Below are positions 1 through 39,893 of a stretch of 39,893 nt of DNA, piece by piece. Under the pieces are notes generated by a model. That model made no database searches and had not been told where the DNA came from. It saw nothing but the letters and a program-made list of their open reading frames with translations. The stretch spans positions 1 to 39,893 of the forward strand of contig CAMVMK010000016.1 of the NCBI GenBank assembly GCA_947168585.1. The letters run 5' to 3'. A program made the position numbers and the translations under genes. The DNA is from an uncultured Fretibacterium sp. (GTDB lineage: Bacteria > Synergistota > Synergistia > Synergistales > Aminobacteriaceae). Numbering within the stretch: the first letter of the stretch is position 1; each line of letters opens with the position of its first letter.

Positions 1-59
1 TGTTAATTATTCAGTGTTTTTACTATATACATTTTTTAAGTTTTTTAGCTATAATTATT

Positions 60-359
60 AACGTTTTGAACATAGGCATAATTGACAACTATCTGACAGG
101 AAAATTAATCCGAAATATTATGCTGTCTTTCGCTGAATTTGAACGAGATATGATTATCCAGAGAATGCAAGAGGGAAAAACCGTTGCTAAATAAAACTCC
201 GGCTATCATGAAGACTGTCCCCTAAAATTCAAACGTGAACAAATAAATCATGCCTTAGAATTACTGCAAAATCATTCTTACAGACAAGTAGCCGTTATGA
301 CAAGAATTAGTCGTGCTACTCTCGAAAGAGCTAAGGCAGTTCAAAAACTCATGGAATAA
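60..359 (+). pseudogene. Serine recombinase (resolvase/invertase family) C-terminal remnant
   Basis: The reading frame beginning near base 60 gives NVLNIGIIDNYLTGKLIRNI, then LSFAEFERDMI and QRMQEGK. These are typical of the end of the catalytic domain and the long E helix of small serine recombinases. A TAA at 192-194 interrupts it, and the same frame then continues to a second TAA at 357-359 with a helix-turn-helix-like DNA-binding tail (HSYRQVAVMTRISRATLERA). The N-terminal catalytic part with the active serine is absent; bases 1-55 show no convincing continuation. A single CAA-to-TAA change would explain the internal stop, because family members usually have Gln there. It is therefore a truncated and nonsense-mutated relic of a mobile element. 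The family call is confident; inactivity is inferred from the missing half and the stop. Confidence 0.82.
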
Positions 360-367
360 TAAAATTT

Positions 368-536
368 TATAGTAAAAGAACTTAAAAAATATAACCCCCT
401 CGCCAGCAAGCTGGCCACTCTCCCCCTTATCAGGGGGCGTAATATTTTTCTTGAACTTGCCGCCCCTAAATTAGGGGAGGTGGCTCACGAAGTGAGTCGG
501 AGGGGTCTTTTACAAGACGTAAGTTCTTTAACTATA
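368..536. mobile_element. MITE-like element with 17-bp terminal inverted repeats and nested hairpins
   Basis: The ends at 368-384 and 520-536 are inverted repeats matching at 16 of 17 positions (TATAGTAAAAGAACTTA against TATAGTTAAAGAACTTA). Inside them lie two related GC-rich arms (about 394-436 and 468-509) in opposite orientation. Each holds smaller palindromes: GCCAGCAAGCTGGC, CCCCCTTATCAGGGGG, CCCCTAAATTAGGGG and CTCACGAAGTGAG. No protein is encoded. This is the structure expected of a non-autonomous mobile or REP/BIME-type element, and it lies beside a recombinase relic. Together with flanking sequence it fills the gene-free stretch between the relic and rnfC. Its hairpins might also act as a transcription barrier upstream of the rnf operon; that is inference. 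Confidence 0.65.
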
Positions 537-570
537 TTTCAGAATTTAGCTGAAAAGTAAATGCTGTTAT

Positions 571-600
571 CTGAATCCTAATCCCTAACCTCTAATTTTT
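571..600. repeat. Dispersed CCTAA-rich short repeat, copy 1
   Basis: A tract reading AATCCTAATCCCTAACCTCT followed by a T run. It resembles tracts at 9057-9109, 10167-10186, 11916-11949 and 12561-12583. It lies just upstream of the predicted rnf promoter. Confidence 0.4.
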
Positions 601-606
601 TTAGGG

Positions 607-612
607 TATAAT
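607..612 (+). promoter_or_regulatory. Candidate -10 box for the rnf operon
   Basis: A perfect TATAAT lies 57 bases upstream of the rnfC start, downstream of the inverted-repeat element. No good -35 hexamer stands at the usual distance, so this is only a candidate. Confidence 0.3.
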
Positions 613-668
613 TATGAAAATTCAATAAAAAATTTTTTTCAAAATTTGAGGGGAGTGTTTATATCACG

Positions 669-2033
669 ATGAACTTGCCGACGTTTTTAGGCGGTGTGCA
701 TCCGCCCGAAGGCAAAGCTCTTACGGAAAATAAGGCCATAGAAAAATTAATGCCCGAAAACCCCGGAGAGTTGTTTGTTTATCCATTGTCCCAACATATA
801 GGCGCGCCGTGTGCTCCAATAGTCAAGAAAGGCGACACTGTAAAAGTAGGACAGAAAATTGCTGACACTGAAGCATTCGTTTCAGCACCGATTTATTCAG
901 GAGTTTCAGGAACTGTCAAAGAAATCGCTCCGAAAATGACACTTGCAGGCAGTATCGAAAACTGTATCGTCATTGAAAGCGACGGAAAATATGAAAAGGC
1001 TCCGTCTCTGCTCGAAGAGTTAGGACACAAGCCCAAAGTTTCAGAGTACGTGAAATTAATCCGCAATGCCGGTATAGTCGGTATGGGCGGTGCCTGCTTC
1101 CCTACTCACGTAAAACTTTCTCCGCCTAAAGATAAAGTCATTAATTGGGTCATCGTCAACGCCGCTGAGTGCGAGCCTTTTTTAAGCTGCGATAACCGTT
1201 TAATGATTGAAAGCCCCGATGAAATTATCAGAGGTCTTCAATATGTTCTTGAGATTTTCCCGAATGCTCAAGGAGTTATAGCTATCGAGAACAACAAGCC
1301 CGAAGCTATAAAAACTATGACGGAACACAACAAAAATCCCAAGATTAAAATCATGCCTCACAAAGTCAAATATCCTCAAGGCGCGGAAAAAATGTTAATA
1401 AAAACCGTAACAGGTCAGGAAGTTCCTTTAGTCCCTGCCCTGCCTGCTGATGTCGGCTGTATAGTCTTGAATACACGTACAACTTGGCAGATCTGCAAAA
1501 CTATCGAAGAAGGCTTGCCCGTTGTTGAAAGAGTTGTTTCTGTAACCGGCGACGCTGTCGTTGAACCTAAAAATTTACAAGTTCCTCTTGGAATTTCAGT
1601 AAGAAAATTAATTGACGCTTGCGGAGATTTTAAGGAAGAACCTTTGAAAGTTATAGGCGGCGGCCCTATGATGGGTCTTGCTATGCGTTCAATAGATGTT
1701 CCTGTAGTTAAAGGTACGAGCGGAATTTTAGCTTTGACTTCAAAACTTGCTTATATTGCAGAAGAAAGCGCGTGCCTGCGCTGCGGAAAATGTCTCGAAG
1801 CCTGCCCTATGCACTTAGAGCCGACTTTACTTGACCACGCTGTAAGAAGACGCGATTACGAAACTTTTGAAGCTCACGGCGGTATGAACTGTATCGAGTG
1901 CGGGTCTTGCGCTTATTCATGCCCTGCTTCAAGGCATTTAGTGCAGAGTTATAAAAACGGCAAAGCTGCAGTTAATGAAGCAAGAAGAAAAGCCGCAGCA
2001 GCAGCAAAACAGAAAGCAGAGGCGAAAAAATAA
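669..2033 (+). CDS. rnfC: Rnf complex subunit C, NADH-binding iron-sulfur protein
   Basis: Peripheral subunit of the Rnf ferredoxin:NAD+ oxidoreductase. In this family it carries the NAD(H)/FMN site and two [4Fe-4S] clusters. The N-terminus has the family's GGVHPPEGK motif, and a Gly-rich nucleotide/FMN-binding region follows (GMGGACFPTHVKL, then NAAECEPFLSCD). Near the C-terminus are two ferredoxin-type Cys motifs, CLRCGKCLEACP and CIECGSCAYSCP. At 454 residues the length is normal; the Ala/Lys-rich tail is short. A GAGGGGAG ribosome binding site lies 13 bases upstream of the ATG, which is long but recurs in this window. It is the first gene of rnfCDGEAB, with 2 bases to rnfD. Confidence 0.96.
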   Translation: MNLPTFLGGVHPPEGKALTENKAIEKLMPENPGELFVYPLSQHIGAPCAPIVKKGDTVKVGQKIADTEAFVSAPIYSGVSGTVKEIAPKMTLAGSIENCIVIESDGKYEKAPSLLEELGHKPKVSEYVKLIRNAGIVGMGGACFPTHVKLSPPKDKVINWVIVNAAECEPFLSCDNRLMIESPDEIIRGLQYVLEIFPNAQGVIAIENNKPEAIKTMTEHNKNPKIKIMPHKVKYPQGAEKMLIKTVTGQEVPLVPALPADVGCIVLNTRTTWQICKTIEEGLPVVERVVSVTGDAVVEPKNLQVPLGISVRKLIDACGDFKEEPLKVIGGGPMMGLAMRSIDVPVVKGTSGILALTSKLAYIAEESACLRCGKCLEACPMHLEPTLLDHAVRRRDYETFEAHGGMNCIECGSCAYSCPASRHLVQSYKNGKAAVNEARRKAAAAAKQKAEAKK

Positions 2034-2035
2034 TT

Positions 2036-2983
2036 ATGTCAACACAACTCACAGTTTCAACTTCACCGCACGTTCATTCAGAATTTACAACGCGCGGTAT
2101 TATGGGCATGGTAATTCTTGCTTTACTTCCTGCCGGAGTAGTCGGGACTTATTTTCTCGGCCTCCGTTCGCTTGCTGTAATAGCCGCGTGCGTAATTGCA
2201 TGTGTTTTAAGCGAACTTTTCTGGCAGAAATGCGTAATGAAAACTAAAACAACTATCGGCGATTTATCAGCAGTTGTAACAGGTTTACTGCTTGCTTACA
2301 ATCTGCCGCCTACTATGCCTTTATGGATGTCAATTTGCGGTTCTATTTTCGCTATTATAGTTGTAAAAGGCTTTTACGGCGGCTTAGGCTGTAATATCGT
2401 AAACCCTGCTTTAGCAGCAAGAGCTATGATGTTAATTTCGTGGCCTACTGCTATGACTACATGGACAGTTCAGGGAATTAGCGGTGCAACTCCTTTAGCA
2501 GCAATGAAAGCCGGAACTGAAATAAATATTTCATGCTGGGATATGCTCGTAGGCAACATGGGCGGCTGTATCGGCGAAACTTGCTCAATTTTATTAATTT
2601 TGGGCGGAATTTATTTAATTTGGGAGAACGTAATTTCGTGGCGTATTCCTGTAATTTATATCGCAACGACTGCAATTTTAGCCTGTCTTTTTGGTCATGG
2701 AAGTTTCTTAACTGAAATTTTCACCGGCGGTTTATTAATCGGCGCGTTCTTCATGGCTACTGATTACACTACAAGCCCTATGAGCGCAAAAGGCCAATAT
2801 ATTTATGCGTTCGGGTGCGGTCTTTTAACAGCTTTAATCAGAACGTGGGGCGGCTATCCTGAAGGCGTTTCGTTCTCGATTTTAATCATGAATATCGCTG
2901 TGCCTTTAATTGACCAGTACACTGCTCCTAAAATTTTAGGCGCGCCCAAAAGTAATTTCTTTAAGAGGACGGGAGGCAAGTAA
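2036..2983 (+). CDS. rnfD: Rnf complex subunit D, flavin-carrying membrane protein
   Basis: Integral membrane subunit of the NqrB/RnfD family, with covalently bound FMN and about eight to ten hydrophobic segments. The covalent-flavin motif SGAT is present at about residues 148-151 (GISGATPLA). The motif NIVNPALAARA and the late ATDYTTSPMS are family hallmarks. Its 315 residues match the family. The gene starts 2 bases after rnfC and ends 2 bases before rnfG, indicating tight co-transcription. It works with RnfA, E and G in electron transfer coupled to Na+ or H+ translocation; the ion cannot be told from sequence here. Confidence 0.96.
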   Translation: MSTQLTVSTSPHVHSEFTTRGIMGMVILALLPAGVVGTYFLGLRSLAVIAACVIACVLSELFWQKCVMKTKTTIGDLSAVVTGLLLAYNLPPTMPLWMSICGSIFAIIVVKGFYGGLGCNIVNPALAARAMMLISWPTAMTTWTVQGISGATPLAAMKAGTEINISCWDMLVGNMGGCIGETCSILLILGGIYLIWENVISWRIPVIYIATTAILACLFGHGSFLTEIFTGGLLIGAFFMATDYTTSPMSAKGQYIYAFGCGLLTALIRTWGGYPEGVSFSILIMNIAVPLIDQYTAPKILGAPKSNFFKRTGGK

Positions 2984-2985
2984 TC

Positions 2986-3558
2986 ATGAATGAATACGTT
3001 AAAAAGGCTCTTCATTTAGGCGGTACATTATTTGCTGTAACGGCTGTAACAGGTTTGATTTTAGGTGTAGTTCAGCATTTCACAGCACAGGCTATAGCAA
3101 GAGTTGAACAGGAAGCCCGCAACGCCGCTTTTAGAATTGTCATGCCTGCCGGAGAAAATTTCGAGACCTTTGAACTCAAAGATAACGAATTTGTATCAGA
3201 CGTTCAAAAAGCTGTAAATAAAGACGGCACAGTAGGCTGGTGCTTGACTGTAGGCTCAAAAGGTTACGGCGGAGTTGTTAATTTTATAGTCGGAGTTACT
3301 AAAGACGGAGCTATAAAAGCTATCAACATCTTAAATCACTCGGAAACTCCGGGACTTGGCGCAAAATCAACTGAACCGGAATTTTATACCCAATTTAACG
3401 ACAAAGATAAATTGCCTTTGAAAGTCGTTAAGGGCGCGGCTTCAGGAGCTGATGAAATTTCTGCAATTTCCGGCGCAACTATAACTTCAAACGCTGTAAC
3501 AAGCGGCGTTAATGCTGCTTATGAGTATTGGAACACGAACTTGAAAGGGGCTGAATAA
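2986..3558 (+). CDS. rnfG: Rnf complex subunit G, covalent-FMN electron-transfer subunit
   Basis: Single-span membrane-anchored protein: an N-terminal hydrophobic segment (about residues 12-33) precedes an extracytoplasmic FMN-binding domain. The covalent flavin attachment motif SGATITSNAV lies near residues 161-170, and GYGGVVNFIVGV with HSETPGLGAK are typical of the domain. Its 190 residues are normal. It sits between rnfD and rnfE in the standard order with gaps of only 2-3 bases. It passes electrons between RnfD and the iron-sulfur and flavin centres of the membrane complex, as known for the family. Confidence 0.95.
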   Translation: MNEYVKKALHLGGTLFAVTAVTGLILGVVQHFTAQAIARVEQEARNAAFRIVMPAGENFETFELKDNEFVSDVQKAVNKDGTVGWCLTVGSKGYGGVVNFIVGVTKDGAIKAINILNHSETPGLGAKSTEPEFYTQFNDKDKLPLKVVKGAASGADEISAISGATITSNAVTSGVNAAYEYWNTNLKGAE

Positions 3559-3561
3559 AAA

Positions 3562-4257
3562 TTGAGCCAGAGTAAATTAAAAATAATTACAAACGGGATT
3601 TTATCTGATAATCCTACGTTTGTTCAGTGTATTGGACTTTGCCCGACTTTAGCAGTTACAACAAGTGTTGCCAACGGTTTAGGCATGGGAATAGCGGCAA
3701 CGTTTGTATTAATTGCTTCGAACATGGTAATTTCGCTTTTAAGAAAAATGGTGCCTGACGAGGTCAGAATACCGATTTTTATCGTTGTTATCGCTGGTTT
3801 CGTTACGGTCATAGAGTTTTTAATGAAAGGTTTTGCGCCTGAATTAAATAAATCGCTTGGAATTTTTATCCCATTAATAGTCGTAAACTGCATTATTCTT
3901 GCACGCGCTGAGGCTTTTGCTTCTAAGAACGGAGTTTTTGCTTCCGCTCTTGACGGTATAGGAATGGGATTAGGATTTACAATAGCATTAACATTTTTGG
4001 GTTCAATCCGTGAGATTTTAGGCGGAGGGACTTGGCTGGGAACACCTGTTGTAAGTTTTGAGCCTGCAATGTTAATAGTATTAGCGCCGGGCGGATTTAT
4101 AATTTTAGGCTGCTGCATGGGTTTATTCAGAGCTATTCAAGCACGCTCTAAAGGTCTTGGGGCTGTACCTGCTGAGGCTGCTTCAGGTTGCGGGTGCTGT
4201 GCTATGGCTAAATTCTGCCACAAAGACAAAGACGAATGTGAGGAGGCGAAAGCATAA
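3562..4257 (+). CDS. rnfE: Rnf complex subunit E, with a cysteine-rich C-terminal tail
   Basis: Polytopic NqrD/RnfE family membrane protein, 231 residues. TFVQCIGLCPTLAVTTS near the start and NCIILARAEAFA in the middle are family hallmarks; conserved cysteines in these half-helices bind an iron-sulfur cluster shared with RnfA. The start is TTG, preceded by AAAGGGG 11 bases upstream; no ATG fits. The final 28 residues are unusual: GCGCCAMAKFCHKDKDEC carries five Cys (210, 212, 213, 219, 226) and a His after the last membrane helix. This could be an extra metal or cluster site. The stop overlaps the rnfA start by one base (TAATG), suggesting translational coupling. Confidence 0.94.
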   Translation: MSQSKLKIITNGILSDNPTFVQCIGLCPTLAVTTSVANGLGMGIAATFVLIASNMVISLLRKMVPDEVRIPIFIVVIAGFVTVIEFLMKGFAPELNKSLGIFIPLIVVNCIILARAEAFASKNGVFASALDGIGMGLGFTIALTFLGSIREILGGGTWLGTPVVSFEPAMLIVLAPGGFIILGCCMGLFRAIQARSKGLGAVPAEAASGCGCCAMAKFCHKDKDECEEAKA

Positions 4258-4844
4258 TGACGTTTACTGAATTAGTACTGCTTTTTATAAGCTCGATTTT
4301 TGTACATAATATTTTGCTTTCACGCTTCTTAGGATGCTGTCCTTTCATGGGTGTAAGTTCAAAGTTAAAAACTGCTCAAGGAATGGGCGCGGCTGTAGTT
4401 TTCGTCATAGTTCTTGCTTCGTTGATGACGTGGCTGACGTATAATTATCTGCTCGTTCCTTTACATCTTGAATATTTGTACACGCTTTCATTTATTTTGG
4501 TAATTGCGGCGTTGGTACAATTTGTAGAACTTGCATTAAAGAAATTAAATCCTGTTCTTTATAAATCGCTTGGAATTTTCCTGCCTTTAATTACAACTAA
4601 CTGCGCTGTTTTAGGCGTTGCAGTTTTGAACATGAATGAAGGTTACGGGCTTGCGGCGGCATTAGTAAATGCGTTAGGCTCGTCATTAGGATTTTTGCTC
4701 GCTATTTCGCTTATGGCCGGTATTCGTGAAAGAATTGAAGATAATGAGGGTATTCCTACGGCTTTGCGCGGTCTTCCAATGGCATTAATAACAGCAGGCT
4801 TGATGTCCATTGCTTTCATGGGCTTCACAGGAATTATTAAATAA
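4257..4844 (+). CDS. rnfA: Rnf complex subunit A
   Basis: Six-helix membrane protein of the NqrE/RnfA family, homologous to RnfE but in inverted topology. It begins with the motif NILLSRFLGCCPFMGVSS and has TTNCAVLGVAVLN at mid-length, which bring the conserved Cys residues for the shared intramembrane [2Fe-2S] centre. Its 195 residues are typical. The ATG overlaps the rnfE stop, and the gene's own stop lies within the strong AAGGAGG site that serves rnfB. Confidence 0.96.
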   Translation: MTFTELVLLFISSIFVHNILLSRFLGCCPFMGVSSKLKTAQGMGAAVVFVIVLASLMTWLTYNYLLVPLHLEYLYTLSFILVIAALVQFVELALKKLNPVLYKSLGIFLPLITTNCAVLGVAVLNMNEGYGLAAALVNALGSSLGFLLAISLMAGIRERIEDNEGIPTALRGLPMALITAGLMSIAFMGFTGIIK

Positions 4845-4849
4845 GGAGG
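4843..4849 (+). promoter_or_regulatory. Ribosome binding site that fixes the rnfB start
   Basis: AAGGAGG stands one base before an in-frame TTG (4851) and seven bases before an ATG (4857). The spacing favours the ATG and shortens RnfB by two residues. Confidence 0.7.
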
Positions 4850-4856
4850 CTTGAAC

Positions 4857-5669
4857 ATGGATATAATGCACGTATTTGTAACGCCTTTAGCTTTAATGGG
4901 TATAATGGGCGGAATTTTCGGCGTTCTTCTTGCTATAGCCTCTATAGTTTTCATGGTACATCAGGACGAGAGAATAGGCTTAATCAGAGCGGCCCTGCCC
5001 GGTGCAAACTGCGGCGGGTGCGGTTATCCTGGTTGCGACGGGTATGCTTCAGGAGTTGTAAATGACGGTGCCCCCGTTAATAAATGCTCTGTCGGAGGTG
5101 CTTCAGTTGCGGCAAAAATAGCTTCAATTATGGGCGTTGACGCAGGTGAAAGCGTGCCGATGAGAGCATTCTTAAAATGCAAAGGAACTTGCGAGGCTTC
5201 TCCGCGTCAATTAAAATATGACGGTATAAAAGACTGTCGTAGTGCGGCTACTATACCCGGAGGCTCGCCAAATTCATGCCCGTTCGGCTGTATCGGTCTT
5301 GGAACTTGTATCAGCGTATGCAATTTCGGTGCTTTAAGTATGGGTGATGACGGTCTTCCTAAAGTTGATACAAATAAATGTGTCGGCTGTGGTGCCTGCG
5401 TTGCGGCATGCCCTAAGGGAATTTTCACGCTTATCCCTAAAAATGCAGATGTTGTCGTAGCCTGCAACTCTCACTGGAAAGGCCCGATGGTCAAGAGTGT
5501 ATGCTCAGCAGGCTGTATCGGCTGTACTCTCTGCACTAAACAGTGCCCAGTTCAGGCTATCGAAATGGTAAATGATTTAGCAGTTATAGACCAGTCTAAG
5601 TGTATCAAATGCGGCAAATGTGCTTCTAAATGCCCTGCAAAATGCATTAAGACCGGCGAAAAAGCTTAA
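4857..5669 (+). CDS. rnfB: Rnf complex subunit B, ferredoxin-accepting iron-sulfur protein
   Basis: Entry point for electrons from reduced ferredoxin. One N-terminal membrane anchor (about residues 7-32) is followed by the four-Cys cluster motif GANCGGCGYPGCDGYA. Further motifs are CPFGCIGLGTCISVC, then ferredoxin-type CVGCGACVAACP, CIGCTLCTKQCP and CIKCGKCASKCPAKC. This many clusters matches the long RnfB form of anaerobes. The start is placed at the ATG for its spacing from AAGGAGG; a TTG two codons earlier is possible. It is the last gene of the operon and is followed by a hairpin terminator. Confidence 0.95.
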   Translation: MDIMHVFVTPLALMGIMGGIFGVLLAIASIVFMVHQDERIGLIRAALPGANCGGCGYPGCDGYASGVVNDGAPVNKCSVGGASVAAKIASIMGVDAGESVPMRAFLKCKGTCEASPRQLKYDGIKDCRSAATIPGGSPNSCPFGCIGLGTCISVCNFGALSMGDDGLPKVDTNKCVGCGACVAACPKGIFTLIPKNADVVVACNSHWKGPMVKSVCSAGCIGCTLCTKQCPVQAIEMVNDLAVIDQSKCIKCGKCASKCPAKCIKTGEKA

Positions 5670-5684
5670 ATAATTTTTTAATTT

Positions 5685-5726
5685 AGGAGCGAGGAGTTAA
5701 ATTAATTAATTCTTCGTTCCTTTTTT
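5685..5726 (+). terminator. Intrinsic terminator of the rnf operon
   Basis: A 16-bp stem (5685-5700 with 5706-5721, including three G-U pairs) encloses a five-base loop and runs into six T (5721-5726). It begins 16 bases after the rnfB stop. Confidence 0.82.
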
Positions 5727-5769
5727 ATTCTCTTCCTTCAAAATTCAAAACTTTTTCATAACGCTGAAA

Positions 5770-5775
5770 TATAAT
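5770..5775 (+). promoter_or_regulatory. Candidate -10 box for the PHP-macA unit
   Basis: TATAAT lies 27 bases before the PHP gene start and just after the rnf terminator. TTCAAA at 5745-5750 is a weak possible -35, with 19-base spacing. Confidence 0.35.
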
Positions 5776-5801
5776 AAAAATAAAAAGGGGGTTATACTAA
5801 A

Positions 5802-6662
5802 ATGAAATCATTTCTGCTTGATTTACATATTCATACAGCGGCTTCTGACGGAACTGACAGCCCTTACGAATTATTAAATAAAATTCAAAAATCCGGAATA
5901 AAAATTTTTGCCGTTACAGACCACGATACAATTAACGGAGCTCTTGAAACACAAAAAATTTTTAATGATACTAATATAAAATTTATAAAAGGCATAGAGT
6001 TTTCTACCCGTATCGAGAAAAGCGGCGCAAAATGTCATATACTCGGCTTGAATTACAATGAAAATCACCCGGCTTTTATAAACGTTTTGAAAGCAGGGAA
6101 TAAGCTCAGACATGAAAAATTTTATAAAAGATTAGAACTTTTACACAAAAATTTTAATATAAATTTCACAGATTTAGAAATAGAAAATTTGTTGAAAATA
6201 CCAAGTGTCGGAAAGCCTCATTTAGGAAATTTAATCGTTGCTAAAGGATTTGCAGATACCCGTGCGCAGGCTATTGAAATTTTTATAGATAAATGCAGTA
6301 CCGGCAATGACAAACTTGAAGCCGATTTTGTAATAAACTCTATAAATTCTTCCGGCGGAATATCCGTCTGGGCTCATCCTTTAGGCGGCGAACGTGAAAG
6401 CGAACTTCCCGAAGATAAATTTCAAAATACCCTTAAAGACTTAATTTCTTTCGGGGTAAAAGGTCTCGAATGTTATTATTCTAAATACAATTTTCAAAAA
6501 TGTACATGGCTTGCTCTGCAGGCGGATTGTAATAATCTTTTAATTTCGGGCGGAAGCGACTATCACGGCTCTAATAAAGATATTCCGCTCGGAAAATTAA
6601 ACGCTGAAAATATGCAAATTAATCCGGAAAAAATTACTATATTAAAGGAGTTTGGATTATAA
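5802..6662 (+). CDS. PHP-domain metal-dependent phosphoesterase (TrpH/YciV-like)
   Basis: A 286-residue member of the PHP family. Metal ligands are seen in DLHIHTAASDGT (residues 7-18), AVTDHDT (about 38-44), GIEFST and AHPLGG. A late GSDYHG supplies further His/Asp. In the closest characterised relatives (YciV/RNase AM, TrpH) the enzyme hydrolyses 3',5'-nucleoside bisphosphates or trims short RNA 5' ends; which substrate applies here is inferred only. Its start has AAGGGGG upstream. The end overlaps a possible TTG start of the next gene, so it probably shares a transcript with the adaptor protein. Confidence 0.85.
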   Translation: MKSFLLDLHIHTAASDGTDSPYELLNKIQKSGIKIFAVTDHDTINGALETQKIFNDTNIKFIKGIEFSTRIEKSGAKCHILGLNYNENHPAFINVLKAGNKLRHEKFYKRLELLHKNFNINFTDLEIENLLKIPSVGKPHLGNLIVAKGFADTRAQAIEIFIDKCSTGNDKLEADFVINSINSSGGISVWAHPLGGERESELPEDKFQNTLKDLISFGVKGLECYYSKYNFQKCTWLALQADCNNLLISGGSDYHGSNKDIPLGKLNAENMQINPEKITILKEFGL

Positions 6663-6663
6663 G

Positions 6664-7929
6664 ATGATAGCAGGACTTAAAAAATTATTTTTGCTCGCTG
6701 TGCTAGCAGGGCTTAGTTACGGAGCGTATTTTTATTTCACTCATGAAGAAAAAACAGTTTACGGTCTTACAACTTCGCAAATAACTCGCGGCGAAATAGT
6801 ATCAACTGTAACTGCTACAGGAGTATTAAACGCCATAAGCGTTATAGCAGTCGGTACTCAAGTATCCGGAACTGTACAGGAAATTTATGTAGATTTTAAT
6901 TCGCAGGTTAAAGCAGGGCAGTTAATTGCACTAATTGACCCGTCAGTCTTGAAATTAACACTAAGCGAAAATGAAGCAAGCCTCGCAGTTTATCAAGCAA
7001 GCGTAAGCAGTGCGAGAGCCTCTTTAGCTGATAGTGAACGAAAATATGCGCGCAACAAAGAATTATATTCAAGAAATTTAATTGCAAAAAGCGAAGTTGA
7101 TACAAGTGAAGCCGATGTTTTAATGAAAAGAGCAACACTTTCCGAAGCTAAATCCCGTGTAGTTCAAGCTCAAGCGGCAGTAGAAAGAGCACGCACTAAT
7201 CTAAATTATACAAAAATTACTTCACCGGTCAACGGCGTTGTAATTGACAGACAGGTAGACGCAGGGCAGACAGTTGCGGCAAGCTACCAAACTCCTACGC
7301 TTTTCAAAATTGCCGAAGATTTAACCCGTATGCAAATTGAAACAAAAGTTGATGAGGCTGATATTGGTACAGTTGCAGAAGGCCAGAGCGTAACTTTTCG
7401 CGTGGACGCCTTTCCTGACGAAATTTTCAACGGTAAGGTCGTCCAAGTTAGAATAGCTCCGACTACAAGCGACAATGTTGTAACTTACACTGTAATAATT
7501 CACGTTGATAATCCGGACTTTAAGCTCAAACCAGGCATGACTGCTAACGTTTCAATCGAGACTGCGAGAGCTGAAAATGTTTTGAGGCTTCCTGTAGCCG
7601 CTTTGAGATTTACACCGCCTGAAGATTTATTGAAAACTATTTCGTTTGACCGCGAAATTTTAACGAAGAAAAAAACTTTCTCGTCCGGCACGGTATGGCC
7701 TGAACATGACGGTTTTATGATGAGGCCGGTACAGATTGAAACGGGAATTTCTGATAACAAATGGGTCGAGTTAAAGAGCGAAAAATCGGGACGTTCGCGG
7801 CCTGTTCTGCGAGAGGGAACTGAACTTGTAATTAATGCTCAAGCAGGAGTTAAAACCGGTAAAACTACAACGGGCGGATTATTCGGAGCACCGCGCGGAG
7901 TTCCAGGAGTAAGGCCGAACAGAAGATAA
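6664..7929 (+). CDS. MacA-like periplasmic adaptor (HlyD/RND membrane-fusion family)
   Basis: Adaptor subunit linking an inner-membrane exporter to an outer-membrane channel. It has an N-terminal membrane anchor (first about 20 residues) and a split lipoyl/barrel-sandwich domain (GVLNAISVIAVGTQVSGTV and later SPVNGVVIDRQVDAGQTV). Between them lies an Ala/Glu/Arg-rich helical hairpin (about residues 95-185). A beta-barrel (DEADIGTVAEGQSVTFRVDA) and a membrane-proximal domain follow. Length and layout match MacA. No MacB-type ABC permease or TolC gene is beside it, which is unusual. AAAGGAG ends 13 bases before the ATG; an in-frame TTG at 6652 would overlap the PHP gene and is less likely. Confidence 0.85.
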   Translation: MIAGLKKLFLLAVLAGLSYGAYFYFTHEEKTVYGLTTSQITRGEIVSTVTATGVLNAISVIAVGTQVSGTVQEIYVDFNSQVKAGQLIALIDPSVLKLTLSENEASLAVYQASVSSARASLADSERKYARNKELYSRNLIAKSEVDTSEADVLMKRATLSEAKSRVVQAQAAVERARTNLNYTKITSPVNGVVIDRQVDAGQTVAASYQTPTLFKIAEDLTRMQIETKVDEADIGTVAEGQSVTFRVDAFPDEIFNGKVVQVRIAPTTSDNVVTYTVIIHVDNPDFKLKPGMTANVSIETARAENVLRLPVAALRFTPPEDLLKTISFDREILTKKKTFSSGTVWPEHDGFMMRPVQIETGISDNKWVELKSEKSGRSRPVLREGTELVINAQAGVKTGKTTTGGLFGAPRGVPGVRPNRR

Positions 7930-7974
7930 TGTTGTAAAATTATACAAAATTATAAAAAAGGAGAATGAGAAATC

Positions 7975-9051
7975 TTGCAAAATTTTACTAATCCTGCAAT
8001 CGAGAATTTAATACAAACTGCAATCAGCAGCGGCGCAAGTGATATTCATCTAAATTCAGGAACATTCCCGGCTATCCGCGTTCACGGCGAACTTAATTAT
8101 TTAACTTCGTCGGAAGAATTTACGAAAGAATCTCTTGAAAAATTTATAAGCGAAATTTTAACTCCGGCTCAGCTTGAAAGATTTAACCGTTCAGGAGATT
8201 TAGATTTTGCTTTCACTTACGGCACTCAAAGATTTAGAGGCAGTCTTTACAGAGAAATGCGCGGCTTATCGCTGACGTTCAGGCTCGTTCCCTCTGTCAT
8301 ACGTTCACTTGATGAACTCGGACTTCCGGAAATTTTGAAAACTATGGCTTATAAACACCGCGGATTATTTTTAGCTACAGGCCCTACAGGACACGGAAAA
8401 AGCTCAACTCTTGCGGCAATAATCGGCGAAATTAATCATAAAATTAAATCACACATCGTTACAATCGAAGATCCTATTGAATACGTTCATAAGCCTGACC
8501 TCGCTGTAATTCATCAAAGAGAAATCGGTAACGACACGGAAAATTTTGCTTCCGGAATACGCCACGTTCTGCGCCAAGACCCTGACGTTATTATGATCGG
8601 CGAAATGAGAGACTTAGAGACAATCGGCGCGGCTATAACAGCGGCTGAAACAGGACACTTAGTCTTCGGAACTCTTCACACTCAGGACGCTTCGCAGTCT
8701 ATTGAAAGAATTATTGATGTTTTCCCGCCTCATCAGCAAAATCAAATCCGTTTGCAGCTTTCTTATACTCTGCTTGGAATTTGCTCGCAGCAATTAATTC
8801 CGGCTATGAACGGCGGAAGAGTCTGCGCGACTGAAATTTTAATCACAACTCCTGCTATCCGCGCTTCGATACGTGAGGGAAAAATCAGCGGCATTAAAAA
8901 TTCAATGCTCACTGGAATGTCTTTCGGTATGCACACAATGGAGCAGGATTTAGCTAAAATGTTCCGCGAGGGCAGAATTTCACAATCTACTGCTAAAGAT
9001 TTTGCTTACGACCGCTCCGAAGTTGAAAGACTTATGACTATGGCAATGTAA
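7975..9051 (+). CDS. pilT: Type IV pilus retraction ATPase, PilT-like
   Basis: Hexameric secretion-superfamily ATPase that depolymerises type IV pili in twitching motility. Motifs in order: Walker A GPTGHGKSS (about residues 136-144), Asp box VTIEDPIEYVH, Walker B DVIMIGEMRD, and His box HLVFGTLHTQDA. The 358 residues match PilT. The Walker A has His where the family normally has Ser (GPTGSGKS). The start is TTG, with AAAAGGAG 11 bases upstream. The gene stands alone; no pilin, PilB, PilC or PilQ gene is in the window. Confidence 0.93.
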   Translation: MQNFTNPAIENLIQTAISSGASDIHLNSGTFPAIRVHGELNYLTSSEEFTKESLEKFISEILTPAQLERFNRSGDLDFAFTYGTQRFRGSLYREMRGLSLTFRLVPSVIRSLDELGLPEILKTMAYKHRGLFLATGPTGHGKSSTLAAIIGEINHKIKSHIVTIEDPIEYVHKPDLAVIHQREIGNDTENFASGIRHVLRQDPDVIMIGEMRDLETIGAAITAAETGHLVFGTLHTQDASQSIERIIDVFPPHQQNQIRLQLSYTLLGICSQQLIPAMNGGRVCATEILITTPAIRASIREGKISGIKNSMLTGMSFGMHTMEQDLAKMFREGRISQSTAKDFAYDRSEVERLMTMAM

Positions 9052-9056
9052 AGAGT

Positions 9057-9109
9057 ATTAGGAATTAGGAAGCAGGAAGTAAAAAAATTTCTTACGCCTA
9101 AATCCTAAT
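9057..9109. repeat. Inverted pair of dispersed AATTAGGA repeats, possible terminator
   Basis: ATTAGGAATTAGGAAG at 9057-9072 is nearly complementary to CTTACGCCTAAATCCTAAT at 9091-9109. The pair can fold into a long stem-loop right after pilT and before the glycosyltransferase. The left arm matches the tract at 12561-12583 (GGAAGCAGGAAGTAAAA against GGAGGCAGGAAGTGAAA). There is no T run immediately after the stem, so a terminator role is only possible. Confidence 0.45.
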
Positions 9110-9126
9110 TTTATTATTAAAAAATT

Positions 9127-10168
9127 ATGCAGCAATTAGTGAGTATCATTATTCCGGTTTATAATGTTGCGCCGTTTCTCCGTGAAAGCCTCGACAGCGC
9201 AATTAATCAAACTTATAAAAATCTTGAAATAATTTTAGTCGATGACGGTTCAACAGACGAGTCCGGAATTATCTGCGATGAATATGCAAAACTCGACACA
9301 AGAATTAAAGTTATTCATCAAAAAAATCAAGGACTGAGCGCGGCCCGCAATACAGGGCTTGACATAATGAAAGGCAGCATAGTTTCATTTCTTGATTCTG
9401 ATGACGCTTTTTACCCTGATACTATAAAAACAATGGTCGAGACTATGCAGAATCAAAATTCGGACATAGTTTCATGCAATTATGAAGTTTTTGAAACTGA
9501 AGAATTTATGGACGCAGACAAAATTAAACCGTCTTTTATTTCTCAGCTTCCTAAAAAAATTACAAAAAGGGGGGGGGGTAATCGATTTTATAGAAGCCCT
9601 AAATGACTTAGCCCGATACGAAGTTTTCTGCACTGTATGGCTGAGAATATATAAGCGAAAATTATGGGAAGAAATACGTTTTCCGAACGGAAGAAATTAT
9701 GAAGATTCTGCAGTCATTCATAAAATCATATTAAAAGCCGGGCGGGTTTCTTATCTTGATAAAGTTTTCTACAAATACCGTAAACGTTCCGGCAGCATAT
9801 CCACAACGTCATCAGTTAAAAATATAAGCGATTATTTTTTAACAATGAAAGAATTTGACGCTTTTGTCAATGAAAATACTCCGAAAATATTTACCCCTCA
9901 AACACGAAGCATAAGAGCATCTATCAGTATAATGCCTTTATTTTATTTTGCTTTCATTGAACTTAAGAAAATAAAAACTCAAGAAAGCCTTGAGTTACAA
10001 AAAGCAATGAAAAAAGAAATTCTCTCAAAAATAAAACATCTCAGCTTAAGATATTTTCCGTTAAAAGGTCTTACAGTTTTCATTCTGATAAAATTCTGTC
10101 CGAGCTTATATCCGTTCATACGTTTATGCTATAGAGCCGTGAAAAAACTCGTAGGAATTAGAAAATAA
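9127..10168 (+). CDS. Family 2 glycosyltransferase, frameshifted at a G10 tract (likely phase-variable, OFF)
   Basis: The N-terminal part (to 9606) is a GT2 catalytic domain: VSIIIPVYNVAPFLRESLDS, LVDDGSTDESG, HQKNQGLSAARNTGLD and the DXD-type FLDSDDAFYPD. At 9569-9578 ten consecutive G shift the frame, and translation in the ATG frame stops at 9604-9606. The rest of the protein continues in the +1 frame to 10168 (GVIDFIEALNDLARYEVF, then RNYEDSAVIHKII, typical of this GT2 group). Nine or twelve G would restore one frame, giving about 346 residues with nine. The gene probably decorates a surface polysaccharide; the acceptor is unknown. No clear ribosome binding site precedes the ATG. Confidence 0.88.
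9569..9578. repeat. Homopolymeric G10 tract inside the glycosyltransferase gene
   Basis: Ten G in a row in AT-rich DNA, preceded by a run of A. It lies exactly at the reading-frame break and is the type of tract that changes length by slipped-strand mispairing. Confidence 0.9.
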
Positions 10169-10186
10169 AAACTCCTCACCCCTAAC
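10167..10186. repeat. Dispersed CTCCTCACCCCTAAC repeat, copy at glycosyltransferase 3' end
   Basis: AAAAACTCCTCACCCCTAAC overlaps the glycosyltransferase stop and closely matches the tract at 11916-11949. It fills the short gap to the convergent lipoprotein gene. Confidence 0.55.
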
Positions 10187-10192
10187 TAAAAT

Positions 10193-10567
10193 TTAGCGCG
10201 TTAAGCGGTATGAAGTTGCACCGTCTCTTTCAAAAGTCATTTCGTCAAACTCATCGAAATTAAGCCCCGTCCATTCGTCATAAGTGTTGTCCCTGAAGAT
10301 TATCATTATGTCGTGAGGCTCGCGGTGTTCAGTTCTGTCAAGAAATTTCATGTCGATAAATTCGCCGTTATATAAAGGGCTGTCCTCGTTAAGTTCGTCT
10401 TCTGCTTCATAATCGCCGTATCTCGAGGGCTTGAGAAGAACTGAAACGATAGTTTTTCCCGTGCGGTTAACGAGTCTGAGTTTCATTTCTCTGTTGCTTC
10501 GGGCATAACAAGCTCCGCATGCAATGACGAGAATTAACAAAATTGCTAAAAAAATCTTTTTCTTCAT
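10193..10567 (-). CDS. Small predicted lipoprotein of unknown function
   Basis: About 124 residues. The start is taken at ATG 10567 (MKKKIFLAI) because AAAGGG lies 10 bases upstream; an ATG eight codons earlier has no such support. A hydrophobic signal segment ends in VIAC, a plausible lipobox with Cys17, so the protein is probably anchored in a membrane facing the periplasm. A Tyr-less cleavage reading at a second Cys is also possible. The mature part is rich in acidic and Arg residues and predicted beta strand (LRLVNRTGKTIVSVLLK, then DIMIIFRDNTYDEW). I recognise no family. It is convergent with the glycosyltransferase and divergent from the metal-uptake operon. Confidence 0.72.
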   Translation of the reverse strand: MKKKIFLAILLILVIACGACYARSNREMKLRLVNRTGKTIVSVLLKPSRYGDYEAEDELNEDSPLYNGEFIDMKFLDRTEHREPHDIMIIFRDNTYDEWTGLNFDEFDEMTFERDGATSYRLTR

Positions 10568-10668
10568 GAAAATTTTTCCCTTTCGTAACATTTTTTTTAT
10601 AAATTATGTTATTATTACCCCCGTTGAAAATTTTCTTTCTATTTTAATTTCAAACGGAGGTAATTTTT

Positions 10669-11463
10669 ATGTTCAAACGTATTATAACAGCTATGCTTTT
10701 AACCGCGATGTTTGTTCTTCCTGTTTCTGCTCATGAACTCACGATTAAAAACGTCAGCGGCCAAGCTCCTGAAGCCGGAAAGCCTTTTAATCTCACTGTT
10801 CAATCGGCTCATAAATTCATAGTGCCGGAAGAAGTCGAAATTTTACCGCGCGTCAAAGCCGGAATTATCGAGAACGGAAAATTAACCGCGTCCGAGCTTA
10901 AGGGCAACGATGATAAACTTTGGATAGATTTTTCAGTAACTCCGAGCGATTTATCGGGCTCTTTTATAGTAACTGCGATTAAAGACGGCGAATCATGGTG
11001 CGTTACTAACGAGGGCGGAAAATCCGGCGCAAGAAAAGATTTAGAGGCTCAAGGCTTAAAAGTTCTCTCGGCCAACAAATACGACAAATACGCGAAAGCA
11101 ATTTTTAACGCTTCTCATGAAGATAAAAATTTCTCGCAAGTCTTAGGACAGCCTCTTGAGATTATTCCGGTTACTAATCCTGCTGATGCTAAAGTAGGCG
11201 GATATTTTGACGTAAAAATTTTATTGAACGGACAGCCTTACACGGGTCCTGTATGGGCGAGTTATGACGGTTTTGTAACAGAATACGAAAACACTTACGC
11301 TTATTACACCGAAGCCGAGAACGGAGAAGCTCACGTTAAAATCACTGCGCCCGGCTGGTGGGGCATCAGAGCGGCTCAATCGGGTTTGCCCGGCGTTGAA
11401 GGCGACTACGACAATTTGAATTTAAGAGCATTTTTATTATTTGCCGTGTCTTCCGACAGGTAG
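10669..11463 (+). CDS. NikK-like extracytoplasmic metal-uptake protein (DUF4198 family)
   Basis: Begins with a classical signal peptide (about residues 1-21) cut after VSA, so the mature chain would start with His (HELTIKNVSGQ). The rest is beta-rich and fits the DUF4198 family, whose members accompany nickel/cobalt ECF-type transporters under the name NikK. The C-terminal hydrophobic stretch (LRAFLLFAV) is short. At 264 residues it is of normal size. CGGAGG lies 8 bases before the ATG. It heads a five-gene operon ending in CbiO; the role in capturing Ni2+ or Co2+ is from family association, and the metal is not decided by sequence. Confidence 0.78.
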   Translation: MFKRIITAMLLTAMFVLPVSAHELTIKNVSGQAPEAGKPFNLTVQSAHKFIVPEEVEILPRVKAGIIENGKLTASELKGNDDKLWIDFSVTPSDLSGSFIVTAIKDGESWCVTNEGGKSGARKDLEAQGLKVLSANKYDKYAKAIFNASHEDKNFSQVLGQPLEIIPVTNPADAKVGGYFDVKILLNGQPYTGPVWASYDGFVTEYENTYAYYTEAENGEAHVKITAPGWWGIRAAQSGLPGVEGDYDNLNLRAFLLFAVSSDR

Positions 11464-11483
11464 AAAGTCAAATAAATAAGTAA

Positions 11484-11948
11484 ATGAAAAAAAGTTTTCT
11501 GATAATTTTTCTTTTTGTATTAAATTTTGAAAATCCCGGATTTGCTCACGGCGTGGGCTTCCGGGAAATTTCGTTAAAAGCTGTACCGTTGGAATTTTTT
11601 TATTCGACCGGCGATAAAATGAGTTATTGCGAGGCTAAAATTTTTTCACCGAAAGATTCAAAATTTGCCGCTCAAACTTCACGAACAGACGAACGGGGGC
11701 GTGTAGCTTTTATTCCTGACGTTTCGGGAGATTGGCGCGTTATAGTTAATGACGGTCAAGGCCATCAATGTGAAGCAAAAATTAATATCACGGAAGAATT
11801 TTTGAAAAACGAAAATAAAATCATGAACATAAAAAAAAATTCGCCTGAATTATTTATCCGGGCATTGTTGGGCGTGAGTTTAATTTTTAATTTAGCTTTA
11901 TTAATTCGGATTAAGAAAAACTCCTCACTCCTAACTCCTAACCCCTAA
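11484..11948 (+). CDS. NikL-like membrane-anchored accessory protein of the Ni/Co transporter
   Basis: About 154 residues: a signal segment (1-21) with likely cleavage at GFA, giving a mature N-terminal His (HGVGFREISLK). A beta-rich domain and a single C-terminal membrane helix (about residues 124-142) follow. The two-hydrophobic-end topology and its place between the DUF4198 gene and cbiM match NikL, which replaces NikN/CbiN in some transporters. The last residues (KKNSSLLTPNP) are encoded by a dispersed CCTAA-type DNA repeat, so the native tail was probably altered by it. The call rests more on context than on sequence. Confidence 0.65.
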   Translation: MKKSFLIIFLFVLNFENPGFAHGVGFREISLKAVPLEFFYSTGDKMSYCEAKIFSPKDSKFAAQTSRTDERGRVAFIPDVSGDWRVIVNDGQGHQCEAKINITEEFLKNENKIMNIKKNSPELFIRALLGVSLIFNLALLIRIKKNSSLLTPNP

Positions 11949-11949
11949 C
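11916..11949. repeat. Dispersed CTCCTAAC repeat, longest copy, inside the nikL-like 3' end
   Basis: A run of near-tandem heptamers (CTCCTCA, CTCCTAA, CTCCTAA, CCCCTAA) that encodes the protein's last codons and its stop. It lies 10 bases before the cbiM ATG. Confidence 0.6.
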
Positions 11950-11959
11950 TTAAAAGATC

Positions 11960-12559
11960 ATGCACATTAGCGAAGGCGTTTTATCAACTCAAATTTTAAT
12001 AGCAGGCTGGGCAGGAACTTGCGCGGGTGTTGCACTTGGCCTCAAAAAGACAAAAGATTATAAAATCGTCCGCACGGCGTTGTTGTCATCGGCGTTTTTT
12101 CTTGCGTCGCTTGTAAATATTCGTATCGGTCCGAGTTCTACTCATTTATCTTTCATTGCTCCTATGGGCTTAATTTTAGGCTGGGGAGCTTTTCCGGCTA
12201 TTTTTGTAGCGTTGCTGCTTCAGGCGGTTTTATTTCAGTTCGGGGGCTTTATAGTTTTAGGTGCGAATACTTTAGCAATGGCCAGCCCGGCGTTATTCGT
12301 ATATTTAATTTTTGGAAAAATAATCCGCAACTCTCAAAAAAAATTTAACGTAATGATTTTTTCTTTTATTGCAGGATTTTTGGCCGTGATATTAGCAGCT
12401 TCGATTGTCGGAGTTTTTTTAGGCTTGACGGATAAAAATTTTCTTACCGCAATAAAATTATTATTCATCGCTCATGTTCCGCTGGCTTTAGTCGAGGGGC
12501 TTGCAACGGCGTTTTTAATTTCGTGGCTGAAAAAAGCCGCGCCGGAGTTCTTATTTTAA
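11960..12559 (+). CDS. cbiM: Substrate-binding membrane component of a Co/Ni ECF transporter, CbiM/NikM
   Basis: S component that binds the metal. It begins MHISEGVLS: in this family the N-terminal amine and His2 coordinate the metal together with a His after the second helix, here His62 in PSSTHLSFIAP. About six hydrophobic segments in 199 residues; the length is normal. Family members transport Co2+ or Ni2+. The nearby cobalamin genes favour cobalt, whereas NikK/NikL-type partners are known mostly from nickel systems. CbiQ and CbiO follow directly. Confidence 0.92.
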   Translation: MHISEGVLSTQILIAGWAGTCAGVALGLKKTKDYKIVRTALLSSAFFLASLVNIRIGPSSTHLSFIAPMGLILGWGAFPAIFVALLLQAVLFQFGGFIVLGANTLAMASPALFVYLIFGKIIRNSQKKFNVMIFSFIAGFLAVILAASIVGVFLGLTDKNFLTAIKLLFIAHVPLALVEGLATAFLISWLKKAAPEFLF

Positions 12560-12560
12560 G

Positions 12561-12583
12561 TAGGAGGCAGGAAGTGAAAAAAC
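12561..12583. repeat. Dispersed GGAGGCAGGAAGT repeat supplying the cbiQ ribosome binding site
   Basis: TAGGAGGCAGGAAGTGAAAA closely matches the tract near 9066-9088. In this copy AGGAGG acts as the ribosome binding site and GTG (12574) as the start of cbiQ, six bases later. Confidence 0.55.
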
Positions 12584-13065
12584 TTTTTTTTGCAAATTTA
12601 CTCATCATAATCACAACAACTTTAACATGGCCGGATATTAACGACGGATTTTTAACGGGTTTATCAATCGCGTTAAAATGCAGCGTAATTTATTTAATCT
12701 GCGCGGTTTTTATTTTTCCTAAAGGAATTTCAGGGATTTATAAAGCTATGATTTTTTTACACGTCCCGGAAAAATTAAGAATTTTAATTTTGTTGACTTT
12801 ACGCGGAATTTTTATCTTGAAAGAAAGATTTGAAGCGGCTTTAATATCTCTGAAATTACGCGCTCCGAAACAAAAAAATTTTGCGAAATTAAAATCTTTC
12901 ACTCATATTACAGGCTCAATTTTATTGCAGGCCGCTGACAGATCCGAAAGAATGGAACGCGCTATAAAATGCCGCGGCGGTTTTCAAGGCTTTAATTCAA
13001 TCAGGAATGAGAAAAATGAAAACGTTATTGAAAGTTCAAAATCTCTGTTACAAATATCCCGATAA
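12574..13065 (+). CDS. cbiQ: Transmembrane component of the Co/Ni ECF transporter, CbiQ
   Basis: T component coupling CbiM to the ATPase. Hydrophobic segments lie at about residues 4-55 and 70-90. The C-terminal coupling-helix motif is present as ERMERAIKCRGGFQG. At 163 residues it is shorter than most CbiQ proteins (often above 200), so an N-terminal helix or two may be missing. The GTG start has AGGAGG six bases upstream; an ATG at 12523 inside cbiM lacks a ribosome binding site and gives a non-hydrophobic extension. The 3' end overlaps cbiO by about 50 bases. Confidence 0.85.
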   Translation: MKKLFFANLLIIITTTLTWPDINDGFLTGLSIALKCSVIYLICAVFIFPKGISGIYKAMIFLHVPEKLRILILLTLRGIFILKERFEAALISLKLRAPKQKNFAKLKSFTHITGSILLQAADRSERMERAIKCRGGFQGFNSIRNEKNENVIESSKSLLQISR

Positions 13066-13720
13066 TCACGAAGCATTAAAAAATATAAATTTTGAAATTA
13101 ATCACGGCGAAAAAATTGCTCTCGTCGGGGCTAACGGTTCAGGAAAATCAACGCTTTTATTAATTCTTGCCGGAGCAATGGAGCAGACTGACGGAAAAAT
13201 TTTTTTGAGCGGCTCGGAAAATTCAGAGTTTAGACGAAAAAAAACAGGTTTAATTTTTCAAGACGCTGACGACCAAATTTTAATGCCGAGCGTTATTGAA
13301 GATGTAGCTTTTTCGCCCGTTGCTGACGGAATGAACGTCAATGAAGCTCACGAATTAGCCGCAAAAATTCTAAAATCTCTCTGGATTGAACATTTAGCGG
13401 ACAGAGTTCCTCATAAACTTTCAGGCGGTGAAAAAAGAATGGTAACTTTTGCAGGAACTTTAGCGTCATCGCCGGAACTTTTATTGCTTGACGAACCTAC
13501 AGCCGCTCTTGACCCTTTGGGACGATGGAAAGTTATAAAATTTCTCAAAGATACTCAAAAAGCCGCCCTGCTCGCTACTCACGATTTAGATATAGCGCGG
13601 GAAGTCTGCAGTTCGGCTCTTATAATGTCGCACGGCAAAATCGCCGCTCAAGGAAATTTGCCGGAAATTTTTAACGATGAAAAACTCTTAGCCCGTTATA
13701 ATCTTGCTGCCTTTGATTAG
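13016..13720 (+). CDS. cbiO: ATP-binding component of the Co/Ni ECF transporter, CbiO
   Basis: ABC ATPase with Walker A GANGSGKST, Q-loop FQDADDQIL, signature LSGGEKRMV, Walker B LLLLDEPTAALDP and switch His in LLATHDLD. The acidic/Gln Q-loop (DADDQ) is typical of ECF-type CbiO/EcfA. About 234 residues. The start is set at ATG 13016 because AGGA lies nine bases upstream; an ATG three codons earlier is too close to it. It closes the operon. Its 3' end overlaps the convergent pgsA gene by 33 bases. Confidence 0.93.
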   Translation: MKTLLKVQNLCYKYPDNHEALKNINFEINHGEKIALVGANGSGKSTLLLILAGAMEQTDGKIFLSGSENSEFRRKKTGLIFQDADDQILMPSVIEDVAFSPVADGMNVNEAHELAAKILKSLWIEHLADRVPHKLSGGEKRMVTFAGTLASSPELLLLDEPTAALDPLGRWKVIKFLKDTQKAALLATHDLDIAREVCSSALIMSHGKIAAQGNLPEIFNDEKLLARYNLAAFD

Positions 13721-14248
13721 ATAATCCATTCCCGACCATACTGTTAAAATCATAGCTACCCACATTACAGCCATTCCGCCGGGAATATTTAATATTAACA
13801 TAGTCAGCGCGATAATTTGAGTAACGGTCTTTAATTTTCCGCCTTTCGAGGCCGCTATAACAATGCCTTCAGCCGCCGCAACAAGACGCAGACCAGTAAC
13901 TATAAATTCTCGTGTTATTATAACCATGACGATCCAAGCCGGAAGCCTTTGAAATTCAATTAAAGCAAGCATAGCCGCAATAACTAAAACTTTGTCGGCA
14001 AGAGGGTCAATAAATTTTCCAAGATTAGTAACGAGTTTATATTTTCGCGCTATCAGCCCGTCAAACATGTCGGTCAAGGCCGCAATTATAAAAACAAATG
14101 CCGCAAGAGCGTCCCCCCAGCTTACACCCGGCAATGACGGAATTAATTTATCTTCAATTCTAAGCGATAAAAATAATAAAACCAGCGGCGCAAGAAAAAC
14201 ACGGATTAAACTCAGCGTGTTAGGAACATTAAAAATATTCGAGCGCAA
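13688..14248 (-). CDS. pgsA: CDP-diacylglycerol-glycerol-3-phosphate 3-phosphatidyltransferase
   Basis: Membrane enzyme that makes phosphatidylglycerophosphate, the committed step to phosphatidylglycerol and cardiolipin. The CDP-alcohol phosphotransferase signature is intact: DMFDGLIARKYKLVTNLGKF followed by IDPLADK. Several hydrophobic helices fill the rest of its 186 residues. The start codon is TTG, backed by GGAGGTGA at good spacing. It lies downstream of the DnaJ-like gene on the same strand and runs into cbiO tail to tail. Confidence 0.93.
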   Translation of the reverse strand: MRSNIFNVPNTLSLIRVFLAPLVLLFLSLRIEDKLIPSLPGVSWGDALAAFVFIIAALTDMFDGLIARKYKLVTNLGKFIDPLADKVLVIAAMLALIEFQRLPAWIVMVIITREFIVTGLRLVAAAEGIVIAASKGGKLKTVTQIIALTMLILNIPGGMAVMWVAMILTVWSGMDYLIKGSKIITG

Positions 14249-14305
14249 AATTTTTCACCTCCGAAGATTAGCTAAAAAAAATTATATACTCTCAAGCAAA
14301 ATTTT

Positions 14306-15187
14306 TTAACCCAGATTCGCAAGTTCCTGCCATAATTCTTTTTGTTTAGCGTTTAATCTTCGCGGAATTTCGATTTTAATTTTCACGTATAAATCGCCGT
14401 TAGTTCCGTCTCTTTTGGGCATACCTTTTCCGCGCACTCTTAATTTTTGGCCGTCTTGAAGTCCCGGGGGCATTTTTATCATGACTTCACCGTCAAGAGT
14501 CCCGACAACTAAATCTTTGCCAAGTACAGCGTCCCAGACGGGAACTTTAATTTCGCGCGTTAAATCAAATTCGTTGACTTCAAAAATTTTATTCGGAGCT
14601 ACATGAATATTCACGTAAATGTCGCCGCCCCCGTCAGCTTTGCCGGGCAGTCTGATTTGCGAGCCCTCCGTGATGCCTTTAGGGAGATTGACTTTAATAT
14701 TTCTTTTTCCGCTTGAACTTGAGAGTGTAAAAGTATGAACTCCGCCTTTCACAACGTCTTCGAGCGCAAGAGTTACACTGACCTCGCTGTCCCGTTTCAT
14801 AGGCTGCTGAAAATTTGCGCTGCTGAAAATATCGCCGAAACCTCCGAAATTTTTTCCAGAACTCCCGAATATAGTTTGAAAGAAATCGCTGAAGCCGCCC
14901 ATGTCGCCGCCTCCGAAGTCAACGTGCTGCCAGCCCGGAGGAGGGGTGAAATCCTGACCGCTCTGCCAATTCATGCCTAAAGTGTCATATTTTTTGCGTT
15001 TTTCGGGATCTTTTAAGACTTCATAAGCCTCGTTAATTTCTTTATATTTTTCTTCTGCGTTAGGCTCTTTCGATACGTCCGGGTGATATTGTTTCGCTAA
15101 TTTTCTGTAGGCCTTTTTAATTTCATCGGGCGTTGCCTCGCGCGATACGCCTAAAATTTCGTAATAATCTTTATATTGAATTCCCAT
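14306..15187 (-). CDS. DnaJ-family co-chaperone, CbpA-like (no zinc domain)
   Basis: J domain at residues 5-70 with the HPD tripeptide (QYHPDVS) that stimulates DnaK. A Gly/Phe-rich linker follows (about 90-125, [12 protein letters not shown] and FGGFGDIF), then two C-terminal beta-sandwich substrate-binding domains. The CXXCXGXG zinc repeats of DnaJ are absent, which places it with CbpA/type II proteins. Its 293 residues fit. AGGAG precedes the ATG. It may share a transcript with pgsA, 57 bases downstream. Confidence 0.9.
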
Positions 15188-15375
15188 TTATAAAAATCTC
15201 CTCACTTAAAAATTTCATTGACTAATTTTAACCTTAAATGCAATCAAGTCAAATAAAAAATTATAAAAAATTTTTTGAAGAGTTCCGCGTGAAAGTTTAT
15301 AATTGCTGAAAGAAATAAAGATTTTTGTAATAATAAAAGTAGTAATAAAAATAAAATTTTCTGCTCGAAGAAATT

Positions 15376-15381
15376 TATAAT
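15376..15381 (+). promoter_or_regulatory. Candidate -10 box for cbiC-cbiD-cbiET
   Basis: TATAAT, 30 bases before the cbiC start, in the AT-rich gap between divergent dnaJ-like and cbiC genes. I see no convincing -35 and no cobalamin riboswitch motifs in this 220-base gap. Confidence 0.3.
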
Positions 15382-15411
15382 AGAATTATAACATAAAAAG
15401 GAGATAAAAAA

Positions 15412-16008
15412 ATGCGTCCGGACGAAATAGAAAAAGAAAGCATGAGGATAATTCAAAGCGAAATCGGAGAATATTCAGGCTCTGATGAGAATTTAAGCGT
15501 TATAAAAAGAGTAATTCACGCGACCGCTGATTTTGATTTTTTAGAAAATCTATATTTTTCGGATAATGTTGTAAAAAAAGCCCGCGAGGCTCTAAAAAAC
15601 CTCGTCCCTGTCGTAACTGATACATTAATGTTAGCGGCAGGAATAAGCAAAAAATATAATCTTAAAATAATTTGTAATGTTGCAGATGAAAATGTAAAAA
15701 TCGAGGCTCAAAGTCGCGGCGTTACACGTTCCGTTGTAAATATCGAGCGCGCTGTGAAAAATTTTCCTGATGCAATTTACGCGATCGGAAACGCTCCGAC
15801 AGCTTTAATTAGATTATGCGAGTTAATTCACGAAAAAAAAGCAGATCCGGCTCTTATAATCGGTGTTCCTGTAGGATTTGTGAACGTCATTGAAGCTAAA
15901 GAAATGTTAGAAGCTGTCGATGTCCCTAAAATTATATCGCGCGGACGCAAGGGCGGTACTACGGTTGCATGTGCAATTATAAATGCTTTGTTGTATGGTA
16001 TAAAATAA
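15412..16008 (+). CDS. cbiC: Precorrin-8X / cobalt-precorrin-8 methylmutase
   Basis: Moves the C-11 methyl group to C-12 of the corrin ring, giving hydrogenobyrinate or cobyrinate. The catalytic His lies in VIHATADFDF (about residue 36), and TDTLMLAAG, RSVVNIERA, AIGNAPTAL and ISRGRKGGTTVACAI are family motifs. Length 198 is normal. AAAGGAG lies eight bases before the ATG. It is the first gene of a compact run cbiC-cbiD-cbiET with a 3-base gap to cbiD. Confidence 0.95.
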   Translation: MRPDEIEKESMRIIQSEIGEYSGSDENLSVIKRVIHATADFDFLENLYFSDNVVKKAREALKNLVPVVTDTLMLAAGISKKYNLKIICNVADENVKIEAQSRGVTRSVVNIERAVKNFPDAIYAIGNAPTALIRLCELIHEKKADPALIIGVPVGFVNVIEAKEMLEAVDVPKIISRGRKGGTTVACAIINALLYGIK

Positions 16009-16011
16009 AAA

Positions 16012-17058
16012 ATGCGTTTCGGATTTACGACGGGAACATGCGCGGCAGCAGCATCTAAGGCTTCAGCAATTTTTATAACTTCGGGAAAAATTTGTGAGGA
16101 AGTTTGTGTAAAAAATTTAGAAGGCCGGGAATTTTTTTTGAAAGTTAATCATGAGGACGAAAATTTTTTCAGTGTTGTCAAAGACTCCGGCGATGATGTC
16201 AACGATGTAACTAACGGGATAAAAATTTTTGCAGGTGTTGAAATTTTAGAAAGTTGCAGCGAAATTTTTTTTGAACGCGGAGAGGGTGTCGGCGTTGTAA
16301 CATTGCCGGGATTAAAAATTCCTGTCGGAGAGATAGCTGTTAATCCTGTTCCCCGAAAAATGATTGAGCTTGCAGTCCGCGAAATAATACCCAAAAATTC
16401 AGTTAAAATTACAATAAAAATTCCCGGCGGTGAAGAGATTGCTAAAAGGACTTTTAACCCACGGCTTGGGATTATAGGCGGACTTTCGATTTTAGGAACG
16501 AGCGGCCTCGTTAAGCCTATGAATGAAGAAGCATTACTAAATTCTTTGACGTTGGAATTAAATATGATTTTTTCTTTAGGATTTCGGGATATTTACGTAA
16601 CTTTTGCAGGAACTGGAGAAAAAATTTTGCGTAAAATTTTCAATGTAAATTCACGCAATGTTATACAATCCGGAAATTATATCGGCTACGTCATTGACGA
16701 AGCATTAAGACTGAATTTTAATCAAATAAAAATTTGCGGACATCCGGGAAAATTACTAAAAGTTGCGGCAGGGTCATTTAATACTCACAATAAAATTGCG
16801 GACGGAAGATTAGAGGCTCTCTGCACTCATTTAGCACTGGCAGGAGCGGAGAGGGAATTTATCAGAAAAATTTTTAACTCAAATACAACTAATGAAGCAA
16901 TAGAATTAATTAACGCTGAAAGATTTAATTTTGTATGGGATAATATAGCCGCTGTAATTGCTGAAAAATGCCGTGAAAGGACGTTTTATAAAATGAATTT
17001 TGAAGTATTTTTAATAGATAATGACGCAAAAATTTTAGGGAGTTTCAAAGATGAATGA
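16012..17058 (+). CDS. cbiD: Cobalt-precorrin-5B (C1)-methyltransferase
   Basis: Anaerobic cobalamin-pathway enzyme methylating C-1 during ring contraction. It begins with the family signature FGFTTGTCAAAASKA; other hallmarks are VTLPGLKIPVGEIAVNPVPR, NPRLGIIGGLSILGTSG and GHPGKLLKVAAG. Its 348 residues are standard. CbiD is specific to the early-cobalt (anaerobic) route, so this organism makes, or once made, corrinoids without oxygen. It overlaps cbiET by 8 bases. Confidence 0.96.
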   Translation: MRFGFTTGTCAAAASKASAIFITSGKICEEVCVKNLEGREFFLKVNHEDENFFSVVKDSGDDVNDVTNGIKIFAGVEILESCSEIFFERGEGVGVVTLPGLKIPVGEIAVNPVPRKMIELAVREIIPKNSVKITIKIPGGEEIAKRTFNPRLGIIGGLSILGTSGLVKPMNEEALLNSLTLELNMIFSLGFRDIYVTFAGTGEKILRKIFNVNSRNVIQSGNYIGYVIDEALRLNFNQIKICGHPGKLLKVAAGSFNTHNKIADGRLEALCTHLALAGAEREFIRKIFNSNTTNEAIELINAERFNFVWDNIAAVIAEKCRERTFYKMNFEVFLIDNDAKILGSFKDE

Positions 17059-18241
17059 GATTACAATCGCAGGAGCCGGAACAGGTTCGCCGGAACATTT
17101 AACGCCGGAAGTTAAAAATGCAATCAATGAAGCTGAAATTATAGTATTAAGTCCGAGATTTTTGGATTTAATTCCGAAAGATAAAAATATAATTATTCTT
17201 GAAAACTTTAATGAGACGTTTAATAAAATTCAAAACGAAACTAAAAATATTTTAATTTTGGTATCGGGCGACGCTTGTTTATATAGTTTGCTGCCGTTAG
17301 CAAAAAAATTTTTTTCGGATAAAAATATAAAAGTCTTGCCCGGACTTAGTTCGCTTCAAATTTTATGCTCAAAAGCCGGAGAAGTTTGGAACGATGCAAA
17401 AATTTTATCCGGGCACGGACGGGACTTAAACACGGGTAATTTTTTGAATATTGTAGAACGTAACAAAATTGTAATTTTATTCTGCGATAAAAAAAATTCT
17501 CCTGATTATATCTGCAGTAAATTAAAGAATTTTGATGACGTAGAAATTTTTATAGGTTCAAATTTAGGCAGTGAAGATGAGATTTTTTTACACGGTAAGC
17601 CTTCAGAATTTTGTAATAAAAAATTTCCTGAACTTTCAATAATTTTAATTAAAAATCACGCTATTTACTCATTCGAGAAAAAATATATCAGAGACTGCGA
17701 TTTTTTGCGCGAAGACAATATCGTTATGACAAATGAAAATGTCCGGGCTGTGATACTTTCAAAATTAGTATTAAAACAAAATTCTATATTTTGGGATATA
17801 GGCGCAGGATCGGGCTCTGTAAGTATTTGCGCGGCTCATGAAAATCTTTCAATCGAAGTTCATGCAATCGAAAAAAATAACAAAGCTGTAGAATTAATTG
17901 CAAAAAATACAGCGAAATTTCATTTGCATAATATAAAAATTCACGAGGGAGAAGCAAGCGAAATAATTAAAAATCTTCCCGTGCCTGCTAATGTTTTTAT
18001 CGGAGGGAGCGGCGGCGAAATGCAAAAAATTTTAGATTATATACAAAAAATTAAAAGCCCTGTACGTGTTGTAATTGCATGCGTAACATTGGAAAATTTT
18101 TCTCAAGCATATTCAATCATGAAAGAGCAAAAAAACTTTGAGGCCGTCCAGATTTCCGTAACATCGTCGCGGCCTCTTAACGAAGAATTAACATTAATGA
18201 AAGCTAATAATCCTGTTGTAATTTTAAGTGCTGATTTTTAA
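17051..18241 (+). CDS. cbiET: Fused cobalt-precorrin-7 (C5)-methyltransferase / C15-methyltransferase-decarboxylase
   Basis: CbiE and CbiT joined in one 396-residue chain, as in CobL. The N-terminal tetrapyrrole methylase domain (about 1-195) starts ITIAGAGTGSPEHLTPE and has LVSGDACLYSLL and LPGLSSLQILC. The C-terminal domain (about 215-396) has a SAM-binding loop WDIGAGSGSVS near residue 248 and the IGGSGGEM motif. Together they methylate C-5 and C-15 and decarboxylate the C-12 acetate. The 3' end overlaps the convergent yggS-type gene by four bases. Confidence 0.94.
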   Translation: MNEITIAGAGTGSPEHLTPEVKNAINEAEIIVLSPRFLDLIPKDKNIIILENFNETFNKIQNETKNILILVSGDACLYSLLPLAKKFFSDKNIKVLPGLSSLQILCSKAGEVWNDAKILSGHGRDLNTGNFLNIVERNKIVILFCDKKNSPDYICSKLKNFDDVEIFIGSNLGSEDEIFLHGKPSEFCNKKFPELSIILIKNHAIYSFEKKYIRDCDFLREDNIVMTNENVRAVILSKLVLKQNSIFWDIGAGSGSVSICAAHENLSIEVHAIEKNNKAVELIAKNTAKFHLHNIKIHEGEASEIIKNLPVPANVFIGGSGGEMQKILDYIQKIKSPVRVVIACVTLENFSQAYSIMKEQKNFEAVQISVTSSRPLNEELTLMKANNPVVILSADF

Positions 18242-18930
18242 TTTTTATTTGGATAAAATCTCGCGCCGAATAAGAGTGTGCCTATTCTTACCATTGTAGA
18301 ACCCTCAAGGATTGCGAGTTCAAAATCGTCGCTCATACCCATTGAAAGAATTGGTAATTCCAAGCCGGTTGAAATTCTTGCATTTTCGATTAAATTGCGT
18401 AAATCTGCAAAAGATTTTCTAATTTTCTTTTCGTCATCAGTTAAAGGCCCGACTGTCATTAAGCCCTCTAATTTCAAATTTTCCTGCAAAATTACACTAT
18501 CTAAAAGTTCTGAAAAATTTTCGGGAGCTATCCCGGATTTACTTTCTTCGCCAGAAGTATTTACTTCAATTAAAATTGGTATTTTTTTATTAAGTTCTCC
18601 GGCTATTCTGTTAAGTCTTGACGCTAACTCGATCGAGTCAACGCTGTCGATACAGTCAAAAATTTCTGCTGCTTTTCGTGCTTTGTTATTTTGTAAATGT
18701 CCGATTAAGCGCCATTTTATTTTTGAATCGGGATATAAAGCGCGTTTATTTTCAGCTTCCTGCACTCTGTTTTCGCCGAAAAAATCTACCCATGAAATTT
18801 TTTCAGCTTCGCGCATTTCGTCTGCTGTACGGGTTTTGCTGACAGCTGTGAAAAAAATTTTGTCTGTTCTTCCTGCTTTGCTTTTAGCTTTTTGTATACG
18901 TTCGTAAATTTCTTCAAAATTTTGTGTCAT
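18238..18930 (-). CDS. YggS/PLPBP-family pyridoxal phosphate homeostasis protein
   Basis: Single-domain TIM-barrel PLP-binding protein that buffers pyridoxal phosphate and affects amino-acid metabolism. The PLP Lys lies in FTAVSKT (about residue 31). GENRVQEAENK, WRLIGHLQNNKA, LIEVNTSGEESKSGI, LEGLMTVG and SMGMSDDFELAI are all family motifs, ending with RIGTLLFGAR. Its 230 residues are normal. It is the last gene of the eight-gene minus-strand cluster, 6 bases after the HlyD-like gene, an arrangement also common in Firmicutes (ylmE region). Confidence 0.94.
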   Translation of the reverse strand: MTQNFEEIYERIQKAKSKAGRTDKIFFTAVSKTRTADEMREAEKISWVDFFGENRVQEAENKRALYPDSKIKWRLIGHLQNNKARKAAEIFDCIDSVDSIELASRLNRIAGELNKKIPILIEVNTSGEESKSGIAPENFSELLDSVILQENLKLEGLMTVGPLTDDEKKIRKSFADLRNLIENARISTGLELPILSMGMSDDFELAILEGSTMVRIGTLLFGARFYPNKN

Positions 18931-18936
18931 TTTTTA

Positions 18937-19878
18937 TCACCAAATTCTCAAATTTTCGTCCTTAAAGTTGAATATTATTGCATCGGCGTTTAATATCAAT
19001 TTTGTGCCGGGTTGTATTCCTTTTTCGATGAAAAATTCGCCTTCTCCTGCAGGGAAGCCTTCTATAGCATGAAGTTCTGTACTGTTGCCGTTTACAACAA
19101 ATACCATATTTTTACCTTCGCGTGTTATTACAGCTGTATCAGGTACCATAACGCCTTTTTGTATATCTGTAACGATGCTTGCGGTAAAATGTCTTGAATT
19201 CAGAACTTCCGGCGGGAAAAAAGGCAGACGCAAATATACTTTTAATTTTTGTCCCGATGCTTTAACTGCAACAACTTCTGCGCGGCGTTCTTTACCGTCA
19301 AATTCAGTTTTTATTCTGATCGTTGGATTGTCTTTTGCGCTCAAAGCCTTAGCAAGAGACGGTGTTGTATCAAGATACGCTATACATCGCAAAATTTGAG
19401 GCTGAGGGATTAATTTACCAATGGGCTCTCCGCGCCCTAAAAATGTCCCGTTTTCAATTAAAGATGCTTCATTAAAATCCGGGAACGGAGCGAAATCAGG
19501 CCATAATTTTGGATATACCCATTCACCTTCCTGACCGTCAAGAGCCGGATAAAAATATGCAGGATAAGGGGCTTTTACTGCTATACCGTCAAGAGCTGCA
19601 AGCATTTCGCCTTTTGCAACATATCTTGCTTTAGGTGTCGGATATGTTAAAATACCGTCTTGAGGAGCGTGAACTAACTGCTCGTCCCAAAGTAAAATTC
19701 CGTCTAAAGGCTGTTCTTCACTGTAATTTGCGCTCATAGCTTCGATTAATTGAGGATTAGATAATTTATAATTTTCATACCAAATTTTATAAACTCTATA
19801 CCCCATCATCATTATAAAAACTATAATTACATAGTAAATAATTTTTTGGATAAATGCTGCCCTCTGCCGTCTGTTCAT
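18937..19878 (-). CDS. HlyD-like membrane-anchored protein
   Basis: 313 residues with one N-terminal membrane helix (about 12-28) and an extracytoplasmic remainder. The region HAPQDGILTYPTPKARYVAKGE resembles half of a lipoyl/biotinyl-like domain, and the C-terminal half (VMVPDTAVITREGKNMVFVV, then PAGEGEFFIEKGIQPGTKLI) resembles the barrel and last domain of HlyD-type adaptors. Such genes commonly sit directly upstream of yggS-type genes in monoderm and Synergistota genomes, with no export ATPase. Its function is unknown. The start overlaps the folE2 stop (ATGA). Confidence 0.65.
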   Translation of the reverse strand: MNRRQRAAFIQKIIYYVIIVFIMMMGYRVYKIWYENYKLSNPQLIEAMSANYSEEQPLDGILLWDEQLVHAPQDGILTYPTPKARYVAKGEMLAALDGIAVKAPYPAYFYPALDGQEGEWVYPKLWPDFAPFPDFNEASLIENGTFLGRGEPIGKLIPQPQILRCIAYLDTTPSLAKALSAKDNPTIRIKTEFDGKERRAEVVAVKASGQKLKVYLRLPFFPPEVLNSRHFTASIVTDIQKGVMVPDTAVITREGKNMVFVVNGNSTELHAIEGFPAGEGEFFIEKGIQPGTKLILNADAIIFNFKDENLRIW

Positions 19879-20672
19879 AATGTTTTATCACGCTCTATTT
19901 CAGCAAAAGCATCGTGATTATGAATACTCTCAAAACTTGTAACGTTTGCAGAATACCATAAAATTTTATCTTCATTATCGAGTTTCAAAGCTAAATCTCT
20001 TATAACATCTTCAACAAATTTAGGATTTTCGTATGAGTTTTCAGTTATAAATTTTTCATCTTCGCGTTTTAATAACGTAAAAAGCGGTGTTGAAGCAGAT
20101 TTTTCAATTAAATCTATCAATTCTTCGAACCACACAAGCCCGTTACATCTTACGCGCAAACTTACTAAGGCTCGTTGATTGTGAGCACCGAATTTTGAAA
20201 TCTCTTTTGAGCACGGGCACAAGGTTTGAACGTTTAAGGCAAGCCCTATAACCATATCAAATTTTTTATTTACTGCATAACTTGCCTCAAGTTTTATATC
20301 GCATTTTGAGAAACTCTCGATCTTTGATACAGGTGCTTTTTTGCGGAAATAATAAGGAAATTCAAAGCTGACTGAGCTCTCCGAAGCGTCTAATTTTTCG
20401 CAAAGTCTTTTTGTAAATGCTTCAAGATTTGAGGGCGAAACTCTACCGTAAAACTCTTCAAGGGTCTCGATAAATCGGCTCATGTGAGTACCTCTATACT
20501 CATGAGGAAGCATTACACTCATCGAGATTTTTGCAACTGTATTTTGTGTTTTGTTATCTCTATCCAATAAAATTACGGGATAACTTACGCCCTTTACGCC
20601 GACCCTGTCAATTTGAATATTCCGGCTGTCAATTTCTTTTTGGACATCGCGCATTAAATTTTTATTTTCCAT
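19875..20672 (-). CDS. folE2: GTP cyclohydrolase FolE2 (type IB)
   Basis: Converts GTP to 7,8-dihydroneopterin triphosphate, the entry to tetrahydrofolate and queuosine. Recognised by MLPHEYRGTHMSRF (with a metal-site His), the active-site Cys region QTLCPCSKEIS, FGAHNQRA, and the late HNHDAFAEIE. FolE2 can use metals other than zinc, unlike FolE. 265 residues, normal length. No good ribosome binding site is seen upstream of the ATG. It is in the same cluster as queD, which uses its product. Confidence 0.94.
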   Translation of the reverse strand: MENKNLMRDVQKEIDSRNIQIDRVGVKGVSYPVILLDRDNKTQNTVAKISMSVMLPHEYRGTHMSRFIETLEEFYGRVSPSNLEAFTKRLCEKLDASESSVSFEFPYYFRKKAPVSKIESFSKCDIKLEASYAVNKKFDMVIGLALNVQTLCPCSKEISKFGAHNQRALVSLRVRCNGLVWFEELIDLIEKSASTPLFTLLKREDEKFITENSYENPKFVEDVIRDLALKLDNEDKILWYSANVTSFESIHNHDAFAEIERDKTL

Positions 20673-20729
20673 TGTAATGTCTGTAATATCTTGAATCTAT
20701 TTCATCATTCTAAAATGCCTTATAATAAA

Positions 20730-20978
20730 TTAATCCAACGGAGGCAATTTGTAAACTTTGTGCGAGTTCCACATATCTAAAAGTTCTTTTTGATGAAGTT
20801 CTGCCCACTCACGAACAAGAGAAACAGCTCGCGGCGGCAAATCTCCCTCAAGCATATTTAGAGTGTTAATATCAAATTCACCCATATATTCGCCGTATAA
20901 AGCATAAAAGCACGGCTGATTATGCTCTCTAAAAAACATTTTGATTAAAATACCAAAAAATCGTGTTATTTCCGGCAT
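20730..20978 (-). CDS. DUF4160 family small protein
   Basis: 82 residues: MPEITRFFGILIKMFF at the start, YGEYMGEFDINTLNMLEGDLP in the middle and LVREWAELHQKELLDMW near the end fit DUF4160. The usual His-rich stretch after the first strand (HNPPHFHA in relatives, from memory) reads HNQPCFYA here, so two His are replaced by Cys and Tyr. Relatives are often found beside DUF2442 proteins and have been considered toxin-antitoxin-like; no partner is next to this copy. AAAGGAG lies nine bases before the ATG. Function unknown. Confidence 0.75.
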   Translation of the reverse strand: MPEITRFFGILIKMFFREHNQPCFYALYGEYMGEFDINTLNMLEGDLPPRAVSLVREWAELHQKELLDMWNSHKVYKLPPLD

Positions 20979-21014
20979 ATTTTATTCTCCTTTAGAAACA
21001 CACAAAAAATTTTT

Positions 21015-21380
21015 TCATAGATTTTCACCTTTTTGCAATACAACACAGCTTGTTGCAGTCTCCCAAACGTGAATTTCATACAAATTACAATTTTCGCGTT
21101 TAACTTTATCTTCAATTTCGTGCCATATCCAAATTGCGATATTTTCCGCGCTCGGCTGTGCAATTAAATCATTGATGTAAGAGTGATCCAACCTCGATAT
21201 TACGCTCTCTTTTACTATTTCAGCAAGCTCGCAAAAATCCATAATCATACCTTCAGAGTCCGGCCTGCCTTCCAAAACTACTTTTAATTTATAGGTATGG
21301 CCGTGAAGTTTCTCGCACTTTCCGTGATAGTTTACAAGATTATGAGCAGCATCAAATACAAATTCTTTACTTAGTAACAT
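21015..21380 (-). CDS. queD: 6-carboxy-5,6,7,8-tetrahydropterin synthase
   Basis: Second step of queuosine/7-deazapurine synthesis, acting on the product of FolE2. Zinc ligands are the His of FDAAHNL and the two in KLHGHTY; the catalytic Cys is in HGKCEKLHGH. LDHSYIND and PSAENIAIW complete the signature. The start is placed at ATG 21380, two bases after the preceding stop, with AGGTGG as ribosome binding site; the longer GTG start would begin inside that site. About 121 residues, normal for the family. The neighbouring folE2 supports the assignment; queE and queC are not in the window. Confidence 0.94.
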   Translation of the reverse strand: MLLSKEFVFDAAHNLVNYHGKCEKLHGHTYKLKVVLEGRPDSEGMIMDFCELAEIVKESVISRLDHSYINDLIAQPSAENIAIWIWHEIEDKVKRENCNLYEIHVWETATSCVVLQKGENL

Positions 21381-21382
21381 TT

Positions 21383-22243
21383 TTAATTTTTCCACCTGTT
21401 ATGCAGCCAAAACCATAGCTCCGGCCTGCGTCTTATAAATTTTTCTACAGCTTTGTTCATTTCCAAAGTTATTAATCTTAAACGCTCTTCGCGGTCTTTT
21501 GCCTGCGGAAATTTCAGAGGTTCAAAAAATTCAATCTCATGCTCAAAAGGCGCATTTCTATAAATGCAGGCCGGTATGACCGGTACTCCTGTAAGCATTG
21601 CCATTAAAGCCGCTCCGGGCATATTCGTGGCTTCAATACCCATGAAAGGGACTCGAAGTTCTGATTTCCCCGAAACGTCATTCAGTAAAGCTATGTGGGC
21701 ACCGTTCTTTAACATGTGAGCTATTTTCATGACTGAAAAATTTTTATCAAGCATAAACATTCCGCCGCGTTTGCGTGTCTCAAGAATATAATTATTTATG
21801 TCGGGATCATGAATATCCTGAAAAATTACATGCAGTTTATGACCGTGTTTAAGAGCGTTTTGAGCTGTCCAGCTTCCTTCAAGTTCCCAATTTCCAAAAT
21901 GAGCAGTCAAAAATAAAGCACCCTGTTTTTTGGCAATTAAATCGTTAATCATTTCGGCATTTTTTACGCTTTTTATCCAATCAAAAGCCTGCGAATTATC
22001 GCGCTGTAATACTAAAGTTTCTACAAGAGTCCATGATAAATTTTCATAAACTTTTGAGCGTATTTCTTTGCGCCATTTTTCAGAACTTTCAGGGTAAACA
22101 CGGGCTAAATCTTTAAGAATTAATTTTCCGCGCGGCTTGATTAATTTCAAAAGGCCGGAAAAAAATTTTTGTGTGATTTTTCCTCGCAGCCCTTTATCTG
22201 CAAACTTTTCAAAAAATTTTATTGCTTTAACTGCCGCTTTCAT
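21383..22243 (-). CDS. LpxL/HtrB-family lipid A (or related) acyltransferase
   Basis: 286 residues. The HX4E active site of the lysophospholipid acyltransferase superfamily is seen in TAHFGNWELEG (about residues 114-124). ALLNDVSGKSELRVPFMG, MPGAALMAMLTGVPVIPA and RRPELWFWLHNRW at the end are typical of LpxL/M proteins. It would add a secondary acyl chain to lipid A or a related glycolipid at the inner membrane, implying an outer membrane. A classical N-terminal helix is weak. It overlaps the upstream glycosyltransferase-like gene by four bases (ATGA). Confidence 0.9.
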   Translation of the reverse strand: MKAAVKAIKFFEKFADKGLRGKITQKFFSGLLKLIKPRGKLILKDLARVYPESSEKWRKEIRSKVYENLSWTLVETLVLQRDNSQAFDWIKSVKNAEMINDLIAKKQGALFLTAHFGNWELEGSWTAQNALKHGHKLHVIFQDIHDPDINNYILETRKRGGMFMLDKNFSVMKIAHMLKNGAHIALLNDVSGKSELRVPFMGIEATNMPGAALMAMLTGVPVIPACIYRNAPFEHEIEFFEPLKFPQAKDREERLRLITLEMNKAVEKFIRRRPELWFWLHNRWKN

Positions 22244-23013
22244 TTCGCTATAACTTTCCTGTAAAGACTTATCAAAGAATCAGTGCAGCGTTCATGAGAC
22301 CGGCGGGACTTCAAAAAATGCCTCGCAGCCATCGCCATATGTCTGCCTTTATCTGCCAAACCTTGACGAATTATTCGGGGCAGATCTTCTTTTTCGTCTT
22401 GAATTAAAAAATATCCGTCGGGCCCTAAAATCTCATCGAGCCAGCCTGATTTCGGCGACGCTATCGAAAGTCCGCGCATTGTTAAAATTCCTGCTCTCAT
22501 TGCTTCGCGCGGCGTTGCTTCATCGGCAATATAAAGACCGCTCAAGGCTTCAGGACGCAAAATTTTTTCAGAAATATCCATGACTTTATAATCGCCTTCG
22601 GGTAATTTTCTTTTATCTGAACGGACGAAAACAGCTTTTTCAACATCATCGCTCTGTCCGCTTAAAGGGTCAAAAACGGGAAAAATTACAGCCTCACCGC
22701 TCAAAGCCCCTTCAGTGAAAAATCTTGAGGGATAACCTCCCCAATCCGTGCCCTCAAGACGGGTGTGTACTGTCCGTGAGTGTAATCTGACTATGCGCCA
22801 CCACCACGGAGCACGCCCGAATAAATGCCAAATTTCTTTTTTAGTGAAAATATTTTTAATTCGTTCAATGCCCGAAATACTTTTGTCGTTCGCGCTGATT
22901 ACTTTCAAATCTATATCGCGTGAATGACTGCGGAGAGCGTTAGCCATGTCGTTAATGACCTGAGCTAAAACATCGCTGACATTGCTCGAAATATACCAGC
23001 CACAAGTGTGCAT
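22240..23013 (-). CDS. Probable GT-B glycosyltransferase-like protein
   Basis: 257 residues with no signal peptide. The C-terminal half (ATPREAMRAGILTMRGL, then GWLDEILGPDGYFLIQDE) resembles the donor-binding end of family 4 glycosyltransferases, where an E-A-M segment contacts the nucleotide sugar. The N-terminal half is divergent, with an odd APWWWRIVRLHSRTVHTR stretch. Tight coupling to the lpxL-type gene suggests a role in lipid A or envelope glycolipid assembly; that is inference. A non-catalytic relative cannot be excluded. No clear ribosome binding site. Confidence 0.6.
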   Translation of the reverse strand: MHTCGWYISSNVSDVLAQVINDMANALRSHSRDIDLKVISANDKSISGIERIKNIFTKKEIWHLFGRAPWWWRIVRLHSRTVHTRLEGTDWGGYPSRFFTEGALSGEAVIFPVFDPLSGQSDDVEKAVFVRSDKRKLPEGDYKVMDISEKILRPEALSGLYIADEATPREAMRAGILTMRGLSIASPKSGWLDEILGPDGYFLIQDEKEDLPRIIRQGLADKGRHMAMAARHFLKSRRSHERCTDSLISLYRKVIAK

Positions 23014-23026
23014 TTTACTTTAATTT

Positions 23027-24304
23027 TTAATCAAATTCGGCCATGTTGAATTTCTTTTTGCCGACGCGGACGAATAAATATTTCCCGTTGACTAAAGAAT
23101 TGCGGTTAATTTCTGCTTTTTCGTCAGAAATTTTTGCGCCGTTTATTGAAACTCCGCCTTGACGTATAGCACGCTTGGCCTCGCCGTTACTCTCGCAGGC
23201 TCCTGAAGACGCAAGGACGTTGACAACTCCGGCGGGAAATTCAAAGCCCTCTAATTTTTTATAAGGAACTTCCTGCTTTAACATTTCGCAAGTTTCCTCG
23301 CTGACTCCGGCGAAATCAATTTTAGGATTAAATAAAATTTCGCTTGCATTAACAACGCTCTTGGCCGTGTCTTCACCGTGAACTGTTTTAGTAACTTCAA
23401 AAGCTAATTTTTTCTGAGCAGTTCTCTTTTCGGGCGCGGCGTTATGTTCGCTGATAATTTCAGAAATTTCTTCAAGAGGCATGAAAGTATAAAGTTTCAA
23501 TAATTTTTCTACGTCTCTGTCGTCAGTGTTGAACCAGAATTGATAGAATTTATACGGGCTTGTCTTCGCTGCGTCGAGCCAGACTGCTCCGGCTTCAGTT
23601 TTTCCGAATTTTGTTCCGGCTGAAGTCAATAATAAAGGCTGAGTAAGTCCGAAAACTTCATTGCCGCTTGTCCTTCTGATGTAGTCAGAACCGGCGAGTA
23701 AATTTCCCTGCTGATCATTGCCGCCCATCTGTAAACGGCAGCCGTAATTTTCATTCAAATATTTGAAATCCATAGCCTGAAGCAGAACGTAAGAAAATTC
23801 AGTGTAAGAAATTCCTTTTTCGGGGTCTTCGAGACGCGATTTAATATATTCGCGGGCAATTAAATTGTTAATTGAGAAAAATTTTCCGATGTCGTGAAGG
23901 ACTTCAAGGAATGAAATTTTTGAAAGCCAGTCGTAATTATTTAATAAAAGCGCTGAATTTTTGCCGCAATCGAAATTCAAAAATTTTTTAAGCTGAATTT
24001 TTACGCCCTCGATATTATGCTGAACGGCCTCGAGTGTGATTAAATTTCTTTCTTTGCTTTTTCCTGACGGGTCGCCGATTAAGCCTGTGCCGCCGCCTGC
24101 AAGAGCTATGGGTCTGTGTCCAAGTCTCTGAAGCCAGCCTAAAGCCATTAACGGGATTAAATGTCCGACATGAAGACTGTCCGCAGTCGGGTCAAAGCCT
24201 ACGTAAGCCGTAATCATTTCTTCGTTCATAACTTGTTCAAGTCTTTCGGCGTTAGTGCACCATTCAAAATAGCCGCGGCTTTTCAAAACTTCAAAAGCAT
24301 TCAT
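23027..24304 (-). CDS. tyrS: Tyrosyl-tRNA synthetase
   Basis: Class I aminoacyl-tRNA synthetase, 425 residues. YVGFDPTADSLHVGHLIPL holds the HIGH-type motif (HVGH). QMGGNDQQGNLLAG binds tyrosine, and KFGKTEAG is the KMSKS equivalent of the bacterial form. A C-terminal S4-like RNA-binding domain (RQGGVSINGAKI, KYLFVRVGKK) ends the protein. AAGGAGAG lies about 14 bases before the ATG. There is no room for a T-box leader: a toxin relic lies within 45 bases upstream. It heads the eight-gene minus-strand cluster. Confidence 0.96.
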   Translation of the reverse strand: MNAFEVLKSRGYFEWCTNAERLEQVMNEEMITAYVGFDPTADSLHVGHLIPLMALGWLQRLGHRPIALAGGGTGLIGDPSGKSKERNLITLEAVQHNIEGVKIQLKKFLNFDCGKNSALLLNNYDWLSKISFLEVLHDIGKFFSINNLIAREYIKSRLEDPEKGISYTEFSYVLLQAMDFKYLNENYGCRLQMGGNDQQGNLLAGSDYIRRTSGNEVFGLTQPLLLTSAGTKFGKTEAGAVWLDAAKTSPYKFYQFWFNTDDRDVEKLLKLYTFMPLEEISEIISEHNAAPEKRTAQKKLAFEVTKTVHGEDTAKSVVNASEILFNPKIDFAGVSEETCEMLKQEVPYKKLEGFEFPAGVVNVLASSGACESNGEAKRAIRQGGVSINGAKISDEKAEINRNSLVNGKYLFVRVGKKKFNMAEFD

Positions 24305-24346
24305 GATAAAAATTTTTTCTCTCCTTAAAATAATTTTTTATAAATT

Positions 24347-24501
24347 TTATAATATTTTTAATCCGCCGATTTTTTTGTAAATATCTCCGCGCGAACCGGC
24401 CTCTAACGTTTCTGTAAATCTTTATGTTTTTCAAAAAATTTGTGAGCAGGTTTTTCATAAAAAACATAGACAGGTAAATCCGACCTTAATTCTAAAATCA
24501 T
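24347..24501 (-). pseudogene. Remnant of a RelE/ParE-like toxin (module A)
   Basis: Starts at an ATG overlapping the antitoxin stop (ATGA). The N-terminus YEKPAHKFFEKHKDLQKR matches the neighbouring toxins (YEKPAEKFFKKHEDV). The middle of the protein is then missing, the frame shifts and a stop follows. The conserved C-terminus AGSRGDIYKKIGGLKIL appears in another frame up to a TAA at 24347-24349. Only about 155 of the expected 320 bases remain. The catalytic core strands are gone, so the toxin must be dead while its antitoxin is intact. Confidence 0.85.
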
Positions 24502-24767
24502 GGTAATATTTTATGAACGCTCATAATTTCGTGATCTTCTTCGGACATTCTGTCGATTAAAGCTAAAAGTTCTGCGGACTCTTCGGGCGAGGCTTTTTCG
24601 ACATTTATACGGCGTGTATTCATAATCTCCTTTTGTTTCTGTTCCGTATATTCTTTTATAGCGTTTCTCAAAAAATCTGCCACTGACATTTGCGATAACG
24701 CTGCAACTTTCTGAATAACGGCTATTTCATCTGAATTAAAATTAAGGTCGAGAGCCGGTACAGACAA
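24498..24767 (-). CDS. RelB-like antitoxin, module A (toxin partner lost)
   Basis: 89 residues. The N-terminal half (MSVPALDLNFNSDEIAVIQK, then MSVADFLRNAIKEY) looks like a ribbon-helix-helix DNA-binding domain. The C-terminal half carries the motif shared by all three copies, ASPEESAELLALIDRMSEEDHE, presumably the toxin-binding part. TTG start with GGAGGGATTATT upstream, as in modules B and C. Its toxin is a remnant, so this antitoxin could now act only as a regulator or as an anti-toxin reserve for the neighbouring toxins; that is inference. Confidence 0.82.
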   Translation of the reverse strand: MSVPALDLNFNSDEIAVIQKVAALSQMSVADFLRNAIKEYTEQKQKEIMNTRRINVEKASPEESAELLALIDRMSEEDHEIMSVHKILP

Positions 24768-24801
24768 AATAATCCCTCCTTTGCGAAATAATTATATAAT
24801 T

Positions 24802-25122
24802 TTATAATATTTTTAATCCGCCGATTTTTTTATAAATATCTCCGCGCGAACCGGCATAAATTGCATTGACTAATATAGTCATATTTTCTTCGTCATATGT
24901 AAAAATAACGCGCCACTTTCCAAGTCTCATTCGGTAATATTCGCCCTGCTTACCCTCGATGGGTTTAACGTCAACTTTTTCCGGATGCTCGCCTGTAAAA
25001 AGTTCTTCAACTAAATTTTTATAACGTTTACGTACGTCTTCATGCTTCTTAAAAAATTTCTCAGCATCTTTATCATAGCGAACGCGTACTTTCATCTCTA
25101 CATTAACATTAACAATAATCAT
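24802..25122 (-). CDS. RelE/ParE-superfamily toxin, module B
   Basis: 106 residues. RYDKDAEKFFKKHEDVRKRY forms the N-terminal helices; YYRMRLGKWRVIFTYDEEN is the beta-sheet region with the Arg residues typical of RelE-like mRNA interferases. The C-terminal AGSRGDIYKKIGGLKIL has an Arg and Tyr placed like RelE catalytic residues. It is expected to cleave ribosome-bound mRNA or act on another target; the activity is not certain from sequence. The ATG overlaps the module B antitoxin stop by four bases, so the two are co-translated. Confidence 0.85.
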   Translation of the reverse strand: MIIVNVNVEMKVRVRYDKDAEKFFKKHEDVRKRYKNLVEELFTGEHPEKVDVKPIEGKQGEYYRMRLGKWRVIFTYDEENMTILVNAIYAGSRGDIYKKIGGLKIL

Positions 25123-25391
25123 ACGTAAATTATATCTTCGCGCACAACTTCACGATCTTCTTCAGACAAGCTGTCAATTAAAGCTAAAATTTCTGCTGAT
25201 TCTTCGGGCGATGCCTTCGGAAGATTTGCAAGACGCTGGCGAATCATTTCTCTTTTTTTTCGTTCTGCTTCTGCTCTTATCGCTCTATCTCTTAGTGTAT
25301 CGCGAACAATATCAGTGAACGACACCTTATAAAACTCAGCTAATCTTTTTAACGCTGCAATTTCGCTGGCATTCAAAGCCGGTACAGACAA
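25119..25391 (-). CDS. RelB-like antitoxin, module B
   Basis: 90 residues. MSVPALNASEIAALKRLAEF with KVSFTDIVRDTLRDRA resembles a ribbon-helix-helix domain. A charged Arg/Lys stretch follows, then the shared motif ASPEESAEILALIDSLSEEDRE. TTG start with GGAGGGATTATA in front. It directly precedes its toxin. As in other such modules it probably binds its own promoter region, alone and with toxin. Confidence 0.84.
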   Translation of the reverse strand: MSVPALNASEIAALKRLAEFYKVSFTDIVRDTLRDRAIRAEAERKKREMIRQRLANLPKASPEESAEILALIDSLSEEDREVVREDIIYV

Positions 25392-25415
25392 TATAATCCC
25401 TCCTTCGTGAAATAA

Positions 25416-25742
25416 TTATAACAATTTTAATCCGCCGATTTTTTTATAAATATCTCCGCGCGAACCGGCGTTAAGCGTGTCAATAACAGTTATATCATTG
25501 TTTTCATCGACCGTAAATATAATGCGCCAATCTCCGATTCTCATTCTGCAATATTCGTTCTTTTTGCCTTTTAATATTTTTATATCAAGCCTTTCAGGAT
25601 TTTTTCCGCAATATCTTTCCCATATTAGATTTTCATACTCTTCACGAACGTCTTCATGCTTCTTGAAAAATTTTTCAGCGGGCTTTTCGTACTTAATTTC
25701 ATACGGCGGTAACTTCTTTTTTGTAATATCATGTATAGTCAT
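25416..25742 (-). CDS. RelE/ParE-superfamily toxin, module C
   Basis: 108 residues. YEKPAEKFFKKHEDVREEYE and YCRMRIGDWRIIFTVDENN parallel module B, and the C-terminus AGSRGDIYKKIGGLKLL is encoded by DNA identical to B over 45 bases. The central part differs clearly from B (for example WERYCGKNPERLDI against VEELFTGEHPEKVDV), so the ends look homogenised by recombination while the core diverged. It starts six bases after the module C antitoxin. It appears intact. Confidence 0.85.
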   Translation of the reverse strand: MTIHDITKKKLPPYEIKYEKPAEKFFKKHEDVREEYENLIWERYCGKNPERLDIKILKGKKNEYCRMRIGDWRIIFTVDENNDITVIDTLNAGSRGDIYKKIGGLKLL

Positions 25743-25748
25743 CGTTCA

Positions 25749-26006
25749 TTAAACAGGTATAAATTTATCTACACGAACGACTTCATGATCTTCTTCGCTC
25801 ATGCTCTCTATCCAAGCTAAAAGTTCTGCAGATTCTTCCGGTGATGCTTCGGGGGCGTTACGCAAACTGTAAAAAAGGCTGTTCTGTTTTTCTTCAATAT
25901 ATTCCCTTATAGCTTTTCGTGCAAAATCAGCAACTGATATTTTATAAAAAGCCGCTATTTCTTTTATCTTTGCAATTTCGCTGGCATTCAAAGCCGGTAC
26001 AGACAA
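25749..26006 (-). CDS. RelB-like antitoxin, module C
   Basis: 85 residues. MSVPALNASEIAKIKEIAAF with KISVADFARKAIREYIEE resembles a ribbon-helix-helix domain; the tail motif ASPEESAELLAWIESMSEEDHE is shared with A and B. TTG start, preceded by GGAGGGATTATATT. It is the outermost module and faces the lytic transglycosylase across a 76-base divergent promoter region, so an autoregulating antitoxin bound there could affect both genes. Confidence 0.84.
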   Translation of the reverse strand: MSVPALNASEIAKIKEIAAFYKISVADFARKAIREYIEEKQNSLFYSLRNAPEASPEESAELLAWIESMSEEDHEVVRVDKFIPV

Positions 26007-26038
26007 AATATAATCCCTCCTTTGTGAATTTAACGGTT

Positions 26039-26048
26039 ATTATATAAT
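26039..26048. promoter_or_regulatory. Overlapping divergent -10 boxes between TA module C and slt
   Basis: TATAAT on the plus strand at 26043-26048 and TATAAT on the minus strand at 26044-26039 overlap by two bases. TTGTGA at 26022-26027 is a possible plus-strand -35 (15-base spacing). This suits shared or competitive control of the two directions. Confidence 0.45.
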
Positions 26049-26082
26049 ATTCAAAAATTTTTTAAGGAGACTTCAAATTTTT

Positions 26083-28038
26083 ATGCGTAAAAAATTTATC
26101 CCTGCAATTTTAATTTTTTTCTTGCTAATTTTCGCTTCGTGTTCATTCGGGGCTGAAAGTCTTAAAAATCTTTTTTGGCAGCGCGCTTGGCCGGAAATGG
26201 AAGCGCAATTTAACTCGCTGAAAAAGAAAACTGCTCAAGATTATGCTCTCATGGCTAACGCTTACAGATTTCAAAATAAATGGCAGGAAGCTGTCGAACT
26301 TCTTGACGCTCATTCTAAAAATTTTCCGGCTTCCGTCCGTCCTTATGCTGACATGACGAGAATTTTAGGCTACGAAAATCTCAAACAGCCTCAAACTGCC
26401 CTCGCTCTTGCTGAAATTCTTTATAAAAATGCTCCGGCGGATTTGAAATATTACGTTGCTCTCGCTCAATATAGAATTTATAACGATAAACAGGATTCTA
26501 AAAATTCTATTGCTGCATTAAATAAAATGCTCGCTAATGCAGGCACTGACGAGAGAAAAATTTACACGCTCTCAAGATTAATAAAATTTAACACGAATAA
26601 CAAAGCTGAAAACGCCTTAAAACTTTTAGAACTTCAAGGAGGAAGCAAAGAAGCAGCTGAAGTTTTATCGCAAGTTAAAAATAAAAATAACAACATCAAA
26701 ACTGCGCTCGGAGTTTACTATCACACTACGGGCGAAAATAAAAAAGCCCTCGAATATCTCAACACAGCTACAGGACGAAAGGCTCAATATTACAAAGCCT
26801 GGTGCAATTCGAGATTAAAACAGAACGATACAGCCTTAAATCTTTGGGGAAATTTAGCAATAAGCGGAAATTCTTACGCTGCAAGTTCTGTAACCCGTCT
26901 CGGAAATTTAGCCAAAGACAAAGGCATGAAAGAAAAAACTATGAAAGTCCTCGAACGTATAGCCCGTGAACGTCGCGGAAATGTTCAGGCTCGCGCTCTT
27001 CAAGCCTTAATTAATTTAATGGGCAAAGAAGAATCAAAATCTAAAGAAATTTACGAGGCTCAAATCTTAAAATCTTTCCCGAACACAAATTTTTCTTTCA
27101 ATATTTTATGGTCGCGTGCTTGGGAAAATCTTAACGCAGGCAATGCCGCCGAAGCCGTTAAATTATTCCGTCAGGCCGACGCTCCCGGAGTTACGTTTTA
27201 TAAACGCTCAAGAATTTTATACTGGCTCGCTAACGCCCAAAAATTAGCCGGTCAGGATAAAGCCTCTCGTGAAACTTTTAACACCCTCAAAACTAAATAT
27301 CCGCTGACAATTTACGGACTTTTAATTAATCCTAAGCCGAAAATTGTAGACGGAACTAATCCGGCTCTTAATATCAAACCTTCAGAGCTTGAAGAATGGG
27401 GATTTATTAATCACGCTTACTTGAAACTCTCACAGCCTAAAGCAAGCGCGCGCGAATTATATAGGGCTTTGATTTTGTCGCGTTGGCTCGGCCTTGAAGA
27501 AAGTTACTCGGAAGCCCGGAGGCTTGAAAATTTGATGACATCGAGCGCAACTCTTTACCGTTCGGATTTAGAGGCGTTATATCCGCGACCTTTTAAGAAA
27601 TTAGTTGACGCTGCAGGAAAACAATACGGCGTTGAAAGTAATTTCGTCTGGGCAATAATGCGTCAGGAAAGCGCGTTCCAAGTTAGTGCAAAAAGCTGGG
27701 TCGGTGCGGCAGGTTTGATGCAGTTAATGCCCGCTACAGCTAAGGAAGAAGCCAAGCGTGCAGGCTTAAAAACTTACGATTTATACACAGCGAGCGACAA
27801 TATTAAATTAGGAACTTCGCACTTAGGCTGGCTGGGAAAAAATTTCTCGAAAAAAGAACACGTCATGGCCGCTTATAACGCAGGCTCAGGAAATGCCCGA
27901 AAATGGCTGAAAACTGTCGGCGAACGTGCTGATCTTCCTAACTGGATCGAGGCCGTAAAATTTGACGAAACTAACGGCTATGTTCAAAGAGTTTCAGCGA
28001 ATCTTGAAATTTACAGATTACTCTACGATGAAAATTAA
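26083..28038 (+). CDS. Slt-type soluble lytic murein transglycosylase
   Basis: Cleaves the MurNAc-GlcNAc bond of peptidoglycan, giving 1,6-anhydro ends. Signal sequence of about 24 residues; FASC near its end is a poor lipobox, so a soluble periplasmic form is likelier. A long alpha-helical superhelix with TPR-like repeats spans about 30-490. The catalytic SLT domain follows, with RQESAFQVSAKSWVGAAGLM (catalytic Glu near 529), MPATAKE, GTSHLGWL and AAYNAGSGNARKW. The total of 651 residues matches Slt70. AAGGAG ends 13 bases before the ATG. It overlaps tilS at its 3' end. Confidence 0.93.
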   Translation: MRKKFIPAILIFFLLIFASCSFGAESLKNLFWQRAWPEMEAQFNSLKKKTAQDYALMANAYRFQNKWQEAVELLDAHSKNFPASVRPYADMTRILGYENLKQPQTALALAEILYKNAPADLKYYVALAQYRIYNDKQDSKNSIAALNKMLANAGTDERKIYTLSRLIKFNTNNKAENALKLLELQGGSKEAAEVLSQVKNKNNNIKTALGVYYHTTGENKKALEYLNTATGRKAQYYKAWCNSRLKQNDTALNLWGNLAISGNSYAASSVTRLGNLAKDKGMKEKTMKVLERIARERRGNVQARALQALINLMGKEESKSKEIYEAQILKSFPNTNFSFNILWSRAWENLNAGNAAEAVKLFRQADAPGVTFYKRSRILYWLANAQKLAGQDKASRETFNTLKTKYPLTIYGLLINPKPKIVDGTNPALNIKPSELEEWGFINHAYLKLSQPKASARELYRALILSRWLGLEESYSEARRLENLMTSSATLYRSDLEALYPRPFKKLVDAAGKQYGVESNFVWAIMRQESAFQVSAKSWVGAAGLMQLMPATAKEEAKRAGLKTYDLYTASDNIKLGTSHLGWLGKNFSKKEHVMAAYNAGSGNARKWLKTVGERADLPNWIEAVKFDETNGYVQRVSANLEIYRLLYDEN

Positions 28039-29053
28039 GTTCGAGTTTTCGGATTATGTTTTAGAAAAATATTTTAACGAGACCGGAATGCGTCAGGGCT
28101 TCCTGCCGGAAAATAATAAATCTGCTGTTTTAGCTGTATCCGGCGGCGGAGACTCTGTCGCGCTTGCCTGGCTTTTTCAAAAATTTTATAAAGGCAAAAT
28201 TTTTATTGTTCATGTTAATCACGGTATCAGAGGCCGAGAATCTGACGAAGATGAAAATTTTGTAGCAGATTTAGCTGAAAAATTCAGGCTTGAATTTATA
28301 TCTAAAAAAATTAACGTCCAGGAACAAAAATTAAAGGGCGAAAGTCTTGAAGCTGCTGCGAGGCGTTTAAGACGTGAAATAATTTGCGGAACAGCTGAAA
28401 ATTTGCAGGTTTCTTCAATTTTTTTAGGCCATAACCGCGATGATTTAGCTGAAACTGTTTTATTTAATATTTTGCGGGGCTCTGGTATTCGCGGCTCTGT
28501 CGGAATGACCGAAATTACAGAATATAAAGGCTTAAAATTCTATCGGCCTTTGCTCGGACTCCGGCGGGAATTTTTACGGGAAATTTTAAGAGTCCGTGAA
28601 ATTTCATGGCGCGAAGACTCGACTAACTCTGACGAAAATTATACGAGAAATTTTATTAGATTAAATCTTCTTCCGTTAATAAACAGAAAAATTAATTCTT
28701 CAGCTGTCGAACATTTAGCGAATTTCGGGGAAGATATGAGAAAATTTAGAAATTTTGAAGACGAAAGAAGCCGCGAATTATTAAAAATTTGTCAGGAGTC
28801 TGACGCTCCGAATTTAATTTTGAACCGTAAAATTTTAAGAAATTTCTCGAATGACGATAGAACTTTAATTATCCGTGAAGCCGGAAGAATTTTAGGATTA
28901 AAAACTTTATCGCGCCGACGCTGTGAAAAACTTGCGGATTTAATCGCGCGGCCTTCAAATTTTATTTTTCAATGGGAAGGCAATACGATAGTCAAAAATG
29001 AAAAAGGAAAAATTATTTTTAGTGAGGCCTGCCTGTCGGCAGACAGGGAGTGA
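28028..29053 (+). CDS. tilS: tRNA(Ile)-lysidine synthase
   Basis: Converts the wobble C of the AUA-reading tRNA-Ile to lysidine, an essential step. The PP-loop SGGGDSVALAW lies near residue 38; HVNHGIRGRESDEDE, GHNRDDLAETVLFNILRGSG and WREDSTNSDENYTRN are family motifs. About 341 residues, so a shorter form lacking the last domain of some TilS proteins. The start ATG lies within the last codons of the transglycosylase gene, with no ribosome binding site of its own, suggesting translational coupling. The last residues (EACLSADRE) are encoded by a palindromic repeat. Confidence 0.93.
   Translation: MKIKFEFSDYVLEKYFNETGMRQGFLPENNKSAVLAVSGGGDSVALAWLFQKFYKGKIFIVHVNHGIRGRESDEDENFVADLAEKFRLEFISKKINVQEQKLKGESLEAAARRLRREIICGTAENLQVSSIFLGHNRDDLAETVLFNILRGSGIRGSVGMTEITEYKGLKFYRPLLGLRREFLREILRVREISWREDSTNSDENYTRNFIRLNLLPLINRKINSSAVEHLANFGEDMRKFRNFEDERSRELLKICQESDAPNLILNRKILRNFSNDDRTLIIREAGRILGLKTLSRRRCEKLADLIARPSNFIFQWEGNTIVKNEKGKIIFSEACLSADRE
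29032..29047. repeat. Small palindrome at the tilS 3' end
   Basis: CCTGTC-GGCA-GACAGG forms a perfect 6-bp hairpin and contributes the last codons of tilS. GC-rich and unlike the surrounding DNA, it looks like a mobile palindromic unit. Confidence 0.5.
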
Positions 29054-29265
29054 GAGGTGAGAATTAAAATTTTGTTTCATAATTTTATGAATAAGAGCGG
29101 CAGAAAAATGATTTCAAATTTTTATTTTAATTTCGTTATAAAATTTTATCGCGGCAAATTAAAATTAAGATTTTCTGAGTGGAAAAATGAGTGGAAAAAA
29201 TAATTTCCCCGAACATTCAGAGAAATTATTTACGTGAATTATATCATAAAAAATAAAATTTTGTT

Positions 29266-29271
29266 TATAAT
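29266..29271 (+). promoter_or_regulatory. Candidate -10 box for the SbcC-like gene
   Basis: TATAAT, 24 bases before the start, at the end of a 240-base gap that otherwise holds no convincing gene. No clear -35. Confidence 0.35.
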
Positions 29272-29295
29272 CTTTAAGGGAGAAAAATATTAAAA

Positions 29296-31776
29296 ATGTC
29301 AATAGAAAATCAAGTTGAAGAATTATCAAAACGCTTTGAAACTATAAAAATTCTGCTTAAAAATAAAATTTCAGAACTTAATCAGCGCGAATTATTAAAA
29401 GATTTAGACGCAAGGCGCACAGACTGGGAAAGGCGTTCGGCTTTATTTCTGCCGTCTAAACAAAAACTCGAAAAAGCCGGAAAAACTCTCGAACTCGGTG
29501 AAGATTACGAGACTATCAAAGAATTAAGAGAACAGCGAGATAAAAATAAAATCCGTCAGTCTTCTTTGCGCGATGAAATGACTACTGCACGCGCTGAACT
29601 TAGAAACGCCGAAGAGTCTTTGACCGTCATAGAGGCAGAATACCGCGATAAATTAGCCGCTCAAACCCAGCTTCAAAATATTGTTCAAAGAGTTAAGGCT
29701 CTCGATGCTCAAATTAAAGACAGAAGAGAAGCAGTTAATCACGTCCGCGAAGAATATAACGAAGCTAACAGACAGCAAAAAGAATGTGCCGAAAGAGTCG
29801 ACAAAGACAAAATTGAACTTGAAAAAATCGAACTCGCTCTGCGTGAAACACGAAAATTTCTGCAGTTTCATTCGACTGACGAAAAATTACAGGCTAATCT
29901 TCCCGGTATTCAAAAATGTTTCTCAATGTTTGAAAAGGCCGAAGAAAAAAGACTTGAACTTAAATCTTCTTGGAATAAAGCTATCGAAGACCGCCAAAAA
30001 TCTCAAATCGTCCTCAATGACCGTTCGACAACTTTAGCGGACTTAAATCACGCTCTTGCTGTTAGAGAAAAAGTTTTCGTGAAAGCCCGCGCATTTTTTG
30101 AGAGTTCGCTCAAAGGAAAATCCATAACTGAATGGCGCGAAATCTGCGACAAAAATATTAAACGCCTCGAAGCCCTCGATAAACTTTATAAAAAATTTCA
30201 AGATGTCCGGGACCTCGAAGATAAAATTAAAAATATTCAGGACTCTAAAAACAGAATACAGCAGGAAATAAGAAATTTAAGCCTCCGTGATGTCGAACAG
30301 TCAGGCCGGATTAACGAACTTCAAAACGAAGCCGCTAAACTCGAAAAACGTTCCGAACTTCTCAAACGTATTCAAGATATTGAAGCTGTACGCGAATTAT
30401 TGCAGGACGGTGTGCCCTGCCCGCTGTGCGGAGCTACTTCACACCCGTATTCTTCGGGAGCTTTAATTCCCGACCCTGAGGAAGTTCATAAACAGTTAGC
30501 CGTAACTAAAAAGGCTCTTGATGATTTAATCGGCGAAACTAAACAGCGTCAGGTTAAAACTATTCAGCTTAACGAGGAATTTTCTTCAGTAACTCAAAAC
30601 GAACTCGAATTAAAAACTAAAATTAACGAAATTAAAGCGAAAATCGCTTCAGATATTTCTGTTCTAAATTTGAATTTCAGTCAGGGTATTCCGCCTTTCG
30701 AGGAAATTGACAAAGCACGGCAGAAATCCCGGGACGCTCTTCAATTAGCACGGAACACAGCCGAAGCCGCAGAAGCAGCCGAAGCCGAAATGAAAGCCGC
30801 CGACGACGACTTAGAAAAGACCCGCGAAAAACGCGAGGCCGCCGCCCATGCTCATCAAGAAGCTTTATTTGACCTCCAAAATTCTAAAACTCACGAAGAA
30901 TTAATCTCGAACGAAAATAAAACTCAAGCCGAAACTGTTGAAAGCCTCAAACGCGAGTTAATCTCTCAGATTATGCCGTTCGGTTATAAATCAATCCCCG
31001 ATAAAAATCCCGGCACTATCGTTGAAACTCTCGAAAAAAGAATGAATGACTGGCTCGAAAATTCTAAACGCGCCGATGTCCTCGAACACGAACTTTCAGC
31101 CGCTAACGCAAGAATGACAACGCTGAAAAAAAATGCCGAATCTTTAAGATTAAAACGCGACGACTCAGCAAGCCGCCTCAAAGGCACAGAAGCCGAACGG
31201 GACAGCGTACAGCAGCAAAGAATTGTAATTTTTGAATCGAAAGACCCGGACGAAGAAATTTCAAGAATGAACGAAAATGTTAAAAATCTCCGTGAACGTC
31301 TTGAAGAACGCCGCGAAATTAAAAACGAACGTGCTCAAAAATTAGACGAAATTTTAAGCAGTCTTCACAGCACCGAAACAGAAATGGCAAAAGGCCGTGA
31401 AGAATTACAGCGTTACGAAATTAATTTCAATAAAAAATTATTGACTTTGGGCTTCCGCAATGAAGACGATTACGCCGCCGCCTGCATAACTCCTGACGAA
31501 CGCCGCGAACTTCAGACTAAACTCCGCGAACTTTCTCAGGAAGATTTAGAACTCAAAGCCGACAAAGAAAACGCTCAGGCCAAGCTGCTTGAAATTCAAT
31601 CTGAAAAAAATTTGAGCAATGACGATTTAACGCTCGAATTAAAACGCTTGAAAAAATCTTTTGATGAGATTCGCTCAACGGGTTACAATGATTTTGAACT
31701 TGAACAAATTTCGGGCGAATTTATCCCTGAGATTAGAAATTTAATTTTATCTTGCGGATTGGAGGCAATTTTTTAA
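29296..31776 (+). CDS. Zinc-hook coiled-coil protein resembling SbcC/Rad50 without its ATPase heads
   Basis: 826 residues, almost wholly charged coiled coil (heptads rich in Glu, Lys, Arg, Leu). Near the middle is the SbcC-type zinc hook CPLCGATSHPY (Cys375, Cys378). Full SbcC has an N-terminal Walker A domain before the coil and a C-terminal signature/Walker B domain after it, together roughly 350-400 residues. Neither is here: there is no GPTGAGKT-like or SGGE/DEGFGTLD-like motif, and flanking DNA has no room for them. SbcD is also not adjacent. The frame is long and uninterrupted with an AAGGGAG site (13 bases away), so the headless protein seems maintained. The SbcC relationship is clear; function is unknown. 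Confidence 0.8.
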   Translation: MSIENQVEELSKRFETIKILLKNKISELNQRELLKDLDARRTDWERRSALFLPSKQKLEKAGKTLELGEDYETIKELREQRDKNKIRQSSLRDEMTTARAELRNAEESLTVIEAEYRDKLAAQTQLQNIVQRVKALDAQIKDRREAVNHVREEYNEANRQQKECAERVDKDKIELEKIELALRETRKFLQFHSTDEKLQANLPGIQKCFSMFEKAEEKRLELKSSWNKAIEDRQKSQIVLNDRSTTLADLNHALAVREKVFVKARAFFESSLKGKSITEWREICDKNIKRLEALDKLYKKFQDVRDLEDKIKNIQDSKNRIQQEIRNLSLRDVEQSGRINELQNEAAKLEKRSELLKRIQDIEAVRELLQDGVPCPLCGATSHPYSSGALIPDPEEVHKQLAVTKKALDDLIGETKQRQVKTIQLNEEFSSVTQNELELKTKINEIKAKIASDISVLNLNFSQGIPPFEEIDKARQKSRDALQLARNTAEAAEAAEAEMKAADDDLEKTREKREAAAHAHQEALFDLQNSKTHEELISNENKTQAETVESLKRELISQIMPFGYKSIPDKNPGTIVETLEKRMNDWLENSKRADVLEHELSAANARMTTLKKNAESLRLKRDDSASRLKGTEAERDSVQQQRIVIFESKDPDEEISRMNENVKNLRERLEERREIKNERAQKLDEILSSLHSTETEMAKGREELQRYEINFNKKLLTLGFRNEDDYAAACITPDERRELQTKLRELSQEDLELKADKENAQAKLLEIQSEKNLSNDDLTLELKRLKKSFDEIRSTGYNDFELEQISGEFIPEIRNLILSCGLEAIF

Positions 31777-31778
31777 TC

Positions 31779-32525
31779 ATGAATACGACGTGGCAGGAAT
31801 TAGAATTTTTTTTGAAGCAGCTTAAAGATTTACCCGTCAGCGAGTCTATAATGCTCAGTGAAAACGGTTTTGCAGTTTCGACCGGCTGTGATATTGAAAG
31901 CTGGGTATTTTATCCCGAAAGAGTAAAAGATATAAAAATCGCTCTAAAAGTCATAGAATTTTTTAAGGCTCAAAAAGTTTCGTTTATGTGGCCTGTTTAT
32001 GACGGCGGCGAAAAAGTTTTAGAAGATGCCGGACTGCTTTACGCCGGAAGTTTAACGGGAATGGTTTTTGACCCTGCGTGGCATGAAACTTTAGAAGTTC
32101 TTATCCCGAAGAGGAAATTCAAAAAAACAGACCCGCGAATTTGGGCGTGTACAGCGTGGCACGGTTTCGGCGGAGAATATGATGATGTCCCTGAAAAATA
32201 TTTTGAGCTCGTTAAATCATTCAGCGAAAATAAATATTTTTCTCTTGTTACTCATCAAACCGGCGAAAATCATGACGGGACTTTTATGATTGTCGAGAAA
32301 CCAGAGCGTAAGTATGACCCGCTCGGACTTTATTATTTTGCCACAATTCCTGAAATGAGGCGCAAAGGAATAGCGCGTGAAATGATGTATAGAATTTGTG
32401 AATTTGCGAGAGGCCGAAAAATTTTCCTGCAGGCTACTCCGGCTGGACTGCCTTTTTATAAAGATTACGGTTTTGAAGAACTTTGCAAAATTCCCGTTTA
32501 TTCGACTACGACAGACGTTTTTTAA
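31779..32525 (+). CDS. GNAT-family N-acetyltransferase
   Basis: 248 residues. The acetyl-CoA site is in YYFATIPEMRRKGIAREMMY (motif A, R-R-K-G-I-A), followed by FLQATPAGLPFYKDYGFEEL (motif B, typical QAS/QAT-type ending). The N-terminal half is a divergent GNAT-like region, so it may be a tandem type. The substrate is unknown. The start is ATG 31779, 13 bases after GGAGG and 2 bases after the preceding stop, so it is co-transcribed with the coiled-coil gene; an upstream TTG would begin before that site. Confidence 0.82.
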   Translation: MNTTWQELEFFLKQLKDLPVSESIMLSENGFAVSTGCDIESWVFYPERVKDIKIALKVIEFFKAQKVSFMWPVYDGGEKVLEDAGLLYAGSLTGMVFDPAWHETLEVLIPKRKFKKTDPRIWACTAWHGFGGEYDDVPEKYFELVKSFSENKYFSLVTHQTGENHDGTFMIVEKPERKYDPLGLYYFATIPEMRRKGIAREMMYRICEFARGRKIFLQATPAGLPFYKDYGFEELCKIPVYSTTTDVF

Positions 32526-32537
32526 GAAAAATTAAAA

Positions 32538-33179
32538 ATGAATTTTAGGCGCGTTATCGATATTTTAATGACATTGAGTTTAATGCTCCTGATGTCAATG
32601 CAAATCACGGAGCAGGCCGGGCATGAATATTTAGGGATATTTATGTTCGTTTTATTTTTAGTTCATCAATACTTAAACCGCCGGTGGTACGGAGCATTAT
32701 TAAAAGGCAGATACACGGCGAACAGAATTTTATCGACTGTTGTAAATTTTTCGCTGCTGATTTCTTTTGTAATGACGGCATTCAGCGGGATAATAATGTC
32801 CGAAAATTTTCCGGAATTTAATATTGATGAATTATATTCTTTTGCAAGGCTCGCCCATTTATGCTGCTCTTATTTGAGTTTTGTTTTAATGGGCGTTCAT
32901 TTGGGCCTGCACTGGGGAATGATAGCCGGAAAAATAAAAAGCCGCTGGCCCGGTTTTATTGCGTTTATAATTTCGGGTTACGGCTTTTATGTTTTTTTCG
33001 TGAGCGAAAAAATTTACGAATATATTTTTTTAATAAATCAATTTGCTTTTATAGACTACGAAAAAAATTCGTTTTTAGTCCTGCTCGATAATATTTCTAT
33101 GTTCGTTTTCTGGACTTTCGCAGGCTATTACGCGAGCAAAATTTTAGCAAAACTGCAAGCGCGGCAAACCCGAAATTAG
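32538..33179 (+). CDS. DUF4405 family four-helix membrane protein (cytochrome b561-like)
   Basis: 213 residues with hydrophobic segments at about 8-45, 68-90, 108-130, 138-158 and 180-200. His residues sit inside the helices (VHQYLNRRWYG, RLAHLCCSYL, MGVHLGLHWGM), placed as in DUF4405 proteins that resemble the b-type haem domains of cytochrome b561 and hydrogenase gamma subunits. It may carry electrons in the membrane; partner unknown. The last 83 bases overlap the 3' end of the surface-protein gene on the other strand. Confidence 0.78.
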   Translation: MNFRRVIDILMTLSLMLLMSMQITEQAGHEYLGIFMFVLFLVHQYLNRRWYGALLKGRYTANRILSTVVNFSLLISFVMTAFSGIIMSENFPEFNIDELYSFARLAHLCCSYLSFVLMGVHLGLHWGMIAGKIKSRWPGFIAFIISGYGFYVFFVSEKIYEYIFLINQFAFIDYEKNSFLVLLDNISMFVFWTFAGYYASKILAKLQARQTRN

Positions 33180-35403
33180 AATTACAGCCTCCGCCGCTTC
33201 CGCCTGATCCGCTGACTTTACCGCTTCCGTCTTCTTCTCCGCTTTCATCTTCAGCAGTCTCGACAGTTACGTCCATGACGATATTATTAAAACCCGTGTC
33301 GTAATCATACGTGATTTTTGCGGGAATTTTGCTGAAAGTTAAATTGCCCTGCTCATCGCTGTTAACTTGAATTTCATTGCCGGACTCGTCAAAGGCTTTG
33401 AGGTTATTAACATAATCAAGCTCTTTTAATTCTTCTTCGGTGTAATCCGCTAAGAAAAATTCTGATGTCCTTCTGAATAAAAAGTCAATGAGATTAAACG
33501 ATTGAACGCGCTTGAAGCCTCTCACAATTTGGCCTTGACATGCAAGACTGCTTAAATTTGAAAAAGCTGAAACATCGAGCCTTGTGAGATTGTTATAGGA
33601 ACAGTCTAAACCCCAAAGTTTTTGACAGCCTTCGATATTAAGATCGCGGATTTCACAGCGTTCACAGTTTAGAATTTCAAGGTTGACGCAGTTTTTAGCG
33701 TTGAGTGTCGTAACGGACGAGTAGCTGACGTTAAGAGTTACGAGAGAAGTATTATTTTCGACTTCGACAGTTTCAAGGCCGCTGCACTCGCTCGCGTTGA
33801 CTGCTTCGATTTTGCTTCCTGAAAGATTTATAGTTTTCAGCGAATCATTATTTGAAACTTCAACTTTTTTTATCGAAGTATTTTCGGTGATAGTCAGAGT
33901 TTCAATTTTTGTATTCTCCGGCAGTTTGACTTCAGTAACGCCCGTAACGTTCGATAAATCCAAAGTTTTAACTTCGGTCGTTGATTCGATTTGCTGAATT
34001 ACCTCGACAATATTTGTTCCGGAAAGATTGCCCCTTACGGTTACATCGGTCGTTGTCGTCTGGGTGTTGTTTTTAGTATCGGTATCAATGACTTCATAAC
34101 CCGTTGTACTTTGACCGCCGCCGGAGCCGCCGCCTGGATTACTCGGTGCTGAACTTTGCTGAGCCTGGAAAACTATTTTTTTATAATTCAAAATATCACC
34201 TTTGCCCGCAGTTGTCGGAATCGTAACTTTTCCTGTAGTGCCTGCCGTATCAATCCAGCCCGTTCCGGCTATTGAAGTTGTAAAATCGTTGGCAACGTTA
34301 ATAGCCTGATTCTCACCGATTGCCGTCAATTTACCGCCATTTATTGTTAAACTATAATTAGTAGAACTAAGCCTGACACTTGCCTTCTGCAGCACCTGCT
34401 GGGCAGCGCATTGTATGCCGTAGCTCTCGTCCTTTGTGCCCGTGGCTGTTACTTCTCCGTTAGTTACAGTAATAGTAGCGTTAAAACAGTGTATACCTGC
34501 TTTGCCGCCTGTGGCCGTTACTGTTGCACCGTTTACTCTAATATTGGCATTACAGTCTATTCCGTAGCTGGCTCCGTTTGTATCTGTTGTAGTTCCACCT
34601 GTGGCTGTTATTATTCCGCCTGCCAGCGTCATGCTTGTATTGTAGCACTCTATGCCGTAGCTAGCTTTTCCTTCTCCGCCTGTAGCTTTTACTGTACCGC
34701 CGTTTACTGTCATAGTGCCGTAATTGAAGTATATACCGCGGCTTGTGTCGTTTGCGCTTCCGCCTTCAGCTTCGACCGTACCGCTTTGTACTGTCATATT
34801 GTTTGTGCCAAATATGCCGTCACTGTTTGTAGCTGCTCCGCCTGTGGCTTTAACTGTGCCTCCTTTTATTGTTATATTTTTACACCATATGCCATAGCTG
34901 AAGTTTGTAGCTGCTCCGCCTGTAGCCGTTATTGTACCGCCTTCTACTGTAATACCGTTGTTATTGCCATCGTAACATATACCGTAGCTGCTGGTTAAAG
35001 ATTTTGTTGATTTTCCGCCTGTAACACTAAGACTACCATCGCCGGAAAATGTTAATTTTGCATCATTAATAATGTAAATGCCGTAAGAGCAAGCGTTAGC
35101 AGTAGAGACATCACTCATCGTGATAGTGTTTTTACCCGTGAGTTCTATTGTAAGCTCGTCAGTACCGTTATAATATATTCCTGCATTATTATTATTAAAT
35201 GTGTAAGCGGCATTATTATTATTAAAATTAGTCAGCGTGAGCGTGTTATTAGTTGCGTCATAAGTCCAGCCTGTGCCTGAAGTGCCAGTAACTTGCGTGT
35301 TGCCCACATAGAGCTCTGCCTCCGCCGCCGGTATCAGCCCGGACATAAACACAATAAAAAGCAGAAGCGTAAAAAATTTTTTGGGAAAATATTTAGCTGA
35401 CAT
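33097..35403 (-). CDS. Large surface protein: beta-helix repeats, leucine-rich repeats and Synerg-CTERM-like sorting tail
   Basis: 768 residues. Signal peptide about 1-29 (cut near AEA). An Asn-rich region (NFNNNNAAYTFNNNN) is followed by a right-handed beta-helix of about 25-30-residue repeats (GGTITATGG, GGTVKATGG, SGTVEAEGG) from about 115 to 335. A Gly/Ser linker is near 425 (NPGGGSGGG), then leucine-rich repeats of the short cell-surface kind about 460-635 (VKTLDLSNVTGV, LETVEVENNTSLVTLNVS). The C-terminus has an acidic/Gly stretch, GSGGGCNSNFGFAALAVLL and a basic tail, fitting the Synerg-CTERM type signal. It is probably exported, processed and held at the cell surface for binding; the ligand is unknown. 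AAAGGAG lies nine bases before the ATG. Confidence 0.82.
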   Translation of the reverse strand: MSAKYFPKKFFTLLLFIVFMSGLIPAAEAELYVGNTQVTGTSGTGWTYDATNNTLTLTNFNNNNAAYTFNNNNAGIYYNGTDELTIELTGKNTITMSDVSTANACSYGIYIINDAKLTFSGDGSLSVTGGKSTKSLTSSYGICYDGNNNGITVEGGTITATGGAATNFSYGIWCKNITIKGGTVKATGGAATNSDGIFGTNNMTVQSGTVEAEGGSANDTSRGIYFNYGTMTVNGGTVKATGGEGKASYGIECYNTSMTLAGGIITATGGTTTDTNGASYGIDCNANIRVNGATVTATGGKAGIHCFNATITVTNGEVTATGTKDESYGIQCAAQQVLQKASVRLSSTNYSLTINGGKLTAIGENQAINVANDFTTSIAGTGWIDTAGTTGKVTIPTTAGKGDILNYKKIVFQAQQSSAPSNPGGGSGGGQSTTGYEVIDTDTKNNTQTTTTDVTVRGNLSGTNIVEVIQQIESTTEVKTLDLSNVTGVTEVKLPENTKIETLTITENTSIKKVEVSNNDSLKTINLSGSKIEAVNASECSGLETVEVENNTSLVTLNVSYSSVTTLNAKNCVNLEILNCERCEIRDLNIEGCQKLWGLDCSYNNLTRLDVSAFSNLSSLACQGQIVRGFKRVQSFNLIDFLFRRTSEFFLADYTEEELKELDYVNNLKAFDESGNEIQVNSDEQGNLTFSKIPAKITYDYDTGFNNIVMDVTVETAEDESGEEDGSGKVSGSGGSGGGCNSNFGFAALAVLLKFCSRNSLRKSRKRT
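34400..35049. repeat. Degenerate in-gene repeats encoding the beta-helix
   Basis: Units of roughly 75-95 bases with a shared core that encodes GGTxxATGG. The copies are similar at the DNA level (GCCGCCTGTGGC and GCCGCCTGTAGC recur), which could allow length change by recombination. Confidence 0.7.
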
Positions 35404-35780
35404 TTGGAATCACTCCTTTAGAAGAAATTAAAAATTTTCCATGCAAAAAACACCGCGCAAAATTAATCCGTCTGCGCGACAATCTTTGACATCGTTATTT
35501 TTATTGGAATTTAATTTTAGAGAACAGCCACCGAAGCCCGAAGCCCGAAATATTGTGCATGGTTATTTGAAAAAGTCAAGAGTATTTCTGATGAAATTGA
35601 GTTCATTCGCACTTAAATTTTTTGTTATTATTTTTTCCTTTCTAAAAATTTTATTTGATTTATAAGTTTATAATCTCTCAAAAATTTTTCAATCGGTAAA
35701 ATTAATTAAAGAAAATTTAGGAGCGGGAAAAATTTTTTTGAATTATAATATAAAAATTCTTAAAGGAGGAATGTTTTATT
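35404..35780. other. Gene-free divergent region between the surface protein and cbiK-type gene
   Basis: 377 bases with no convincing gene. It must hold promoters for both directions. A 74-codon open frame at 35441-35665 has no ribosome binding site and an unnatural composition. CGCGCA and TGCGCG (about 35455-35480) form a small inverted repeat in the surface-gene leader. A heptamer CCCGAAG is repeated near 35530-35550. I see no B12 riboswitch, only a stray GCCACCG. Confidence 0.5.
35744..35749 (+). promoter_or_regulatory. Candidate -10 box for the cbiK-type gene
   Basis: TATAAT, 31 bases before the ATG. The upstream sequence has no recognisable -35. Confidence 0.35.
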
Positions 35781-36671
35781 ATGCAAAAATTTTTAAGTGT
35801 TTTAATTTTAATATCGTTAATTTTTATTCCGTCAGTCTCGTACGCTAAGGATAAAGATGAAGACAAATCCGCGATTTTAGTCGTCTCGTTCGGAACGTCA
35901 ATGCCCGAAGCCCGCAAAGCTATCGATAATTTAGTCAACGCCGCGAAAGAAAATTTCCCGGATTCTGAAGTCCGTTTGTCTTTCACATCGAACATAATCC
36001 GAAAAAAATTAGCGAAAGAATTTAACGAAAATATTTTGAATCCCGTCGAAGCTCTTGCAAAATTAAACGATGACGGTTTCAAAAATGTTTTAATCATGCC
36101 TACTCATATTATCCCGGGCGAAGAATATGACGAAATTAAAAACGTTCACGCCGCTTTCAAGCACTTAAAAGGCAAATACGGCTTCAAAAAATTAACGCTC
36201 GGAACGCCTTTTATAAACAGCGAGCCTGACTGCCCCCGAATTGCTAATATTTTGCTCGAACGTTTCAAAACTCAGCTCGAAGAAGACCCCGAAACCGGGA
36301 TTATTTTAATGGGACACGGAACTCCGAAAGAGTCTGCAAATGTTTTTTACTCTCTGATTCAAGTTGCTTTGAACGACATCGCAAAAGGAAGATTTTTTGT
36401 CGGCACTGTCGAAGCTAAACCGGATATTAACGACATTTTAGCGAAACTTAAACGAAATCCGGAAATTAAAAAATTAATTCTTTCTCCGTTAATGATTGTC
36501 GCAGGCGATCACGCTAACAACGACTTAGCAGGCGAAGACGACGAAGAGTCATGGCTGAATGTCTTAAAATCAAACGGCTATGAAAATATTTCAAAATATT
36601 TAGTCGGGCTCGGCGAAGATATAAATATAGCGAAAGAATTTATCAGAAAAATTCATGAACTCATGGATTAA
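35781..36671 (+). CDS. cbiK: Secreted CbiK-type cobaltochelatase
   Basis: Inserts Co2+ into sirohydrochlorin in the anaerobic B12 route. The chain begins with a signal peptide (about 1-22, cut after SYA), which cytoplasmic CbiK lacks; periplasmic forms are known from Desulfovibrio (CbiKP). Motifs: ILVVSFGTSMPEARKAI, IMPTHIIPGEEYDE, the catalytic His in LMGHGTPKESAN and metal-site His in VAGDHANNDLAGED. 296 residues. AAAGGAGGA lies ten bases before the ATG. It overlaps the FecCD permease by 17 bases. A periplasmic location raises the possibility of metal or tetrapyrrole handling rather than B12 synthesis. Confidence 0.9.
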   Translation: MQKFLSVLILISLIFIPSVSYAKDKDEDKSAILVVSFGTSMPEARKAIDNLVNAAKENFPDSEVRLSFTSNIIRKKLAKEFNENILNPVEALAKLNDDGFKNVLIMPTHIIPGEEYDEIKNVHAAFKHLKGKYGFKKLTLGTPFINSEPDCPRIANILLERFKTQLEEDPETGIILMGHGTPKESANVFYSLIQVALNDIAKGRFFVGTVEAKPDINDILAKLKRNPEIKKLILSPLMIVAGDHANNDLAGEDDEESWLNVLKSNGYENISKYLVGLGEDINIAKEFIRKIHELMD

Positions 36672-37596
36672 AAATAATTTTTTTCTCCTTGCTCTTCTTA
36701 TTTTAATATCTTTAATCCGAATCACTTCAGGAGAATGGGAAATTCCTTTTTCCGAAGTGATTAAATTTTTATTTCATGACGATTCTTCAGCGCAGTCGAT
36801 AATAATCCGTTCCGTTAGGCTTCCCCGAATATTGTCATCGATTTTAACGGGCGGTTTATTAAGCGTTGCGGGCGTTGTCCTTCAGGCATTGCTCGCTAAT
36901 CCTTTGGCCGAACCTTACACGCTCGGTATAGCTTCGGGGGCGGCATTCGGGGCGGCAATAGCGGTAATGTTTAATTTTATGATTGCTCCGTTTTCGTTTG
37001 CGGGAGCTTTGCTTGCTCTCTTAATGACGGGATTAATTTCGCGGGGCGGAACAGAAAAATTAATTTTAGCGGGCGTAATTTCAAATTCGATTTTATCTGC
37101 AGGAGTTACGTTTATAAAATCAATCGCCGGAGATAAATTAGGAGCGGTAGTTTTATGGCTTATGGGCAGTCTTTCAGGCGCGGGCTCCCGTGATGTTTAC
37201 GCTGTTTTAACGGGAACTGTTTTAATTTTAATTCCGGCTTTGATATTTGCTCCAGCTCTTGACGCTATGTCTTTAGGGCGAGAGAGGGCTGCGGTTTTAG
37301 GAATAAATGAAAATTTCACGCGGATGATTTTATTAATTTTTATTTCTCTGGGCGCGGGCTTGGCCGTGAGTTCGTTCGGGATAATAGGCTTCGTAGGGCT
37401 TGTAGTGCCGCATATTTCGAGGACTTTAACCGGCTCTTCACATAGAAAATTAATTTTTCATGCTTTCTTGACGGGCTCGTGCGTTTTAGCAATAGCTGAC
37501 GGAGCGGCTCAATATTTAGGAGAATTGCCTGTAGGAGTTTTGACGGCGTTGACGGGCGGACCTTTTTTCTGCCGGATTTTAGCGGGGCGGCGTTAA
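36655..37596 (+). CDS. FecCD/BtuC-family ABC transporter permease
   Basis: Inner-membrane permease of the iron-siderophore, haem and cobalamin uptake family. RSVRLPRILSSILTGGLLSV, LQALLANPLAEPYTLGIASG, GIIGFVGLVVPHISR and the final GELPVGVLTALTGGPFFCRIL are family signatures; the order fits BtuC/FecD. 313 residues, slightly short. The start lies within cbiK. The usual ATPase and binding protein are not adjacent, so they must be elsewhere or shared. Linked with a secreted CbiK, it probably imports a metal chelate or tetrapyrrole. Confidence 0.9.
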   Translation: MNSWIKNNFFLLALLILISLIRITSGEWEIPFSEVIKFLFHDDSSAQSIIIRSVRLPRILSSILTGGLLSVAGVVLQALLANPLAEPYTLGIASGAAFGAAIAVMFNFMIAPFSFAGALLALLMTGLISRGGTEKLILAGVISNSILSAGVTFIKSIAGDKLGAVVLWLMGSLSGAGSRDVYAVLTGTVLILIPALIFAPALDAMSLGRERAAVLGINENFTRMILLIFISLGAGLAVSSFGIIGFVGLVVPHISRTLTGSSHRKLIFHAFLTGSCVLAIADGAAQYLGELPVGVLTALTGGPFFCRILAGRR

Positions 37597-37694
37597 ATTC
37601 ATAAATTCTTAAAGATGTTTGTGTTAAAATAGCGTGCATGTTAAAATTTCTTGAATATTAATAATTAAGAAAAAAGAAAGGCTGTGTATAAAAA

Positions 37695-38219
37695 ATGAAA
37701 AAATTAGTTTTAGTTGCTTTACTTGTTGCGCTTGTTGCCGCTTCTGCTGCTCCTGTTGCTGCTTGGGACGCTACGAAACAGAAAGCTCTCGGTCAGGACA
37801 AAAATAAAATGACGTGGTATTTACTTGACTACGGCAAAGACAGCGATGGAGTTCCTTTTGCAATTTCGAGAAAATATTACACGAACACCACGATTAAAAA
37901 TGAAACGATCGAGCTTCTTATGTCGAAATTCGGAATTTCTCCCGAAGTTGCCGGAAGCCTTTACTTCACTGAATACGGCTATGAATATAACAAGGACGGC
38001 TCTCAGTTTGCTTTAACATATCTCCGTCATTATGACATGTTAGGCAACGAAATTCACGGAACTGTATACGGAACTGACGACAATCCTAAGACATTCGCCG
38101 GAATTCCTGCCGGTTCAACTCCTGCAAAAGGCGCGGCCTATGCTCTCGGAAAATCAACAACAGCGAAGAAGAGCACTGGCGCAGTTCCTACAAAGAAAGT
38201 CAAAGCAAAAAAGAAATAA
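37695..38219 (+). CDS. Small secreted protein of unknown function
   Basis: 174 residues. Clear signal peptide MKKLVLVALLVALVAASAAP with likely cleavage at VAA (near residue 23). The mature domain has many aromatic residues (MTWYLLDYGKDSDGVPFAIS, then YFTEYGYEYNKDG). The C-terminus is rich in Lys, Ala, Thr and Pro (GKSTTAKKSTGAVPTKKVKA), suggesting a flexible basic tail that could contact anionic surfaces. I recognise no family. AAAGGCTGTG precedes the ATG as a weak ribosome binding site. A terminator follows, so it is a single-gene unit. Confidence 0.78.
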   Translation: MKKLVLVALLVALVAASAAPVAAWDATKQKALGQDKNKMTWYLLDYGKDSDGVPFAISRKYYTNTTIKNETIELLMSKFGISPEVAGSLYFTEYGYEYNKDGSQFALTYLRHYDMLGNEIHGTVYGTDDNPKTFAGIPAGSTPAKGAAYALGKSTTAKKSTGAVPTKKVKAKKK

Positions 38220-38241
38220 GTATGATATAATGAACTCAATG

Positions 38242-38273
38242 AAAGCTCTTTCCAAAACGGAGAGAGCTTTTTT
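38242..38273 (+). terminator. Intrinsic terminator after the small secreted protein gene
   Basis: Stem AAAGCTCTTTCC (38242-38253) with GGAGAGAGCTTT (38259-38270), loop AAAAC, then a T run to 38273. One G-U pair. It starts 22 bases after the stop codon. Confidence 0.88.
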
Positions 38274-38368
38274 ATTATTACATTTATTATTACAAAAATA
38301 TTAATTTTAATTTGCCGCCGTAAGATTTTATAAAGACGCTTCAAAAATTTTTTGAAAGATTTTTTTCT

Positions 38369-39361
38369 TTAAGCCCCCTGCATTTCAAAGCCGTGTAATT
38401 TTTTTGCCGTTCCAAACTCATAGCAGCTTCTGAAATTTCCTTCGACCATCTCTCTGACATCTTCAGCGGTATAAAAAGCCGTGTGGGGACTCAAAATTAC
38501 ATTCGGGAAAGATCTCAAAATTGCAAGTTTTTCATTAACCATAACTTCGCCCATTAAATCGTAATAATAAAGGCCGTTTTCAAATTCAAGAACATCAAGA
38601 GCCGCGCCGCCGAGTCTGCCTATTTCAATGCCGTGAATTAAAGCGTCAGAGTCAACTAATTTTCCCCGCGCAGTGTTGATAATATAAGCACCGTCTTTCA
38701 TTTTTGAAATTGCAGCGTCATCAATAATATGATAATTTTCATCGTTAGCGTTCATATGAAGCGTAATAATGTCGGACTCTTTCAAAATTTCTTCGAGGCT
38801 GACATATTGAGCATATTTTTTTGCCTCGTCGTTTTCGTAAATGTCGTAAGCTAAAAGCCTGCACCCGAAGCCCGATAAATGTTTTAAGACCGTCCGCCCT
38901 ATTTTGCCCGTTCCCATAACTCCGACAGTACAACAGGAAAAATCGCGGCCAAGTTTATTTTTTAATGAATAATCTTGAATTTCAGCGCGTTTTAATATGT
39001 GAGCAAATCTACGCACACACGCAAGCATTAACATAATCGCGTAATCAGCGACTCCAGTAGGCGTATAAGTAACGTTATCGACTTTCATTCCTAATTCACG
39101 CGCGGCTTTTAAGTCAATATGATCATAGCCGATTGAACGGGTCAAAATATATTTAACTCCGACATCATGAAATTTTTTCAAAACTTTTTCGGACATATCG
39201 CAAGGAGTACAGCTGACGCCGTCGCAGCCTGAAGCAAGCGGAATATTATTTTCGTCAGGATAGTCGGTCGAGTAAACAAAATCAATATTATATTTTTTCT
39301 TCATTTCGTTGCAAAAATGAAGTTCATCAAATTCCCGAAGAGCATAAAAACAAATTTTCAT
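38369..39361 (-). CDS. D-isomer-specific 2-hydroxyacid dehydrogenase (D-lactate dehydrogenase/VanH-like)
   Basis: NAD-dependent reductase of 2-oxoacids. The Rossmann motif is GVMGTGKIGR (about residues 147-156). Catalytic residues are the Arg in NTARGKLVD, the Glu in DVLEFENG and the His in SPHTAFYT. RSIGYDHIDLKAARE in the N-terminal half is typical of D-lactate dehydrogenases. 330 residues, normal. The likely substrate is pyruvate, giving D-lactate in fermentation; other 2-oxoacids are possible. It is alone on its strand with AAAGGAGG upstream of the ATG. Confidence 0.92.
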   Translation of the reverse strand: MKICFYALREFDELHFCNEMKKKYNIDFVYSTDYPDENNIPLASGCDGVSCTPCDMSEKVLKKFHDVGVKYILTRSIGYDHIDLKAARELGMKVDNVTYTPTGVADYAIMLMLACVRRFAHILKRAEIQDYSLKNKLGRDFSCCTVGVMGTGKIGRTVLKHLSGFGCRLLAYDIYENDEAKKYAQYVSLEEILKESDIITLHMNANDENYHIIDDAAISKMKDGAYIINTARGKLVDSDALIHGIEIGRLGGAALDVLEFENGLYYYDLMGEVMVNEKLAILRSFPNVILSPHTAFYTAEDVREMVEGNFRSCYEFGTAKKLHGFEMQGA

Positions 39362-39445
39362 GAAAATTCCTCCTTTACTTTATATTAACATTATCAAGTT
39401 AAATCCGTGTATAACATTTCTCCTTTATACATAACTCTAAAAAGT

Positions 39446-39745
39446 TCAGTCCCGAAATAATTTCGAAGTGCCTGCATATATTTCACGTGTAATTGTTGTT
39501 TCTGTTCCTAATAATTCATAATCAACTCCGGCTTCATTTATATTTATATGAAGCTGTTTATATCCGTTTTCTTCGTAAAAATTAAGTCTTCTTATCCGCT
39601 GCTTATAATTAACGGCGGAAGTATCTGCAGTATTTTCAATTAATAAAACTATTGAGCAGTCAGCATAAGTTTTTTTCAATAAATCGAGAGTTTTTCTTCC
39701 GTACCCTCTTGAGTTTTTACGCCTTTCAAGATATCGTCGAGGCAA
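39446..39745 (-). pseudogene. Truncated GNAT-family acetyltransferase
   Basis: The 99-residue frame holds only the C-terminal half of a GNAT domain: NSRGYGRKTLDLLKKTY (acetyl-CoA loop and following helix), VLLIENTADTSAVNYKQRIR, RLNFYEENGYK and the ending VDYELLG. The N-terminal strands are missing and a stop lies just upstream in this frame. A GGAGG with an ATG at 39786 lies upstream, but that ATG is in another frame and gives only about 36 codons overlapping this one. It is probably a degraded gene, by deletion plus frameshift. The initiation at TTG 39745 is only formal. Confidence 0.65.
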
Positions 39746-39893
39746 TTTTTATCGAATTTTATATGTTCCTGTGTTTTAGAGTCCATAAAACTTATCCTCC
39801 CATGTTTTTATCTCTTACACAGTTTATTGTACAGCCTCACTATGTGACGTTTACGGCCTTTTATTTTTTTTATTTCCGTCGAAGCCTCTTTCT

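Follow-up and report, generated by a model that had tools for sequence, protein, structure and literature searches.

A poly-G spacer between the −35 and −10 boxes makes a phase-variable promoter, as in Neisseria porA. At gonococcal pilE, which is a single locus, surface-gene variation proceeds by gene conversion and needs an adjacent cis element. To our knowledge, mismatch repair with MutS1 is absent from Campylobacter and Helicobacter. In the portions of the sources used here, the pilE G4 is described with an adjacent small-RNA promoter (PMC3547852) and Campylobacter jejuni NCTC11168 with 29 loci that have tracts of seven or more (PMC4965091). For the latter species, slippage is reported to depend on the number of repeats and not on the sequence beside them (PMC4965091). 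For Synergistetes, the excerpt of a further source gives inversions in one of two species (PMC5903667). The sequence-only reading of the DNA analyzed here knew of no well-described case in the phylum, and among the open-licence papers listed none was found for phase variation in Synergistetes or Synergistaceae.

The window, the whole stretch of 39,893 nucleotides, corresponds to contig C16 in a Synergistaceae genome of 2.35 Mb (labelled G000). A glycosyltransferase (GT2) gene in it is split at ten consecutive G, as read directly from the window sequence:

7975-9051, forward strand: neighbouring PilT-like ATPase gene (Pfam T2SSE, E 3.3e-47)
9127-9606, forward strand: upstream part of the GT2 gene, ATG at 9127, stop at 9606, 159 aa, with the GT-A domain
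9569-9578, forward strand: G10 tract between the two frames, the proposed slipped-strand switch
9578-10168, forward strand: downstream part of the GT2 gene in the next frame, stop at 10168, with the C-terminal match to intact homologues
9579-9587, forward strand: 3' flank of the tract, TA and then an AT-rich stretch

The upstream part corresponds to Pfam family Glycos_transf_2 (PF00535; E 3.2e-42, 144.8 bits, curated cut-off 23.3) and an acidic DSDD motif is present in the GT2 sequence. No Pfam family was matched by the downstream part (9578-10168). The tract falls where the stretch that links the GT-A domain to the C-terminal region varies in length. The gene had been described earlier as split exactly at the ten G and as one 346-residue frame if joined; both statements agree with the positions of the frames and with the span 9127-10168 (1042 bases). 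The GC content is 34.4% in the GT2 gene and 38.9% in the window. In the neighbourhood within the window, no adjoining glycan genes were recognized besides the GT2 gene itself.

Elsewhere in the window, the region 24498-26006 (reverse strand) contains two consecutive pairs of small genes of the type antitoxin plus ParE-like toxin. A fifth gene of this region resembles the first members of both pairs. The partners of the toxins resemble DUF6290, ribbon-helix-helix or Rv0623-like models, all below cut-off. The toxin matches are:

24805-25122, reverse strand: ParE_toxin match, E 2.3e-5
25419-25742, reverse strand: ParE_toxin match, E 2e-5

The two parts of the GT2 gene (N-part and C-part) were searched separately against the open reading frames of the fetched loci. 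Both parts match 18 of these frames and the N-part alone matches 33 more. The C-part has E-values below 0.001 in 6 of the 18 shared frames and follows the N-part in all six. The homology on both sides claimed by the sequence-only reading is thus present, with separately searched parts matching intact homologues in order. The closest homologue found (L310) belongs to genome G075, another species of the genus. It is 61% identical to the N-part over 121 aa and 25% identical to the C-part over 198 residues (E 3e-19 in a one-to-one comparison). A G9 tract is located between the same two matched regions of L310, which forms a single open frame of 367 aa. In 13 of the 15 other, less similar intact homologues the longest G/C run is at most 6. 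The exceptions are L033 and L061 with runs of 10 and 9, respectively.

The frame of the GT2 gene is broken as assembled, which would also be expected of a decaying pseudogene with an incidental G run. This explanation is hardly credible. With the tract set aside, each part reads open as far as the normal end of the gene, and runs of G≥9 are ~100 times commoner in the genome than expected. Homologues without a homopolymer had been named earlier as a sign of a fixed pseudogene, but L310, the closest found, has an open frame with the tract in the corresponding place.

Genome G000 contains 44 tracts of G≥9, compared with ~0.4 expected from a geometric extrapolation of the G3–G6 run spectrum. In the fetched loci of G000 (305 kb including the window, chosen for tracts) the numbers of runs are 2717, 441, 58, 8 and 4 for G3 to G7. 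Beyond G7 the numbers rise, with 7 runs of G8, 30 of G9, 6 of G10, 7 of G11 and one of G13. The set of 51 tracts of G≥8 refers to these fetched loci, the genome total of G≥8 being a larger set; G≥8 followed by TA is found at 58 places genome-wide. A rough rule based on open frames classes 36 of these 51 tracts as coding. At least 45 open codons are present on both sides of 29 tracts. The frame is the same across 12 of these and changes across 17, including three (L063, L084 and one in L093) that lie between two genes or involve an opposite-strand gene. Genes on the opposite strand hold five tracts (L064, L068, L075, L084 and L092), and in three of these the frames differ across the tract.

About 20 of the 51 tracts are located in genes of glycan-, methyl- or acyltransferase-type families, a count made within the tract set alone, in which some families score below cut-off or were assigned through a nearly identical paralogue. 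The families on one or both sides of tracts include GT2, GT11, GT4, CDP-glycerol glycerophosphotransferase, DUF4422 and hexapeptide transferase. Additionally, there are FkbM and other methyltransferases and an epimerase plus aminotransferase. Other tract genes encode a sodium:dicarboxylate symporter, a GGDEF protein, a response regulator with an HD domain, an M13 peptidase and a solute-binding protein. Matches to LpxB-like and MACPF-like families are both just below cut-off, and no family was found for 14 of the 40 searched pieces beside tracts. In L078, L083 and L087 one family is matched on both sides of the tract, with one of the two sides below cut-off in L083 and L087. Since the same family continues in different frames, these three genes are OFF as assembled.

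Eight tracts of G000 are positioned between TTGACA-like and −10-like boxes that are 15–21 bases apart, a raw count without a chance baseline. A ninth pair of boxes (L084) lies within a gene and was left out. The promoter-like tract of L089 precedes a gene for a 1032-residue glycosyltransferase. In L072 two outward-facing promoter-like sites (4042-4052 and 4464-4474) are separated by ~420 bases, and the spacer of each contains an 11-G run. A G9-TA sequence (L071:4051-4059) precedes by ~26 bases a flagellin gene of unusual size (1208 aa). The G10 tract at L063:1843-1852 is situated close to where a GGDEF gene ends, with an M13 peptidase gene starting ~10 bases further on; a change in its length would alter the GGDEF end or fuse both frames.

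Tracts of G9 are present in all 43 genomes of the genus searched, 810 altogether with G000 included. Tract loci were fetched for twelve of the 43, and the majority of the twelve were sampled incompletely. The tract coordinates of G075 and G007 equal those of Synergistaceae bacterium RGIG3488 and RGIG3568, both from goat rumen. An all-against-all comparison of loci chosen for tracts, with both sides matching within 15 residues of the tract, yielded eight cross-species pairs:

L106/L152, L110/L355, L120/L351, L127/L354
L132/L358, L075/L316, L313/L327, L090/L156

The sequence-only reading had proposed a comparison of tract lengths in related genomes. Besides the G9 of L310, this comparison gave lengths that differ in 8/8 of these pairs, which involve other tract genes. 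Exactly one member is open through in five pairs, both members in one and neither in two, and the state is accordingly the same in both members of 3/8 pairs. In a set of membrane proteins from four species (L129, L160, L318 and L360), matched on the upstream side only, a tract with differing flanks is kept at one C-terminal position. Among close paralogues within G000, the lengths differ in L088 (G10/G9) and L076 (G8/G9) and are equal in L077 (G9/G9) and L079 (G8/G8). All lengths are those of the assembly consensus, with one assembly per species, in which a long G run can be off by one base. Judged from these consensus sequences, the differences are between genomes or copies rather than switching observed within one of them.

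G runs are error-prone, and G000 is a metagenome assembly. The true length of the tract might therefore leave the GT2 gene open. We consider such an error unlikely; it would affect the state of one gene and is compatible with phase variation. The tract, its presence in L310 and the genome-wide repertoire stand regardless, and the 17 frame-changing tracts among the 29 with long open frames, the three between genes or on the opposite strand included, also argue against it.

The best reading of the locus is that proposed from the sequence alone, a phase-variable gene that is OFF in the assembly and whose closest homologue found has G9 and is open. The GT2 locus is very probably a poly-G contingency locus of the kind known from Campylobacter, Helicobacter and Neisseria. 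Its G10 tract is one of 44 in the genome, with a conserved neighbourhood, rather than a single odd gene. The tract would gain or lose G by replication slippage. A length change that is not a multiple of three would bring the downstream half into frame or take it out, and the enzyme would be made in some cells and be absent in others, with the assembled state corresponding to OFF. Tract length would accordingly vary within a population. The class of locus suggests slippage as the route and a cell-surface glycan as the target, and the GT2 enzyme probably decorates the bacterial surface.

The bases adjoining the tracts of G000 are strongly biased. TA directly follows 50 of the 51 tracts of G≥8 and 43 of the 44 of G≥9; after short runs (G3–G6) of the same genome TA is found in 144 of 3224 cases (4.5%). 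The only tract of the 51 without TA is the promoter-like L085. Biased columns after the tract are +1 to +4 and +7 to +9, corresponding to TA and a T-rich stretch at +7 to +9. Columns −1, −3, −4 and −6 before the tract are also biased, and GT or AA is the preceding dinucleotide for 28 of 50 distinct tracts. An EM motif search of the downstream side scored 100.8 compared with 62.8 for control stretches, and upstream it gave no more than the control (57.9 and 58.3, respectively). The TA is maintained across all three downstream frames, with either coding strand and at 7/8 promoter-like sites.

Several causes of the TA were considered and rejected. A cause at the protein level does not fit the coding tracts, which use all three downstream frames (GTA 18, GGT 12 and TAx 6 among 36, by the longest open frame). 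Furthermore, the TA stays on the G strand where the gene is on the C strand (L064, with a family match below cut-off, L068, L075, L084 and L092). Internal promoters explain at most eight tracts, and the coding tracts show no clear enrichment at −10 box position six (T in 15/36). The idea of an immediate stop codon in the OFF frame does not hold where TAT or TAC follows the tract.

Homopolymers of eight or more are described, in the part of the source used, as slip sites in programmed transcriptional realignment (PMC3711429). RNA polymerase or the ribosome could thus slip on a G run of fixed length and yield a fixed fraction of full-length product, with no switching of the DNA. This is very improbable, as tract lengths differ in all cross-species pairs, the untranslated tracts in 7/8 promoter-like spacers have the same TA neighbour and L310 is open through without slippage. 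A leaky read-through of the OFF state is possible. Phase variation by changes in the length of the DNA tract remains the preferred reading.

Ten genomes were available for comparison of the TA. Two of them belong to the genus (TA after 12/14 and 6/8 tracts), one was dropped and seven other poly-G-rich genomes were left. In these seven, TA follows 5–41% of the tracts (104/433 pooled); they had been found via a pattern containing Gn-TA, so that any bias is towards TA. The genome dropped is that of Proteobacteria bacterium S015_14, which had appeared to be a second Gn-TA genome (33/41). The eight loci read from it (L193, L233, L245, L249, L254, L255, L257 and L263) all belong to a single dispersed repeat longer than 60 bases, which contains G9-13 followed by TAAAATTT and whose G length varies between copies. 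In Campylobacter troglodytis TA follows 19 of 68 tracts of G≥9, and the flank columns are weak (at most 0.43 bit in the 40 of 68 tracts read). No flank column passed in the 20 of 108 tracts read from Helicobacter bilis. Across the whole genus TA follows only 349 of the 810 tracts, and therefore the extreme bias is a property of the species of the window. Genomes G009, G022 and G075 are also rich in TA (25 of 30 tracts read, 33/43 by whole counts).

In several other species of the genus the TA is weaker and GTA[AT][AT] is present instead ~16 bases upstream of the tract. In G073 TA follows 20 of 49 tracts, and the motif T[AC][AC]GTAAWT precedes 37 of the 49, with its start mostly at −22 to −19. 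The EM likelihood score of this upstream motif is 167.8 compared with 65.7 for control stretches; downstream of the G073 tracts the search gave no more than the control (53.4 and 63.7, respectively). The word GTA[AT][AT], derived from G073, was counted in the stretch from −24 to −8 with a control stretch alongside. It is found at 32/49 tracts in G073 (control 7), 14/28 in G080 (control 3), 6/15 in G071 (control 0) and 8/19 in five other genomes (control 1). The counts are 4/44 in G000 (control 2) and 3/30 in G009, G022 and G075 (control 2). Pooling of G080, G071 and the five genomes gives 28/62 compared with 4/62 in the control (p = 5e-7), a partial test in that some of these tracts had been viewed before the word was picked. 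For G071 alone, the EM scores are 47.2 compared with 42.1 upstream and 41.3 compared with 38.8 downstream. The upstream column counts of G080 are diffuse, and the motif is supported there by the word count only. The flank motifs were derived from the same data that display them.

An uptake-sequence-like repeat spread over the genome was rejected as a source of the upstream motif: in the G073 loci the density of CGTAAWT is 7.58 per kb in the 35 bases that precede a tract compared with 0.314 per kb elsewhere. Insertion of a cassette made of motif plus tract was not seen in the two cases inspected (L083 and L078), where the Pfam columns run across the tract with a few spare residues. Unrelated genes of one species thus share a short tract neighbour, and a different one is found in further species of the genus. 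The signatures are Gn-TA on the 3' side in the species of the window, with TA frequent in G009, G022 and G075, and GTA[AT][AT] ~16 bases to the 5' side in others.

Slippage alone does not explain these motifs, because in C. jejuni, according to the part of the source used, repeat number and not the flank governs slippage (PMC4965091). TA-rich DNA beside the tract may melt easily and raise its mutability in a passive manner. Passive melting does not readily explain the flank of the one clade in which the motif lies 16 bases away. Clade-specific flanks are unexpected under switching by length only and hint at a factor that reads the sequence. Such a factor beside the tract might make it form or mutate, and the loci would then constitute a directed, factor-assisted contingency system with a clade-specific signature. 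We offer this interpretation tentatively, as a possibility with the odds against it. The factor could be a protein that binds or nicks DNA, or else a site where a primase or transcription starts.

As judged by MutS, loss of mismatch repair is unsupported as the cause of switching. A MutS_I (PF01624) match is present in G000 in an open frame of 864 codons and in all 25 genomes of the genus searched, G000 included (partial in G021). The loss of MutS therefore does not explain high switching here. Neither a MutS_I match nor a G9-TA tract was found in G013, G018, G020 and G028, which represent other families of the order. In G102 and G138, from other genera of the phylum, G9-TA occurs 10 and 6 times, respectively, and the reversed control 0 times in both. 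To go by these counts, other parts of the phylum may also have poly-G switching.

The results add a phylum for which no description of poly-G switching was found among the open-licence papers listed. The repertoire is similar in size to that of Campylobacter, and the genus has goat-rumen members. The clade-specific flanks, which are present in any frame, with either coding strand and at promoter-like sites, are at odds with a model in which tract length alone determines switching. The effect of the flank on the switching rate is directly testable.

As far as the excerpt of the C. jejuni study goes, the tracts of G000 resemble the poly-G/poly-C loci of that species in lying within genes, in the proposed frame switching and in a comparable number of loci per genome; the C. 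jejuni loci mostly concern the modification of surface structures. They differ from those of Campylobacter in belonging to the Synergistaceae rather than the Campylobacterota and in the presence of a MutS match. Compared with Campylobacter troglodytis, TA follows 43/44 tracts of G≥9 here and 19/68 there. The eight tracts in candidate promoter spacers of 15–21 bases are similar to the spacers of Neisseria porA, whereas the tract of the window itself is coding. With the pilE G4 the tracts have in common a G-rich DNA element and an adjoining cis element. In contrast to pilE, no promoter-like pattern accounts for the flanks of the coding tracts, and slippage of the tract at dozens of loci is proposed here instead of gene conversion at one.
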